From Thermococcus sp. MV5 (GTDB lineage: Archaea > Methanobacteriota_B > Thermococci > Thermococcales > Thermococcaceae): a stretch of DNA of 64,000 bases. Made by a program: the position numbers and the translations under genes. Numbering within the stretch: the stretch's first letter is position 1; each line of letters begins with the position of its first letter. This document shows, piece after piece, positions 1 to 64,000 of the stretch. The stretch spans positions 1 through 64,000 of the forward strand of contig NZ_SNUE01000006.1 of assembly GCF_012027425.1 (NCBI RefSeq), written 5' to 3'. The notes beneath the pieces were generated by a model, which was not told the DNA's origin, did not search any database, and saw only the letters and a list, made by a program, of their open reading frames with translations.

Positions 1-85
1 TGTGAGCCGAACGGTGGAGAAGCTCCTTGAGGTGGCTTTGGGTCTTGAACCAAGCTTGGAGATTGTTCGGATTGGTGATTTAGGC

Positions 86-163
<78 letters not shown>

Positions 164-176
164 CAACTTTTCGGGC

Positions 177-254
177 GGGCCCGTGGTCTAGACTGGTTAT
201 GACGCCACCCTGACAAGGTGGAGGTCCGGGGTTCGAATCCCCGCGGGCCCACCA
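177..254 (+). tRNA. tRNA-Val (anticodon GAC)
   Basis: The acceptor stem GGGCCCG pairs with CGGGCCC, the anticodon stem CCACC/GGTGG carries the loop CTGACAA (anticodon GAC, reading GUC), and the T arm is CGGGG-TTCGAAT-CCCCG. The CCA end is encoded at 252-254. The following 210 bases are AT-rich with T runs and hold no gene that I can see. Confidence 0.97.
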
Positions 255-465
255 CCAGGCAAAAAACTTTCTGTTTGGGTTGTTTATCCCTATTCGATGG
301 TATATGACGTAAACAAGCTTTATTGTGCTATTAAAATTTGTCTTTTTAGTTATAGTATTGCATGGTTTGATATTGATGCCTTTTAAAGCTTCTAAACTTC
401 ATTAGAACATTTCTTGTTGTACTTGAAAGCCTTATTCTTCAAGCTGGAGGAGAAGTTGAAAGTCA

Positions 466-684
466 AAATGTGGCCCGCCCGTAACAACCGCTCTCATTGA
501 AGCCGTAAGGCACTCTCAAGCGGTTTAACCCAGGCGGGCCAGAATAGTGTACTCGGCCAGGGTTTCCCACGGTCATTGTGCTCCGTAACGCGGAAGGCCC
601 TCCCGTGGGGACCTCGCTATGGCCGAGCTGTTGCCCCCACATCGCCCCCACCTTCATTAATTGGGTGGGTCCTCGCGCAGGGGC
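466..684 (-). ncRNA. Box H/ACA guide RNA with three hairpins
   Basis: This GC-rich island in an AT-rich genome folds on the minus strand into three H/ACA units. In plus coordinates, unit 1 has lower stem 676-684/633-641, upper stem 664-669/647-652 and ACA 629-631. Unit 2 has lower stem 620-627/552-559, upper stem 603-609/566-572 and ACA 548-550. Unit 3 has lower stem 533-540/472-479, upper stem 519-525/486-492 and ACA 469-471. In every unit the base of the upper stem lies 14-15 nt from the ACA, as H/ACA RNAs require. The unit 3 pocket (GUUACG and GGGUUA) complements CGUAAC-UA-UAAC of 23S helix 69. The unit 2 pocket complements GGGUU-UA-GACC near the peptidyl transferase centre. No target was found for unit 1. 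RNA ends are inferred from the promoter and the last ACA. Confidence 0.85.
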
Positions 685-704
685 ATTATAAATTAGGTAC
701 TTCC

Positions 705-712
705 TTTATAAA
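705..712 (-). promoter_or_regulatory. TATA box of the H/ACA RNA
   Basis: TTTATAAA on the minus strand lies about 25 nt before the first paired base of the guide RNA (684), the normal archaeal spacing. A second AT-rich block at 685-693 is too close to that end to drive it. The box lies just beyond the 3' end of the neighbouring HAD gene. Confidence 0.6.
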
Positions 713-715
713 TCC

Positions 716-1372
716 TTATCTATTAATTCGGAGTACCAATTGGAGAAGTTCATTTAGGTCTTTTACATAATAATCCGCACCTTCTATTCTGCCAAACCTC
801 ATAACTTGGACAACTTGCACTCCTGCTTTCCGTGCCGCTAGAATATCCGATAGAGAATCTCCAACCACAAGGGCTTCTTTGGGGAGAGTGTTTAGTGCTT
901 TAAGAGCTTTGTTTATAAGATATGGGTTTGGTTTAGCACCATCAAGATACTTGTAGTCTTTACCAAAGATAACGTCGAATTGGTCTTTTATATTAAAAAG
1001 CTCCAATACAAATTCTGTACACTCCTGAGATGCATTGCTAACAGCTGCGAGCTTTAATCCAAGCTGTTTGAAGTTTTTTAGTGTTCCAATATCAGGGAAG
1101 GCTTTTATTAATCCTCTTTCTGCTGCCCATTTCCTATATTTAAGTTTGGCCTTATCTATGGCTTTCCAAAATTTAACGTGATTTACTCCAAGCTTCTCTA
1201 CCCAACTTCTTGGAAGTTCCCCTTTTACCATCTTTCTGTAAGTTTCAAAATTAATCTCAATCCCAAGCTTTTTTATTTCCTCCTCTCCCCAGTTTTTGAA
1301 CCAATGCCTTCCATCGTATCCTTCATAGTAAACCAAGGTTTCGTCCACATCAAATATCAGTCCTTTTATCAT
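716..1372 (-). CDS. HAD-superfamily phosphatase
   Basis: This is a haloacid-dehalogenase-type phosphohydrolase of about 218 residues. The sequence shows motif I DVDET near the N-terminus (nucleophile Asp and acid/base Asp), a motif II segment ending in SNAS, a conserved lysine in GAKPNP, and motif IV GDSLSDI. A helical cap lies between motifs I and II. The substrate cannot be read from sequence. I chose the ATG at 1372 because the GAGGG ribosome site sits 6 nt before it, whereas the ATG at 1378 touches that site. The start overlaps the end of the upstream dehydratase gene, so both belong to one operon with the aminotransferase. Confidence 0.85.
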   Translation of the reverse strand: MIKGLIFDVDETLVYYEGYDGRHWFKNWGEEEIKKLGIEINFETYRKMVKGELPRSWVEKLGVNHVKFWKAIDKAKLKYRKWAAERGLIKAFPDIGTLKNFKQLGLKLAAVSNASQECTEFVLELFNIKDQFDVIFGKDYKYLDGAKPNPYLINKALKALNTLPKEALVVGDSLSDILAARKAGVQVVQVMRFGRIEGADYYVKDLNELLQLVLRINR

Positions 1373-2336
1373 CTTCATCCCTCTTTAAAAGTGAAATAAG
1401 GATATTCAAACTTAGCCGACATCCACTGATAATGAGAACGACGTTCTTGTGTTTGAATCTCTTGGGATCTTTTAAGTATCCTGCAACGGAGAGGGCGGCT
1501 GCACCCTCCACCACCATATGATGCCTTTCCAACATTAGTAGTATAGCAGTTGCGATTTCTTTTTCACTTACTAGAATGAAATCGTCCACATATTTTTTAC
1601 AAAGATCGAAGGTTATTGAGTTTTTCTCGATCCCCCCAGCGGTGCCATCTGCCAGTGTTGGTGTTGATACTATTTCAAGGATCTTCCCTGCTTTTATCGA
1701 ATGATACATAACGGCAGAATTTTCTGGTTGAACTCCGATTATCTTTATATTGGGGTTTAAATTTTTTAGATAACCTGCCATCCCCGATATAAGTCCTCCA
1801 CCCCCAACGGGTATGAGAACTGCATCGATCTCTTTTAACTCTCTTTCAAGTTCGATCCCTATAGTTCCCTGTCCTCCAATAATTTTAGGATCGTTATATG
1901 GAGGTATGTATATCATCCCATTCTTCTCGGCAAATTCTCGTGCAAACTTCTCAGTTTCAACAATATCCTTTCCGTAAAACTTGAGCTCCACATTATACTG
2001 CTCTATATCCTTGATTTTTGTAGGTGAGGCATTTTCGGGTAGGAAAACAATTCCGTTGAGACCAAGCTTGCTAGTAGCATAGGCAAACGCGACTCCATGG
2101 TTGCCACTGGAAGCTGTAATTATTCTTTTTCTCTTTTCTTCTTCACTCAAAGAAAGCATTTTGTTGAGCACACCTCGAATTTTAAATGAACCAGTCACTT
2201 GAAAGTTTTCTAACTTTAAATAGACATCAGAATCTCCCTTCTGGCTTAAAAAATGTGAATATTCTAGGGGTGTCTCTCTTATGTATTTTCTAATTCGTTT
2301 CTCTGCTTCGGTAATCTCTTTAACTACATCGATCAT
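1350..2336 (-). CDS. PLP-dependent threonine/serine dehydratase family protein
   Basis: A fold-type II PLP enzyme of 328 residues that would deaminate threonine or serine to a 2-oxo acid. The Schiff-base lysine is K52 in GSFKIRG, the substrate loop reads SSGNHG, and the phosphate-binding loop is GGGGLISG. There is no C-terminal ACT domain, so it is of the short, catabolic or racemase-like type. The usual SGGN motif near the end reads SGCRLS here, which keeps the serine but changes the next residues. Its ATG overlaps the stop of the upstream aminotransferase gene by ATGA. The exact substrate (Thr, Ser, or racemase activity) is not decided by sequence. Confidence 0.85.
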   Translation of the reverse strand: MIDVVKEITEAEKRIRKYIRETPLEYSHFLSQKGDSDVYLKLENFQVTGSFKIRGVLNKMLSLSEEEKRKRIITASSGNHGVAFAYATSKLGLNGIVFLPENASPTKIKDIEQYNVELKFYGKDIVETEKFAREFAEKNGMIYIPPYNDPKIIGGQGTIGIELERELKEIDAVLIPVGGGGLISGMAGYLKNLNPNIKIIGVQPENSAVMYHSIKAGKILEIVSTPTLADGTAGGIEKNSITFDLCKKYVDDFILVSEKEIATAILLMLERHHMVVEGAAALSVAGYLKDPKRFKHKNVVLIISGCRLSLNILISLLKRDEDDKRTDI

Positions 2337-3466
2337 CGGATTTCTCCCTCGAGTGAGGCTAAAAATTCCTTTAAGCGTTTCAATCCTTCTTTCATAACCT
2401 CAGTGGGGTTTCCATATCCTATGCGAAGATGGTTTTCTATGCCAAAGCATGAACCCGGAACGAGAAATGTGCTCTTTTCTTTCATGAGTTTTATGGCAAA
2501 TTCTTCTGATGGAATATCGAGGTTATATTTTAGAAATGCAACGGTGCCAGCTTTTGGCGGAACCCAATCAATCAATGGTTCTTCTTGAATCCAATTCTCA
2601 AGAATATTGAAGTTTGTGTGAAGTATTTTCAAGTTGCGCTCATATATTTTCTTTGCGTTTTTAACTGCAAGTGTAGCGAGCTTCTCTATGAGTATGCTAA
2701 TGCTTATAGTAGTATAGTCTCTGTGAAGGACTAATTCTTTAGCAACATCTTCGTTAGAAGTGGCTATCCACCCAAGGCGCAAACCTGTTAGGGACAGAGG
2801 CTTTGAGAAAGAGCTCGTTGCTATTCCTCTATCTGAAATGTCAACTATCGATGGAACATGATCATGAGGATTTATATAAAGGCCTCTATATGATTCGTCG
2901 TTCAAGACATATGCATTTGCATCCTCAGCAATTTCACTGATTCCTCTTAGCATTTTTTCATCCAAGAGGGCCCCAGTTGGATTGTTAGGACTATTTATTA
3001 CTATGAGTCTTGTCTTTTTGTCTACCAACTCATTCAGCTCGTCGAGGTTGGGCTTCCATTCCTCCTCTTCATAAAGGTGCCAGAGTTTTATGTTGGCACC
3101 AAAAGATTCAGGCACACTGTAGAGCTGTTGATATGTAGGGAAGATTGAGATGACAGTATCGCCCGGTTCAACCAAGCTGTAAAACACCTGAAAGTTAGCG
3201 TCTATAGCTCCATGAGTTGGGAAGATATTTTCTGCACTCACATGCTTATAAAAACTTGCCAACCCTTCCTTTAATTCTGGAAGTCCCTCAACGTACCCAT
3301 AAGTGAGCCTTAGGTCTTTAATTTCTTCTAAAAAATCTCCTTCTCCTACGAACTCTAGGAATTCTCCAAGAGTAAAGGGCTTTACACAGGTTTCAGCTAT
3401 GTTTACTTCTACATTATGCTCATACTCTCCCATAAATCGTTCAACGAGAAAGGGCTTTACCTTCAT
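2333..3466 (-). CDS. Class I/II PLP aminotransferase
   Basis: A fold-type I aminotransferase of 377 residues. Visible landmarks are NNPTG (161-165), the pyridine-N Asp in VLNDESY (D190), the Schiff-base lysine K222 in SSFSKP, and the distal arginine in HLRIGYG. The N-terminal NIAETC stretch resembles archaeal and bacterial enzymes with unassigned substrate. It heads the operon with the dehydratase and HAD genes, suggesting amino acid turnover. The ATG is preceded by AGGTGATC at good spacing, and a TATA box lies at 3503-3510. Substrate specificity is unknown. Confidence 0.85.
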   Translation of the reverse strand: MKVKPFLVERFMGEYEHNVEVNIAETCVKPFTLGEFLEFVGEGDFLEEIKDLRLTYGYVEGLPELKEGLASFYKHVSAENIFPTHGAIDANFQVFYSLVEPGDTVISIFPTYQQLYSVPESFGANIKLWHLYEEEEWKPNLDELNELVDKKTRLIVINSPNNPTGALLDEKMLRGISEIAEDANAYVLNDESYRGLYINPHDHVPSIVDISDRGIATSSFSKPLSLTGLRLGWIATSNEDVAKELVLHRDYTTISISILIEKLATLAVKNAKKIYERNLKILHTNFNILENWIQEEPLIDWVPPKAGTVAFLKYNLDIPSEEFAIKLMKEKSTFLVPGSCFGIENHLRIGYGNPTEVMKEGLKRLKEFLASLEGEIR

Positions 3467-3502
3467 GACAAGATCACCTAGTTAACAACCTAATCTAGAA
3501 TG

Positions 3503-3510
3503 TATATAAA
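3503..3510 (-). promoter_or_regulatory. TATA box of the aminotransferase operon
   Basis: TTTATATA on the minus strand with an A-rich stretch just upstream. It places transcription start near 3480, about 15 bases before the ATG at 3466 and ahead of its ribosome site. Confidence 0.5.
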
Positions 3511-3594
3511 TGTTGCTTGAAGTACTTTTTAAAGTCGGTGGTAAAAAGGGAGTAAAATGTAGGGAAATAGATAAAATCGAGTTAAAAGGGCTCC

Positions 3595-4326
3595 TCAAAA
3601 GAGTTCTTCAAGCTTCACATCAATTTTATCTGGATTAAATGGCAACACGTGTCTTGTAGTTTTTGGGGAATAAACCTCCCCTCTCTTTACGAGTTCCATG
3701 ACTTCTTCCTTACTTGGGGCCTTTCTTATGAATACATAATCGATTTCACCTTTCTCCATGTCTTCCCCTGCATCTTCTTTAAGTCCATAGTATATGAGTT
3801 CTATTTCTCCTTCAACACTCATCTCATCAAGCACTTTACTGACCTTTTTCTGTTCATTAATGGCTCCGGGGATAGAGAACTTCTTTTCTTTACCAATTAG
3901 AGCAAATGCTATTTCTCCCCTTTCTGCTTTTTCTTCAGCTTCGGGGTCTGCAATGATTTCTAACCCCTCTTTTTTTAGTCTTTCTAGAACCTTCTCAAGG
4001 TCTCCCTTAAACGCGGGATACCATGTGTAGACCTTGACATCATCACTGAAGTAGTCTAGAATTACTGAGGGTGCTCTTTTGGCGCCAAGTTTTTCTAAAC
4101 CTGCCCATCTGTGGTGGCCATCTACTATTAGGTACATATCTTCTCCCGGAACTTTTGCTAAAAGCATAGGTTTCCAGAAAACTCCAGAACCAGTTACGCT
4201 TTCAATAAATGCCTCAAGCTCCTTTTGGACAAGTTGCTCATGAGGCTTCATTTTGTCAAGCTCAATAAAAACGTATTCAACCTTTTTTGTCGGAATGTTG
4301 TACTTTGGAACTTTTTCAACACCCAT
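3595..4326 (-). CDS. serK: ADP-dependent free L-serine kinase SerK
   Basis: This ParB/sulfiredoxin-fold protein matches the Thermococcales SerK that phosphorylates free L-serine with ADP to O-phosphoserine for cysteine synthesis. Seen directly: a glutamate in MKPHEQ at residue 30 (numbered from the second Met), the position of the catalytic Glu in T. kodakarensis SerK as I recall it, and the DGHHRW motif typical of the family. The length of about 243 residues fits the family. Two ATGs follow the GGAGGT ribosome site. I chose the second (MGVEK), which has the better spacing. It is monocistronic between the aminotransferase operon and a divergent proteasome gene. Confidence 0.88.
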   Translation of the reverse strand: MGVEKVPKYNIPTKKVEYVFIELDKMKPHEQLVQKELEAFIESVTGSGVFWKPMLLAKVPGEDMYLIVDGHHRWAGLEKLGAKRAPSVILDYFSDDVKVYTWYPAFKGDLEKVLERLKKEGLEIIADPEAEEKAERGEIAFALIGKEKKFSIPGAINEQKKVSKVLDEMSVEGEIELIYYGLKEDAGEDMEKGEIDYVFIRKAPSKEEVMELVKRGEVYSPKTTRHVLPFNPDKIDVKLEELF

Positions 4327-4541
4327 CATTCATACCTCCCCTGAAGTTACACTACTGTAAAACATTTTATGGAATAAAAGCTTTTCTTCTCATCTGAAGA
4401 GCGTTCTCTCTAACACACCGGTGAATATGCATAAGTAGCTTGTCTTTCCCTAAGGTACAGACCTCTCAGGGAAAGTGAACATTTTTCTTTGTTTTCCCTG
4501 TTTAAATTTTGAAATAGAAAAGCCAATATTTTTGCGAAAAC

Positions 4542-4549
4542 TTTAAATA
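4542..4549 (+). promoter_or_regulatory. TATA box of the proteasome beta gene
   Basis: TTTAAATA preceded by the purine-rich CGAAAAC, a good BRE, places transcription start near 4573. The resulting leader of about 50 bases contains a small hairpin CAACTG-TAG-CAGTTG. An 8-bp inverted repeat lies further upstream at 4444-4475. Confidence 0.55.
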
Positions 4550-4625
4550 CTACCGTAATCAAAGCCCAACTGTAGCAGTTGTTTCTATTCTCAAGCTAAG
4601 AAAATATTCCTAAGGGGTGTGGGCT

Positions 4626-5240
4626 TTGGACAAAATTAAAGGCACAACAACAGTAGGCATTGTTTGTAGTGATGGAGTAGTCCTAGCTGCGGACAGGAGG
4701 GCTTCATTGGGCAACATGGTTATTTCAAGGGAGGTTACAAAAATTTTCCAAGTGGATGACCATTTGGTCCTAGCAGGAGCAGGCAGTGTAGGTGACATTT
4801 TAAGTCTTGTTAGAGTTCTCAGGGCACAGGCAAGGTTATATAAGGCAAAAGTTGGCAAAGAGATGAGTACAAAGGCCTTAGCAACACTAACATCCAACGT
4901 TCTGAGCGGCAGAAGGTACTTCCCCTATTTTGGCTGGTTCTTAATTGGTGGATATGATGAAAGCCCAAAGCTTTATTCGGTTGACATGGCTGGGGGGATT
5001 ACCGAAGATAAGTATGTTTCTGCAGGCTCTGGTATGGAGTTTGCGTATTCTGTTTTAGATAATGAATATAATGAAAAAATTACTATAAAAAAGGGTGTTA
5101 AGCTTGCAATAAAAGCTATAAATACAGCAATAAAAAGAGATGTTTTTACTGGAGATGGGATAATGGTAGTTGTTATAAGTGAAGAGGGATACAAAGAGCT
5201 TTCTAAGGAAGAAGTGGAGAAGATTCTCAAGAAACTTTAA
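4626..5240 (+). CDS. psmB: Proteasome subunit beta
   Basis: The beta subunit of the archaeal 20S proteasome, an N-terminal threonine protease. The short propeptide ends in G before TTTVG, so self-cleavage would expose the catalytic Thr (residue 7 of the precursor). The catalytic Asp in AADRRAS and the Lys in REVTKIF are present. The open frame begins with GTG at 4617, but the ribosome site AGGGGTG (4613-4619) overlaps that codon and lies 6 nt before the in-frame TTG at 4626, so I chose TTG. FttA follows after 9-18 bases in the same operon. Thermococcales usually carry two beta subunits; which one this is cannot be stated. Confidence 0.95.
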
Positions 5241-5258
5241 TTCTAAGAGGTGAGTACG

Positions 5259-7205
5259 GTGATAAAAAGAGAAACAAGTGTTGATGAGATCTTAAAGGAG
5301 ATTAGAGAGATTATAAATCAGATGATCCCACGAGAAGCTAGAATAACCGAGGTTGAATTTGAAGGACCAGAACTTGTTATCTATGTTAAAAACCCTGAAG
5401 TTGTAATGCAAGATGGTGAACTCATAAAAAACCTTGCTAAAGTTTTAAAAAAGAGGATTAGTGTTAGACCTGACCCAGATGTTCTTTTGGCTCCGGAGAG
5501 AGCTGAAGAATTGATCAAGGAAATAGTGCCTTCTGAAGCGGAGATAACCAATATCAGTTTCGATCCTTCTGTTGGGGAAGTCATAATTGAGGCTAAAAAG
5601 CCGGGATTAGTTATCGGGAAAAATGGAGAAACCCTTAGAGAAATTACACAAAAAGTTTATTGGGCACCTAAAGTTATTAGGACACCTCCTTTGCAGTCCC
5701 AGACAATATATTCAATTAGAGGAATACTTCAATCAGAGAGCAAGGATAGGAGGAAATTTTTGAGGCAAGTGGGGAAAAACATATACAGAAAGCCAGAACT
5801 TAAAAGCGACTGGATAAGAATAACAGGTCTTGGCGGTTTTAGGGAAGTAGGAAGAAGTGCTTTGTTACTTCAAACAAATGAAAGCTTTGTATTAGTAGAT
5901 TTTGGGGTTAATGTCGCTGAGCTTAATGATCCCAAAAAAGGACTTCCTCATTTTGAGGCCCCAGAATTCACATATGTTCTTAAAGAAGGCCTGCTTGATG
6001 CTATAATAATTACTCATGCCCACTTAGATCACTCTGGTCTATTGCCATATCTATTTAGATACAACCTCTTTGATGGTCCCATTTATGCAACACCACCAAC
6101 AAGGGACTTGATGGTTCTTCTTCAGAAGGACTTCATTGAAATTCAGCAAAGTAATGGAGTTGAGCCACTTTACAGAATGAAGGATATCAAGGAAGTCGTC
6201 AAGCACACTATAACCCTCGATTATGGGGAAGTTAGAGATATCTCGCCTGATCTTAGACTTACTTTACATAACGCTGGTCATATCTTAGGGTCTTCAATAG
6301 CTCATCTTCATGTTGGAAATGGACTTCACAACATTGCCGTAACTGGAGATTTCAAATTTGTTCCAACAAAGCTTTTTGAACCAGCTAATGCAAAGTTTCC
6401 CAGGTTAGAGACCCTTATCATGGAGTCCACATATGGTGGAAGTAGAGATTACCAAATGCCAAGAGAAGAGGCAGAAAAGCGTCTTATTGAGGTGATTCTG
6501 CAAACAATAAAACGCAAAGGAAAAGTTTTAATCCCTGCCATGGCCGTTGGAAGGTCTCAGGAGATCATGATAGCATTGGAAGAGTACGCTAGAGTTGGAG
6601 GTTTAGATGCTCCAATTTATCTTGATGGAATGATTTGGGAGGCTACGGCAATACATACAGCGTATCCAGAATACTTAAGCAAGAATCTGAGGAATCAGAT
6701 ATTCCATGAAGGTTACAACCCCTTCCTAAACGAAATCTTTAAACCTGTTGCTAATGCTAGTGAAAGAAAGGATATAATAGAGAGTGATGAGCCTGCTATA
6801 ATCATAGCATCTTCAGGCATGTTAGTTGGTGGCCCGAGCGTTGAATATTTCAAGAATTTAGCTCCAGATCCAAGAAATTCTCTTATCTTTGTGAGCTACC
6901 AAGCAGAAGGCACTCTAGGTAGACAAGTTCAAAGGGGTCTCAGAGAGATACCAATGATTGGAGAGGGTGGAAGAACAGAAGCCATCCAGATAAACATGGA
7001 AATCCACACAATAGATGGATTCTCTGGTCACGCAGATAGAAGAGAACTAATGAGCTATATTGCAAGGGTAAAACCAAGACCAGAGAGGGTAATTACTGTA
7101 CACGGAGAATCTCAAAAGTGTTTAGATTTGGCTTCAAGCATTCACAAGAAATTTGGTATCTCAACAAGAGCTCCCAACAATCTAGATGCAATTAGACTTA
7201 AGTGA
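5259..7205 (+). CDS. fttA: FttA/aCPSF1 termination factor and ribonuclease
   Basis: An archaeal CPSF73-like beta-CASP nuclease of about 648 residues that terminates transcription by cleaving nascent RNA. Domains in order: two N-terminal KH-type modules (about 1-145, the second with GKNGET), a metallo-beta-lactamase core with the zinc motif HAHLDH, a beta-CASP domain, and a C-terminal portion with GFSGHADRREL and the final histidine in VHGE. The ribosome site AGAGGTG overlaps the GTG at 5250 and sits 6 nt before the GTG at 5259, so the protein starts MIKRE. It lies directly behind psmB and ahead of a threonine-synthase-like gene. Confidence 0.95.
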   Translation: MIKRETSVDEILKEIREIINQMIPREARITEVEFEGPELVIYVKNPEVVMQDGELIKNLAKVLKKRISVRPDPDVLLAPERAEELIKEIVPSEAEITNISFDPSVGEVIIEAKKPGLVIGKNGETLREITQKVYWAPKVIRTPPLQSQTIYSIRGILQSESKDRRKFLRQVGKNIYRKPELKSDWIRITGLGGFREVGRSALLLQTNESFVLVDFGVNVAELNDPKKGLPHFEAPEFTYVLKEGLLDAIIITHAHLDHSGLLPYLFRYNLFDGPIYATPPTRDLMVLLQKDFIEIQQSNGVEPLYRMKDIKEVVKHTITLDYGEVRDISPDLRLTLHNAGHILGSSIAHLHVGNGLHNIAVTGDFKFVPTKLFEPANAKFPRLETLIMESTYGGSRDYQMPREEAEKRLIEVILQTIKRKGKVLIPAMAVGRSQEIMIALEEYARVGGLDAPIYLDGMIWEATAIHTAYPEYLSKNLRNQIFHEGYNPFLNEIFKPVANASERKDIIESDEPAIIIASSGMLVGGPSVEYFKNLAPDPRNSLIFVSYQAEGTLGRQVQRGLREIPMIGEGGRTEAIQINMEIHTIDGFSGHADRRELMSYIARVKPRPERVITVHGESQKCLDLASSIHKKFGISTRAPNNLDAIRLK

Positions 7206-7233
7206 TCTTTCCTTAATTTTTTGGTGAGTAAGT

Positions 7234-8565
7234 ATGATAAAATGTCCCAAGTGTGGAAGGGAATATACCTCTCTGCTCCCTCCAAAATGTTCATGTGGAG
7301 CTCTGCTTGAGATTAGATATGACTATTCCAAAGTAAAAATAAATAAATGGGAATTCCGAGAAAAAGGGGTTTGGAAATATAAAGAGCTTCTCCCTCCTGT
7401 TGAAAGAATAATCTCTCTTAAGGAGGGAGGGACACCTTTAGTAAGGGCTAAACTTGGGGAGAAAGTGGGGCTTGAGGTTTTTATTAAGGATGAGACCCGA
7501 AACCCTACGGGATCTTTTAGAGATAGGTTAGCAACAGTAGGCGTTTCTTATGGCCTTCCTTGGAGTAACAATGGGTTTATTGTGGCAAGTGATGGAAATG
7601 CAGCGGCATCATTGGCAGCATATGCTGCTAGGGCAAATAAAGAAGCATTCGTCGTTGTTCCTAAAAAGGTAGATCGTGGGAAGCTTATCCAGATGATAGC
7701 ATTTGGGGCAAAGATTATAAGATATGGTGACAGTGTGGATGAATGCATTGAATATGCCTCAGAACTCTCCCGATTAAATGGTCTTTATGACATAACTCCT
7801 GAAAATAATATAGTTGGAGTGGAAGGTCAAAAGACTCTTGCGTTCGAGCTCTGGGAGGAAGTTAATCCTACTCATGTCATAGTTCCTACAGGAAGTGGAA
7901 GCAATATTTACAGTATATACAAAGGTTTCAAAGAGCTTTTAGAGATAGGTGTTATTGAGGAGTTCCCAAAATTAATTGCAGTACAGACTGAGAACTGTTC
8001 CCCAATAGCAGCAGAAATAATAGGTGTGCCAGCAAAGAGGGACTTTACAAAAGCCCTTGGCCTCTATGTAAAGGATCCTATCAACAAGGAACTCGCAATA
8101 AATGCCATAAAAGAAAGTAAAGGGACTGCAGTGGTAATAAGAGAAGACGAGCTTGATCTTGGGGAAAGAGTACTTGCCAAAGAGGGTGTTTTTGCAGAGT
8201 ATTCTTCAGCAGTAGTAATTCCTGCTTTGCTTAAACTTCATGAGGAGGATTATTTCGAGAAGGACGACAAGATAACATTGGTTATAACCGGTTCTGGGCT
8301 TAAGAGTTACTATGTGGAGGAAAAGGAACGGTTTTCAATAGGTGGCACAAAATTGAATATACTAAAACTGCTAAGAGAAAAACCAATGTATGGATACGAA
8401 GTCTGGGAAAATTTAGAGAAGCCTATAAAGTACCAAGCTGTTTATCAGCATGTAAAAGAACTTGAGAGTCTGGGATTAATAGAAGAAGCTTATAAACGTG
8501 GGAGAAGAACATATTACAGACTTACTGAAAAAGGACAAAGACTCCTTGAGAACTTTGAGGAATAA
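7234..8565 (+). CDS. Threonine-synthase-like protein lacking the PLP lysine, fused to a PadR-like winged helix
   Basis: 443 residues. The N-terminus is a zinc ribbon (CPKC and CSC within residues 4-21), followed by a threonine synthase/type II PLP fold with ASDGNAAASLAAYAA, the glycine loop PTGSGSN and the late TGSGLKS motif. The position of the Schiff-base lysine, normally GSFKDR, reads GSFRDR (R96; codon AGA at 7522-7524). Residues about 365-443 form a winged helix of the PadR type, with PMYGYE, VYQHVKELESLGLI and YYRLTEKG. The likely reading is a pseudo-enzyme serving as an amino-acid- or PLP-sensing regulator, but an active enzyme using another lysine is not excluded. The DNA target is unknown. 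Confidence 0.8.
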   Translation: MIKCPKCGREYTSLLPPKCSCGALLEIRYDYSKVKINKWEFREKGVWKYKELLPPVERIISLKEGGTPLVRAKLGEKVGLEVFIKDETRNPTGSFRDRLATVGVSYGLPWSNNGFIVASDGNAAASLAAYAARANKEAFVVVPKKVDRGKLIQMIAFGAKIIRYGDSVDECIEYASELSRLNGLYDITPENNIVGVEGQKTLAFELWEEVNPTHVIVPTGSGSNIYSIYKGFKELLEIGVIEEFPKLIAVQTENCSPIAAEIIGVPAKRDFTKALGLYVKDPINKELAINAIKESKGTAVVIREDELDLGERVLAKEGVFAEYSSAVVIPALLKLHEEDYFEKDDKITLVITGSGLKSYYVEEKERFSIGGTKLNILKLLREKPMYGYEVWENLEKPIKYQAVYQHVKELESLGLIEEAYKRGRRTYYRLTEKGQRLLENFEE

Positions 8566-8614
8566 TGGAAAGTATTTTAAATGAATCTTTAAACTAAGTG
8601 TTAGGTGATAAAGG

Positions 8615-8938
8615 GTGAATGTTGAAAACAAGATGTCACTCATATTTTATACAATTGGCGCAGTGGCAGGGATTATTAGCGGAGTACTCTCAACTCAGGC
8701 TCAAATGGGATACCTTGCAGGACTACTAATATATTTAGTATCACCGAAAATAGTCATGGCTGTTGTTAAGGATCTTCCCGAGGAACTTAAAGATGATAGG
8801 ATCCTTCTTAGAAAGGGGATGTGGGGGTTCCTGTTATTCTGGCTCTACTTCACGTTGTTTAGCTACAATCTAATCATTCAGCCAGAACCAAAGTTTTATT
8901 CAAATCAATCACTTCTTTACAACATAACGAAGGGATGA
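8615..8938 (+). CDS. Small membrane protein, EMC6-like
   Basis: 107 residues with three hydrophobic segments (about 8-28, 31-50 and 70-90) and a charged DLPEELKDD loop between the second and third. Size, topology and sequence style fit the archaeal EMC6-like/DUF5379 family, thought to help membrane insertion; this assignment is from memory of the family. The GTG start follows AGGTGAT by 5 nt. The stop is 3 bases before rpiA, so the two are translationally linked. Confidence 0.6.
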   Translation: MNVENKMSLIFYTIGAVAGIISGVLSTQAQMGYLAGLLIYLVSPKIVMAVVKDLPEELKDDRILLRKGMWGFLLFWLYFTLFSYNLIIQPEPKFYSNQSLLYNITKG

Positions 8939-8941
8939 TAC

Positions 8942-9625
8942 ATGGAAGAGCTAAAAAGACTGGTTGCAAAGGAGGCATTGAAGTTTATTGATGACGACAT
9001 GATCATCGGCCTAGGTACAGGATCGACCACTGCTTATTTTATCCAAATGCTTGGAAAAAAGCTAATGACAGGAGAATTTGAAGACATTTATGGTATTCCA
9101 ACCTCCCACCAGTCTCGTCTTTTGGCCCTAGAAAGCGGTGTTCCTGTGGTAAGTCTTGATGAAGTTGATGCAATAGATATCGCTGTTGATGGAGCTGATG
9201 AAGTTGATCCACACCTTAATCTGATTAAAGGAAGAGGGGCAGCATTAACAATGGAAAAGATTATTGAGTATAGAGCTGGAACTTTCATAGTTCTTGTTGA
9301 TGAGAGCAAGCTAGTGGAATATCTTGGACAGAGAGCACCAGTGCCAATTGAAGTTATTCCCGCCGCTTGGAGGGCTATTAAAGAAGAGTTAGAAGTGTTT
9401 AATGCAACAGCAGAGCTCAGAATGGGAACCAAGAAAGATGGCCCTATAATCACGGATAATGGGAACTTTATCCTCGATGCGAAGTTTGAGAAGATTGAAG
9501 ATCCTCTGGACATGGAGATTGAACTCAACAATATTCCTGGAGTCGTGGAAAATGGGATCTTTGCAGATATTGCCGATATTGTTCTGGTTGGCACAAAAGA
9601 GGGTGTCAAAAAGTTAGAGAGATAA
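8942..9625 (+). CDS. rpiA: Ribose-5-phosphate isomerase A
   Basis: Interconverts ribose 5-phosphate and ribulose 5-phosphate, supplying ribose for nucleotides. The 227-residue length and the motifs GLGTGSTT, GIPTSHQS, DGADEVD and KGRGAALTMEK are the complete RpiA signature, including the catalytic Asp and Glu. It follows the EMC6-like gene by 3 bases. The next gene converges on it from the other strand. Confidence 0.95.
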   Translation: MEELKRLVAKEALKFIDDDMIIGLGTGSTTAYFIQMLGKKLMTGEFEDIYGIPTSHQSRLLALESGVPVVSLDEVDAIDIAVDGADEVDPHLNLIKGRGAALTMEKIIEYRAGTFIVLVDESKLVEYLGQRAPVPIEVIPAAWRAIKEELEVFNATAELRMGTKKDGPIITDNGNFILDAKFEKIEDPLDMEIELNNIPGVVENGIFADIADIVLVGTKEGVKKLER

Positions 9626-9650
9626 ATTCTTTAAATAACTAAATAAAAAC

Positions 9651-10871
9651 TTAATTTTCTACTCTTTCTGCCAAGTTTAGCACAATTCTGAGTGTATTTT
9701 GATCCCTCTCTACTCGGATCCATAAGCGGTTAAATTTGGATAAATCTTTGACAACTTCTGGGTTTTCTGTGAATCTTCTGTAAAAGTACTTCACAAATTC
9801 TGTGTGAAATGTGGGGGTGTAATAGTCTATGAAATTGGGCAGTTCAAGCTTCCAAGTGCTTCTATTTGCATAACCATATGGGAGATGAACTTTTTTATCA
9901 ATGTCCGAGATATAGAAATCCCTGCTTAGGTTTGGGTAATTTTCGAGGAATAACTCCATTAGATCATTCGCCATTACTGCCAAGTTTGCTGATGTGAAGT
10001 CATAATTTCTATTCTTGAAATCTTCAGCAAGTATTATCCCAATTACCTTTATTGTAAGATTTTCGCCACTTTTTTGTATTTCATACACTGTGGCATTTGA
10101 AATAAGCAGTTTTTCTTCCCTATAAACGGCCCATTTATTGTAATATGTGCCCAAATCCATAGGAGGTAGATTCTGGTCCAGAAGGAAGTATGCGTCATTA
10201 ATTTGAATTGCTGCTGTTGTATGTTTTGTACTTGAGTTTTCAAAGTTAATTTCAAATGCGTATACTGGGGAATAGCCCATTTCTAAGAGTAGAGCTAATG
10301 TTAATATTGTGTAATCTGTGCATATTCCTTTCCCTTTTTTAATAGTCTCGTATGGGGTTTGGATTTCTGTTCCTTCTCCGCCTGTAACCCCAATAATAGT
10401 TCCATTTTCGGAAATTTGTATTATTGGAGCTGGGAGAGAGGCTTTGTGGTGGTCATATTCGATATTATTCTGAAGCCATTCTAGAATGTTCCACGCACTT
10501 TCTTGTACAGTTTGTCCCTTTAACTCTATTGCAAGATAGGAGATCTTTGTTAGTTCATTTGAACTTAAGCCACATTTTAGGGCTTCTTTGAATATGTATC
10601 TCCAAATACTGGGGCAGGTACTCTTTGGTAAAGAAGTAGTAGTTTCTATAGCAGTTGTAGTCGTAGTGGTGCTTGGACTTGTGGTTTCTATAGAGGTTTG
10701 TGGAGGTGCAGTGGTGGTAGTGGGGGAGGGGGTTGAGGTTGTTAAAGTCGGCAGTGGCTCTTTTGTCTCACCTTTTGTCCTGGTTGTAAAGTACCATGCA
10801 CTAAAAGAGAGAAGAATCAATAGTATAAGTAATCCTGCTATGAGTTTTATCTTTGAAGTATCCTTAGACAA
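9651..10871 (-). CDS. Membrane-anchored transglutaminase-like protein
   Basis: 406 residues: an N-terminal transmembrane anchor (about 8-28), a low-complexity Thr/Ser/Pro linker (about 35-85) that is probably glycosylated, then an extracellular transglutaminase/protease-like domain. The Cys-His-Asp triad can be read as GKGICTDYT, KHTTAAIQ and FLLDQ. Such archaeal proteins are cysteine-protease-fold enzymes of unknown substrate, likely acting at the cell surface. It is a single gene. The long spacer upstream is shared with tRNA-Leu. Confidence 0.75.
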   Translation of the reverse strand: MSKDTSKIKLIAGLLILLILLSFSAWYFTTRTKGETKEPLPTLTTSTPSPTTTTAPPQTSIETTSPSTTTTTTAIETTTSLPKSTCPSIWRYIFKEALKCGLSSNELTKISYLAIELKGQTVQESAWNILEWLQNNIEYDHHKASLPAPIIQISENGTIIGVTGGEGTEIQTPYETIKKGKGICTDYTILTLALLLEMGYSPVYAFEINFENSSTKHTTAAIQINDAYFLLDQNLPPMDLGTYYNKWAVYREEKLLISNATVYEIQKSGENLTIKVIGIILAEDFKNRNYDFTSANLAVMANDLMELFLENYPNLSRDFYISDIDKKVHLPYGYANRSTWKLELPNFIDYYTPTFHTEFVKYFYRRFTENPEVVKDLSKFNRLWIRVERDQNTLRIVLNLAERVEN

Positions 10872-11137
10872 AGTGGTTGCCTCCTTTATTATTCATCTTA
10901 TAGGGTTAAGCATTCCTTTTATTTAACAATTTTTGTCTACAGTATGAAAAAGAAAGACATCTTCTCTCCTTGTTTCTATTGAACTCACCATCTTAAATGA
11001 AGAATAAGTTACAAGTTAGAAGTTTTTACGTAAAACACTAGGGGATAGAGACTTAGAAGTTTTTCATATTTAAATTCAAAGACCATAATCTTTTTAAAAC
11101 TAAGGAGATGTATAGAGAAATGAACCCTGCGAAATGC

Positions 11138-11225
11138 GCGGGGGTTGCCGAGCCTGGTCAAAGGCGGTGGACTCAAGATCCACTCCCGTAGGGGTTCAGG
11201 GGTTCAAATCCCCTCCCCCGCACCA
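11138..11225 (+). tRNA. tRNA-Leu (anticodon CAA)
   Basis: A class II tRNA with a long variable arm. The acceptor GCGGGGG pairs with CCCCCGC, the anticodon stem GTGGA/TCCAC carries the loop CTCAAGA (anticodon CAA, reading UUG), and CCA is encoded at 11223-11225. No intron is seen. A TATA-like TTTTTAAA at 11092-11099 lies about 40 bases upstream. Confidence 0.97.
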
Positions 11226-11566
11226 TTAATATATATGTAATGTTTCTCTTCCGGTGTTCAAGATCTCTTGTCACATTTACAATTTTCAAATGTCCATGAA
11301 AATATCTTCAATTTAGTGACAGCTTTAAAGAAATTTTTTTCAAAAATCTGATAATTCTTGCGATATGTCATCAAATTCTAAATTCAAGGTTATCTCACTT
11401 TGATATTTATCAAATATTTATTGAGTATTAAATATTTTCAAAAATATTCCTAATATTTAAAAATAACCAAAGCCAACTACTGACACTATGACAATTAAAT
11501 ATGCAAAAAGAGTTAAATACTTAGGAATGGCAACAATATGACGAAAATCTATTGGAGGGTTTAAAT
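11226..11566 (+). other. AT-rich spacer with the promoter of the TRAP operon
   Basis: No ORF or structured RNA is evident in these 341 bases. Near the end TTAAATAC (11513-11520) is a plausible TATA box that would start transcription near 11541, and GGAGGGT (11554-11560) is the ribosome site of dctP. Several AAATATTT-type repeats at 11410-11465 could be operator sites, but low complexity alone could produce them. Confidence 0.5.
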
Positions 11567-12691
11567 GTGTTGCAAAAAACTTCTTTTAGAAAAAATTTGG
11601 TATTCGGGTTGATTACCTTGGTGCTTCTGTCCTTTGTGGCAGGATGTATCGGGGGGCAAACACAACCTTCAGAAACCCAAACTGCCCCAGCAGAAACTTA
11701 TGAGTTCAAAATGGCTACCTTCTATTTGGCCGGTGACCCAGGATTTGAAATTGCCCAACATTTTGCTGACACAGTTGAAAAAATGTCCAATGGTAGGATA
11801 AAGATAGAGGTATATCAGGCGGGAGAGCTTGGTTTCCCCGTAACTGAAATCGTAGACTCCACAGCCAATGGCGTAGTTGACATGGCTATATTTTACAGTA
11901 GCTATTTAGCATCTCAGGACCCAATTATGGCTCTTTCTGGAGGTAAACCCGGACCACTCTCAAACCCATATGAGGTTTTCTTCCAAGTAAAGGGTGTTGA
12001 GGACCTCATTAAAGCCACATTTGAAAAGTTTGGAGTGGTTTATATAGGACCAATGATATATGGAGAGCCAGAAATTCTCGTTACAACAACCCCTATAAAC
12101 AAACTCGATGACCTAAATGGTAAAATCTTAAGGTCTTCTGGTATGGCAGCAGTATTTTATAATACTCTCGGTGCTCAGGCCATGATGATGGCTTCTGGAG
12201 AGCTTTACCAAGCTCTACAGCTGGGAACAATAGATGGTCTTGAATGGACAGACTTCACTGCCAATTACAAGATGGGTTTCCATGAGGTTGCTAAGTATGT
12301 TCTTGAGCCAACTCCTGGTGTAAACTTGCACAGCGAAGCAACTATCCACGCTTACTTGATAATTAACCCAGCAGTATGGGAGAAGCTTCCAGAAGACTTG
12401 AAGGAGATCATTAGAGTTGCTAACATGGAGACTTACCTTTGGGGTAGCCACTATGTTAACTCATTAAACAGAGAGTACAGGGAGAAGTGGGTTGAGGCAG
12501 GTGCTACAATTACCAGACTCCCACCCGAAGATAATGCAAAGGTGATTGAAACCGCAATGGGACTGTATGTTGAATATGCTAAGAAGAGCCCAGAGGCCCG
12601 TGAATACGTTACTAGGCTTGTTGAGATCTGGAGAGAGTTGGGTCACGAAGACTGGGCTAATGCATTGGATGCTGCTTTGAAGCAAGGTTAA
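11567..12691 (+). CDS. dctP: TRAP transporter solute-binding lipoprotein, DctP family
   Basis: The extracytoplasmic receptor of a tripartite ATP-independent transporter for an organic acid. It has a lipoprotein signal ending in the lipobox VAGC, a short Thr/Pro linker, then a DctP fold with the segment DLNGKILRSSG, where the family's carboxylate-binding Arg is expected. The open frame starts with TTG at 11552, but GGAGGGT lies on that codon and is 6 nt before the in-frame GTG at 11567, so I chose GTG. dctQ and dctM follow, making a complete TRAP system. The substrate is unknown. Confidence 0.88.
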   Translation: MLQKTSFRKNLVFGLITLVLLSFVAGCIGGQTQPSETQTAPAETYEFKMATFYLAGDPGFEIAQHFADTVEKMSNGRIKIEVYQAGELGFPVTEIVDSTANGVVDMAIFYSSYLASQDPIMALSGGKPGPLSNPYEVFFQVKGVEDLIKATFEKFGVVYIGPMIYGEPEILVTTTPINKLDDLNGKILRSSGMAAVFYNTLGAQAMMMASGELYQALQLGTIDGLEWTDFTANYKMGFHEVAKYVLEPTPGVNLHSEATIHAYLIINPAVWEKLPEDLKEIIRVANMETYLWGSHYVNSLNREYREKWVEAGATITRLPPEDNAKVIETAMGLYVEYAKKSPEAREYVTRLVEIWRELGHEDWANALDAALKQG

Positions 12692-12707
12692 AAAGAGGTG
12701 ATTAATC

Positions 12708-13190
12708 TTGGATCTAATAAGCAGGATTAATTCCAAACTTTCTTTTTTTATTATGTATTCTACGTTGGTCATAACTCTCGTTGTAGTCTATGAAGTAGGC
12801 ACCAGATATTTCCTACACAGGGCCGATTCTAGGGCTATCTTCGTCTCAGTGTGGCTTTATGGAATGTTATTCGCTCTAGGAGGTGCATATACTCTACGTG
12901 AAGGAGGACATGTGTCAGTGGATATAATCTACAGAAAAGTGCCAGAAAAGTTCAGAAAAATCCTGGATATCGTAGATATTGGAATAGTGACCATCTCTGG
13001 AGTCATATTGGTTTTAGTAGGAGCGCCAATTGCATGGAGATCGTTCGTGATTAGAGAAGTGGATTCTAGTTTGGGAATAGTTTTTGCTCCTCCGATATGG
13101 TGGTATAAGTGGGTTGCTGTAATATCAGTGGTCCTTATAACGCTCCAAACCATTCCAATGATGTTAGAGAAGATTAAGCAATGGAGGTGA
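12708..13190 (+). CDS. dctQ: TRAP transporter small membrane subunit, DctQ family
   Basis: 160 residues with four hydrophobic segments and the family-typical sequence LREGGHVSVD between the second and third. It bridges the binding protein and the large permease. The TTG start at 12708 has AGAGGTGAT at correct spacing. It ends 6 bases before dctM, whose ribosome site overlaps its stop codon. Confidence 0.88.
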   Translation: MDLISRINSKLSFFIMYSTLVITLVVVYEVGTRYFLHRADSRAIFVSVWLYGMLFALGGAYTLREGGHVSVDIIYRKVPEKFRKILDIVDIGIVTISGVILVLVGAPIAWRSFVIREVDSSLGIVFAPPIWWYKWVAVISVVLITLQTIPMMLEKIKQWR

Positions 13191-13196
13191 CTCATA

Positions 13197-14510
13197 ATGC
13201 CTAACATGATTATGCCATTTGTAATGTTCCTGTTCCTCTTTGGACTTATATTGTTAAATGTACCGGTAGCTTTTGCTCTGTTCTTCACTTCGATGGTATT
13301 TGGGTTGATTTTCTGGGGATGGAATGGTTTGTATGTCACCTTTCAGGGAATATGGAGCTTAATGAATAACTGGGCTCTTGTAGCTTTACCCCTGTTTGTG
13401 TTTATGTCTGCGCTTCTTGAGAAGAGTGGTATAGCTGATGAGTTATTTACTACCTTCTATAAACTTTTGGGGAGAATTAGAGGTTCCTTAGCGGTTATAG
13501 CTATAATTTTGGGTTATACTATCGGAGCGATGTCAGGAGTTATAGCAGCTGCCATAGCTAGTTTGGCCCTAATTATATACCCTCTCATGGTTAGACATGG
13601 ATACGATAAGAAGCTCGCAATAGGTTCAATACTAGCAGCTGGTACACTTCCCCAAGTCGTTCCTCCGAGTTTTAACATGATCGTTTATGGTTCTGTTGCA
13701 GGAGTCTCTGTTGGAAAACTCTTTGCTGGTGGGCTTGGAGTTGGTACAGTCATGGCATTGGTCTTCAGCATTTATGTGCTTGTATGGAGCCACTTAAACA
13801 AAGACAAAGTACCAGTATTTACCGAGGAAGAAATCACTCTTAAAGAAAAGATAATCTCGCTTAAATACCTAATTGGCCCCCTTGCTATAATACTTGGTGT
13901 ACTTGGATCAATATTCACAGGAATAGCAACGCCAACAGAAGCTTCTGGTGTAGGAGCGTTCTTGAGTTTAATCTATGTTACTGTGAGAAAGAAACTAAAC
14001 AGGAAAGTCATGGAGGACTCGTTGCTGGTTACATTAAAAGTAACTTCTATGGCATGTTGGATAATGGCTGGGGGATCGGCATTTAGTTCAGTTTTCAGTG
14101 GAATTGGTGGCAAGAAGTTAGTGGTTGATCTGCTTATGTCACTTCCAGCAGCAAAAGTTACGGTTCTGATATTTTCACTAGCTCTAATATTCTTCCTTGG
14201 AATGTTTGTGGATCCAGTTTCAATCATAATGATAATGACCCCAATACTAACACCAGCGGTTACTAACTTGGGCTACGACCCCCTATGGTGGGGTGTGGCA
14301 TTTACCTCAATGCTCTTGGTCTCGTATCTTACTCCTCCAGTAGGACTTGGACTATACTACTTTAAAGGAGCTATTGACGAAGTTTCAATGGACGAGATAT
14401 ATCAAGCAGTGCTTCCATTTATCATATTGCAAGTGATAGCAATAGTCATTATAATTCTAAAACCGGAAATAGTCCTATGGTTCATAAAGACCCTATCGAG
14501 AGGAGGATAA
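13197..14510 (+). CDS. dctM: TRAP transporter large permease, DctM family
   Basis: 437 residues, almost entirely membrane-spanning (about 12 segments), carrying the ion-coupled transport path. The proline-rich loop QVVPPSFNMIVYG and the GIATPTEASGVG motif are hallmarks of DctM. The start is preceded by GGAGGTGAC. It completes the dctPQM operon, and the next gene has its own ribosome site about 100 bases later. Confidence 0.9.
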   Translation: MPNMIMPFVMFLFLFGLILLNVPVAFALFFTSMVFGLIFWGWNGLYVTFQGIWSLMNNWALVALPLFVFMSALLEKSGIADELFTTFYKLLGRIRGSLAVIAIILGYTIGAMSGVIAAAIASLALIIYPLMVRHGYDKKLAIGSILAAGTLPQVVPPSFNMIVYGSVAGVSVGKLFAGGLGVGTVMALVFSIYVLVWSHLNKDKVPVFTEEEITLKEKIISLKYLIGPLAIILGVLGSIFTGIATPTEASGVGAFLSLIYVTVRKKLNRKVMEDSLLVTLKVTSMACWIMAGGSAFSSVFSGIGGKKLVVDLLMSLPAAKVTVLIFSLALIFFLGMFVDPVSIIMIMTPILTPAVTNLGYDPLWWGVAFTSMLLVSYLTPPVGLGLYYFKGAIDEVSMDEIYQAVLPFIILQVIAIVIIILKPEIVLWFIKTLSRGG

Positions 14511-14615
14511 ATTTTGCCTTATTCTTATTCTATTTTTGTTCTTTAAGTAGAATCGGAATTTTTGTGAAGAATAAACTCTAAAAACTCTAAGTGTAATTTT
14601 TCTGTGGTGAGGAGA

Positions 14616-15203
14616 ATGATAATCTATGAACCTATAATGCTTGCAATTCCGCTTGCGGAAGAAGTAAAGGCCCATCTTATAAAAACTAAAAGATTCCCTA
14701 CTGAAGGAGAACTCAAGAAAACTCTAGAGAAGTTAGGTCTCAAACCATTCTGTTCAGATAAAAAATTGGAGATCTATAAAGGAAAACATGTTTTAGTGCT
14801 CGTTTTACCGTTAAAAGAATATATTACAGTTGATATTCTTTCTCTTTCAGGTGCTTTAAGTGATGGTATAGAAGTTGCTGTATATCATGACAAACATCTT
14901 GAGGCATATATAATCGAGATTATTCCAGCCAATGAACTAGAGTTTGAGGGGAATATTGGTCTAGAACCCGTTATTGTAGATGCCAATACATTCGAATTAA
15001 AGAGCACTCCGGTATTAGGATACTTTAAAGAAGAAGGAGATAGAGTCTTTTTAATAGTGGAGGGAGATGTTTATAAAATTTGGAAGGAGAGTGGAAAACT
15101 AGATATTTGTCCGATATGTGGAGCTAAAAACCTAGTTTGGAAAGGGAAGCAAGCTTACTGTGCGTCTTGTGGATTTGGGGTAAAGGTGATGAAAGGTGAG
15201 TAG
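14616..15203 (+). CDS. Conserved hypothetical protein with C-terminal zinc ribbon
   Basis: About 195 residues. I do not recognise the main domain, which looks alpha/beta (residues 1-150). The C-terminus holds a zinc ribbon, CPICG then CASCG, separated by 14 residues. The frame is open from GTG 14604, but GGTGAGGAG points to the ATG at 14616. The next gene, a class II aldolase, begins inside its last codons, so the two are translated together. Confidence 0.7.
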   Translation: MIIYEPIMLAIPLAEEVKAHLIKTKRFPTEGELKKTLEKLGLKPFCSDKKLEIYKGKHVLVLVLPLKEYITVDILSLSGALSDGIEVAVYHDKHLEAYIIEIIPANELEFEGNIGLEPVIVDANTFELKSTPVLGYFKEEGDRVFLIVEGDVYKIWKESGKLDICPICGAKNLVWKGKQAYCASCGFGVKVMKGE

Positions 15204-15759
15204 GCTTGTCAAAAGCATTATAGAGAAATATTCCCACTTGGCACATAAAAGAGGTCTAACTGCAGCTTTTGGAGGAAATTTGAGCATCCTGTTCAACGGA
15301 AAAATATTTATAAAGGCCACAGGATCTGTGATGGATGATCTTACCTCGGAACAGATAGCAATAATAGACCTAGAGGGCAATCCTTTGAATACTATTCGTC
15401 CGTCTTCTGAGTGGAAGCTTCATGTAGAGGTGTATAAACGAAGAAAAGACGTTAAAGCAATAGCACATCTTCATCCTCCTTATTCTATAATCTCCTCAAC
15501 CAAGGCTAAGAAAGAGCTTCCGATAATAACACCCGAGGCTGAAGTGTATCTGAAGAAAATACCAATAGTCCCATTTAAACCCGCAGGGAGTTGGGAATTA
15601 GCTAGAGAAACGGCAAAATACCTAGAGACATGTGATGCAGTTATCATGGAGAACCACGGAGTAGTGACTGTGGGAAAGAGTTTAAGGGAAGCATATTATA
15701 AGGTAGAATTAGTGGAAGAAAGCGCAAAGTTATGGTATTTAAAAGAGAAAGGCATGTAA
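15196..15759 (+). CDS. Class II aldolase/adducin family protein (fuculose-phosphate-aldolase-like)
   Basis: 187 residues of the zinc-dependent L-fuculose-1-phosphate aldolase/MtnB family. Metal ligands are visible as H91 and H93 in HLHPP and H153 in ENHGVV. E72 in SSEWKLH is the catalytic acid, and GGNLS forms the phosphate loop. It may cleave a sugar phosphate to DHAP and an aldehyde; the substrate is not determined. The GTG start overlaps the upstream zinc-ribbon gene by 8 bases and follows AGGTGATG. The stop abuts a convergent gene. Confidence 0.8.
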   Translation: MSRLVKSIIEKYSHLAHKRGLTAAFGGNLSILFNGKIFIKATGSVMDDLTSEQIAIIDLEGNPLNTIRPSSEWKLHVEVYKRRKDVKAIAHLHPPYSIISSTKAKKELPIITPEAEVYLKKIPIVPFKPAGSWELARETAKYLETCDAVIMENHGVVTVGKSLREAYYKVELVEESAKLWYLKEKGM

Positions 15760-15760
15760 A

Positions 15761-16021
15761 TCATTTGATCTGCTCTAAAGCTCCTAAAACTTCCCAGATT
15801 ATCGTTCTTGTGTGCATTGGCATGTTGGGATCTTCACTAATCTCTTCAAGAATCACAATTGCATCTGCAGCTCTCACAGGTGGCTCTTTATTAGTGTCCA
15901 TCAAGCTTTCTATAGCCTTCTCAGCAGCTCTCCTAATATTTCTAGGTACTATGGTGTCTTGGACAACTTGTTCCCTCAGAACCTGGACAATTTGTTGAAT
16001 TCTTACTTCTACGTCGCTCAT
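15761..16021 (-). CDS. UPF0147 family protein
   Basis: An 86-residue all-helical protein matching the archaeal UPF0147 family across its length (residues QDTIVPRNIRRAAE and NMPMHTRTIIWEVL are characteristic). Its function is unknown. A 6-bp inverted repeat CCGATT-n7-AATCGG at 16032-16050 lies just before the start. It converges with the aldolase gene with a single base between stops. Confidence 0.85.
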   Translation of the reverse strand: MSDVEVRIQQIVQVLREQVVQDTIVPRNIRRAAEKAIESLMDTNKEPPVRAADAIVILEEISEDPNMPMHTRTIIWEVLGALEQIK

Positions 16022-16108
16022 TTTTCCACCCCCGATTTAATAAGAATCGGTAACTAAAATTTCTCCACCATATATTGAACCTTGGTTATTAAAACCTTTT
16101 CGGTGTTT

Positions 16109-16639
16109 TTAGTATTCAACACCTTTTCTGGCCGATATTCCTTTTTGGTATGGGTGTTTTACTTCTTTCATTTCGGTCACGTAGTCTGCGATCTTAAAAA
16201 GCTCTTTTGGACAATATCTCCCTGTGAGTACCATTTCGGTGTTTGGGGCTTTTTCTTTTATGAGTTCTATAACCTCATCAACTTTAATCATCTTAAAACC
16301 TAGAGCCACACATATTTCGTCTAGAATTACGAGATCCCACTCTCCACTTCTCACAACCTCCTTTGCCCTTCTTAATGCTCTTTTTGCAGCTTCAATTTCT
16401 TCAGGTTCAGGCTTTCCATGCACGAATTTGGGGAGTCCATAAGCTTCCAATACAATTCCGCACTCTAGAGCTTTTTTCTGTTCGCCGTAAACATTAGGGG
16501 ATTTTAAAAATTGTATTACAATGACTTTTCCCCCATTCCCACGCATTCTAAGGGCTAATCCTAATGCGGCTGTGGTTTTTCCTTTTCCGTTTCCTGTATA
16601 GATGTGAACCAGACCTAGTTTTTCTTTCCATTCCTCCAT
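16109..16639 (-). CDS. Corrinoid adenosyltransferase, CobA/BtuR family
   Basis: An ATP:cob(I)alamin adenosyltransferase of 176 residues that attaches the upper adenosyl ligand in cobamide synthesis or salvage. Evidence: P-loop TGNGKGKTT, the Walker-B-like LDEI followed by CVALGF, LTGRYCP, and the C-terminal KHPYQKGI motif. The open frame begins with GTG at 16648, but GGTGG lies 5 nt before the ATG at 16639. No other cobalamin genes are in the window, so a salvage role is plausible. Confidence 0.9.
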   Translation of the reverse strand: MEEWKEKLGLVHIYTGNGKGKTTAALGLALRMRGNGGKVIVIQFLKSPNVYGEQKKALECGIVLEAYGLPKFVHGKPEPEEIEAAKRALRRAKEVVRSGEWDLVILDEICVALGFKMIKVDEVIELIKEKAPNTEMVLTGRYCPKELFKIADYVTEMKEVKHPYQKGISARKGVEY

Positions 16640-16730
16640 GGTTTCCACCAGTTTAATTTAGTATTAGAGTATTTATCCATTATGGAATAGCTTTTATCTT
16701 TTGGTGTTACATTTTCTTTGGTGGGAAGTT

Positions 16731-17819
16731 ATGAAGGCCCTAGAACTTGGAATCCGAATTGGGGTTTTTGAACATGGGAAAATGAATTCTATTAGTGATG
16801 TTAACGGAGTTAAAGTGGGGCATGTTACATTAATTTGGGGAGAGGGCAAGCTTATACCCGGGAAAGGCCCTGTTAGAACAGGAGTAACTGCCATACTTCC
16901 ACATGACGGCAATATTTACAAAGAAAAGGTTTTAGCAGGAGTTTTTGTTATGAATGGGTATGCAAAACCAGTAGGACTCATCCAAGTGATGGAACTAGGA
17001 ACCATTGAAACCCCACTGCTTCTAACAAATACGTTAAGTGTTGGCGTGGCTACAGATGCTCTTATTGAATACATGCTAAAAGAAAATGAAGACATTGGAG
17101 TAACCACAGGATCAGTTAACCCCATTGTCATGGAATGCAATGACTCATACTTAAATGATATTCGAGGAAGACACGTGAAAAAAGAACACGTATTTGATGC
17201 AATTGAAAGCGCTAATAGGTATTTTAAAGAAGGCTCAGTTGGAGCTGGCACTGGAATGAGTGCCTTTGAGTTCAAGGGGGGAATTGGCTCATCTTCTAGG
17301 ATTGTTGAGATAGCAGGAGAGGAATATAATGTTGGAGCATTGGTTTTAAGTAACTTTGGGAAAAGGGAGGATTTGACCATAGCTGGAGTTCCAGTTGGGA
17401 TGGAATTAAAAGACTGGCCTGGAAGAGGTGGAAAAGAAAAAGGCAGTATTATAATGGTAATTGCTACTGATGCTCCATTAAATTCCCGACAACTAGGTAG
17501 AGTTGCAAGGAGAGCTATTGTTGGACTTGCAAGAACGGGAGGTTACGCTTACAACGGAAGTGGGGATATCGCCCTTGCATTTTCAACAGCCCAAAAAATT
17601 CCCCATTACACAGAAAAACGTTTAAAACTAGACGTTCTTCCCGATAGTTCCCTTTCTATGTTATTCAAAGCTACCGCTGAAGCAGTGGAGGAAGCTATAA
17701 TAAACTCCCTCCTTCAAGCAGAAACAATGGTAGGTAGGGATGGCCATATAAGGTATGCTCTTCCCAAAGACAAAGTTCTAGAGATCATGGAGAAATATGG
17801 ACAACTTGAGAGGAGCTAG
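16731..17819 (+). CDS. DmpA/P1-family aminopeptidase (S58)
   Basis: An N-terminal-nucleophile hydrolase of about 362 residues related to L-aminopeptidase/D-esterase DmpA. The precursor cuts itself at a Gly-Ser bond, visible in GGIGSSSRIV. The family motifs SISDVNGVKVGH near the N-terminus and GSVGAGTGMSA are present. The frame opens at 16701, but GGTGG precedes the ATG at 16731 by 6 nt, giving the start MKALELG. It probably trims peptides in the cytoplasm, consistent with peptide uptake elsewhere in the window. Confidence 0.88.
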   Translation: MKALELGIRIGVFEHGKMNSISDVNGVKVGHVTLIWGEGKLIPGKGPVRTGVTAILPHDGNIYKEKVLAGVFVMNGYAKPVGLIQVMELGTIETPLLLTNTLSVGVATDALIEYMLKENEDIGVTTGSVNPIVMECNDSYLNDIRGRHVKKEHVFDAIESANRYFKEGSVGAGTGMSAFEFKGGIGSSSRIVEIAGEEYNVGALVLSNFGKREDLTIAGVPVGMELKDWPGRGGKEKGSIIMVIATDAPLNSRQLGRVARRAIVGLARTGGYAYNGSGDIALAFSTAQKIPHYTEKRLKLDVLPDSSLSMLFKATAEAVEEAIINSLLQAETMVGRDGHIRYALPKDKVLEIMEKYGQLERS

Positions 17820-17850
17820 GTTTTTATGTTCTTCCTGAAATTATTTTTAA

Positions 17851-18675
17851 GTGGGTATTTTGAGAGTCAAACACTTGTTCCCCGCCTTAGAGCGATTTAG
17901 AGCATAATTAATAAATGACAAAACTTTTGCTGTAGTTATAAGCTCAGTCCAATGGATTTCGGGACAAAGGATTGAACTTAAAGAACTCTCGAAAATAATT
18001 CATGAACATGGAGCATGGTTTATTGTAGATGCTGTTCAACACATTGGAAGCTTAACTCTCTTCCCTAAGAGAGAAGGGGTAGATGCCTTTGTTGCTGGTG
18101 GCGAAAAATGGCTTTTAAATTCTACTGTAGGTTCAGGCCTCATGTATCTTTCTGATGAAATCCTAGAGGAACTCACCCCACTTCCAGGTCTGCTGAATAT
18201 GGAGGCTCCAACAGGTGAGTGGGGCTCTGGTGGAGTGTTTCGGAGAAAAATCCATGGAATATTTCGTATTAAGGAAAGATGCAAAAAAGATGGATTTTGG
18301 AGGCGGGCCTCCATACCTTCTGGCGGTTACCTTAGGGGCATCATTGGAGCTTATAAATAGGCTCCAAATTGAAAAAATTGAGAACCACAATAAGAAGCTT
18401 ATAGCAAGAATTAGAGATGAAATACTAAGCGCTGGACTTGAGGTTATTGGAGATTACGATGACCATGAGTGTTCTTCTATAATAACAGTAAAAACTGGAT
18501 TGAGTTATGAAAAAGAAAAAAGATCTATCAAAGACTCTTAGATGAAGGCATAAAAATAAGTCATAGAGGGGTTCTTGGATATTATGGCTTACGCGTATCT
18601 CCTCATCTATATAATAACATGGACGAAGTAGAGATATTCTTTGAACACCTCTTTAAGAACTTGATTAAACTTTAA
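17851..18675 (+). pseudogene. Decayed class V aminotransferase (cysteine-desulfurase-like)
   Basis: Translation shows the remains of a fold-type I, class V PLP enzyme: VVISSVQWISGQR, then the Asp-containing FIVDAVQHIG, the lysine motif AGGEKWLLN, and a C-terminal part ending DEVEIFFEHLF. The N-terminal third is missing. There is an in-frame TAA at 17905-17907, a shift from frame 1 to frame 2 near 18190-18220, and a return to frame 1 at an A-rich run near 18506-18522. The first frame ends at 18360 and the second at 18541. The short ORFs seen here are pieces of this one gene. No functional product is expected. Confidence 0.85.
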
Positions 18676-19510
18676 TTTCCTTGTATTTCTTTTTCATTAG
18701 TATGGCATCGCCTTCTATGTTCGGGCTCTCGCTTATTACAACTCCTTTCACCCTGAATTCTTTGAGTATAGCTAAGAGATCCTCCCATTTCATATCGCTT
18801 TCTTGCAGATTTAGGTGATTTTTTTCACCTTTTTCGGAGTAGTTTATCCCACTTATATGAATATGCATGTTGTCTAAGGCTTCTCGTCCTAGTTCTTGCT
18901 CGATTAGAGAGAGCATTTCATTCCACTCTTCTGTACTATTATATCTCCCCCTATTTCTGGCATGGCAATGTGCAAAATCTATTGCAGGTAAAACGTGTTC
19001 TAATTCTTGACTCAAGCGTATGAGTTCTTTTAGATCTCCAAATTGAGTGGGTTTTCCGGTGAGTTCTGGTCGAACCCATACCTTTACTCCTTTATCCTGC
19101 AAAGTCTTTACGATGTCTCTTATTTCAGTTTTTATTTTCTCATATACTTTAGCGGGATCTTGTTTGAGATAGTAGCCTGCATGGAAGACTACGCTCCATC
19201 CTCCAGCTTCGTAGAGTCTTTCAGCACTTTGAATTATTCTTCTTTTACTCGCCTCTACTTTTGCTTTCTCAGTTGCGTTTAAGTTTATGTAATAAGGCGC
19301 GTGAGCTGTCAGAAGCACGTCATTTTTTTGGGCAACTTTCCCGATCTGTTTTGCCATTTCGGGTTTTAAATTGATTCCTCTAACAAATTCGAGTTCCATA
19401 GCATCTAGACCCAGCTTTCTAACCTGTTCTATTCCAGTAATTGTAGATGGTTTAGGAGTTGAAATAGGTATTCCCGCAGTTCCAAATCTCAACCGCCTGA
19501 CCTTTATCAT
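18665..19510 (-). CDS. nfo: Endonuclease IV family protein (AP endonuclease 2)
   Basis: A TIM-barrel, zinc-dependent AP endonuclease-like protein of 281 residues, expected to cut DNA at abasic sites. Putative metal ligands are in LTAHAPYYIN, VVFHAGYY, RPELTGK, AIDFAHCHA and HIHISG. Archaeal members of this family are divergent, so another sugar-related TIM-barrel role remains possible. The start at 19510 follows AGGTGAT; the longer GTG start at 19519 lies inside that ribosome site. Its 3' end overlaps the end of the pseudogene on the other strand. Confidence 0.8.
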   Translation of the reverse strand: MIKVRRLRFGTAGIPISTPKPSTITGIEQVRKLGLDAMELEFVRGINLKPEMAKQIGKVAQKNDVLLTAHAPYYINLNATEKAKVEASKRRIIQSAERLYEAGGWSVVFHAGYYLKQDPAKVYEKIKTEIRDIVKTLQDKGVKVWVRPELTGKPTQFGDLKELIRLSQELEHVLPAIDFAHCHARNRGRYNSTEEWNEMLSLIEQELGREALDNMHIHISGINYSEKGEKNHLNLQESDMKWEDLLAILKEFRVKGVVISESPNIEGDAILMKKKYKEIKV

Positions 19511-19557
19511 TCTTATCACCTAAAATTAGGTAGCCCTAAAAATATAAAAACTTTAGG

Positions 19558-20625
19558 CTAAAGCTCAACGTCTATTTTATCTCCAACAATACGTTCAAGC
19601 TCTGAAATACTCTCTTTTAGTTTCTTCTCCAAGTTTTGGAGTTCTTCTTTGAGGGCTTTTATTTTCTCCTCTCTTTGTCTTATCCTCTGCTTTAGTTCTT
19701 CTAACGCCCTCTGTATAGACGCTTCTTTACTTTTAAAATGTGCTAGCTTTCTCTCTACACTCGCTAACTCTTCCTTAAGCTCTTTGATAGTTTGGGCTTC
19801 TTTAACAATATTTTTCTTGGCCCATTCAGAAGTCTTTTTGTATTTTTTGTCCAATTTCTCTTCGACTTTTTCTAAGACTTCCAGAAACGCTTGAGGATGT
19901 TCCAATGCATAACCACTGTTTTTTAAGAACTCGTTAGCATGTTTATCTGGCAGTCTCATTCTTTTTATTGGTTTCTGTAGTTTAGACAGTCTGGAGCGTG
20001 CATTAAGTTCTCTGCTTAAGATCTCTTTCTTAAGTTTGTCTTCATTTTCTTTTAGAATACTAAACTCGGGCAATTTTTCTAGTTGTTCTTTTTCGACTTC
20101 GAGGTTATGTAAACTTTCAATAGACTGTTTTAAGAGCAATTCCTGTTCATCTATATGCTTCCTGAGGTCTTTGATCTCTTTTAGCAGTCTTTTTGTTTCA
20201 ATCTCTGGGAATTGTAGTGTTTTAAGGGCGGATAGATATGCAGTGTATTCGTTGGAGAGATCCTTCAGAAGGGCATTTATTCTATACACATCTTTTTCAA
20301 AGACAAGTAGCAAGTGTCTCCCATGAGCAATGTGGAGCCTCGATATTTCAGGCAGTATTTTTTCTATGTCTTTAATGTCTTGTATTTTCTCAAGCATGTT
20401 TTGGAGAGCCCTAATATATGTTTCTCTTTCCATTTTCACGATCTTTGCAAGTCTAGGATCCACGTTCTTGGGGATCTCCTTTTTATTGAGTTCTTCCAGG
20501 TACTTTAAAATCTTTGAGATAATAGCTCTTGCGTTTTTTGTATGTTTTTCTGCTATCCTAATTATTTCGTTTTCAGATTTTTCTTTCATTGTTTCGTATT
20601 TATGCAGTGCTTCTTTCAGTTTCAA
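19558..20625 (-). CDS. Coiled-coil protein of unknown function
   Basis: 355 residues, very rich in Glu, Lys and Leu, with long heptad-like stretches at about 110-190 and 260-345 and no catalytic motif that I recognise. It may be structural or an assembly factor. The first codon is TTG at 20625, which overlaps the upstream DUF373 gene by 26 bases; the ribosome site is weak and an ATG at codon 13 is an alternative. It is the third gene of an operon with a thiamine-binding-fold protein and DUF373. Confidence 0.65.
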   Translation of the reverse strand: MKLKEALHKYETMKEKSENEIIRIAEKHTKNARAIISKILKYLEELNKKEIPKNVDPRLAKIVKMERETYIRALQNMLEKIQDIKDIEKILPEISRLHIAHGRHLLLVFEKDVYRINALLKDLSNEYTAYLSALKTLQFPEIETKRLLKEIKDLRKHIDEQELLLKQSIESLHNLEVEKEQLEKLPEFSILKENEDKLKKEILSRELNARSRLSKLQKPIKRMRLPDKHANEFLKNSGYALEHPQAFLEVLEKVEEKLDKKYKKTSEWAKKNIVKEAQTIKELKEELASVERKLAHFKSKEASIQRALEELKQRIRQREEKIKALKEELQNLEKKLKESISELERIVGDKIDVEL

Positions 20626-21724
20626 CTCTTTCCCATCCTCTTAATTTGTCTCTCAAATACATCCCCACCAATGTTGCAAGTGCTATATCACCTAGGGCTA
20701 TTATACCTCTCTTAAGAAACTCCATTGAGTAGAAAGAGAGGATTGAAAGTGCATAAAGTGTGGTGACATCTATCGTGACCCAAAGAGCTGGAAGGAGGAG
20801 AAGTCCACTTATGTAGTACCAGATGTGGTGGTCTCTTCTTAGATATGCGTGTACTACTTTGCCAATCATCAAAACAGCTAAAGCGACAACAAATGACGTG
20901 TTTATTGCGTTTAGGAATATAACTATCCCTAACAGCTCTGTTCCAGGATACCTACCTGTAAGTTGAAGGGCTATGCTTTCTAGGTTTAAGTAAGCACTTA
21001 CAGCACCTGCAAATAGTACAAATACTGCAGCTATTGCGGAGACGAATTGTATGAACCCTCTAGTAAGCAAGTGCCCCACGGTCTCTTTTAATCTAAAGGC
21101 TCTTGCGAAGAAATAACCGCCTATAAGGAATAGAATAATACCTGTAACGGTTGAGGAGATTATAGTAACACTTTCTTGATATTTAATAGATAATAACCGT
21201 GCGATACCATAAATAAGAAGTATCATTCCGGGTAATCCAAAAAATATTTTTGCGGCCTCAGGATCGCTAAAAATTTCTTTCAAGTAACGATAAAGGATAT
21301 AATAAGTGGTTTCAATACTCTCACTCTGTTTAACGACGACTCTTCGAGTACTGATGATAGGGAGCCTAGAAGTTATCAATGGAAAAATCTGCTCATCTTC
21401 GGCCCCATCCGTGACAGGAATTACTCCATGTGCTGGGAATATCTCTAGGACCTCTGCCAATTGCCTGTTTAGTTCAATATCACTCCTAATACCAACCTCT
21501 GAATGTCCAGTTATAAGAGCAATTTCAACGTCATCAAATTCACCACGTTCTTTAAGTTCTTCATATAATTTGATTGCTGCATAAAGAACATTGGCATCGC
21601 TATCTTCAGGATCTGCAAGACTTAGTTTTAAAGCAGCATCTATACATGCTTCTTTTCCAATAACAGGCCCTTTAACCCCAGCTTTTTCACCAAAGTCGTT
21701 ATCTCTATCAATGGCAAGGATCAA
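20600..21724 (-). CDS. DUF373 family membrane protein
   Basis: 374 residues. The N-terminal soluble part (about 1-140) starts ILAIDRDNDFGEKAGVKGP and carries ALITGHSEVG, the DUF373 signature. The C-terminal part has about seven hydrophobic segments (from about 150 to 355). The function is unknown; the Asp-rich N-terminus suggests metal or nucleotide binding, which is inference. Its start overlaps the stop of the UPF0045 gene by 4 bases. Confidence 0.85.
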   Translation of the reverse strand: MILAIDRDNDFGEKAGVKGPVIGKEACIDAALKLSLADPEDSDANVLYAAIKLYEELKERGEFDDVEIALITGHSEVGIRSDIELNRQLAEVLEIFPAHGVIPVTDGAEDEQIFPLITSRLPIISTRRVVVKQSESIETTYYILYRYLKEIFSDPEAAKIFFGLPGMILLIYGIARLLSIKYQESVTIISSTVTGIILFLIGGYFFARAFRLKETVGHLLTRGFIQFVSAIAAVFVLFAGAVSAYLNLESIALQLTGRYPGTELLGIVIFLNAINTSFVVALAVLMIGKVVHAYLRRDHHIWYYISGLLLLPALWVTIDVTTLYALSILSFYSMEFLKRGIIALGDIALATLVGMYLRDKLRGWERVETERSTA

Positions 21725-22041
21725 TACTCTAATTTTTGTTCCCCCCGGAGTTTTTCAAAAACTGATTTAATTTTATCCTCCATAATTCTTTCTTTGTCTC
21801 TCCGATCATCGATTCTGATTGTAGTAGCGACTCGGTTAGTCCCGAGTTTAAACATCATTTCATGAGCCTCTTCTATTATCTGCAATCCGTCTCTCAGGGA
21901 GGGTACTTCAATGATTGTTCCCATAGGGGTCAATTGATATTTTACTTTTTTCTCCTCTAAAAGCTTTACTACTTGAGCTACATACTTGCTTAGACTTTTC
22001 TCACCAAGGGGAATAATTACAAACTCGATTATAATACTCAT
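21721..22041 (-). CDS. UPF0045/MTH1187 family thiamine-binding protein
   Basis: A small ferredoxin-like-fold protein of 106 residues of the MTH1187/YkoF-like group, members of which bind thiamine or a pyrimidine. Characteristic are the IEFVIIPLG start, YQLTPMGTIIE and the TTIRIDDR stretch. AGGTG lies 6 nt before the ATG at 22041, favouring it over GTG 22050. It heads the three-gene operon with DUF373 and the coiled-coil gene. Confidence 0.85.
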   Translation of the reverse strand: MSIIIEFVIIPLGEKSLSKYVAQVVKLLEEKKVKYQLTPMGTIIEVPSLRDGLQIIEEAHEMMFKLGTNRVATTIRIDDRRDKERIMEDKIKSVFEKLRGEQKLEY

Positions 22042-22137
22042 ATTCGACACCTGGCTAAATTATACTCGACAATTTTTTAAGCTTAACGGTGGAAAAACCT
22101 TATTTGTTGTTAGATGAACCTATTCTTGGTGAGATTT

Positions 22138-22755
22138 ATGTATAAGATAAAAGACGAGTGGGGATTATTCCTAATAAAACTAGCTAGAAAGGCAATAGAG
22201 GAATATTTAAAGAATGGCAAAGAGGTTGGCCCCCCTCAAGATACCCCATCGGATCTTTGGGAGAAAATGGGAGTATTCGTTACATTAAACAGATATAACG
22301 TGCCTCCCCAACAAGCATTAAGGGGATGTATAGGATTTCCTTATCCGATTTATCCATTAGTTATAGCCACAATAAAAGCGGCAATCTATGCCGCTGTAGA
22401 TGACCCACGTTTTCCTCCAGTTAGTGTTGAAGAGCTGGACAAGATTACGGTTGAGGTCAGTGTTCTAACCCCTCCCGAACCTGTGGAGGGCCCTCCTCAT
22501 GAGAGGCCCAATAAGATAAAAGTGGGGAGGGATGGATTAATAGTTAAAAAGGGAATTTATAGTGGACTCCTTCTGCCACAAGTTCCCATTGAGTGGAACT
22601 GGGATGAAGAAGAATTTTTAAGTGAAACATGTTGGAAAGCTGGTCTTCCCCCCGATTGTTGGATGGACGAAAGCACTGAGGTTTATCGTTTTACAGCTGA
22701 AATTTTTGAAGAAGAGTATCCTAAGGGCCCAGTCAAGAGAAAACCCCTCTGTTAG
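22138..22755 (+). CDS. AMMECR1 family protein
   Basis: 205 residues matching archaeal AMMECR1-domain proteins (TIGR00296). The hallmark LRGCIGFPYP is present, as are VDDPRFPPV and QVPIEWNWDEEEFL. The family is conserved in archaea and eukaryotes and its function is not established. The frame is open from 22114, but GGTGAG precedes the ATG at 22138, giving the usual start MYKIKDEWG. Confidence 0.88.
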   Translation: MYKIKDEWGLFLIKLARKAIEEYLKNGKEVGPPQDTPSDLWEKMGVFVTLNRYNVPPQQALRGCIGFPYPIYPLVIATIKAAIYAAVDDPRFPPVSVEELDKITVEVSVLTPPEPVEGPPHERPNKIKVGRDGLIVKKGIYSGLLLPQVPIEWNWDEEEFLSETCWKAGLPPDCWMDESTEVYRFTAEIFEEEYPKGPVKRKPLC

Positions 22756-22870
22756 GCCTTCCATTCTTCTTTTTATTCGTTTTCTTACTTAAAATATAAT
22801 GGTAATGGCCAATTACATATATACTATTTTGTCCAAATCAATATATAAATGGACGTGAGGAGGCTTTTAC

Positions 22871-23881
22871 ATGAAGAAAGTATTGGGACTCTTGGTTGTT
22901 TTCATATTCATTCTGAGTAGTTTTAGTTTCTCTGCAGCCCAGAGTTTTAGTGGAAAAAAGGTTTTGATATTGAAAAATGTAAATGCATGGAATTCCAATG
23001 CAAACGAAATGGTACTGACTCAAATGGGGATTTCTTATGACGTTATGACGGCTTCACAGTTAAACTCTCTAAGTCTTTCTGACTTAATAAATACGTATGA
23101 CATGATCCTAATAGCGAGCGACCAGGATCAGACGTTTTATGACGATCTAGGTCCACAAATGTCAAAACTGGAAGACTTTGCAAGAGCTGGTGGAGCACTC
23201 GAAATCCATGCTGCTAATTGGGGATGGCATGGTGGTGTTTGGACTACCCCTCTACCTGGAGGCGTTGGGATACTTCCAAGCTATTCGTATTATGACTACT
23301 TAGTGAAAAATGGAACCTGGCTTTATAGTACATATGCAAGTCACGGATACCTAACAAATCTGCCAGGGACTGTAGATGTTATAACAGTTCAAGGAAATGG
23401 GGCGACACCTGACTATAATAGGCCAAGCACAATAAGTTATCCATTAGGTAAGGGCCAGGTCATGGTTACTGGACTCACAATAGAATACAGTGTGAAATAC
23501 AAAGGAGGGGCCTGGATGGACCTTTTAAAGTGGATGATAAAAACTAATTTAGGCTATAAACCCACACCAGTTCCAGTTTCACCAGGCAGAATAGGACCAT
23601 CACAGTACTTCATTTTGAACTATATCTACAATACGAGGTATCATAGAGAGCTTGCAAGATTTAACGAACTCTATAACAGCCCAGAGGCGGGTGAACTGAG
23701 CAACGAAACGTTAGAAGATGCACTACACTATAAAACTCTAGCTGAAGAGTTTTATGAAAAAGCAGGCGAATATGGGCCTGTAGAGGCAAATTTGAATAGT
23801 TTCAGAGTCTTTATATCGCTAAGACAGGCATATTTTGCCATTAGTGATGCAGTAGATGTACTCGAAGAAGCTTTGGAATGA
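22871..23881 (+). CDS. Secreted protein with a GATase1-like domain, function unknown
   Basis: 336 residues with a clear signal peptide (about 1-23, ending SAAQ). Residues about 28-230 look like a class I glutamine-amidotransferase/ThuA-like alpha/beta fold (KVLILKN, MILIASDQDQ, GGALEIHAANWG), but I see no catalytic Cys-His pair. A short Pro/Val linker leads to a helical C-terminal domain (about 245-336) with many Tyr and Glu. It is probably an extracellular binding or structural protein. GAGGAGG lies before the ATG. The gene stands alone. Confidence 0.65.
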   Translation: MKKVLGLLVVFIFILSSFSFSAAQSFSGKKVLILKNVNAWNSNANEMVLTQMGISYDVMTASQLNSLSLSDLINTYDMILIASDQDQTFYDDLGPQMSKLEDFARAGGALEIHAANWGWHGGVWTTPLPGGVGILPSYSYYDYLVKNGTWLYSTYASHGYLTNLPGTVDVITVQGNGATPDYNRPSTISYPLGKGQVMVTGLTIEYSVKYKGGAWMDLLKWMIKTNLGYKPTPVPVSPGRIGPSQYFILNYIYNTRYHRELARFNELYNSPEAGELSNETLEDALHYKTLAEEFYEKAGEYGPVEANLNSFRVFISLRQAYFAISDAVDVLEEALE

Positions 23882-23884
23882 TGC

Positions 23885-25240
23885 CTATTCTTTTTTTAAT
23901 TTTGCTATGAAAAAACTATTGCAATCGTGTAAATAAGTAAAACTTCTGAAGACCATCTCTCCGATTTCAGTAAATCCCCTTTCTCCCCAGTTGAATGGAT
24001 AGTCAACTAAGCTAAACCCTACTTTTTCTATTGCATACTTTATGTTCTCTTCATTTTCGTCTATTCTTATTGAACAAGTAGAGTATGTCATTTCCCCTTC
24101 TTTTTTCAGATTTTTAAATGCATTTCTGATCATAGCCTTTTGTACTTGGATCACTTTCCTTATTTTTTCCTCATTAAAACGCCATTTTACTTCTGGAAAC
24201 TGTCGGTAGGTTCCAGAAGATGAGCATGGTGCATCAAGAATTATTTTATCGAATTTTCTCATATATTTGAACGTCATACCATCAGCATGCACGAGTCTAA
24301 CATTCTTTACACCTAGGATTTTCATTTTTGTTTCCATTTTTCTAAGTCTCTCAAGAGAATAATCTACAGCAATTATTTTTCCCGTATTCTCCATTAAGTG
24401 TGCAACATGGAATGTTTTACTCCCAGGAGCTGCGGCTAGATCGAGAATTTTTTCTCCTTTTTCAGGTGTGAGGACATGAGCTACATATGCACTTGCTAAG
24501 TCCTGTATTACAAAATAGCCTTTTTTATACCATTCGAGACGTGTTATTGGCGTCTCATAATCTAGAACTTTTAATACATCAGTAACTGGAGTTCGTGCTA
24601 CTCGAACGTCATGTTCCTCTAAGTATTCACTAAGAGAGTCTACATCAGTCTTCAGTGGATTCACGCGGATATAATATCTTTGAGACTTATTATTGCTTAA
24701 TAAGAGCCTTATGGCATTCTCGTATCCAAGAAGATCCATTACATATTCGACGTACCAACGAGGGTGAGAGAACTTAACACTAAGATATTCTGTCTTATCC
24801 CTCTCTTTAAGACTCTTAAGTGCATCCTCAATATTAAATCCCTCAATCTCTCTTAAAATTGCATTAATGAATTTTGCTCTATTTAAGTCATATCTTTCCT
24901 TTACGACTCTTACTACAGAGTCCGTTGCTATGGCAGGATTTATTTTCTTGAACTTCATCTCAAATATTCCAATTCGGAGGAGATTGGCAAGATATGGCTC
25001 AAGCTCTTCGATTTTGGTGCCTTTGAGGACAGAATTTCCAATAAAATCGATTTTCTTCTTCCATTTCTCAATTTCAAAAACATATGCATGTGCTAATCCT
25101 CTCACTTTCTCTTTATCTTTCCCACTAACTCTCTTAAATACTCTCTCCAATGCATTTTTAGAGGAGTACTCACGTTCATCTACAATGGTAAGTATGTCAG
25201 CAACTAACTCATGAAGGGTTATTTTGTAAAACAATTCCAT
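23885..25240 (-). CDS. RsmB/NSUN-type RNA m5C methyltransferase with NusB-like domain
   Basis: 451 residues. Residues about 1-150 form an all-helical NusB/RsmB-like RNA-binding domain, and the rest is a SAM-dependent cytosine-C5 methyltransferase. Visible motifs are the SAM loop LAAPGSKTFHVAHL, DAPCSSSGT (catalytic-loop Cys), and TYSTCSIRIDENE with the nucleophilic Cys. The substrate (rRNA or tRNA) is not evident. It is divergent from the DNA polymerase gene with a 79-bp spacer. It ends 4 bases from the secreted-protein gene on the other strand. Confidence 0.88.
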   Translation of the reverse strand: MELFYKITLHELVADILTIVDEREYSSKNALERVFKRVSGKDKEKVRGLAHAYVFEIEKWKKKIDFIGNSVLKGTKIEELEPYLANLLRIGIFEMKFKKINPAIATDSVVRVVKERYDLNRAKFINAILREIEGFNIEDALKSLKERDKTEYLSVKFSHPRWYVEYVMDLLGYENAIRLLLSNNKSQRYYIRVNPLKTDVDSLSEYLEEHDVRVARTPVTDVLKVLDYETPITRLEWYKKGYFVIQDLASAYVAHVLTPEKGEKILDLAAAPGSKTFHVAHLMENTGKIIAVDYSLERLRKMETKMKILGVKNVRLVHADGMTFKYMRKFDKIILDAPCSSSGTYRQFPEVKWRFNEEKIRKVIQVQKAMIRNAFKNLKKEGEMTYSTCSIRIDENEENIKYAIEKVGFSLVDYPFNWGERGFTEIGEMVFRSFTYLHDCNSFFIAKLKKE

Positions 25241-25319
25241 GGTCTTGGATTTGATAACAGGTTTAAAAATTTGGCGGAACTTTTATTTAATTTGAGTTCA
25301 AGTTTATATTGGTGGTTTT

Positions 25320-28300
25320 ATGATACTCAGCACCGATTACATAACAAAGGATGGTAAGCCAATAGTTAGAATTTTTAAAAAAGAAAATGGAGAGTTTAAG
25401 ATAGAACTAGATCCTCACTTTCGCCCTTATATTTATGCTCTTCTCCGTGATGATTCTGCAATTGAAGAGATCATGGAAATAAAAGGGGAGAGACATGGAA
25501 AAACCGTGAGAATAGTGGATGCAATAAAAGTTAAGAAAAAGTTTTTAAGAAGGCCTGTAGAAGTCTGGAAACTTATATTTGAACATCCACAAGATGTTCC
25601 GGCCATGAGAGGCAAGATACGCAGTCACCCAGCTGTTGTGGATATTTATGAGTATGATATACCATTTGCAAAGCGATATCTGATAGACAAAGGTTTAATC
25701 CCAATGGAAGGAGAGGAAGATCTCAAACTCCTAGCCTTCGACATAGAAACCTTTTATCATGAGGGGGATGAATTCGGCAAAGGAGAAATAATCATGATCA
25801 GCTATGCAGATGATAATGAAGCAGGAGTCATTACTTGGAAAAGAATTAATCTACCATATGTTCACGTAGTTTCTAATGAAAGAGAGATGATAAAGCGTTT
25901 TGTACAAATAATTAAAGAAAAAGATCCAGATGTAATAATAACTTATAACGGAGATAATTTTGACCTGCCATATCTAATAAAGAGGGCAGAAAAACTTGGA
26001 GTTCGCTTGCTTTTGGGTAGAGACAAAGAGCATCCTGAACCTAAAATGCAACGAATGGGAGATAGTTTTGCAGTGGAAATTAAAGGTAGGATACATTTTG
26101 ACCTTTTCCCAGTTGTAAGAAGGACAGTAAATCTTCCCACTTATACCCTTGAAGCAGTATACGAAACGGTATTAGGAAAACAGAAAACTAAACTTGGAGC
26201 AGAAGAAATAGCCGCTATATGGGAAACAGAAGAGGGCATGAAAAAGCTTGCCCAATACTCAATGGAAGATGCAAAAGCAACTTATGAGCTAGGACGGGAA
26301 TTTTTCCCTATGGAAGCGGAGTTGGCAAAGGTTATTGGTCAAAGTGTTTGGGATGTCTCAAGATCAAGCACTGGAAATCTCGTAGAATGGTATATGCTAA
26401 GAGTAGCCTATGAAAGAAATGAATTAGCTCCAAATAAACCAAGTGACGAAGAATACAAAAGACGTTTAAGAACCACGTATCTTGGGGGATACGTTAAGGA
26501 ACCTGAGAAGGGTTTATGGGGAAATATCGTTTATTTAGACTTTAGAAGCTTATACCCCTCAATAATAGTGACTCACAACGTCTCTCCTGATACATTAGAG
26601 AGAGAAGGATGTCAAAATTATGAAGTTGCCCCAATAGTAGGGTATAGATTCTGCAAAGATTTCCCTGGGTTTATTCCATCAATATTGGAGAACCTAATAG
26701 AAACAAGGCAAGAGGTTAAAAAGAGGATGAAATCCACGACTGATCCAGTTGAGAAAAAAATGCTTGACTACCGACAGAGAGCTTTGAAAATCCTGGCAAA
26801 CAGTTATTATGGTTATCAGGGATATCCAAAAGCGAGATGGTATTCAAAAGAGTGTGCAGAGAGTGTTACGGCCTGGGGAAGATACTACATAGAGATGAGC
26901 ATAAGAGAAATAGAGGAAAAATTTGGCTTTAAAGTACTTTACGCAGACAGCGTTACGGGAGACACAGAAGTCATAATAAGAGAAAATGGACAAGTAAAGT
27001 TTGTGAAAATTGAAGATCTTTTCAAAAAAGTGGACTATGTTATAGGAGAAAAAGAGTACTCCTTGCTTAAGGGAGTGGAAGCTCTCACACTCAATGAAGA
27101 TGGAAAACTGGTTTGGAAGCGTGTCCCTTATGTTATGAGACACAAAACCCACAAGAACATTTTTAGAGTTTGGATAACTAATGAGTGGTACCTTGATGTG
27201 ACTGAAGATCACTCTCTAATAGGATACTTAACAACTTCGCACAAGAAAACTATCAAGAAAATTGGAGAGCGCTTTACTGAAGTAAAACCATTGGAAATTG
27301 GAAAAAAAGTACATTCTTTGATAACAATAAACGGCTCGTTTATTCAAAGAGGGAAAGCAACGGAATTGGGAAAAAGATTTTGGGAACTTATTGGGCTTTT
27401 AGTAGGGGATGGAAACTGGGGAGGTAATTCTCACTGGGCAAGATATTATGTTGGCTTAGCTTGTGGGAATGATAAAGAAGAAATAATCAGAAAAGTACTC
27501 GAGCCCTTAAAACAGGCAAACATCATCTCAAACTATTATGACAAATCTAAGAAGGGAGACCTTTCCATATTATCTAAGCGTTTAGTCCATTTCTTGACGA
27601 GGCATTTTAAGGATAAACACGGAAATAAAAGGATTCCGGGATTCATGGTTAGGCTCCCGCAAGAGTACGTTGAAGCATTTTTGAGAGGTATATTCACTGC
27701 AGATGGGACAGTTATCTTAAGACATAGTGTTCCGGAAGTTAGATTAACCAATGTTGATGAGAAACTTCTTAAGGACATTAAGAAACTGCTTTGGATTGTT
27801 GGTATTTCAAATTCCATCTTCCGAGAAAGCTCTCCTAATAGATATCTAGGTAGAGAAACAGGAACATACTCTAAGCATTTACGGATTAGAGATAAGAAAA
27901 AATTCGCTAAGAGAGTAGGCTTTATACTTGAACGGAAACAACAAAAACTTCTACAGAACTTAAAAGATCCTCTAAGAAGGAGAAACTATGAAGGACTTGA
28001 GTTTGATTTGGTTCCCGTGAAAAATGTAGAAAAGATCAAATACGAAGGCTACGTTTATGACATTGAAGTTGAGGATACTCACAGATTTTTTGCAAACGGA
28101 ATATTAGTCCACAATACGGATGGATTTTATGCCACATTACCAGGTGAAAAGCCTGAAAACATTAAAAAGAAAGCCAAAGAATTTTTGGATTATATAAACT
28201 CAAAGCTTCCAGGTTTACTTGAACTTGAGTATGAGGGTTTCTATTTAAGAGGATTCTTTGTGACAAAGAAACGCTACGCAGTGATTGATGAGGACGGCAG

Positions 28301-28811
28301 AATAACTACAAGGGGTCTTGAAGTTGTGAGGAGAGATTGGAGTGAAATAGCCAAGGAAACTCAAGCCAAGGTATTGGAAGCAATACTCAGGGAAGGAAGT
28401 GTCGAAAAAGCGGTAGAAATAGTAAAAAGCGTTGTAGAGAAAATAGCCAAATATAAAGTACCTCTTGAAAAGCTTGTCATTCACGAACAAATTACAAGAG
28501 AATTAAAAGACTATAAGGCAATTGGTCCGCATGTGGCAATAGCAAAAAGGCTTGCAGCAAAGGGCATAAAAGTGAAACCCGGTACAATAATAAGCTACAT
28601 TGTTCTTAAGGGGGGAGGAAAGATAAGCGATAGAGTAGTCTTGCTTACAGAATACGACCCAAGAAAGCACAGATATGACCCTGACTACTATATAGATAAC
28701 CAAGTCCTTCCGGCAGTTTTAAGAATACTTGAAGCGTTTGGCTATAAAAAAGATGATCTAAAATACCAAAGATCAAAGCAAACTGGCCTAGAAGCGTGGC
28801 TTAGAAGATGA
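25320..28811 (+). CDS. pol: Family B DNA polymerase precursor containing an intein
   Basis: The replicative/repair DNA polymerase, 1163 residues before splicing and 774 after, the length of Vent-type enzymes. The N-terminal domain is followed by the 3'-5' exonuclease with [20 protein letters not shown] and the later [12 protein letters not shown]. The polymerase domain has motif A (DFRSLYPSI), motif B ([10 protein letters not shown]) and motif C (YAD-TDG). Motif C is split by the intein, so the enzyme cannot be active before splicing. The ATG is preceded by GGTGG. The 3' end overlaps the convergent UPF0200 gene by 24 bases. From memory the exteins are closest to the T. litoralis polymerase. 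Confidence 0.98.
26949..28115 (+). other. Intein with LAGLIDADG homing endonuclease in the polymerase
   Basis: 389 codons (residues 544-932) inserted between YAD and TDG, the pol-c site also used in T. litoralis. Splicing residues are intact: Ser at the first position, a TEDH block B motif, VYDIEV at block F, C-terminal His-Asn, and Thr as the first extein residue. Two dodecapeptide motifs, LIGLLVGDG and LRGIFTADG, keep their acidic catalytic residues, so the homing endonuclease is probably active. There is no frameshift or stop. Confidence 0.95.
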
Positions 28812-29372
28812 AGACCTCTTTTTTATCCTAAGGTTTTCTGCAAGCCTTTCTATTTCCCTACGAAAGTCTGTTATATGGTTTTCATTCACAATTAGGTAAT
28901 CCGCTAGAGCGATAACATTTCCAATGCCAAATTTAAGTTCTTTCCAATCCCTCGCCTCAAATTCACTCCATGTTCTTGGATCATCACTTCGTCCTCTTCT
29001 GTTAAGTCGTTCAAATCTCCGTTTTGGAGAAGAATGGACTGCTATTATGATAATTTCCTCTTCAGGAAATGCATCTTTAAACGTTTGGATTTCATCTAAA
29101 GATCGTACTCCATCAATTATAACAGCCTTGTTAGTTTTCAAAAGCTCTTTTACTCGTGGTACTGTGAGTTTTGCCACTGCATTGTCTCCAAGTTCTTGTC
29201 TTAACTGTATGCTCACACTATTCATACCTTCTGGTGTTCTGGGCATCCCTCTTTTATCGGCTTCCTCTCTTACAATATCTCCCATAGAAACGTGAGGCAC
29301 ACCGTATTTTCCAAAAATTCTTACTATTTGACCTTTTCCAGATCCCGGCATTCCTACTACACAGATTATCAT
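28788..29372 (-). CDS. UPF0200 family P-loop kinase-like protein
   Basis: 194 residues resembling adenylate/dephospho-CoA kinases. It has the P-loop VGMPGSGKG, a switch-like GDIVREE, and DGVRSLDEI in the Walker B position, with LNRRGRSDD as a lid. This archaeal family has no firmly known substrate. The frame opens at 29417, but the ATG at 29372 gives the normal N-terminus MIICVVG. It lies downstream of hel308 in the same direction and converges with pol, overlapping its last 24 bases. Confidence 0.82.
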
Positions 29373-29413
29373 TGCCCACACCCATCTAAAGTGGAAAGCC
29401 TTAAAAAAGTTGC

Positions 29414-31600
29414 TCATTTGAAAAATGCATCTAGAGTTCCCTTCTTGGCCTTTTTCTTCTCTCGAACCTTTGGTAATTCAACCCCAAAGTGCTGATAAAT
29501 CTTCTCTAAAACCCCGATACCAATACCCTCTACCCTGAGGAGTTCACTTGGTTTTGCTTTTACAATATCTTCTATTCCTTTGAAGCCAGCATTGTAGAGA
29601 GCTCTAGCTCTCTTTCTTCCCACCATTGGCAGGGTAATAAGCTCAAGAAGCTCTTCCCTAACCCCATGTTTAACTCGTATATGGAGCTTTTTCAAAAACT
29701 CAATAACATCAGACTTGGGATTGAAAATCTTGTATAGTTCTATCAAAGAATACATTAACCAGTCTACAAGTTCCAATACTCTATAAAGATCACCCGTGTC
29801 TATTTCGTAGGTTTCAAGAATTTTCGCTTCATTTACTTCATTAATCCAGTCAAGGAGGAGTTTTGCAGTTTTTACCTCCCCCAAAAACTTTTCGAATTTG
29901 TAATCCTCCCAGTAGGGGATACTTTGGTATAAGTATTCTTCCATTTCATAAGCATAATCCAGGAGGTCTTCTTGTTCTTTTCGCCTTACTCTTAAAGAAG
30001 TCATGTCAGGAGTTGAAGCTAAAAGTTGAAAAACCCCTAATGGGTTTGGATTTTTCTCAAGCATTTCAAACGCATCTTTGAATTTCTTGGCCGTCAATGG
30101 ATCGAGATACAACTGAGAAGTCCTAATGCCAAATGGGAGTGGCATGAAGTGGTCATTTAGGTCAATATCTATGAACTCATTTTCAAGGAGGAAGTATACT
30201 ATACTTTTCGCCTTACCCTCAAGCGCTTCTAGATTCTTTCGCTGATGATAATAGAAAGTTCTTTCGAGAAAGTTAATTAATTCTTTAAAGTTTCCAACTC
30301 CGAAATTGGTTATCAGTGCTAGAATTTGGCTTCTGAAAGATGCTTCGTTTGAGAGCATTGAAAAGAGTTTTTCTGGCTTGCCCATAATATATCTTTTCAT
30401 GATGTTTTCTGGCTTTTCTGTTTTTGCCACTATAATTGCCTGGCCTTCTCTGTCATATTTTGGTCTTCCCGCTCTTCCCATCATCTGTTGGATCTCAAGA
30501 ACGGGGATATCAGTCCACCCAAAATTTGAATAACGCTTGGTATCTCGGATAATAACACGGAAAGCAGGAAGATTAAGTCCAGCACTTAATGTTGGAGTTG
30601 CTGTTATTGCTTTAATAAGCCCTTCTCTAAACATATCCTCTATGATCGAACGTTCTGTCCTTCCCAAACCCGCATGGTGGAATGCAACACCCTTTGCCAA
30701 GGATTCTTTAAGCTTCTCATTCGTTGGAGTATTTTCAAGTTCATTTGTCAATTGCCTTAGCCTTCTTTCTTCTGGCTTTGTTAAAAATCTTGATATTTTT
30801 CCACCCAAAAGAAGGGCCTCCCTTTCAGCACTTCTTCTGGTGTTAACAAAAATTAATGCCTGCTTGCCTTTCTTTATGGCATCAAGAACGAGAGAGTCCC
30901 ACTGACTTGGAAACTTTTCTATGTTTCCATCCTCCCAGAAAAGCTGACCATGATAAAAAACACCTCTTTTTAAATTAACTGGTCTCCACTCACTCACAAC
31001 TAATTCTGCATTTAACCACTCAGCGACTTCTTCTGCATTCCCAACAGTAGCACTTAAACCAAGGATTTGAGCTTTATCCATTAGATGAGAGAGAATCATT
31101 TCGAGAGTTGCTCCTCTATCATAGGAACCAAGAAGATGGATTTCATCGGCCACTACGAGCCTAATATCCTTTATCCATGGAGATTTATGTCGTAAGAGGG
31201 AGTCAAATTTCTCAGAAGTGGCTATGATGATATCATATTTCCCAAGCCAGCTTTCGGTACTGTCATAATCTCCAGTAGTCATGGCAATTTTGATTCCCAA
31301 TTTTTCCCAGAATTTAAATTCTTTGTATTTTTCCTCAGCAAGAGCCTTTAAAGGAACAAGATAAATAGCCTTACTCTTTTCGTGAAGGATTTTATTGACC
31401 ATGACAATTTCTGCAACGAGGGTTTTTCCAGAGGCAGTTGGAATCGCTAAAACTAAATTTCTTCCCTTAAGTACTCCAGTTCTTAGGGCATCCGCTTGAG
31501 GTGGATAAAGCATTTCTATGCCTCTCTCCTGAATTAGCCTTATTATCCTCTCGTCTACTCCAAGTGATTTAAGTTCACTAACCTCCATAGCCATCATCAT
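29414..31600 (-). CDS. hel308: Hel308/Hjm superfamily 2 DNA helicase
   Basis: A 3'-5' ATP-dependent helicase that acts at stalled forks, about 720-730 residues. Motifs: Q-motif-like YPPQADAL, Walker A IPTASGKT, DEIH, SATVGN, GRAGRPKYD, then a winged-helix and ratchet region and a C-terminal helix-hairpin-helix (PMVGRKRARALYN). The last residues KGTLDAFF look like a PCNA-binding PIP box. A TATA box at 31617-31624 predicts transcription start near 31595, so translation probably begins at one of the clustered ATGs at 31600, 31597, 31594 or 31588 with no leader. Confidence 0.93.
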   Translation of the reverse strand: MMMAMEVSELKSLGVDERIIRLIQERGIEMLYPPQADALRTGVLKGRNLVLAIPTASGKTLVAEIVMVNKILHEKSKAIYLVPLKALAEEKYKEFKFWEKLGIKIAMTTGDYDSTESWLGKYDIIIATSEKFDSLLRHKSPWIKDIRLVVADEIHLLGSYDRGATLEMILSHLMDKAQILGLSATVGNAEEVAEWLNAELVVSEWRPVNLKRGVFYHGQLFWEDGNIEKFPSQWDSLVLDAIKKGKQALIFVNTRRSAEREALLLGGKISRFLTKPEERRLRQLTNELENTPTNEKLKESLAKGVAFHHAGLGRTERSIIEDMFREGLIKAITATPTLSAGLNLPAFRVIIRDTKRYSNFGWTDIPVLEIQQMMGRAGRPKYDREGQAIIVAKTEKPENIMKRYIMGKPEKLFSMLSNEASFRSQILALITNFGVGNFKELINFLERTFYYHQRKNLEALEGKAKSIVYFLLENEFIDIDLNDHFMPLPFGIRTSQLYLDPLTAKKFKDAFEMLEKNPNPLGVFQLLASTPDMTSLRVRRKEQEDLLDYAYEMEEYLYQSIPYWEDYKFEKFLGEVKTAKLLLDWINEVNEAKILETYEIDTGDLYRVLELVDWLMYSLIELYKIFNPKSDVIEFLKKLHIRVKHGVREELLELITLPMVGRKRARALYNAGFKGIEDIVKAKPSELLRVEGIGIGVLEKIYQHFGVELPKVREKKKAKKGTLDAFFK

Positions 31601-31616
31601 GCCTATGAGAAAAGCG

Positions 31617-31624
31617 TTTATATA
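31617..31624. promoter_or_regulatory. Near-palindromic TATA box shared by hel308 and the divergent gene
   Basis: TTTATATA reads as a TATA box on both strands. About 25 bases away on the minus side are the hel308 ATGs (31588-31600), and about 25 bases away on the plus side is the ATG at 31647. The whole spacer is under 60 bases, so one box may serve two leaderless transcripts. Confidence 0.5.
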
Positions 31625-31646
31625 GCTTTTTGATGTAATGACTTCC

Positions 31647-32234
31647 ATGAAAATCGAGATACCATATCTAGTGGTTGATATTAATGGAAAGCTCTTTATG
31701 ATGGATGCTTATTTCTCAAAGAAAGTCGAAAAGATCGAACATGTCAGTGTCCTTATTAAGAAATTTGACAGAAGCCTACGTAAAGATCCACGTACTCCAC
31801 TTCCAAACTTAATTGATGAAGAAAACGTGGAGTATTTTATCAAGGATGTCTTTAAAAAGGTATACCATCGCTCAGGCAAGAAACTAGATGAAAGACTTCG
31901 CCATATTCGCAAGTGGAATCTTTTCCGACTATTTGGGATTCCAAGCGGGTTTAAGAGACATAAAGAGAAAGACGAAGAATTGGCAAGAGAAAATCGAGAA
32001 AGTCTTTTAGCACTAGCACTTCTCCAAAAAGTTCTTGGAATTAAAAACCCCCAAGAACTTGAGAATGTGGAAATAAAAGCTATAGAATGGAGATACTACA
32101 CAATTGAAATCAAAAAAGATGGTATATATAATGAAAAAGGAAAAAAAGACCCAATTTATACGGAACTTATGGAGAGAGACAATGGGTTTGCAGCATCCAT
32201 TCATGCTTTTGAATACAACCAACAGGCCACATAG
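31647..32234 (+). CDS. Hypothetical protein
   Basis: 195 residues, rich in Lys, Arg and Glu, with no motif that I can assign. A helical, strongly basic middle (about 60-130) is flanked by beta-like ends. It is divergent from hel308 and shares its promoter region, hinting at a nucleic-acid-related role, which is inference only. The start is the ATG at 31647, with no ribosome site and a TATA box 25 bases upstream, as for leaderless genes. The 3' end overlaps oppF by 34 bases on the opposite strand. Confidence 0.6.
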   Translation: MKIEIPYLVVDINGKLFMMDAYFSKKVEKIEHVSVLIKKFDRSLRKDPRTPLPNLIDEENVEYFIKDVFKKVYHRSGKKLDERLRHIRKWNLFRLFGIPSGFKRHKEKDEELARENRESLLALALLQKVLGIKNPQELENVEIKAIEWRYYTIEIKKDGIYNEKGKKDPIYTELMERDNGFAASIHAFEYNQQAT

Positions 32235-33175
32235 TGGTCTTTCTCTACTTCTACTAATGGAGGCTCGTCTGTTTTACATATACTTTTTGCGTAGGGACAT
32301 CTTGGATGAAATCTACATCCACTTGGCGGATTTATTGGACTTGGGGGTTCTCCACTAATCTTCTGTCTTTTGGCCTTTAACTCTTCAGCGAGCTCTGGAT
32401 CGGGAACTGGTATTGCTGAGAGCAGGAATTGGGTATATGGATGTAACGGATTCTCGAAGATTCTCTCTGCAGGGCCAACTTCTACAAGTTTTCCTAGATA
32501 CATCACGCCCATTCTGTGACTCATGTACTTAACAACTCCAAGGTCATGAGAAATAAAAAGATATGTAAATCCAAAGTCGTATTGAAGGTCCTTCAGCATG
32601 TTTAGGATGTTTGCTTGTACTGAAACATCAAGTGCTGAGGTGGGTTCGTCTAACACGATAAATTCTGGTTTTAATGCCAATAGTCGAGCTAGTGCTATTC
32701 TCTGTCTTTGACCACCACTAAATTCATGAGGATAACGATACAAGTGCGTTTCGTTCAATCCAACACTTTCTAAAAGCTTAACTACAAACTCCTCTGGATC
32801 ATCTACATGAATTCCATGAAATCTTACAGGTTCCATTATAATTTCAAAAACAGTTTGTCTTGGGTTAAGGGAGGAGTATGGGTCTTGGAACATTATCTGG
32901 GCGTCTTTACGGAACTGTTTGAGCTCTTCGCCTTTAAGTTCTGTAACGTTTTTTCCTTTGAATATTATTTCTCCACTAGTAGGCTCTATAAGCCTCAGTA
33001 TTGTCCTTCCGGTTGTTGTTTTTCCACACCCACTTTCTCCCACTAGTCCAAAGGTTTCACCCTTGTAAATTTCGAAACTTATATCATCTACTGCTTTTAC
33101 ATAGCCCTTTGTGAAGAATAATCCTTTAACTGGGAAGTATTTCTTCAAATGTTTAACTTCGAGTACTTTCTCCAT
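32201..33175 (-). CDS. oppF: Peptide ABC transporter ATPase OppF/DppF
   Basis: 324 residues. Walker A GESGCGKTT, signature SGGQRQRIALARLL, Walker B FIVLDEP and the switch His in LFISHDLG are all intact. The C-terminal oligopeptide-transporter extension carries cysteines in GCRFHPRCPYAKSIC, a conserved feature that often holds a [4Fe-4S] cluster. It is last in the operon oppA-B-C-D-F and pairs with OppD to power peptide import. Confidence 0.95.
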   Translation of the reverse strand: MEKVLEVKHLKKYFPVKGLFFTKGYVKAVDDISFEIYKGETFGLVGESGCGKTTTGRTILRLIEPTSGEIIFKGKNVTELKGEELKQFRKDAQIMFQDPYSSLNPRQTVFEIIMEPVRFHGIHVDDPEEFVVKLLESVGLNETHLYRYPHEFSGGQRQRIALARLLALKPEFIVLDEPTSALDVSVQANILNMLKDLQYDFGFTYLFISHDLGVVKYMSHRMGVMYLGKLVEVGPAERIFENPLHPYTQFLLSAIPVPDPELAEELKAKRQKISGEPPSPINPPSGCRFHPRCPYAKSICKTDEPPLVEVEKDHYVACWLYSKA

Positions 33176-33184
33176 GGTATCACC

Positions 33185-34162
33185 TCAGTAAAGATGACAT
33201 GCAACAAAGTGCCCATCTTCTATTTCCACTAATTCGGGTATTTTCTGCTTACAAATCTCCGTGGCAAACGGACATCTTGGATGGAATCTACATCCACCAG
33301 GAGGAGTTATTAAGTTTGGTACTGTTCCAGGAATTGCTTCTAAACGCTCAATTTTTGTCATTGGATTTGGAACAGCATTTAGAAGGCCTTTTGTATATGG
33401 ATGCAGCGGATTGTTAAATATCTGTTTCACATTTCCTATTTCCACAATTTTTCCTGCGTACATGACTGCTACTCTATCAGCAGTTTCTGCAACGACACCT
33501 AAATTATGGGTAATTAGGATAACAGTTGCATGGTATTTCGATTTAAGCTCATTTATCAAATCCAAAATTTGAGCCTGAACCGTTACATCGAGTGCAGTTG
33601 TAGGTTCGTCAGCTATGAGTACCTTTGGATTATTCGCAATTCCAGTTCCGATGACAACTCTCTGTTTCATACCACCACTGAGTTCATGTGGGTAGTTGTG
33701 AACTCTCTTCTCTGGATCGGGGATTAAAACAGATCTTAATATATCAACAGCCCTTCTAATACCCTCTTTTATATTTTTTATTCTTCCATGAACTTCCATA
33801 CCCTCTGCTATTTGATAGCCCACATTATATAATGGATCAAGAGAAGCGTGGGGATCCTGAAATATGTACGCTATCTCGTTTCCTCTGATCTCCCTAATTT
33901 CTTCTTCGTTTAATTGCAACAAATCAACAGGACCTTTCTCCGAATAATAGACTACCTTCCCACCTACTATTCTTCCGGGACTTTCTATAAGTTGAGTTAA
34001 AGCTCTTGAAGTTACGCTTTTTCCACATCCTGTTTCTCCTACTAAGGCAAAAGTTTCACCTTTGTAAACGTCAAAGGAGACTTTTTCAATGGCTTTTACT
34101 ATTCCTGCATATGTATAAAAGTGAACGGTTAGGTCTCTAACTTGGAGTATGGGCTCAGGCAT
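33185..34162 (-). CDS. oppD: Peptide ABC transporter ATPase OppD/DppD
   Basis: 325 residues with Walker A GETGCGKSV, signature SGGMKQRVVIG, Walker B VLIADEP, the H-loop in LITHNLG, and the C-terminal GCRFHPRCPFATEIC cysteine cluster. It is the partner of OppF, separated by 9 bases, and starts within the last codons of oppC. Confidence 0.95.
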   Translation of the reverse strand: MPEPILQVRDLTVHFYTYAGIVKAIEKVSFDVYKGETFALVGETGCGKSVTSRALTQLIESPGRIVGGKVVYYSEKGPVDLLQLNEEEIREIRGNEIAYIFQDPHASLDPLYNVGYQIAEGMEVHGRIKNIKEGIRRAVDILRSVLIPDPEKRVHNYPHELSGGMKQRVVIGTGIANNPKVLIADEPTTALDVTVQAQILDLINELKSKYHATVILITHNLGVVAETADRVAVMYAGKIVEIGNVKQIFNNPLHPYTKGLLNAVPNPMTKIERLEAIPGTVPNLITPPGGCRFHPRCPFATEICKQKIPELVEIEDGHFVACHLY

Positions 34163-35309
34163 TTTCCTCTCCCTCCTTTTTCCTCCTTTTAACCTTGAAC
34201 TCTATGCTCCTTCTTGTCTTTGGATCTAAAATGTCTCTAAGTCCATCTCCAAGCAAGTTCCATCCTAGTGCTACAAACATTACTATTAGACCGGGGTAGA
34301 AGACTAACCACCAGGCCTTTGGGAAGTACTGGGCACCATCATATACTATTCTTCCCCAATCTGCAATTGGGGGTGTTGCTCCCAGCCCTAAGAAGCTCAA
34401 TCCTGCTTCCATCAGAACCACGCTACCAAAATCCAAAGTTATGTACACTAATATTGGGCCCACTATGTTTGGTAAGATGTGCTTAAACATTATAGTCCAC
34501 GAACTGAGACCAATAGCTCTAGCAGCTTCTATGTACAGTTTTTCTTTTTCTGTTAGCGTTGATCCTCTTGTAATTCTAGCATAAACTGGCCACCAGACTA
34601 TTATCATTGCTAGAATTACTGAAAGTAATCTCCCCAAATTACCGGCTTCTCTTACATCCAATGCAAATAACCATAAGACAAACTTTTGAAGGAATGCATA
34701 ACTTTCGATAAAGCCTTGAATTCTATCAGGGAGTACTGCAGATAGTGCAATTGCTAGAATTAGAGCTGGAAATGCTAAAAACATATCAGTTATACGCATT
34801 AAGAGCTCGTCAACTTTGCCTCCTTTGTATCCTGCCAAGAGACCCAAGATTATACCGATAGGCACTCCAAGAGAGATGACTATTATTGAGACAACGAAAG
34901 ATGTTCTTGCCCCACTTAAAATTAAGCTCAGTAAGTCTCTTCCAAAGTGATCAGCCCCTAGTGGATAAGTTATTGTTGTATCTGCAAATTCTAAATGGGC
35001 TTCACTTCCTGGTGGAGCAAGGATCACTTGAGTAAAATTCATGGTATATAATGAGGGGAAGTAATTATACCTCCATGTTGCAAGTCTTGGTCCAAAAATG
35101 CCTAAAAGAATGAACATTACAACCAAGAAAACTCCTATTAAAGCGGGTGGTGATCTGTTAAGAGCATAAAGCATTAACCTCCATTCTTCCATTTTTGATT
35201 TGTTTTTCTTTTTCCAGTCTTTTTTGAACATGTTTATGAACGAACCAAGGCCATAAACTAGTTTATCAGCAATTTTGTCAAATATGTTCTTTTTATATTC
35301 CTCCTGCAT
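34155..35309 (-). CDS. oppC: Peptide ABC transporter permease OppC/DppC
   Basis: About 384 residues with six membrane segments and the EAA loop (YIEAARAIGLSSWTIMFKHILPN) contacting the ATPases. An N-terminal hydrophilic stretch of about 45 residues precedes the first membrane segment, and a long periplasmic loop (about 85-130) follows it. GAGGTGAG precedes the ATG at 35309, so that start is preferred over 35318. It overlaps oppD by 8 bases. Confidence 0.93.
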   Translation of the reverse strand: MQEEYKKNIFDKIADKLVYGLGSFINMFKKDWKKKNKSKMEEWRLMLYALNRSPPALIGVFLVVMFILLGIFGPRLATWRYNYFPSLYTMNFTQVILAPPGSEAHLEFADTTITYPLGADHFGRDLLSLILSGARTSFVVSIIVISLGVPIGIILGLLAGYKGGKVDELLMRITDMFLAFPALILAIALSAVLPDRIQGFIESYAFLQKFVLWLFALDVREAGNLGRLLSVILAMIIVWWPVYARITRGSTLTEKEKLYIEAARAIGLSSWTIMFKHILPNIVGPILVYITLDFGSVVLMEAGLSFLGLGATPPIADWGRIVYDGAQYFPKAWWLVFYPGLIVMFVALGWNLLGDGLRDILDPKTRRSIEFKVKRRKKEGEENA

Positions 35310-35321
35310 TTTTCTCACCTC

Positions 35322-36323
35322 TTAATACCTAACTCTTGGGTCTATTACTGCATAGAGGATGTCTACAACTAAATTAGCGGTGACGTATATCAACGCATAA
35401 ATGAAAGTTATTGCAACAATGACAGGGAAATCTAAGTTCTGGATCGATTGTATTGCATAGCTTCCCATACCAGGAAGAGCGAAAACAGTTTCTGTTATTG
35501 GTGTTCCCCCAAGTAGGCCTCCAAACTGCAGACCTAGAACTGTGACTATAGGAACTAAAGCGTTTTTCAGGGCATGTCTATAGATTCTAAGTTTTGGAAC
35601 ACCCTTTGCCTTTAGGAACCCAATGTAATCCCCACTTATCGCCTCTAGGAAGGAGTTTCTCACAAATCTTGCTAATACTCCAGTTCCCATAAATCCAAGG
35701 ACAAACCCCGGGAGCCAGAATCTAGCCAAGTGTTGTTTAAACAACATAAAATCTCCCGTTAAGAGGGCATCTATTATAGGAATATGTGTTATTTGGGTGG
35801 CCGGGGTTGGAGGAACTCCAGCCAAGTTTGTTATTCTAAATTTCACAAAGAACACAAAAATCAGAAGATATCCCAGCCAAAAAACAGGAGTTGAAACACC
35901 AATTAGGGCAAAGATTCTAACTATCGTATCTATAATACTATTTCTCTTAAGAGCAGAGATTAATCCCAACGGAATTCCAATAATGAGCGTAAATATAAAG
36001 GCTATTATAGCCAATTGAAAAGTTACCGGAAATCTATCCCTTATATCATCAAGCACGGGATTCGAAGTTCTTGGGTCGATTAAGGTATTTGTAGCTATAC
36101 CCTTTACTAGAAATATATACTGTTCGTACCAAGGATCGTTTAGGTGGTATCGTTCTTTAATTCTTTCAACAGCTTCTGGAGATGCCTTTTCTCCACCAGC
36201 CCATGCCTTAGCAGGGTCGGCAGGAATTACATAAGCTATTAAAAAGACTATTAAAGTGACACCAATTATTGTGGGAATAAATGTGAGAATTCTTCTTATC
36301 AAGAATTTCTTGAGTTCAGCCAT
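35322..36323 (-). CDS. oppB: Peptide ABC transporter permease OppB/DppB
   Basis: 333 residues with six membrane segments, the N-terminal signature FIPTIIGVTLIVFLI, and the EAA loop GFLKAKGVPKLRIYRHALKNA. It forms the channel with OppC. GGAGG precedes the ATG. It is separated from oppA by about 50 bases. Confidence 0.94.
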   Translation of the reverse strand: MAELKKFLIRRILTFIPTIIGVTLIVFLIAYVIPADPAKAWAGGEKASPEAVERIKERYHLNDPWYEQYIFLVKGIATNTLIDPRTSNPVLDDIRDRFPVTFQLAIIAFIFTLIIGIPLGLISALKRNSIIDTIVRIFALIGVSTPVFWLGYLLIFVFFVKFRITNLAGVPPTPATQITHIPIIDALLTGDFMLFKQHLARFWLPGFVLGFMGTGVLARFVRNSFLEAISGDYIGFLKAKGVPKLRIYRHALKNALVPIVTVLGLQFGGLLGGTPITETVFALPGMGSYAIQSIQNLDFPVIVAITFIYALIYVTANLVVDILYAVIDPRVRY

Positions 36324-36376
36324 TTTTCTCCCTCCTTTTGTTTTTATCTATGAAATAAATTAAAAAAAGGAGAAAA

Positions 36377-38464
36377 TCACGATTCAACTGAAATTTCAAT
36401 CTTACTGAACTCGGTTGCACCATATAGGAATGGCCCGACCCAGTTGTCTGAGTCAAGATAATCTGGTACCCATCCGACAACATAGACATCGTAATCTCCT
36501 TTGGATGTCTTGCTTAGGTATACTGGCCATTCATAGCTTCCCACTGTGACTTGGAAGCCAAGTTGGCTCCAAATGTTTTGTAGTAATGTCATGATCTTCT
36601 CACGAGCACTGTTTCCAGCGTTGTAAATGAGTTCGATCTTGTAGTCGCTTGGGTTAATTCCGGCTTCTTGGAGAAGTTGTTGGGCTTTGTTTATGTCATA
36701 AGTGTATTTGGTGATTCCATACTCAGTGAATCCGGGCCATGGTTTTGGAATTGGTCCCCAGTTTCTCTCAAGCAATCCGGAGTAAACTACTTCAGAGATC
36801 TGATCATATGGTATTGCATAGGCTAGAGCTTCTCTAACTTTTGGATTGTTGAATGGTTCTTTCTGGGTGTTGAAGACTATGAATGTTAATATTGGCTGTA
36901 GAATATCTGTTTGGACTACTGACTTGAATCCTTGGAATTCAAGACCTTTAACGTCATTAACTCTCTCTGGTGGTGTTGCGACAGCATCAACTGTTCCAGT
37001 TTGGAAGAGTTGGATTCTTGAAACAGCATCATTGTTTATAACATAAATTACTCTCTCATGTCCTGGTTTTATGCTCTTGTCCCAGTAATATGGATTGCGC
37101 TCGAGAACTATGTAAGCATTTTCTTTGTATTCTTTTACATAGAATGGTCCAGTTCCAACAGGTTGCTTGTGCATAAGTTGGTGAGTTGGGTCTTGTTCAC
37201 CTTCTTCTATGTAAGCCTCCCAAGCATCTGGAGTCTTTCCATTGTTTGAAGCGCTCAGTGCCTCTTCGTATTTGTCACCAAGAAGATACTCCATTGGGAC
37301 TACTGAAAGGAATGAATCTGCTAGTATACCAAGAACTGCAGCGTATGGAGCTGGTAAGACAAGCTTAAAGACACCAGCAGTCTCTCCACTATATCCAAAG
37401 ACATTCAACAAGTCTTGGAGAGACTTAACTTCTACAGTCTTTCCATTGTACTCAGCAATAAGTTTCTTGTCCTTAAGAACCTCCTCAAACTCTTTTTCAG
37501 TTAGAGCTTGGGATTTGCTAACGTCCATAAAGCTGGAGACCATCCATGAAACACTGTGCCCTAACCTCTGGACACGCCAGAATGTGAAGGCAACATCAAC
37601 AGCATCAATGGGATATGTCTTATCATTCCATGGATCGTAGGCAACAACTCCTCCTCTAATAACAAAGTACCATTCAGTGCCATCTTCATTGTGTGCCCAT
37701 GCAACAGCTAAATCTGGAGTTACTTTTTCAGTTTCTTCTTTCCAGTAGGTAACCAAAGTATCACCGACTTCATGCCAAATTTCCCATCCAAAAGTCTCAT
37801 ATGTCCAAGCTGGATCAAAGCTCTCTGGCCATCCGATTGTACCTATAACGTAAGTTTGAGCGTCGTTCTTGTAGTCTCCAATTCCAATGGTGACACTTGG
37901 TGCATTTGGGTCTTCCCATATTAGATCATACCTCTCTGGAAATGTTGGGTGATAGTATCTTCCTTTGACCCATTCCCAATAAACACGAAGTTGTCTGTTT
38001 TGGCCAAGAATGATTTCAGGTACATACTTGTTTCCAAGGATGTAAAGGGCTTTAAAGAGCTCAGTTCTTATCTCCGGGTTGGTTTCTCTTCTTGCAGCGA
38101 TTACAAGTGCATCTACTGTAGTGTCTCTAAAGAATGCTGGGTTAATAGCACCAAATCCCTGGCCTTCTTCCATTAATTGTTGCACTCCTGGAGTGTTGGC
38201 TTCATCAACCACATATGTGACTTTTATAATTTTCTTTCCACTGGGAAGAGAAGCAGGCACCTGAGCTCCCTCAGGGCCAACTAATATAACGCTCTTATCA
38301 GTTTCAATTACTTCGTAAGTGGGACCAGTTGGTTGGGTCTCAGTAGAAGTCTCAGTGGGGGTTGAAGTTGTTTGTGTGGTGGTTTCACCACCAATACAGC
38401 CGCTTGCAACTACTGCGAAAACTAAAACGCTTACCACTAACAGTGTCGCCAATTGTTTCTTCAT
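36377..38464 (-). CDS. oppA: Peptide-binding lipoprotein of the Opp transporter, apparently circularly permuted
   Basis: A substrate-binding lipoprotein (SBP_bac_5 family) of about 695 residues with lipobox VVASGC and a Thr/Pro linker. The order of parts is unusual. Residues about 85-187 (DTTVDALVIAARRETNP, then YVPEIILGQN and YWEWVKGRYYHP) correspond to what is normally the C-terminal end of this family. The normal N-terminal beginning (GTIGWPESFDPAW and TPDLAVAW) follows from about 205. The protein then stops after VPDYLDSDNWVGPFLYG, where other members continue with the helix found here at the front. GGAGGT precedes the ATG at 38464. Confidence 0.88.
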   Translation of the reverse strand: MKKQLATLLVVSVLVFAVVASGCIGGETTTQTTSTPTETSTETQPTGPTYEVIETDKSVILVGPEGAQVPASLPSGKKIIKVTYVVDEANTPGVQQLMEEGQGFGAINPAFFRDTTVDALVIAARRETNPEIRTELFKALYILGNKYVPEIILGQNRQLRVYWEWVKGRYYHPTFPERYDLIWEDPNAPSVTIGIGDYKNDAQTYVIGTIGWPESFDPAWTYETFGWEIWHEVGDTLVTYWKEETEKVTPDLAVAWAHNEDGTEWYFVIRGGVVAYDPWNDKTYPIDAVDVAFTFWRVQRLGHSVSWMVSSFMDVSKSQALTEKEFEEVLKDKKLIAEYNGKTVEVKSLQDLLNVFGYSGETAGVFKLVLPAPYAAVLGILADSFLSVVPMEYLLGDKYEEALSASNNGKTPDAWEAYIEEGEQDPTHQLMHKQPVGTGPFYVKEYKENAYIVLERNPYYWDKSIKPGHERVIYVINNDAVSRIQLFQTGTVDAVATPPERVNDVKGLEFQGFKSVVQTDILQPILTFIVFNTQKEPFNNPKVREALAYAIPYDQISEVVYSGLLERNWGPIPKPWPGFTEYGITKYTYDINKAQQLLQEAGINPSDYKIELIYNAGNSAREKIMTLLQNIWSQLGFQVTVGSYEWPVYLSKTSKGDYDVYVVGWVPDYLDSDNWVGPFLYGATEFSKIEISVES

Positions 38465-38510
38465 TGGCACACCTCCACAAAGTAGAGCATTAATGTCTTA
38501 ATCAAAGGAG

Positions 38511-38519
38511 TTTAATAAA
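38511..38519 (-). promoter_or_regulatory. TATA box of the opp operon
   Basis: GTTTATTAAA on the minus strand with GAAAA just upstream as BRE. It predicts transcription start near 38490 and a 25-base leader holding the GGAGGTG ribosome site. Confidence 0.5.
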
Positions 38520-38710
38520 CTTTTCGACGTTAGAAAACATGCTAATTCCAAAAGTAACATGTATTAATCCTGTTTATGGTTTATATTGAGCAACATTTTT
38601 GAAGAAAACAACGAATAATTTTAGATTAAGGCATGTAAAGGAATAAATGCGAAAACCTTAAATTATAGAACATCTTTAAGAAAACTTGACAACAAAATTT
38701 GGTGATGTGA

Positions 38711-38947
38711 ATGGTTAGGGCATACGTTTTGTTAACAATTGAAATTGGAAAAGTAGAGAGAGTAATAGAAGAAATCAAAGCCATATCAGGAGTTGTGAAG
38801 GCCGACGCTGTAACTGGCCCATATGACGCAATAGTTGAACTTGAAGCTGCAGATTTAGGGGAACTTACCAGAAAAATACTTCATGATATCCACAATATAG
38901 ATGGAGTAATCGACACTACAACTGCCATAGTAGTAGAAACAGAGTGA
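38711..38947 (+). CDS. Stand-alone Lrp/AsnC ligand-binding (RAM) domain protein
   Basis: 78 residues corresponding only to the alpha/beta effector-binding domain of Lrp/AsnC regulators, without a helix-turn-helix. Typical features are VRAYVLLTIE, VVKADAVTGPYDAIVELEA and a C-terminal TTTAIVVE. Such stand-alone (SIAF-type) domains form ring oligomers, bind amino acids, and may modulate full-length Lrp proteins; that role is inference here. The ATG follows GGTGATG. It lies divergent from the opp operon. Confidence 0.85.
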   Translation: MVRAYVLLTIEIGKVERVIEEIKAISGVVKADAVTGPYDAIVELEAADLGELTRKILHDIHNIDGVIDTTTAIVVETE

Positions 38948-38952
38948 TTACC

Positions 38953-39261
38953 TTATTTTTTTCTGTCCTGTTTTCTAAATTCTCTAACCTTTTGAGTTAT
39001 TAGTTTTAATGTCTTCGACTTGCCATGCTTACTTTCTACTATAATCCTTCCCTTGACTTTGAGAGTGTCGTCTAGCGCTGAAAGTCGTGGGTTTAAAGCT
39101 TTATCATTGATTTCGATCACATTGAGTCCAATGGTTTTAGCTGCATCTACAATCTCGAGTAGAGTCGGTTTATCTACTGCAAGGTTCTTTGGGACCTCTC
39201 TTCCATATTTCCGGGGTATCCTTGCATCTATCTCATTTGTCCATATTACAAACCTCTTCAT
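38953..39261 (-). CDS. srp19: Signal recognition particle protein SRP19
   Basis: 102 residues matching archaeal SRP19, which binds SRP RNA and prepares it for SRP54. The N-terminal RFVIWTNEIDARIPRKYGR and the central NPRLSALDD are diagnostic. The C-terminus is strongly basic. AGGTG precedes the ATG at 39261, favouring it over GTG 39270. It ends 5 bases from the stop of the RAM-domain gene on the other strand. Confidence 0.93.
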   Translation of the reverse strand: MKRFVIWTNEIDARIPRKYGREVPKNLAVDKPTLLEIVDAAKTIGLNVIEINDKALNPRLSALDDTLKVKGRIIVESKHGKSKTLKLITQKVREFRKQDRKK

Positions 39262-39316
39262 CTTGAACACCTAAAAAGTTTAAAAGCCATTAGATTAAAA
39301 ATTCTTTGGTGAGAAC

Positions 39317-39934
39317 ATGGAGGTAGGCCCAATCCTTGAGTTCTTGAAAAAAAATGTGAGTTTAGGAGACTTTGTTATTGTGGAGTATCCATCTTCATAT
39401 TCACTTGCAAAATTGCTCTGGGGGGGACTTATACCCGAGATCCCACAGGAAGAAGTATTAATAGATGACTTTTTTGGAATTGGGGATCTCCTCTTTAGAG
39501 ATTACTTGCGAAAGGCTTCCCCGGGAGAGTATAAAAAAGCGATAGAGGCCACAAAAAAAATCCGAGCAATACGAATAGGGCCTGGAAGAACTAGTTATGC
39601 CTCCATAGTAGAAGAAATCCCCATCACCTATGATGTCTCGGAATTTATGAGGAGCTATTACAATGCATTAATGAATCTCTTTTCAGGTTCTGCTAAAGTG
39701 GAATACTCCATAACAGTGGGTATCTCTCAATATCTTTACTTTGGAGGCGAAAAGGCATTAAGAGCAATTTTGTTTACGAGAAGCACTCTACCATTTGAAG
39801 ACTGGAGTTCGATTTATTTTGTAAATAGTGACATTTTAGATGAAAAACAACTAGCAGTTTTGAAAGAACTTGCCAGCTGGCAGTTAAAAATTGAAAAGGA
39901 GAAAGGAACATACAGAATAAAAGTCGAAGACTAA
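39317..39934 (+). CDS. DUF257 family protein
   Basis: 205 residues resembling the Thermococcales DUF257 family, which has a degenerate RecA/KaiC-like fold without a P-loop. Characteristic are VIVEYPSSYSLAKLLWGGL near the start and the IDDFFGIGDLL stretch. Its function is unknown. A GGTGAG ribosome site precedes the ATG. trmI follows after 13 bases. Confidence 0.75.
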   Translation: MEVGPILEFLKKNVSLGDFVIVEYPSSYSLAKLLWGGLIPEIPQEEVLIDDFFGIGDLLFRDYLRKASPGEYKKAIEATKKIRAIRIGPGRTSYASIVEEIPITYDVSEFMRSYYNALMNLFSGSAKVEYSITVGISQYLYFGGEKALRAILFTRSTLPFEDWSSIYFVNSDILDEKQLAVLKELASWQLKIEKEKGTYRIKVED

Positions 39935-39947
39935 CTTGGTGGTATAA

Positions 39948-40709
39948 ATGATCAAACTCGGTGATAAGGTTGTATTACTTGATCCTAGGGGAAAACGATA
40001 TCTAATAACCGTGAAAGAAGAGGAGTTTCATACGGATCTTGGTATAATAAACTTGGAGAAAATTGTAGATAAAGAGTTCGGGATATTTGTAAAGTCTCAC
40101 AAGGGGTATCAATTTAGAGTACTAAAACCACGGATAATAGATTACATTGATAAGATGAAAAGGGGCCCACAGATAATTCATCCAAAAGATGCTGCTCAAA
40201 TTGTGGCATTTGCTGGGATATCTCCTGGGGATATAATAATTGAAGCAGGAGTTGGGAGTGGAGCATTAACCCTTTTCTTGGCCAACATTATTGGGCCTCA
40301 GGGAAGAATAATAGGCTATGAGATACGAGAAGACTTTGCAAACCTTGCGTGGAGAAACGTAGAATGGGTAGGCTTTTCTGACAGAGTAGAAATAAAGCTA
40401 AAAAACATATATGAGGGAATAGATGAAGAAGAAGTCGACCATATAATCTTGGATCTTCCTCAGCCCGAAAATGTTGTTGAACATGCTGTAAAAGCTCTGA
40501 AACCAGGGGGATTTCTCATTGCATATACCCCATGTATAAATCAAGTAGATAGATTTTACAAGAAACTGAGAGAATATAAAAAGCATTTTACAAAACCCCG
40601 TACTATTGAATGCTTGGTAAGAGAGCAAGAAGTTAAACTAGACTGTATAAGACCACGAACCACTATGCTAGCTCACACTGGCTATATAACATTTGTTAGG
40701 AAAGCTTAG
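39948..40709 (+). CDS. trmI: tRNA (adenine 57/58-N1)-methyltransferase TrmI
   Basis: A 253-residue SAM-dependent enzyme that makes m1A at tRNA positions 57 and 58, helping thermostability. An N-terminal beta-rich domain (about 1-75) precedes the Rossmann methyltransferase with EAGVGSGALTL, the acidic GYEIREDFA, and LDLPQPENVV as the catalytic motif. Length and motif order match Pyrococcus TrmI. It is the second gene of a pair with the DUF257 gene. Confidence 0.92.
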   Translation: MIKLGDKVVLLDPRGKRYLITVKEEEFHTDLGIINLEKIVDKEFGIFVKSHKGYQFRVLKPRIIDYIDKMKRGPQIIHPKDAAQIVAFAGISPGDIIIEAGVGSGALTLFLANIIGPQGRIIGYEIREDFANLAWRNVEWVGFSDRVEIKLKNIYEGIDEEEVDHIILDLPQPENVVEHAVKALKPGGFLIAYTPCINQVDRFYKKLREYKKHFTKPRTIECLVREQEVKLDCIRPRTTMLAHTGYITFVRKA

Positions 40710-40858
40710 CTTTTTTAGACATTTTATTACTTGTTTTCAGACTTTCATATAGTTTTAATTTCTCATTTCACAGTTTTTCTTGTTCAATTGGCCTTTTTCT
40801 TGCAAGATGGATCTTATAAACACCTCATATATATCTATAACCATTGGTTTACAATAAT

Positions 40859-40883
40859 TTTATAAACACCATTTGTTTTCAAC
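40859..40883 (+). promoter_or_regulatory. Promoter of sudBA with a possible SurR site
   Basis: TTTATAAA (40859-40866) is a TATA box about 28 bases before an expected start near 40887. GTTTTCAAC at 40875-40883 fits the core GTTn3AAC recognised by the Thermococcales redox regulator SurR, which controls sulfur-linked oxidoreductases. The TATA region TTATAAACACC (40860-40870) is repeated exactly at 40814-40824. The SurR assignment is inference, since a 9-mer of this kind occurs by chance several times in such a window. Confidence 0.4.
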
Positions 40884-40928
40884 AAGGATAGATGCCCAAA
40901 TTTGGACCTACGTACGGAGGTGTACATT

Positions 40929-43225
<2,297 letters not shown>

Positions 43226-43292
43226 CTTTTTTCTTTTATTTCTGCCCTGTGGAAAGCTTTGCTTTTTAAGCTAGGATCTTTGACACAAAATC

Positions 43293-43300
43293 TTATAACT
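43293..43300 (+). promoter_or_regulatory. TATA-like element of the C/D box sRNA
   Basis: TTATAACT lies about 25 bases before 43321, just ahead of the proposed C box at 43327, which is the spacing expected for an independently transcribed sRNA. Confidence 0.4.
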
Positions 43301-43320
43301 TCTACTTCTAAAATCATTTT

Positions 43321-43378
43321 TAGGCAATGAAGAGCTCTAGGGTATCTGAGAAATGATGAGGGTCAACCACCTGAGCCG
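43321..43378 (+). ncRNA. Box C/D guide sRNA candidate
   Basis: The four boxes are in the right order and spacing for an archaeal 2'-O-methylation guide: C box ATGAAGA (43327-43333, one mismatch to RTGATGA), a 12-nt guide, D' box CTGA (43346-43349), a 3-nt spacer, C' box ATGATGA (43353-43359), an 11-nt guide and D box CTGA (43371-43374). A TATA-like element precedes it. The D guide complements GUGGUUGACCC, with the fifth base upstream of box D pairing with U. The D' guide complements AUACCCUAGAGC. I could not place either target with certainty. The ends are approximate. Confidence 0.65.
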
Positions 43379-43441
43379 CTAATGGAGTAAATTCTTCATA
43401 TCATCACCTAAAAGTCTCATCCTGAAGGGTGAGAAGGTCAG

Positions 43442-44743
43442 TCATACTATTTTTCCGAAACCTAGGGTCCTAGGGGAGATGAATGCTCCAAGTTCTTCTT
43501 TTTTCTTTCCAATGGCCTGTATTGACTTCACAAACTCAAAGATGTTTCCTACAAACATATTATCTTTGAATGGAATTTTGTCTCCATTTTTTACAATGTA
43601 TCCAAGCTCTACCGTTAATGAAAAGTCCCCACTTATTGGGTTTGTAGTGTGTTCTCCAAAGACTTTTTTTACAACTATACCTTCAAAATCCTCCAAATTT
43701 TCCTCTTTACCTTCTATTACTATGTTGCTTGTACCAATATGAGGAGGTGTTCGAAAGTCCCTTACACCATTCCCCGTGCTTTCCATTCCAAGGAAGCGTG
43801 CATAAGTTTCGTCTAGAATAAATGACGATAACACTCCATTCTTCACTAAAATAGTTCTTTGACTAGGGTTACCCTCCCCGTCAAATGAATAACTTCCTAA
43901 TTTCCCCTCGAGAGTACCATCATCGATCAAGGTAAATGCCTCACTTGCGACTTCTTCCCCTATTCCCTTAAACCTACTTCGTTTATAATATATACTATCT
44001 CCCCTTAAATTTGAAAGGAACAATCCTACCAGTGATGCCAGTGAGTGAGGCTCTAATACAAGATCTCCCTCGTAAGGTTCAAGTTTTCGAGCCTCATAAC
44101 TGAGCTTTACTTCTTCCAAAGCTTTTTCGAGCCCAGTTTCGAGCTCTTTTCCGAAGTCTATCATTTGTCTAGAGCCTTTGTAATAATCTCCCGTCCCAGT
44201 TCGGCGACCCTTCCTAACTATGTAAATGCCAAAGCTCACTGCAGTGCCTTCTTCCTCTTCATTAATACCATTCGAATTGATTACCCCATCCTTAGCAAAG
44301 CCAAATGCAAGTCTTCCAGAAAATGTATATTCAGGACCAAATTTATTTCTCAGCTCTTGCTCCTTTAGGGATATCTCTTTTCCCAATTCAAAGGCCTCTT
44401 CAAAAGTCAAATCGCTGATCCGTTTATCATAAATTCCGCGAACTTTTTTAATAGGCTTTTTGTCTGGAAAGCCATGGAACTTAACCTCGCCCACTTTCGC
44501 AAGCTTTATTGTCCTCTTTACAAAGTTTTCAAGGGTTTTTTTGTCATGATTTATGCCAGTTATGTACGAGAATCCTTGTTTCCCATGGTACCCCACTCTA
44601 AGTCCAATTCCAGAGTGATATTTTCTTTGAGCTCTTTCAAGTTTACATTTTTCAATTTTAAAAGAACTCCCTCTCCCAACTTCCCAATAAATCTCCCATT
44701 CAATGTTCTCACGATTTAAAATTTTAATAAGTTCATCTACCAT
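43442..44743 (-). CDS. pmbA: PmbA/TldE subunit of the TldD/E protease
   Basis: 433 residues of the TldD/PmbA family, the partner lacking the zinc motif. The family regions seen are VGYHGKQGFSYITG, the LEPHSLASLVGLF segment where TldD has its HExxxH, and DFRTPPHIGTSN. The TldD/E pair degrades unfolded peptides and, in bacteria, matures microcins. Its partner tldD lies 0.7 kb upstream on the same strand, with a lipoprotein gene on the opposite strand between them. Confidence 0.9.
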   Translation of the reverse strand: MVDELIKILNRENIEWEIYWEVGRGSSFKIEKCKLERAQRKYHSGIGLRVGYHGKQGFSYITGINHDKKTLENFVKRTIKLAKVGEVKFHGFPDKKPIKKVRGIYDKRISDLTFEEAFELGKEISLKEQELRNKFGPEYTFSGRLAFGFAKDGVINSNGINEEEEGTAVSFGIYIVRKGRRTGTGDYYKGSRQMIDFGKELETGLEKALEEVKLSYEARKLEPYEGDLVLEPHSLASLVGLFLSNLRGDSIYYKRSRFKGIGEEVASEAFTLIDDGTLEGKLGSYSFDGEGNPSQRTILVKNGVLSSFILDETYARFLGMESTGNGVRDFRTPPHIGTSNIVIEGKEENLEDFEGIVVKKVFGEHTTNPISGDFSLTVELGYIVKNGDKIPFKDNMFVGNIFEFVKSIQAIGKKKEELGAFISPRTLGFGKIV

Positions 44744-44834
44744 CTTCCCACCGTTCTTCGCTAACCGACGTAGAATTAAAGTTTTTTGGTGAGAAAGATA
44801 TATACCTTTAATGAAATTATCTTAGGTGAAAGAA

Positions 44835-45446
44835 ATGAGAGTTATACCTCTTGTTTTAATTTTCATAATTCTTTCAAGCGGATGTTTACAAGCAAGTTCA
44901 TCTCTTTCGGAATCTACGTCATCTGCTCCAGAATCTTCAGAAAGCATATCCTCCTCCCAAGAGACCTCGGAAGTATCGTGTATCATGCCAAGGTACGGAG
45001 AATTTAACGCAAAGAACATCTTTTTCAATTTAACCAATGACCATGAGCGTTTAGAAGAAAGTCTGGCGTTTCTCATGCCACCTAATAACACTATCAATGT
45101 TAAGGGCCTCCTAGTTGCCAAGAAATACACTGTGAATCAAAAAGAGTGTTATTACGAAGGAAACGTCGAACTTAAAGCATTCTTAGGAGAGTCAAACTTT
45201 TCAAACAGCTGGAGCTTTGTTCAAAGCAAACTTAGAAAAGTCGAAAATATAAGCGTCGAGATACTCCCAAAAGGGACCACTATCTTCAAAAACAAAAATG
45301 CAGCTTTTGAAATAAAAATAAAGACAGAAAATGTGAGAATTGGTGAGACGTATTACATCTACATAGTTGCCCTTGGAGAAAACGGATGGAAGAGCTGGGC
45401 AAGGATAGAAGTGAAAATCTGGGGATTAAAGAAGACCTCCCACTAA
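44835..45446 (+). CDS. Lipoprotein of unknown function
   Basis: 203 residues: a signal peptide with lipobox ILSSGC, a Ser/Glu-rich linker (about 20-48), then a beta-rich extracellular domain (about 50-203) with two further cysteines (SCIMPRYG and KECYYEG) that could form a disulfide. No family is recognised. AGGTG precedes the ATG at 44835, and TATATA at about 44800 is a likely TATA box. It sits between pmbA and tldD on the opposite strand, and its 3' end overlaps tldD by 21 bases. Confidence 0.7.
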   Translation: MRVIPLVLIFIILSSGCLQASSSLSESTSSAPESSESISSSQETSEVSCIMPRYGEFNAKNIFFNLTNDHERLEESLAFLMPPNNTINVKGLLVAKKYTVNQKECYYEGNVELKAFLGESNFSNSWSFVQSKLRKVENISVEILPKGTTIFKNKNAAFEIKIKTENVRIGETYYIYIVALGENGWKSWARIEVKIWGLKKTSH

Positions 45447-46793
45447 AGCTCTAGTCAATATATGGGGACCTCCATCATCGACTGAAACCCATTGTCCTTT
45501 CCCACAGTAACCTGGGAAGTTCACCTTGAGATCTTTTCCTATACCTCTTATGTTCTTGAGAATGTCTAGAATCTTTCCTGAAAGAGCTACATCTCTTATA
45601 TGGTATTTAATCCGGCCATTTTCAATTAGGTATCCTTCTTTAGCTCCAAACATAAATGTTCCATTAGCGATATCTACTTGTCCTCCTTTATCCCCAATTA
45701 GATACAGACCATTTTTGACTTCTTCAATCATTTCTTCAAAGTTCCAGTCTCTCGGCTCTATATATGTGTTACTCATTCTCACTAATGGCTGGTAATTGTA
45801 GCTTTGGGCCCGTCCATGCCCATTTGATTCGGTTCCAAAGAACGCTGCAGTTTCTCTATCTAGGAGGTATTCATTCAGGATCCCATCTTTTATAATCTCA
45901 ACTTTTCTTGCTTTTATTCCTTCATCGTCATAAATATAAAATCCAAACTTTTTCTCAAGTGTTGGGTCATCGACAACGGTTAGTTCATCCACTGCTATAT
46001 TCTGACCAAGTTTTCCTTCTAAGATGCTCTCCCCATTTTTGATCGCATCTCCTTCTGCAGCATGACCTAAAGCCTCATGGATAAAAACACCTGTAAGTTC
46101 AGGATCCATGATTATATCAAACTCTCCAGAGGGAGGTAATTTAGCCCGTAAAAGCGATATTGCCTTGTTCTTTACAAAAGAGGCCCAATACTCAAGATCT
46201 ATATCCTCTATACTTTCCCAGCCTGTCGTTCCTCCAAAGACTTTCCAGTAAGTCTGCATATCATCATTTTCCTTCGCAGTAACAGAGAAGCTTAGTCGAA
46301 TCTTAGGGACTATAGTTTTGATTTCACTTCCAAGAGAATTAAAATAAAACTGCTCTTTTATACCATCTCCATAAGTTATTTTCCTATTAGGAATATGATC
46401 TCCTTTTAGGAAAGAATCAAGAGTTTTCAAAAGTTCTATTTTTTCCTCTAGGTCTACATCAAGAAATGATTTTTTCACTTTAATTTCAGCTTCATCTGTG
46501 AAGGGGTCACCAAGATAAATCTTTGAGTTCCCTTTAGTTGTTTTTGCAATTTTCATTGCGGCTTCGAGGGCTTTTTCTGCTCTCCTTAAATCATTTGCTG
46601 AAGAAAAGCCCCAAGCACCATCAAAAACTCTTACTCCAATACCAATTTCCATATTAGAAGAGATATCCTCAAAGTGAGAGTTTTGCATTTCAATGTGAGT
46701 AGCATTTATCTTAGCTATCCTTACTTCATAATATTTGACTTTATACTTCGTAGCAAGCTTTTCAGCTTTTCGGACAAGTGTCTCAATCTCCAT
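45426..46793 (-). CDS. tldD: TldD family zinc metalloprotease
   Basis: 455 residues. The active-site motif HEALGH (in FIHEALGHAAEGD) supplies two zinc-binding histidines and the catalytic Glu. A third ligand is expected near the C-terminal FPGYCGKGQ. The N-terminal half has the TldD fold with ENDDMQTYWK. It works with PmbA as a heterodimeric peptidase. The stop lies inside the end of the lipoprotein gene on the other strand. Confidence 0.93.
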   Translation of the reverse strand: MEIETLVRKAEKLATKYKVKYYEVRIAKINATHIEMQNSHFEDISSNMEIGIGVRVFDGAWGFSSANDLRRAEKALEAAMKIAKTTKGNSKIYLGDPFTDEAEIKVKKSFLDVDLEEKIELLKTLDSFLKGDHIPNRKITYGDGIKEQFYFNSLGSEIKTIVPKIRLSFSVTAKENDDMQTYWKVFGGTTGWESIEDIDLEYWASFVKNKAISLLRAKLPPSGEFDIIMDPELTGVFIHEALGHAAEGDAIKNGESILEGKLGQNIAVDELTVVDDPTLEKKFGFYIYDDEGIKARKVEIIKDGILNEYLLDRETAAFFGTESNGHGRAQSYNYQPLVRMSNTYIEPRDWNFEEMIEEVKNGLYLIGDKGGQVDIANGTFMFGAKEGYLIENGRIKYHIRDVALSGKILDILKNIRGIGKDLKVNFPGYCGKGQWVSVDDGGPHILTRALVGGLL

Positions 46794-46864
46794 AGTTCTT
46801 CCCGAAAGAGGAGACTAAGATTTGTTTATATCTTTTTTGGAGATATTTAAAGAAAAAAGGAAAG

Positions 46865-48364
46865 TTAGTAATCTACTTCTCCTTTCTCTTTTAGTTGTTT
46901 GTACATGCGCCACGTAATTATGGGCTTCTTAGCTGCTAAAACATCGTCAACACGTCTAACAGCAGTGTTGTGAGGTGCAGTTTTTACAATTTCAGGGTTA
47001 GTGTAAGCCTCCTCACTTATCTGCTTAAGAGCTTCAATATAAGCATTAAGATCTTCTTTGCTTACCGTTTCTGTTGGTTCAATCATCAAAGCTTCGTGGA
47101 CTATTAGTGGGAAGTAAATCGTTGGCGCATGTAGCCCAAAGTCAAGCAAGCGCTTTGCCACATCCAAAGTCTTTACGCCAGTATCCTTTTTCATTGGCTC
47201 AGCGGAAAACACTACTTCGTGTTTTCTCAGTTCTTTGTGGGGTAGTTCGTATCCTTTGGTCCCCTTTAGCTTTTGAGTAAGATAGTTGGCATTGAGAACA
47301 GCAATTTCGGAGACTTCTTTTAGTCCTTCTCTTCCCATTATTTTGAGATAGGTTAGGGCCCTAACTAGGACAGTGAAATTTCCATAGAATTCCTTAACTT
47401 TCCCAATGCTCTTTGGAAGGTCATAATTAAGATAATATTTTTCTCCATCAAATTCGACGAGTGGTACTGGAAGGTACTCTACAAGATGCTCTTTTACTCC
47501 AACAGGACCAGCTCCAGGACCTCCTCCTCCGTGAGGTGTTGAAAATGTCTTGTGGAGGTTTATATGGACAACGTCAAATCCCATATCTCCAGGTCTTATT
47601 TTTCCTAGTATTCCATTTAAGTTTGCACCATCATAATAAAGTAAACCGCCAGCTTTGTGAACTATCTTTGCTATTTCGAGGATATCCTCTTCGAATATCC
47701 CAAGAGTATTAGGATTTGTAAGCATTATTCCTGCAGTTCTTTCACTAACTGCATTCTCTAGGGCCTCTAAATCCACCATACCCTGCTCATTAGAAGGGAT
47801 CTCTATAACCTTAAATCCAGCCATAGCGGCACTTGCAGGGTTTGTACCATGGGCAGAGTCTGGTACGATTATTTCGTTTCTTTGTGTTTCTCCTTTATCT
47901 AAGTGGTATGCTCTTATTATCATAACCCCAGCAAACTCACCATTTGCTCCAGCAGCTGGCTGCAAAGTAAAACGATCCATTCCAGTAATCTCCTTTAACC
48001 ACTGTTCAAGTTCCCACATTATTTGTAAAGCACCTTGAACTGTTCTTTCATCTTGATATGGGTGAATGAGGGTTGCTTTTGGGTGGTTTGCAAACTCTTC
48101 ATTAATCTTGGGGTTATATTTCATAGTACATGAGCCAAGCGGGTACATCCCACTATCCACACCATAGTTCATTTCACTAAGTCGAGTATAATGTCTAACT
48201 ATCTCTGGTTCACTTAATTCGGGCAATTCTAGTTGATCCCTTTTCAAATACTCTGGAATCTGAATTTTGATATCCTCAATAGGAGCTGGAAGTGTGAAAC
48301 CGACCCTTCCAGGTTTAGAGAGCTCAAAAATAAGAGGCTCTTCCCATTTTGCTTGCCTAAACAT
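46865..48364 (-). CDS. gcvPB: Glycine dehydrogenase (decarboxylating) subunit 2
   Basis: About 499 residues. This is the PLP-bearing half of the split P-protein of the glycine cleavage system, which decarboxylates glycine and passes the aminomethyl group to H-protein. The lysine motif [21 protein letters not shown] is complete. GAGGTGAT precedes the ATG at 48364, so [10 protein letters not shown] is taken as the start. It follows gcvPA with almost no gap. H and T proteins are not in the window. Confidence 0.96.
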
Positions 48365-48374
48365 TTTTATCACC

Positions 48375-49730
48375 TCATAACCTTGCCATGTTTATTATTT
48401 CTTTTAGATTCTCGATTAGAATCTCGATCCATTCTTTTCTTGTAGTCTCAGTTACTGCAAACAATGCACTTTCCCCCAACTCCTGGAAGTGAGGTCTTAG
48501 GTAGAAGCCCCCGTGAATGTTTCTCTTTAAAAGCTCTTCATGAATTACATCATAAGGTACCTCGAATCTAACAAGTACATCTTTGAAATTGATACCATCA
48601 AATGGAATCTCAGCTACTTCACTTATACGCTCTTTAAAGTAAGCTGTATTCTTCAAAATTATCTCGCCAAGTTGTTGTAGGCCTTTTGGTCCAAGCGTTG
48701 CCATATGTATTGCTGCTGCAACAGCCACCAAGGCTTCATTTGAACAGATATTTGAGGTTGCTTTGGCCCTTCTAATGTGTTGTTCCCTGGTTTGTAGGGT
48801 CATGACAAACGCTCTCTTTCCCTCTGCGTCTTTTGTCATCCCTATTACTCTTCCAGGCATTTGTCTAATCAATTTCTTCTCATTTTTAACTGCTAGAATA
48901 CCTGCCCTTGGACCTCCAAAGTTCAAGGCACTGCCTAAAAATGATGCTTCTCCTACAACAATATCCGCTCCTATGTCTCCTGGTGCTTTAATTACCCCAA
49001 GAATAGTTGGATCAACACCAACTACAAATAAAGCCCCAGCATCATGAGCAATTTCTCCAATTTCCTTTATTTGCTCTTCAATTAATCCAAAGAAGTTTGG
49101 AACCTCAACGTAAACCCCTGCCGCGCCTTCAACTTTTTCTTTAAGGTCTTCTACATCTAATTGTCCTCTCTCATTCCACTTAACATACTCAATCTCAAGA
49201 GCCGGCCCTGCAGTGTAGGTGTGAAGAACTTTTTTTCTTTCGGGATGGAGATGTGCTGGGACTATAAATTTTCTCTTTTTTGTAACGCGAGCACTCATCA
49301 ATGCTGCTTCAGCCATAGCTGTTCCCCAATCATACATGGAAGCATTAACTATTTCCAGACCAACAAGTTCTCCAACTAGACTCTGGTATTCAAAAAGGGC
49401 CTGTAGCATTCCTTGACTTATCTCGGCTTGATACGGAGTATATGAAGTTATGAATTCGCTCCTCTCAATGAGATATTTTACGTGAGCAGGTACATAGTGG
49501 AAATACGCACCAGCACCTAGGAAAGTGGGCATCTCTAAAATAGTCTTGTTCTTGTTGAGTATCTCATTCATCTCAAGAAAGATTTCGTATTCGCTTTTGC
49601 CTTCTGGAAGATTGAATTCCTTTACGAATCCCTTAGGCACATCTGAAAAGAGATCCTCAATAGTCTTGAACCCGATCTCTTTGAGCATCTCTTCCTTATG
49701 GGCTGAGTTTGGGATATAGTGTCTCCCCAT
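48375..49730 (-). CDS. gcvPA: Glycine dehydrogenase (decarboxylating) subunit 1
   Basis: About 451 residues, the N-terminal-half homologue of the P-protein that forms a heterodimer with GcvPB. Family features are [18 protein letters not shown] at the start, [15 protein letters not shown], and [10 protein letters not shown] near residue 330. AGGTGAT precedes the ATG at 49730, favoured over 49739. It is the first gene of the gcvPA-gcvPB operon. Confidence 0.96.
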
Positions 49731-49863
49731 TTCTATCACCTTTTTGAAATCATCATCTAAACATTTCGTCGCACTAAAATATATGCTTTATGGAGAGCAA
49801 AACTTAAAGGTAGGTAATGTTTGGTTAATGTGAGGAGTCAAACAAGAATAGGGGGAAAGCCTA

Positions 49864-50535
49864 ATGATAATTGGCTTTGACTTTGATGGTACAATTGTTG
49901 ACAGTTATTCTGTTATAAATGAAGCCTTTAGAAGGGCCCTAGAGAAGCATTTTCCTTGGCTTCCATTCAAAGGCTTTTGGGCTACTGTACTTACCAAAGT
50001 AGAACTTTACTTTGAAAGGCCTAAATTTGGAAAACATTCTGGCAGAATAAAACAACCAATGTTTTTTAAAACTAAATTTGCGCGTACATGGTTCGAAGAG
50101 AGGGCTAGGCTTTCAAAACCTATAGATGACTCAAAAGAAGTTTTAAAGAAACTTAAAGAAGAAGGACACATAGTTATTTCCTTCTCTGCTGAAGACTTTT
50201 TAGATGGAATGAAAGAGTATAGACTGAAAATTGGTGGTTTTTATGAGCTTTTTGACGATATAATAGTCTTTGGAAGAGACATAACCCTTTGTGAAGCGTT
50301 CCAGCTTATTAGGGAGAGGTATGGGGATGAAATATTTATATGGGTGGATGATAAGCCATGGAGATTTATAGGCCGTGGAGATGAGAATACTGAGTATGTG
50401 TGGTATTATTTCCCTCCTACAGCAAAATATGTAAGTGAAGAGGTTTTAAATCAAATTCCTCATCTCCATGTAATCCAAGATCTCTGGAATATTTTTGATG
50501 TAGTACGACGAATAAGGCAAAAGAGAGGTGTTTAA
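49864..50535 (+). CDS. HAD-family hydrolase
   Basis: 223 residues with motif I FDFDGTIVDS (both catalytic Asp), a helical cap rich in aromatic and basic residues (about 40-85), a motif II Ser in VISFSAED, and WVDDKPW as motif IV. It resembles phosphoglycolate-phosphatase-type enzymes, but the substrate is unknown. It precedes a phosphoesterase gene by about 60 bases; the two may or may not be co-transcribed. Confidence 0.8.
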   Translation: MIIGFDFDGTIVDSYSVINEAFRRALEKHFPWLPFKGFWATVLTKVELYFERPKFGKHSGRIKQPMFFKTKFARTWFEERARLSKPIDDSKEVLKKLKEEGHIVISFSAEDFLDGMKEYRLKIGGFYELFDDIIVFGRDITLCEAFQLIRERYGDEIFIWVDDKPWRFIGRGDENTEYVWYYFPPTAKYVSEEVLNQIPHLHVIQDLWNIFDVVRRIRQKRGV

Positions 50536-50594
50536 TTTTCTCTTCAACTTTTTTACATTGAAAATTTAAAAACACATTTGTATAATCTGTTACC

Positions 50595-51275
50595 ATGAAA
50601 ATAGAATTTCTTCCCCAGAAAGCTATCAAAATTAAAGACAATTTGATAATAGCCGATCTTCACTTAGGTTATGAAGAGAGTTTGGTTCAAGAAGGTATCT
50701 ATCTTCCAAAGGCTTTTAATCAAATGCTCACTTTGCTTAAAGGTTTAGTGTTAAGGGAACAACCCAGAAGGCTTATCATAAATGGTGATCTCAAGCACTC
50801 TTTTGTTCCATTTAGACGAGAAAAAATCGAGGTTGAGGCATTCTTTAATGAAATTTTGCCTTTAGTAAGAGAGATAATTGTAGTAAGAGGAAATCATGAC
50901 GTGGGTATACTCTGGATAAAAAGCTTGGGAATTGAGGTTCTGGAGGAGATTGAGATTGGTGAATGGAAAGTTGTTCATGGTCATAAACTTGTAGAAGGTG
51001 ACCGGTTTATTATAGGACATGAGCATCCGTCAATAAGGTTGCGAGATGAAGTAGGGGCCTTGATAAAGGTGCCTATTTTTTTGAAGGGTGAGGACTTAAT
51101 AACCCTCCCGGCATTCTCACCTTGGGCCTATGGAAACGACATTCTCAGGGAAATAGTCTCCCCATTTTTGAGAAATCTAAATCCTACATTCTTTGAAGTA
51201 CTTGTCCCTCTAGAGACAGAAATATTAAGCTTTGGAAAGCTGAGTGAGTTAGTAGAGGCCCTCCGAAGAATGTGA
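50595..51275 (+). CDS. Calcineurin-like metallophosphoesterase
   Basis: 226 residues with the full dinuclear metal set: ADLHLGYE (motif I), NGDLKHSF (II), VVRGNHDVG (III), and HGH with GHEH (IV and V). It matches the archaeal ICC-like group (COG1407), often found near DNA repair genes. The ATG at 50595 has no ribosome site; ATTTAAAAA about 30 bases upstream suggests a leaderless mRNA. Its substrate is unknown. Confidence 0.85.
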   Translation: MKIEFLPQKAIKIKDNLIIADLHLGYEESLVQEGIYLPKAFNQMLTLLKGLVLREQPRRLIINGDLKHSFVPFRREKIEVEAFFNEILPLVREIIVVRGNHDVGILWIKSLGIEVLEEIEIGEWKVVHGHKLVEGDRFIIGHEHPSIRLRDEVGALIKVPIFLKGEDLITLPAFSPWAYGNDILREIVSPFLRNLNPTFFEVLVPLETEILSFGKLSELVEALRRM

Positions 51276-51327
51276 ATAATAACAAAAGTTTAAAATTCTT
51301 AGTGAAGTTAATTCTTTTGGTGATAAC

Positions 51328-52035
51328 ATGGATATTCTTAGTGCGATAGTCTTCTTTGCTTATGCTCCTGCCCTTGGATTATTGTGGTATTTCTATCACG
51401 AGGATAAATACGAACCAGAGCCCAAAAAATTCGTAATTGCCACGTTCATCCTAGGAGCGACACTTTCAGTTGGCGTTGCAATGGTTTTAGAGGCCTTCCT
51501 AGTGGAAGGTGAGTTTGGGTATGCTCTCTTACCGGCAACTGCTTTTTCCATGGCATTAATAGCAGGTATTGTAGAAGAACCAGCGAAAGCTCTGGCCATT
51601 AGACTGCCTTTCAAAGCCGGACAAATGGATGGGATTATGGACGGAGTAGTCTATGGTGTAGCTGCGGGCTTAGGTTTTGCAGCAACTGAAAACTTTTTAT
51701 ATGGGATTGGTCTTGGGGTTGGAGCCACTATAGTGAGGGGCTTCTTGACTCCTTTTGCTCATGCTACATGGAGCGCAATAATAGGAGTGGGTTATGGACT
51801 AAGGGCCGAAGGTAAAATTCAAACACTGTCTAGTTACTTTGCACTAGCAATATTACTTCATTTCCTTTGGGACTATTTTGCATTTCTTAGTATTACCATT
51901 CCCTCATACTATATTTTCACGATCTTGCTGATTTTCATAAATATCGCCCTAGTACGATATTTCATAATATTGGGCCAACGAGAAGACCTTGAGAAAGTAT
52001 GGTTGTATTGGTTTGTAGGAGGTAAGAAAACATGA
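51328..52035 (+). CDS. PrsW family intramembrane metalloprotease
   Basis: 235 residues and about seven membrane segments. The family's active-site motifs are present: EEPAK (Glu-Glu), a later FAHATWSA, and LLHFLWDY with another His. Bacterial PrsW cuts an anti-sigma factor; archaea lack such sigma factors, so the substrate here is unknown. GGTGATAAC precedes the ATG. The next gene overlaps its stop by ATGA. Confidence 0.85.
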   Translation: MDILSAIVFFAYAPALGLLWYFYHEDKYEPEPKKFVIATFILGATLSVGVAMVLEAFLVEGEFGYALLPATAFSMALIAGIVEEPAKALAIRLPFKAGQMDGIMDGVVYGVAAGLGFAATENFLYGIGLGVGATIVRGFLTPFAHATWSAIIGVGYGLRAEGKIQTLSSYFALAILLHFLWDYFAFLSITIPSYYIFTILLIFINIALVRYFIILGQREDLEKVWLYWFVGGKKT

Positions 52036-52238
52036 TAGAAAAGATTGAAAAGGCACTCTTTGAAACAAGGCCTTATATTGAATATTATGAAAAGTTAGAG
52101 AAAAAAATTAGAGAAGTAAGCTCGATAGCCCAGGACGAAGAAAGCTTTATTAAGCTACTAGAGAAGGAGATTCAAAACACAGAAGAACCTTTTAAGACAG
52201 ACCTCAAGATCTTTCTGCAGAAATTTATGAGTATTTGA
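52032..52238 (+). CDS. Small acidic helical protein
   Basis: 68 residues, about half of them charged, predicted all-helical, no recognised family. Its ATG overlaps the PrsW stop codon (ATGA), and GGAGG stands about 8 bases before the start, so it is very likely translated. The coupling suggests a role with the PrsW protease, perhaps as a regulator or substrate adaptor (inference). Confidence 0.6.
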   Translation: MIEKIEKALFETRPYIEYYEKLEKKIREVSSIAQDEESFIKLLEKEIQNTEEPFKTDLKIFLQKFMSI

Positions 52239-52569
52239 AATTAAACTTGTTTTTATTTTTTCGAAAGTTTTTCGACTAGATCCGGCAATCCATGGGATAT
52301 TTCTTTTAGGCGTTGTATGCTAATGAGCATTATTATTCAGTGAATTTGCATTTACGTAACTTTCTCTGACATCCTGTGCATTTCATGAGTTTCATGACAA
52401 AAGTCCTACATAACTGCTTTATTGATGGTTTTGCTGGGTTTTATTTCTCTTCAATGGATCTAAACGGTCTGAAAAACTTTATATGTTCAAAAAAGACAAG
52501 ATGTCTTGCTTTTGTATCTTGAGTATAAAGGATAAGCAACATGTACAAAAATGTACAGGGGGTTGAAAA
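52239..52569 (+). promoter_or_regulatory. Spacer with promoter and two palindromes before the OPT gene
   Basis: No ORF or RNA is recognised in the first 230 bases. TTTATATG at 52478-52485 with GAAAAAC before it is a strong BRE/TATA pair, giving a start near 52508. AAGACA-n3-TGTCTT (52493-52507) lies exactly between TATA and that start. TGTACA-n4-TGTACA (52542-52557) lies in the leader just before the GGGGG ribosome site. Both are good operator candidates. Confidence 0.5.
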
Positions 52570-54309
52570 ATGGAGAGATATGCCGGACAAACTCTTGCAA
52601 AGAGGGAAGAAAGTTATAGAGAAGTAACACCTGCTGCAATAGTCTTAGGAGTTCTTTGGGGAGCATTCATGGCTGCAAGCTTTACTTATGCCGGTATGAT
52701 TATGGGTTTTACCTCAGGAGGCTCTGCCATAGCGGCAATAGTAGGTTGGGGAATTCTTAGAGGTGTCCTAAAAAAAGGTACAGTAGTAGAGAATAATATC
52801 GTCCAGACAGTTGCCTCGGCAGTTAATATTTCAGTATCAGGTGTCATCTTTACAATCCCAGCACTTTACATAATGTCACTCCATCAAGAGATAAATACCC
52901 TGTACTTCTTCCTAGCAACTGCAGCTGGAGCCATTTTAGGTATAACATTCATAATCCCTCTTAGAAAGCAGATGATCGAAATAGACAGACTTAGGTTCCC
53001 AACAGGGACTGCAGTTGCTACTATCCTTAAGACTCCTGGAAGTGGAATAGAAAAGGCAAGGCTTTTGTTCTTTGGTATGGTTCTTAGTGCAGTAATTTAC
53101 CTCATTCAGCAGTTCCCGATATTTGGGTTGCCACATGTTATACCTGAAGTTGTGGACTTAGGAGCAGCACTTCATCTCCCAGAATGGGTCAACTTAACAA
53201 TTGCCCTCTCACTTATGGTATTTGGTATGGGTCTAATTACAGGAAGAAATGGACTAATAGTTCTTGCTGGTGGTGTGCTCTCCTACTACATTATAACACC
53301 AGTAGTCAAAAGCCTTGGATGGATTCCAGCAGATGTTCAAGGAAGTGCGATAAGTAGCTACGTATATGGTACAATGACAAGGCCACTAGGTATTGGAATG
53401 CTCCTTGGAGGTTCAATAGCTGGTTTGATACTTTCTCTACCTGTCATTGCAGTGGCTATGAAGAGCCTTGCACAAGCAAGCAAGTTTAAAGACAAGAACG
53501 GACACAACGAAGAACTTCCAATTCATTACTTAATTGGGGGCGCTATTTTTGCCTTTGTCTTGCTTCTAGTAACAGCTTACAAGCTTGGAAACCTAGGCCT
53601 AGGAAGAAGCCTTCTCACAGCACTCATCGGTGTTGCATGGATCTTCATTGCATCACTCCTCGTAGCAATGTCCACTGGAATGACTGACTGGAGTCCCGTT
53701 TCAGGTTTGTCTCTCGTCTCAGTTATGATACTTCTCTACCTGACCAATAAGAACGTCCCACTTACAGTCTTGATGGGTGCAACAGTTGGTGTGGCCATTT
53801 CAGGAGCCGCAGACATGATGCAAGACCTGAAGACTGGACATATGGTAGGTGCGGTTCCATCAAGGCAACAAAAGGTCGAACTCATAACTGGCTGGCTGGG
53901 CCCAATAATCGCACTAACAGTTGTTGGTCTTATTTGGAATGCCTATGGAATTGGAAACGACAAAGTCCCAGCTCCTCAGGCTATGGCCCTTAAATCAATG
54001 ATAGAAGCAGTGCTTGGTGGAAGTGTACCAATAAACAAGTTTATAGCAGGTGGATTGCTTGGGTTCCTTCTATCACTTAGCGGAGTTCCCGGACTTGGCG
54101 TACTAGTAGGACTCTCAATGTACCTTCCAATGCTCTATGTCATTCCGTATGGAATTGGCTGTGTTGTGAACGAAGTTGCAAAGAGAAAGAAGGGTTACGA
54201 ATTCATCGTTGAGAAGGTCCTTCCATTTGCAGCAGGTTTAATGGTTGGAGAAGCTGCTATGACATTACTATTTGCAGTGCTCACTGTAGCTGGAGTACTA
54301 CACCCATGA
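52570..54309 (+). CDS. OPT family oligopeptide transporter
   Basis: 579 residues and about 14 membrane segments. Family landmarks are the N-terminal GALWGAFMAASFTYAG-like region (here VLWGAFMAASFTYAGM), the RFPTGTAVATIL loop, and GVPGLGVLVGLSMY near the end. OPT proteins import small peptides or metal chelates driven by ions. The next gene starts 11 bases after its stop. Two palindromes in the leader suggest regulated expression. Confidence 0.9.
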   Translation: MERYAGQTLAKREESYREVTPAAIVLGVLWGAFMAASFTYAGMIMGFTSGGSAIAAIVGWGILRGVLKKGTVVENNIVQTVASAVNISVSGVIFTIPALYIMSLHQEINTLYFFLATAAGAILGITFIIPLRKQMIEIDRLRFPTGTAVATILKTPGSGIEKARLLFFGMVLSAVIYLIQQFPIFGLPHVIPEVVDLGAALHLPEWVNLTIALSLMVFGMGLITGRNGLIVLAGGVLSYYIITPVVKSLGWIPADVQGSAISSYVYGTMTRPLGIGMLLGGSIAGLILSLPVIAVAMKSLAQASKFKDKNGHNEELPIHYLIGGAIFAFVLLLVTAYKLGNLGLGRSLLTALIGVAWIFIASLLVAMSTGMTDWSPVSGLSLVSVMILLYLTNKNVPLTVLMGATVGVAISGAADMMQDLKTGHMVGAVPSRQQKVELITGWLGPIIALTVVGLIWNAYGIGNDKVPAPQAMALKSMIEAVLGGSVPINKFIAGGLLGFLLSLSGVPGLGVLVGLSMYLPMLYVIPYGIGCVVNEVAKRKKGYEFIVEKVLPFAAGLMVGEAAMTLLFAVLTVAGVLHP

Positions 54310-54319
54310 GGTGATAACA

Positions 54320-54838
54320 ATGAAAAAATTTATCGGAAATATAATGCTCACAGTTGGGCTGGTTGGGGGAGCTATAGCCTCAGCTAGAAATCCACCAGTT
54401 TGGGCTGCACTTGGAGGTAGTTTGGCTATCATGGGAGTTGGAATATTGGCTAGAAGACAAGGAGAAAAAGAAGAGCTCCACAAGAGTGCTGCCCAGGGCA
54501 AGGGTGGAAAAGAAGAACTCAAGAGAACACTGGAGAACGCTATTGCAGAAATTGAAAAAATAATGGAAGAAAAAGAGAAGGATCTAGAAAAGGCAAGAGA
54601 GCACTTAGGAAAAATCCTCGAAGCTTTGGAGACCTTTGCAGAGAAGGCCCAACCACTTAGAATTGAAGGCATTAGGTTTTATGGTGAAGTCATGACAAGC
54701 TTCAGCAAGGCGGAGAGACACTTAAACAGAGCATGGAGCGCCTATGCTGATGGATACGTAAAGGAAGGAGATATCTATCTTGAGTCTGGATACTCCCAGC
54801 TTAAAGAGACCTCAAAAATTTTAAGCTCCAAAGTTTGA
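54320..54838 (+). CDS. Small membrane protein with a coiled-coil tail
   Basis: 172 residues: two hydrophobic segments at the N-terminus (about 5-20 and 25-43) separated by SARNPPVW, then a long charged helix (about 48-110) and a helical C-terminal part. No family is recognised. GAGGTGAT precedes the ATG at 54320 and overlaps the end of the OPT gene region, so it is part of the same operon and may be an accessory of the transporter. Confidence 0.65.
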   Translation: MKKFIGNIMLTVGLVGGAIASARNPPVWAALGGSLAIMGVGILARRQGEKEELHKSAAQGKGGKEELKRTLENAIAEIEKIMEEKEKDLEKAREHLGKILEALETFAEKAQPLRIEGIRFYGEVMTSFSKAERHLNRAWSAYADGYVKEGDIYLESGYSQLKETSKILSSKV

Positions 54839-54908
54839 TCCTTTTTCTTTTTTCTATCAGAACAAAAGGGATAAATACCTAAGACTCTAATAAGTTTTGG
54901 TGAATAAC

Positions 54909-55778
54909 ATGCAAAAAGTTTTCAGCCTAATTCTTGTGGCCTTATTAGTAACCAGCATTTCAGGTTGTATTTCTAGAGATACATCAACCTCCCCGAGTGT
55001 TGCTCCAACAGATACTCAAACTCCAAGTGAGAGCACTACCCCCTCAGGTCCACAAACTTCAACTACAACGCCAACTGAAGCTCCCAGCATAAACAAAGAA
55101 GAGCTAATCAAGTCCCTTGAATCAGTGAAAAAATATCAATTTACTCTTGAATATTCCACAATCCCAGAAAGCGACACTAAAATAAGTGCTAAAGGTGGTT
55201 TTGATTTTACTAAAGAGGAGGCTTTCTGGGAGATTGCTACCAAAAGCGGGGATTTTATAACTTACTCAAATGAGACCGTTTGGGATGATTATATTTACTA
55301 CTCAACCCTTGTAAAACAGGATGGCAAATTAATACAGAAAGACTCTCAAAAGATAAGGCTTAGGGAGTACTTTGAGAAAGTCATTAAGGGACGTACACAA
55401 ATAGCAACCCCTGAAGAATTTAAAGAACAGCTCTTCAAGGGAGCAGACCCCACAAGAAATCCACTTTACTATACCAAGGATCTTCTTGAGAGTGCAGATT
55501 CTCTTAAAGCCACCAGAGAGGGAGAGTACTATGTCGTGACTTTTCCCTTTGCAAAAGAGGAAGAGATAACCCTAAATTCTATTACCAAAATTGTGAAGAC
55601 ACAGGGCACAGTAAAATTGTGGCTTGAAAACAAGTTGCCTATTAAGGGAGAAATTCAACTCACACGTACCGTGGAGTACGTGGGTCTAGAAAAGGTCAGC
55701 ACAACAAAAGCACTCGTAAAGTTTGAGGTCTCTTACATTTATGAGAAACCCGAATGGGTCAAGAAAGTTATTGGATGA
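54909..55778 (+). CDS. Lipoprotein, first of a tandem paralogous pair
   Basis: About 289 residues: a lipoprotein signal (lipobox ISGC), a Thr/Ser/Pro linker (about 25-65), then a LolA/LppX-like beta domain. It shares with the next gene the runs GGF(D/N)F, EEAFWE, REYFEK, KGAD-x4-NPLYY, LPIKGEI and a near-identical end (PEWVKKVIG against PEWIKKVIE). GGTGAATAAC precedes the ATG at 54909. Its ligand is unknown, perhaps a lipid. Confidence 0.7.
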   Translation: MQKVFSLILVALLVTSISGCISRDTSTSPSVAPTDTQTPSESTTPSGPQTSTTTPTEAPSINKEELIKSLESVKKYQFTLEYSTIPESDTKISAKGGFDFTKEEAFWEIATKSGDFITYSNETVWDDYIYYSTLVKQDGKLIQKDSQKIRLREYFEKVIKGRTQIATPEEFKEQLFKGADPTRNPLYYTKDLLESADSLKATREGEYYVVTFPFAKEEEITLNSITKIVKTQGTVKLWLENKLPIKGEIQLTRTVEYVGLEKVSTTKALVKFEVSYIYEKPEWVKKVIG

Positions 55779-55852
55779 ACCTCTTTATTTTTATTATTCT
55801 ATGACCGAAAAACATAAGTGTTTTGTTGTTGTAGTATATTTCGGTGGGAACT

Positions 55853-56677
55853 GTGAAGAATGGTCTTATTATTGGCTTATCCATCCTTCTTATGGTTAGC
55901 GTCTCTGCCTGCATTTCTCAAAAAGAACCCACACCAGAAGCATTGGTAAAAGCAATAGAGGATGTCGACAAATACACTTTTACCATGGAGTACTATTCCA
56001 AATACCCTAACTTGACAAAAATGGCCCAGAACACTACCATAAAAATTAGAGGCGGTTTTAATTTTGATCGAGAAGAGGCTTTTTGGGAGACTAGCCTTTT
56101 TAGGGAGGATGGTTCGATAACTTATAGCAACGGAACCATTCTTGGAGACTTTGTATATTATTCCTTTGCCATAGAGAAAAAAGGTATGATCATTCAAAAA
56201 GACTCTGTTAATATGACTATCCGAGAGTACTTTGAAAAACTTAAAGATAACTTCGTGCCAAAGATTGAAACACCCGAAGATCTAAAATATCAAATGTTAA
56301 AGGGAGCCGATTTAAATAGGAATCCTCTTTATTATCTTAGAGATATCCTAAAAAATACCACAAACTTTGAAGCTGCAAGAGGAGACGGCCTCTATTTAGT
56401 TGGATTTAACTTTACCAGACGATATGAGCTTCCAATGCCAGAGAACGTATCAGGGAATCTAAAAGACTACTTCGAAACTATAAGATGGATAGAAACAACA
56501 AGGGGCTTTGCTCGAGTGTGGGTCAAGGACAACCTTCCAATAAAAGGGGAAATACATGCAACGAAATTTATAGAGCGCCCAGGATTAAACATGACATCCA
56601 CCATAGAAATTTCAGCCAAGTTTGAAATTACATATGACTATAAACGACCAGAATGGATTAAGAAGGTGATTGAATGA
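55853..56677 (+). CDS. Lipoprotein, second of a tandem paralogous pair
   Basis: About 274 residues with lipobox VSAC and almost no linker, otherwise similar to the preceding protein over its whole beta domain. Starts are GTG 55844 or GTG 55853; GGTGG lies 6 nt before the latter. Its last codons overlap the ATG of a third lipoprotein-like leader (56674), now truncated. The pair probably arose by duplication. Confidence 0.68.
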   Translation: MKNGLIIGLSILLMVSVSACISQKEPTPEALVKAIEDVDKYTFTMEYYSKYPNLTKMAQNTTIKIRGGFNFDREEAFWETSLFREDGSITYSNGTILGDFVYYSFAIEKKGMIIQKDSVNMTIREYFEKLKDNFVPKIETPEDLKYQMLKGADLNRNPLYYLRDILKNTTNFEAARGDGLYLVGFNFTRRYELPMPENVSGNLKDYFETIRWIETTRGFARVWVKDNLPIKGEIHATKFIERPGLNMTSTIEISAKFEITYDYKRPEWIKKVIE

Positions 56678-56733
56678 AGCAGTCGCTCTTTGTAGCCTTA
56701 ATTACTCTAATTCTTCTTTCTGCCCTTTGTTAA
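56674..56733 (+). pseudogene. Truncated lipoprotein gene: signal peptide only
   Basis: An ATG with good ribosome site (AAGGTGAT) overlaps the preceding stop as ATGA and encodes a 19-residue hydrophobic leader ending LLSALC, then TAA. This looks like a third lipoprotein gene of the same operon cut off right at the lipobox. The point of truncation abuts a truncated gene on the other strand. Confidence 0.55.
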
Positions 56734-56868
56734 CCATACATCAAGTTCTACTTCATCTGCCCCTGCTTTAACAGCTTCAACAAAAGCCAAGAGGCCATTT
56801 TCTGGATATTTTCCGATTGAATCTCTATGGGTGAGAACCAATATCCTTTCCACATCCCATCTGAACAT
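56707..56868 (-). pseudogene. Glycerophosphodiester phosphodiesterase, N-terminal fragment
   Basis: A 53-residue frame reads [19 protein letters not shown] and [13 protein letters not shown], the start of the GDPD family (canonical HRG-x-PENT and ELDVxLTKDG), then runs into a stop. More than 150 residues of the TIM barrel are missing, including the second catalytic histidine. HRG has become HRD. It converges with the truncated lipoprotein leader, so one deletion may have removed both 3' ends. Confidence 0.7.
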
Positions 56869-56954
56869 GTTTATCGCCAAATTGAAAGTAATTTTATAGA
56901 AACCAGAATTTCTATGTGTGATTATAATTTAAAAGTTAAAAGGTAAAATAGCTT

Positions 56955-57263
56955 TTACCTTTTCATATACTTCTCAACGGACTCCCATATTTCCGGATAT
57001 TTATCTTTTATGGCTTTTTCAAGCAGTTTACTTGCCTCATTGGATATGCTGAATTCTGGGACAGTCTTCCTGAGATATCGAAGAACCGCAGTAGCTTCTG
57101 GCGACCACAAAGTTATTCTTGGATTCTTTAGGGCCTCTTGAACACTCAATATTAATGCACCTTCTTGAATCTCTGTTTTTGTTTTCTCTTTAGGTTTTTT
57201 CTCAATTGGAAGAGGTTCGGAAATAAGTGCTTCTAACCCCCGTCCGAGAGCCTTTTTCTTCAT
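56955..57263 (-). CDS. Small ParA partner with a ParB-like N-terminus
   Basis: 102 residues. The first 13, KKKALGRGLEALI, match the N-terminal ParA-stimulating motif of bacterial ParB proteins (GLGRGLxALI). A basic linker (about 20-35) and a helical C-terminal domain (about 38-102) follow. The ParB nuclease-like domain and helix-turn-helix are absent. Its ATG overlaps the parA stop by 4 bases. It probably activates the ParA ATPase and carries the cargo- or DNA-binding function; the cargo is unknown. Confidence 0.75.
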   Translation of the reverse strand: MKKKALGRGLEALISEPLPIEKKPKEKTKTEIQEGALILSVQEALKNPRITLWSPEATAVLRYLRKTVPEFSISNEASKLLEKAIKDKYPEIWESVEKYMKR

Positions 57264-58009
57264 CTCCCATCAACCTCCTCGGCTAGTTTTATATATGCCT
57301 TAGCACCTCTGCTATCAGGAGCATAAAGGAATATGGGTTTTCCATATGATGGAGCTTCTGCAAGTCTAACGTTTCTAGGAATCATAGTCTTGAAGACCTT
57401 TTCTCCAAAGGTTCTGTTCACTTCTTCTCTAACTTCCTTAGAAAGGTTAGTTCTTCTGTCAAACATTGTTATTAGAAAACCCCTGATTTCAAGAGGGATT
57501 CCTAGCCTATCCCTAACCAATCTTATCGCCTTTAGCAACAGTGCAATTCCTTCAAGGGCATAATATTCTGCTTGTATGGGGATTATAACCTCATCACTTG
57601 CAACTAAAGAATTCATCGTAAGTACCCCTAATGAGGGAGGTGTATCAATAATTACATAGTCATAAAGGCTCCTGATTTGTGCGAGTTTATTTCTGAGGAT
57701 ATATTCCCTCCCTATTTGACTACTAAGCTCGATTTCAGCACCACTTAACGCTATGTTACTCGGAATTAAATGAAGACCATCTATAGATGTCTCTATAATA
57801 GCTTCTTCTATTTCTGCTTCGTCTATTATCACATTATAGATTGTTGGTGTAGCTTCCCTAAGTCCCAAGCCGATAGTAGTAGCCCCTTGTGGATCCATGT
57901 CCACGAGGAGGACTTTTTTCCCTTTTAGGGCTAATGCTGCTGATAAATTTATTGCAGTGGTACTTTTTCCCACTCCACCCTTCTGATTTGCAATACTTAT
58001 TACGGGCAT
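57260..58009 (-). CDS. ParA/Soj family ATPase
   Basis: 249 residues, a deviant Walker ATPase of the ParA type: KGGVGKSTTA with the signature lysine, DMDPQGATT (Walker A'), and VIIDTPPSLG (Walker B). It likely positions the chromosome or a large complex by patterned DNA binding. TATA-like TTTATAACT at 58032-58039 (minus) is about 25 bases from the ATG, implying a leaderless transcript. Its partner gene overlaps its end. Confidence 0.9.
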   Translation of the reverse strand: MPVISIANQKGGVGKSTTAINLSAALALKGKKVLLVDMDPQGATTIGLGLREATPTIYNVIIDEAEIEEAIIETSIDGLHLIPSNIALSGAEIELSSQIGREYILRNKLAQIRSLYDYVIIDTPPSLGVLTMNSLVASDEVIIPIQAEYYALEGIALLLKAIRLVRDRLGIPLEIRGFLITMFDRRTNLSKEVREEVNRTFGEKVFKTMIPRNVRLAEAPSYGKPIFLYAPDSRGAKAYIKLAEEVDGR

Positions 58010-58029
58010 AGTAAACCTAAGGCAGTTAG

Positions 58030-58064
58030 AAGTTATAAATCTTGAGAATTATAAGTTATAACTT
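58030..58064 (-). promoter_or_regulatory. parA promoter with palindromic repeats
   Basis: The perfect 12-bp palindrome AAGTTATAACTT (58053-58064) lies 23 bases from a similar AAGTTATAAATCTT (58030-58043) that overlaps the TATA box. They could be autoregulatory operators or a parS-like centromere element. The AT-rich base composition lowers the weight of the similarity. Confidence 0.4.
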
Positions 58065-58141
58065 AAATCTTATACCTTAATAGGCGAAAGAATAATAACC
58101 TTCATTGCCGTATGTATCTAATGCACTAAGAGAGTGAATGC

Positions 58142-58285
58142 ATGAAATGGCTCAGTTATAGCCGTATTTTCCTGTTGGGCTTCGGATTTTTTGGAAGAAG
58201 CATTATATGATCTCTGTATAATGCTTATATTTCGATTTTCTTGCAAGACACATTTCAAATGAGCAAAACTATTACAGGCTTTATT
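58142..58285 (+). pseudogene. MFS transporter fragment
   Basis: Translation gives GFGFFGRSII, a TGA at 58208-58210, then SLYNAYISIFLQDTFQMSKTITGFI. This is the beginning of an SLC45/sugar-type MFS transporter, where the stop replaces a Trp (TGG to TGA). The frame ends soon after, so about 400 residues are missing. The bases from 58286 to the next gene show nothing I can assign. Confidence 0.6.
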
Positions 58286-58353
58286 CCGAGTGCCTGGCGA
58301 GAAGATTGTTATTAAGAAATTAATTAAAGAAACCTCAAAAAAGTCTCTTTTTA

Positions 58354-60078
58354 TCATTTTGAAACTGAGACATAAATTGGACGGTGATCCGAGACCTCAA
58401 CATCTAGGAGCCATCCATAGTCTTTAACTTTCAGAGTACTCCCCTTCCTTATGAGGATATAATCAATGTTCTCTATATCCACATTGCCCCAATTGAAAGT
58501 GTAGGGCGGCCTTTCAGTAAATGCATCGTAATACTCATTGAGAAGTATTTTTATCGCTTTTTCTCCAGGTTCTGCATTGGTATCACCTAAGATTATGTCT
58601 GCCATCGGATCTTTCAGTGCAACTTCCAAAAGTTCTTCTGCTTGTAAGGCACGCTCCTCTGGAGAGAGGCCCATATGGACGTTTACTAGGGTTAAATTAA
58701 CACTCTTTATTTTAACTTTTTGCGCTGGTCTGGCTTGACCAATGCTCTTGAGGTTTCTTTCTTCTATAATCTCCAGTGGCCATCTGGAAAATGTCGCCAC
58801 GCCATATGTTCCTTCGACAGCGGGTGTATACTCATAGTGATAGCCAAAATATGCCGATAAAAGAAGTGGAACATCTTGGTATCCATCTCCTATCATTCCT
58901 CCAACAACTTCTTGAGCCGCTATTATATCCGAATTGTAGGTTTTTAGAAGGTTTATCAGTTCATTTCCGTTAAAAGAACCTTTATATGGAGCGAATCCTT
59001 GATGGAGATTGTAACTCCATACTATGATCTCGGTTTTTTTCTCTGCAGTTATTGGTGATGGATGAAATGCGGCAAGTACAAGGAGAGAGACAATCACAAG
59101 GCCCACTATAGGAACTGCTACTTCTTTTGTATTTGGCCTTTTGATAGACACTGATTTTGAAGAAAAAGCATAAACAATTGCGCTGAATGTTATTAAGGCT
59201 TCAAGATGATCTTCCATAAATGGAATTCCAATATCTCTGCCAACATATGCCCCTATAGCAAGCACAGAGACCACTACAAAATATAAAGCCCCCAAAATTC
59301 CAAAACGGCTTTTCTTTGCCCCTTCTAGCAGAGCCAGTGCAGATGCAAGGGCTACTGGCATCCCAATAATGCCAAGAGGTTGTACAAAGAGTGTAAGAGC
59401 ACCACCTATCAACAAAAATGGCGTAAATTTTTTCCCTGTTAGATAGGGAGAGATAAGTATAGCAAGAGCCACTACAAAGGAATAAGCTACAAATTGAGTT
59501 AGGTAATAGGTTTTAATCCCAGAATAACGCATTATTGCATTTGGATATACAAGACCAAGATTAATCAACACGGCGAACCCATAAAGTTCAAATCCGGGGC
59601 TCTTTAGTTGTCCCTCTTCTTTCCAGAGGACGTATGCCAGAGCTAGAATAAATATCACAAGTAAAACTCGGGTATGAATAAAATCAATAGGCTCTCCCCC
59701 CACTGCCAAGACTCTAAGTGCTAAATCTCCTACAAAACCCATGAGCACATATCTAATTTCTGCTTCTTTTAATACAGCTAGTGCTACAGGGAGAGCAAGA
59801 GCTGCAATTAGATGTGTGTATTCCGTTGCATCGGTTATAAGAGAAACTAGTGCATAAATCCCGACTATAATTGCCCCTGTTTTCCTTTGTATTTTTCCAA
59901 CAATGAATGAGAAGAGTAAAAACAGTACTATTCCAAGGCCTGAAGGAAACATGATTCCGTAGAAGAACGTTTTCTCCAGACTTGCATAAGCTCCTGAGAC
60001 AAAGATTCTCATGGACGATGCCAACAAAATTCCCACACTCATTCCCAAGACCTTTTTTTCCCACTCAGATAGTTTCAT
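58354..60078 (-). CDS. Membrane protein with a C-terminal endonuclease/exonuclease/phosphatase domain
   Basis: 574 residues. Residues 1 to about 340 contain some 10 membrane segments. Residues about 345-574 form an EEP (DNase I-like) hydrolase with WSYNLHQG, AAQEVVGG (catalytic Glu), VNVHMG, LGDTNAEPG and SDHRPIYVS (catalytic His). The EEP domain should face outside or inside depending on topology; the substrate may be a phospholipid or nucleotide. GGTGATA precedes the ATG. Confidence 0.78.
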   Translation of the reverse strand: MKLSEWEKKVLGMSVGILLASSMRIFVSGAYASLEKTFFYGIMFPSGLGIVLFLLFSFIVGKIQRKTGAIIVGIYALVSLITDATEYTHLIAALALPVALAVLKEAEIRYVLMGFVGDLALRVLAVGGEPIDFIHTRVLLVIFILALAYVLWKEEGQLKSPGFELYGFAVLINLGLVYPNAIMRYSGIKTYYLTQFVAYSFVVALAILISPYLTGKKFTPFLLIGGALTLFVQPLGIIGMPVALASALALLEGAKKSRFGILGALYFVVVSVLAIGAYVGRDIGIPFMEDHLEALITFSAIVYAFSSKSVSIKRPNTKEVAVPIVGLVIVSLLVLAAFHPSPITAEKKTEIIVWSYNLHQGFAPYKGSFNGNELINLLKTYNSDIIAAQEVVGGMIGDGYQDVPLLLSAYFGYHYEYTPAVEGTYGVATFSRWPLEIIEERNLKSIGQARPAQKVKIKSVNLTLVNVHMGLSPEERALQAEELLEVALKDPMADIILGDTNAEPGEKAIKILLNEYYDAFTERPPYTFNWGNVDIENIDYILIRKGSTLKVKDYGWLLDVEVSDHRPIYVSVSK

Positions 60079-60255
60079 ATAATATCACCAGAATATAAGA
60101 TACGTTTCGAAAGATTTAAGCTTTTCTCAAATATTTACTTGAGATTTTGACTTTTTCTTTTCCAATTATGCCGTTTAGAGTACTGCAGATGTTCTCACTC
60201 CCAGTGAAAATAACCTTTAAGTATTTCATTTTGATAAAATATCTCGGTGAAGAAA

Positions 60256-61260
60256 ATGAAAGTTAAAGTTGGGATTAACGGGTATGGCACTATAGGGAAG
60301 AGAGTTGCCTATGCAGTCGCAAAACAGGATGATATGAAGCTCATTGGAGTGACGAAAACAAAACCGGATTTTGAGGCATATAGGGCCAAAGAACTTGGTA
60401 TTCCCGTCTATGCAGCATCAAACGATTTCTTACCAAGATTTGAGAACGCTAATTTTGAAGTAGCTGGAACTATCGAAGACCTTCTAAACGACGTAGATAT
60501 AATAATCGATGCAACTCCAGGAGGAATGGGCGAAAAGAACAAAACCCTTTATGAAAAGGCTGGTGTTAAGGCAATATTTCAAGGTGGAGAAAAAGCAAAT
60601 CTTGCAGAGGCCTCTTTTGTCGCTCAAGCAAACTATGAAAATGCTCTTGGAAAGAATTATGTCAGAGTGGTCTCGTGCAATACCACTGGACTAACAAGAA
60701 CCCTGAATGCAATAAAAGAATACATTGAGTATGTTTATGCAGTGATGATTAGGAGAGCTGCAGATCCGAATGATATTAAGAGAGGACCTGTTAATGCGAT
60801 AAAGCCAAGTGTTGAAGTGCCTTCACATCATGGGCCAGACGTGCAAACAGTAATCCCAATAAACATTGAAACCACGGCATTTGTTGTCCCAACAACAATA
60901 ATGCACGTGCACAGCGTGATGGTAGAACTCAAAAAGCCCCCTACAAAAGAAGATGTAATTGATATTTTTGAGAACACCACAAGAGTTCTGCTCTTTGAGA
61001 AGAAAAAAGGCTTTGACAGCACGGCTCAATTAATAGAATTTGCGAGAGATCTTCACAGAGAATGGAACAACCTCTATGAGATTGCAGTATGGAAGGAAAG
61101 CATCAACATCAAGGGTAACAGGCTATTCTACATTCAGGCGGTTCACCAAGAGAGCGACGTGGTTCCAGAAAATATCGACGCGATAAGAGCAATGTTCGAG
61201 ATGGCTGATAAGTGGGAGAGTATCAAGAAGACCAACAAGAGTCTTGGTATTTTGAAGTAG
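60256..61260 (+). CDS. gap: Phosphorylating glyceraldehyde-3-phosphate dehydrogenase (archaeal type)
   Basis: 334 residues of the archaeal NAD(P)-dependent GAPDH, which in Thermococcales works mainly in gluconeogenesis. The Rossmann motif [11 protein letters not shown] starts the protein. The nucleophile is C141 in SCNTTGLTR, and the catalytic His lies in the IMHVHSVMV region. GGTGAAG precedes the ATG at 60256, so the upstream GTG 60247 within it is rejected. CTTTAAGTAT near 60210 is a possible TATA box. No TATCAC-n5-GTGATA (Tgr) motif was found near it. Confidence 0.96.
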
Positions 61261-61377
61261 AAACCCTTTTATATTTCCTTTTTGATCCTATTTGCCAGCT
61301 TTTCACAACTATAGAGGAAATTTCTCCTTGTGAACATGGAACTGTTGCAACTTTTTATTTGTCTTGGTACTTCTGCG

Positions 61378-61662
61378 TTATCGATAAATTCCGAGTTTCT
61401 TTTTAACCTCCTCTATGCTCACACCTCTTATCAAAAGATCCTTTTCTCGTGAGGTCTCTCCTTTGATGAGGCTTACCTCAGCTCCAATGAGCTTGGAAAA
61501 AAACTTTACAATTTCCTTGTTTGCTTTCCCCTCAACAGGGGGAACTTTTACTTTAACTTTTAGCCTCTTGCGCCATTCATCTACCCCATCTATCTCAGTT
61601 CTTTTTGCCTTTGGTTGTACATAGATTTGGAGTATTATTCCTTCTTTGCTCTCTTTTATCAT
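61378..61662 (-). CDS. DUF167/UPF0235 family protein (YggU-like)
   Basis: 94 residues with the family core QPKAKRTEI, LKVKVKVPPVEGKANKEIVKFFSK and LIKGETSREKDLLI. The function is unknown. It is a single gene, divergent from the beta-helix surface protein with a 55-base spacer. Confidence 0.9.
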   Translation of the reverse strand: MIKESKEGIILQIYVQPKAKRTEIDGVDEWRKRLKVKVKVPPVEGKANKEIVKFFSKLIGAEVSLIKGETSREKDLLIRGVSIEEVKKKLGIYR

Positions 61663-61717
61663 CCAACCACCATAAGGTATTTTAGGGATGGTGTCTATTT
61701 AAGCGTGAGGGAGCCTA

Positions 61718-62881
61718 ATGAGGATCCTGGTGATTTTTGTTATACTTCTTTTTGTGCCTTTTGCAAATGCAACGCAACTAGCATTTATTGGTGACGAGAG
61801 TCTGAAAGAACTTCCTGGTTCCGGTATTCTTGAAGATCCATATGTTCTGGAAAATTTGATCATAAATGCAAGCAATATTACTGGCATTCTAGTTAAGAAC
61901 ACTACAGCATATCTTCTCATAAGAAACTTGACTATAATCGGAAATAATAAGCGCCCAGGAATAATTCTCGAGAATGTAAAAAACGTTAGAATTGAGGATG
62001 TACAAGTGATTAGATGCAGTTATGGAATAAGGATTGTCAACTCCGAAAACATTACTATCGTCAATAGCATTTTCAAAGGAAATCTATATTGTTATTGGAA
62101 AAGTGAATTTGCAGGGGATGCTGATTGTAAGGGAGGGGCTATTTTTGCTGATTATTCCACAAATCTATATATTATAAACAACTCCTTTGTTCCACACTCC
62201 TATCTTTTCTCCAATATCTACGGGGTATATCTGGTAATGGTCGAGAACTCCATAGTTTATGGGAATAGATTTGTAAGTTCAATTAAGTGCTATCCCTCTG
62301 CAGCATTTGGGGGCTACTGCAAAGGAACAGCAATTTACTTAGATCGTTCTAACAACAATGAATTAACTAGAAACACAATTTATCTTCCCTCAAGTGGTGG
62401 TATGGAGTATGCAGCGGAAGTTTATGGAATGTACATCTCTGGGCACAATAACACTATTTATCTGAATAATTTTTATGGCGAACAAAAGCCATCTCAACCA
62501 AGTGAAGGTATAGGTTTCTTTTATCTGTACCATACAGGAGAGAATATTTTTCATTCCCCCAAAGTTATCTATAGGTTTGGTAACGAGACTTTTGAAGGAT
62601 TTTTGGGCAATTACTGGGCTACGTATAATGGATCTGATGAAAATGGAGACGGTCTTATAGAGTGGCCTTTTAAGGTGGATAAATACCCATTAGTCCTTCC
62701 CTCAGAGAACTATGAAATTATAAAACTTGCAGAAGAATCCAAAACAAGTACAACCCCTCTAAATAATCTAACAAACTCCCCAACAACACCTTCATTCCCT
62801 CAAGAAAACGGAGAATTCAAATACTTCTTTCCAATCTTAGCAGTTCTAGCTATTTTAATCATTCTGTGGAGATGGAAGTGA
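61718..62881 (+). CDS. Surface-anchored right-handed beta-helix protein (NosD-like)
   Basis: 387 residues: a signal peptide (about 1-17), then repeated beta-helix coils typical of NosD/CASH proteins (GTGILEDPYVLENL-like start, here GSGILEDPYVLENLIIN; many NNS, N-x-IY and G-N-x-F repeats). A Thr/Pro/Asn linker (about 345-363) and a C-terminal membrane anchor ending WRWK follow. It probably binds or cuts polysaccharide at the cell surface. Its 3' end overlaps the DUF402 gene by 27 bases on the other strand. Confidence 0.75.
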   Translation: MRILVIFVILLFVPFANATQLAFIGDESLKELPGSGILEDPYVLENLIINASNITGILVKNTTAYLLIRNLTIIGNNKRPGIILENVKNVRIEDVQVIRCSYGIRIVNSENITIVNSIFKGNLYCYWKSEFAGDADCKGGAIFADYSTNLYIINNSFVPHSYLFSNIYGVYLVMVENSIVYGNRFVSSIKCYPSAAFGGYCKGTAIYLDRSNNNELTRNTIYLPSSGGMEYAAEVYGMYISGHNNTIYLNNFYGEQKPSQPSEGIGFFYLYHTGENIFHSPKVIYRFGNETFEGFLGNYWATYNGSDENGDGLIEWPFKVDKYPLVLPSENYEIIKLAEESKTSTTPLNNLTNSPTTPSFPQENGEFKYFFPILAVLAILIILWRWK

Positions 62882-63373
62882 ATACTCCCAAACTACGTCT
62901 GGAGGGAATGCCCCCTCCCTAAATTTCTTGATGATTTCTTCTGCTTTTGAATAGGCAAAGTCAAAGGTTTTTTTATCAATCAATCCATAGTTAAGGGCCA
63001 TCTCAAGTTCTTCTTCATCAAGAAGGAAAACTTCTCCATTCGGAAAAATAAAAATATCTAAAAACAGATCCAACATCTCCAGATTATCATTCTCTCTTTT
63101 AGTATGTGCTAGAATATCAATGTAAAGGCCCTTAAAATTGCCTTCTTTGTCATAAACTTTTAGTATGTCATAGTTCTCTCCAATAAAGGCAAAATAAATC
63201 ATTGTGTAGTCATTATCAATAACTTTGACTCCGTTAACGAAAAGTGGAGTGAGCATCCCCTCAAATTTCGACTTTGCCACAATTATATCGCCTAGGTCTG
63301 CTATGAGCTCATCTTCTCTCTCAAGAATCCGATTTGGGACACGCTTGTAAATGAGGTGAATTTTTCCAGCCAT
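62855..63373 (-). CDS. DUF402 domain protein
   Basis: 172 residues of the DUF402 (FomD/FAU-1-like) barrel. Seen are the beta-rich centre with YDILKVYDKEGNFKGLYIDI and DLFLDIFIFPNGEVFLLDEEEL. Proteins of this fold include a nucleoside phosphatase (FomD) and the RNA-binding FAU-1; which role applies here is unknown. It converges with the beta-helix gene. Confidence 0.82.
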   Translation of the reverse strand: MAGKIHLIYKRVPNRILEREDELIADLGDIIVAKSKFEGMLTPLFVNGVKVIDNDYTMIYFAFIGENYDILKVYDKEGNFKGLYIDILAHTKRENDNLEMLDLFLDIFIFPNGEVFLLDEEELEMALNYGLIDKKTFDFAYSKAEEIIKKFREGAFPPDVVWEYSLPSPQND

Positions 63374-63438
63374 CGATAATTCACTGCATTTTGAAATATA
63401 TTAATCCTTCGGTACAAGACAATGGAAAAAAGAAGAGA

Positions 63439-64000
63439 TCAGCCAAAAATAAGCTCCCTTAATTTCTCTGGAAGCTCTTCGATCTTAACCCTAATCTGCT
63501 CTCTCGTATCTCTGTCCCTAATTGTTACAGTATTATCTTCAGGGGTTTGATTATCTACTGTCACACAATAGGGAGTTCCTATCTCATCGTACCTTGCATA
63601 TCTCCTCCCTACTGTATCCTTCTCATCGTAAACTACGATAAATCCTTCCTTCTGTAGAGTTCTGAAGATGTCATAGGCAATTGTTGTGAGGGGTTCCTTT
63701 GCTACCAATGGAAGAACTGCAACTTCTATTGGAGCCATATCCTTCTTAATTTTCAGATAAACTCTACCATCTTCATCCACGGCCAATGAATTCTCCAGAA
63801 GGAGATAGAACGGTCTGTCTATACCAAAGCTCGGCTCTAGGACATGAGGTACTATTTTTTCACCAGTTATCGTTTCCTCAATTTCTTTGACAATAAAGTC
63901 ATCTTTTTCAAGCTCATATCCTTCTATCATTATCTTCCCAATCTTTTCAAGCCCCTCAACTATCTTTTTAAGCTCTTCTTGACTCATTCCTTGCAGTTTT
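63439..64000 (-). CDS. glyS: Glycyl-tRNA synthetase, C-terminal part (cut by window edge)
   Basis: The frame stays open to the window end. The visible 187 residues contain HVLEPSFGIDRPFYLLLENS (class II motif 3 region with the Arg) and the anticodon-binding domain APIEVAVLPLV, KDTVGRRYARYDEIGTPYCVTVD and DNTVTIRDRDTREQ. This is the alpha2-type archaeal/eukaryotic glycyl-tRNA synthetase that charges tRNA-Gly. The true start lies beyond base 64000. The internal Met at 63987 is not the start. Confidence 0.95.
   Translation of the reverse strand, partial: KLQGMSQEELKKIVEGLEKIGKIMIEGYELEKDDFIVKEIEETITGEKIVPHVLEPSFGIDRPFYLLLENSLAVDEDGRVYLKIKKDMAPIEVAVLPLVAKEPLTTIAYDIFRTLQKEGFIVVYDEKDTVGRRYARYDEIGTPYCVTVDNQTPEDNTVTIRDRDTREQIRVKIEELPEKLRELIFG

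Follow-up and report, generated by a model that had tools for sequence, protein, structure and literature searches.

The window (the whole 64,000-nucleotide stretch of Thermococcus sp. MV5 DNA analysed here) carries on its minus strand a gene for a 697-residue family-5 solute-binding lipoprotein (36377..38470; open reading frame, PF00496 match with an E value of 1.8e-70). The gene starts with GTG or, alternatively, with the ATG at 38464 chosen in the initial annotation; residue numbers below follow the GTG start. It forms the head of an oppBCDF operon on the same strand, with genes for an OppB-like permease (35322..36323) and an OppC-like permease (34155..35318), both recognized from open reading frame and synteny, and open reading frames for an OppD-like ATPase (33185..34162) and an OppF-like ATPase (32201..33175), that is, the two permeases and two ATPases expected of an SBP_bac_5 operon. 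Upstream, positions 38953-43225 hold a small open reading frame, a 205-codon open reading frame, a gene for a TrmI-like methyltransferase and genes for two sulfide-dehydrogenase-like subunits, in an order that is kept in the genus g5 and in other Thermococcaceae.

The N-terminal residues 1-25 comprise a signal peptide and lipobox, read from the sequence as residues 3-25 (38396..38464, minus strand) with SGC at 23-25; for Pyrococcus lipoproteins, PMC3824201 describes SG/CIGG as the lipobox. A Thr/Ser/Pro-rich tether follows at residues 26-50 (38321..38395, minus strand), and pLDDT stays below 50 over residues 1-47 of the predicted structure. The remainder was divided into three segments named after the canonical order A-B-C. 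Segment C, residues 51-199 (37874..38320, minus strand), was defined by segment profiles, a PDB profile search and the junction table. It consists of a strand hairpin, 51-112, for which the segment profiles give no counterpart among canonical family-5 proteins, and of residues 113-199, which correspond to the canonical C-terminal segment. Segment A, residues 200-467 (37070..37873, minus strand), is the canonical N-terminal half, and segment B, residues 468-697 (36380..37069, minus strand), is the canonical third quarter; both were assigned by alignment, BLAST and segment profiles, and B also from the AlphaFold2 model. The segments of the window protein therefore stand in the order C-A-B, not in the canonical order A-B-C of SBP_bac_5 proteins.

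Segment order and predicted fold

The initial annotation had proposed a circular permutation on the ground that the family's C-terminal pieces lie near the N-terminus. They do: VDALVIAARRETNPEIR begins at residue 119 and is followed by YVPEIILGQN and YWEWVKGRYYHP, and all three precede the family's N-terminal strand at about residue 206. The accompanying statement that the chain stops right after its last family motif needs amendment, since DNWVGPFLYG is indeed found near the end of segment B but is followed by a strand of 13 further residues, ATEFSKIEISVES. PF00496 recognizes the window protein with 238 bits (gathering score 32.4). Seeking its C-terminal states at the N-terminus, as had been suggested, was tried and says little, because the model is confined to the family's central part (positions 1-364 of its 368 align with residues 249-685 of the window protein).

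A profile of the 113-203 region was more informative. Built from 14 diverse relatives and run against 177,635 PDB sequences, it matched 22 chains at E<1 (best 0.0011), and all 22 are family-5 binding proteins matched at their C-terminal end, as at 466-533 of 543 in 5f1q. Residues 78-200 as a single-sequence query against the PDB gave nothing significant. Among the family-5 proteins fetched, all 34 canonical proteins that possess the 113-203 segment have it 10-21 residues after segment B. Pairwise BLAST with L087, L083 and L100 agrees with the permutation seen by the profiles; in the Tissierellia protein L087, query residues 186-675 are matched first, then 95-180. Every rotation of the window protein was also scored against a set of 17 canonical proteins. 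The best mean score was reached when the chain was re-cut 136-160 residues past residue 51 (about 187-211), near the start of A, and the g5 and L059 proteins described below likewise peaked there. As controls, three canonical proteins gave their best scores without rotation or with a shift of at most 8 residues.

AlphaFold2, given an alignment with 26 relatives, predicted for the window protein a two-lobed family-5 fold (pLDDT 88.6, pTM 0.86). In this model helices span residues 117-128 and 132-149, and strands 152-159 and 162-165, the pattern expected of a canonical family-5 C-terminus. Foldseek returned DppA, OppA, NikA and other family-5 structures as the top matches (best E 6e-26), a result that shows the fold and not the permutation itself, as the program aligns in sequence order and reports no residue ranges here. 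The DppA/OppA fold also rules out a Type Ic permuted binding protein (TpMglB-2 class). The corresponding model of the g5 protein is weak (pLDDT 70.7, pTM 0.62; alignment of 12 rows). Asp670 (36461..36463, minus strand), an invariant column in 26 C-A-B proteins, aligns with DppA Asp408, the contact of the ligand amino group. Together with the operon, this residue points to peptide uptake. From family, operon and conserved Asp, we infer that the window gene encodes a lipoprotein that would bind dipeptides or oligopeptides for an Opp-type ABC importer.

Taken together, the statistically supported presence of the C-terminal segment at the N-terminus, the conservation of this order in orthologues and the confident model support the reading of the window protein as a circular permutant rather than as a truncated protein with an added domain. 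Decisive extra support comes from close orthologues in two other rotations, since these join the C- and N-terminal ends of the window protein in one chain.

Orthologues in other rotations

Matches were found in 64 of 94 Thermococcaceae genomes and nearly all are C-A-B, which speaks against an assembly artefact; the exceptions are the genus g5 and some fragmentary or split copies. In all three g5 genomes (G016, G020 and G024), the order is B-C-A: the equivalents of residues 468-695 come first and those of 52-467 after, placing the cut at 467/468 of the window protein (37069..37070, minus strand), as located by BLAST, segment profiles and the junction table. The g5 genes each carry a separate lipobox and linker, join B to C through a linker such as DATADDISSMMSEAEVIETD, and end in NPYYWNK(D/E)LWEKEYGYKP. 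By synteny, their locus is that of the window gene: oppBCDF flanks them on one side, and the neighbours on the other side are likewise shared. Per-segment identities of the three g5 proteins are 66-92% to the Thermococcus C-A-B proteins L001 and L010, and 30-71% to the B-C-A proteins of Thermoproteota. Because they are nearer to the former in every segment, simple import of the g5 gene is not supported.

Many Thermoproteota orthologues share the B-C-A order and the 467/468 cut, and some are C-A-B (search of 398 genomes from the phylum to which G139 belongs and which, judged by relatives such as Staphylothermus L057, should be Thermoproteota). In Archaeoglobi, C-A-B occurs in 7 of 59 genomes. 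A third order, B2-C-A-B1, with signal peptide and lipobox and with a cut at 514/515 (36928..36929, minus strand; BLAST and segment profiles), is known from one 4.9-kb contig of a Thermoplasmata-labelled MAG (L059). As the gene occurs only there among 293 Thermoplasmatota genomes examined, this copy was transferred or misbinned, and its order, taken on its own, could be an artefact.

Individual loci showed further peculiarities. G026:C1 has an apparent second permuted copy across the contig ends (about 1860542 to 1357), besides the copy at 1818140-1820275. At G064:C1:884857-886859, the gene lies in two open frames, probably through a frameshift. In a genome of the same genus (L028; G012:C1, about 841293-841991), the gene for the binding protein is disrupted: the sequence coding for its first 236 residues continues directly into that of oppD (TYETFGWEIWHEIAYIFQDPHASL), and the remainder of the gene, together with oppB and oppC, has apparently been deleted. 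The deepest C-A-B relative, a 795-residue open reading frame (L132; G383:C28), carries about 130 extra C-terminal residues (YGVVMLKNGNLYVAGTNRFGTEAALLYATQ) that, from reading only, resemble an archaeal S-layer-type domain.

For a tree, all sequences were re-cut to A-B-C (66 rows). The permuted proteins formed one clade against the canonical ones (100/100), and the g5 B-C-A proteins were nested within the C-A-B group, adjoining Archaeoglobi, with starred support. Constraining all B-C-A proteins to one clade was rejected (p = 1.7e-52), as was a single clade of euryarchaeal C-A-B proteins without g5 and L059 (p = 2.6e-6). The tree requires five order changes. Since a single clade of Thermoproteota B-C-A proteins was not rejected (p = 0.095), we claim four rather than five, and no extra event is counted for the Thermoproteota C-A-B proteins because their joint clade with the euryarchaeal group was not rejected either (p = 0.159). 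The order thus changed at least four times, including the first departure from A-B-C and one change contributed solely by L059.

The junction table locates the ends more finely. The B-C linker helix is intact in B-C-A proteins, N-terminal in Thermococcaceae C-A-B proteins and C-terminal in most Thermoproteota C-A-B proteins; in the deepest group, both the helix and the strand are C-terminal. This pattern is the one expected from several separate cuts, although a sliding of the ends may also account for it. Since the C-A-B cut lies ahead of the linker helix in Thermococcaceae, behind it in Thermoproteota and, in the deepest group, behind both helix and strand, we tentatively consider that C-A-B itself may have arisen several times, besides B-C-A and B2-C-A-B1, with termini that wandered repeatedly, although we lean slightly against it. 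If true, the proteins of this family would make up a natural series of permutations, in which selection may have acted on the attachment point of the tether.

Rival readings and the route of rotation

Loss of a canonical C-terminus combined with gain of an unrelated N-terminal domain would suit the hairpin at 51-112, which lacks a canonical counterpart, and the fruitless single-sequence search with 78-200, but we regard it as extremely improbable given that the 113-203 profile is specific for family-5 C-termini, that the canonical B-to-C gap is constant, and that the B-C-A relatives carry both edges covalently joined. Errors of assembly or gene calling deserve mention as several genomes are draft MAGs; their probability is negligible, for both C-A-B and B-C-A occur in single-contig genomes (e.g., G009, G016, G289 and G413), in intact reading frames with their own signal peptides or anchors. 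A single origin of B-C-A, the g5 gene having been acquired from, or recombined with, a Thermoproteota gene, draws on cut sites that are equal within a few residues and on shared ends, both groups finishing in YG(Y/F)KP and starting with (A)IHK/FHK. The per-segment identities to L001 and L010, the rejection of a single B-C-A clade and the unchanged locus all argue against it and make it quite improbable, although a recombinant patch confined to the gene ends may be present. We hold with high confidence that the window gene encodes an Opp-type peptide-binding lipoprotein whose mature chain is permuted C-A-B, in a clade re-permuted several times. In this reading, the protein retains the family-5 fold and ligand site, its N-terminal lipid anchor and flexible tether having moved to a new surface loop. 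One orthologous gene exists in C-A-B, B-C-A and B2-C-A-B1 forms, every form being equipped with a separate signal or membrane anchor and a tether. What the data show directly is the permutation, the three orders, the synteny of the g5 form at its locus and the non-monophyly of B-C-A.

As to how the gene was rotated, close orthologues show different orders in situ although the 5' signal-linker piece stays in place, and for this reason we favour, with some reserve, a route through duplication. The gene would have been duplicated in tandem, the copies fused in frame, and one end of each copy lost, at opposite ends, the 5' signal-linker piece being re-used in the rotated gene. Neither tandem-fused nor partly truncated intermediates were seen among the approximately 1,300 genomes searched, and the sequence downstream of the g5 gene contained no trace of the end that was lost. 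A 1297-residue open reading frame in G574, considered as a tandem-fusion intermediate, proved to be a scaffold gap artefact in which a run of N joins another gene. The main rival on this point, that half-proteins were once separate and were re-fused in other orders, can invoke fission and fusion as a recognized permutation route (PMC3320104) and the occurrence of split copies such as the two open frames in G064. It nevertheless appears unlikely: the split copies resemble frameshifts, in none of the genomes examined are the halves conserved as secreted proteins in their own right, and three cut sites would require three separate splits. Duplication, the route that we prefer, is also the one exemplified by swaposins and DNA methyltransferases (PMC3320104), with the difference that no double-copy intermediate was seen for the window gene family.

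Comparison with known binding proteins

Natural circular permutation is usually regarded as one ancient event per family. Here, one orthologous gene occurs in different rotations, in one genus at an unchanged locus, so that close relatives (sharing about 66-92% identity in each segment) lend themselves to the study of the route, of which cut sites are tolerated, and of what moving the membrane tether does. The same gene supplies natural thermostable permutants of the DppA/OppA fold. The change of order in C-A-B proteins is invisible to the standard Pfam model, PF00496, which covers the middle region. In the open-access literature, we found no report of permuted family-5 binding proteins or of several rotations within one orthologous binding-protein gene.

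A relative may already have been detected as a protein. Pyrococcus furiosus PF1408, a putative dipeptide-binding lipoprotein, was identified in culture supernatant by 30 unique peptides with 52% coverage; it has a mass of 79.4 kDa and a similar signal peptide, MKKGLLAILLVGVMVLGTFGSG/CIGGGTQTQT, and the accessible part of the source makes no mention of permutation (PMC3824201). Going by N-terminus, mass and name alone, as given there, PF1408 is a probable orthologue of the window protein.

Compared with DppA and OppA (PF00496), the window protein shares the fold, the segments A, B and C, the ligand-contact Asp, the lipoprotein nature and the oppBCDF operon. It differs from them in the order of segments, C-A-B instead of A-B-C, in the presence of an extra strand hairpin and a linker between segments B and C, and in an anchor that sits at another loop. 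Natural permutation of a lipid-anchored binding protein is itself already known, in another fold class, from Tp0684 (TpMglB-2; 'Type Ic / Cluster Bc' of Brautigam et al. 2016; PMC4990184); the family-5 case is unreported as far as we found. Like the window protein, Tp0684 is a natural circular permutant and a lipid-anchored solute-binding protein of an ABC importer (PMC4990184). By contrast, it has a cluster B sugar-binding fold and a single reported permutation, against several in one orthologous gene here.
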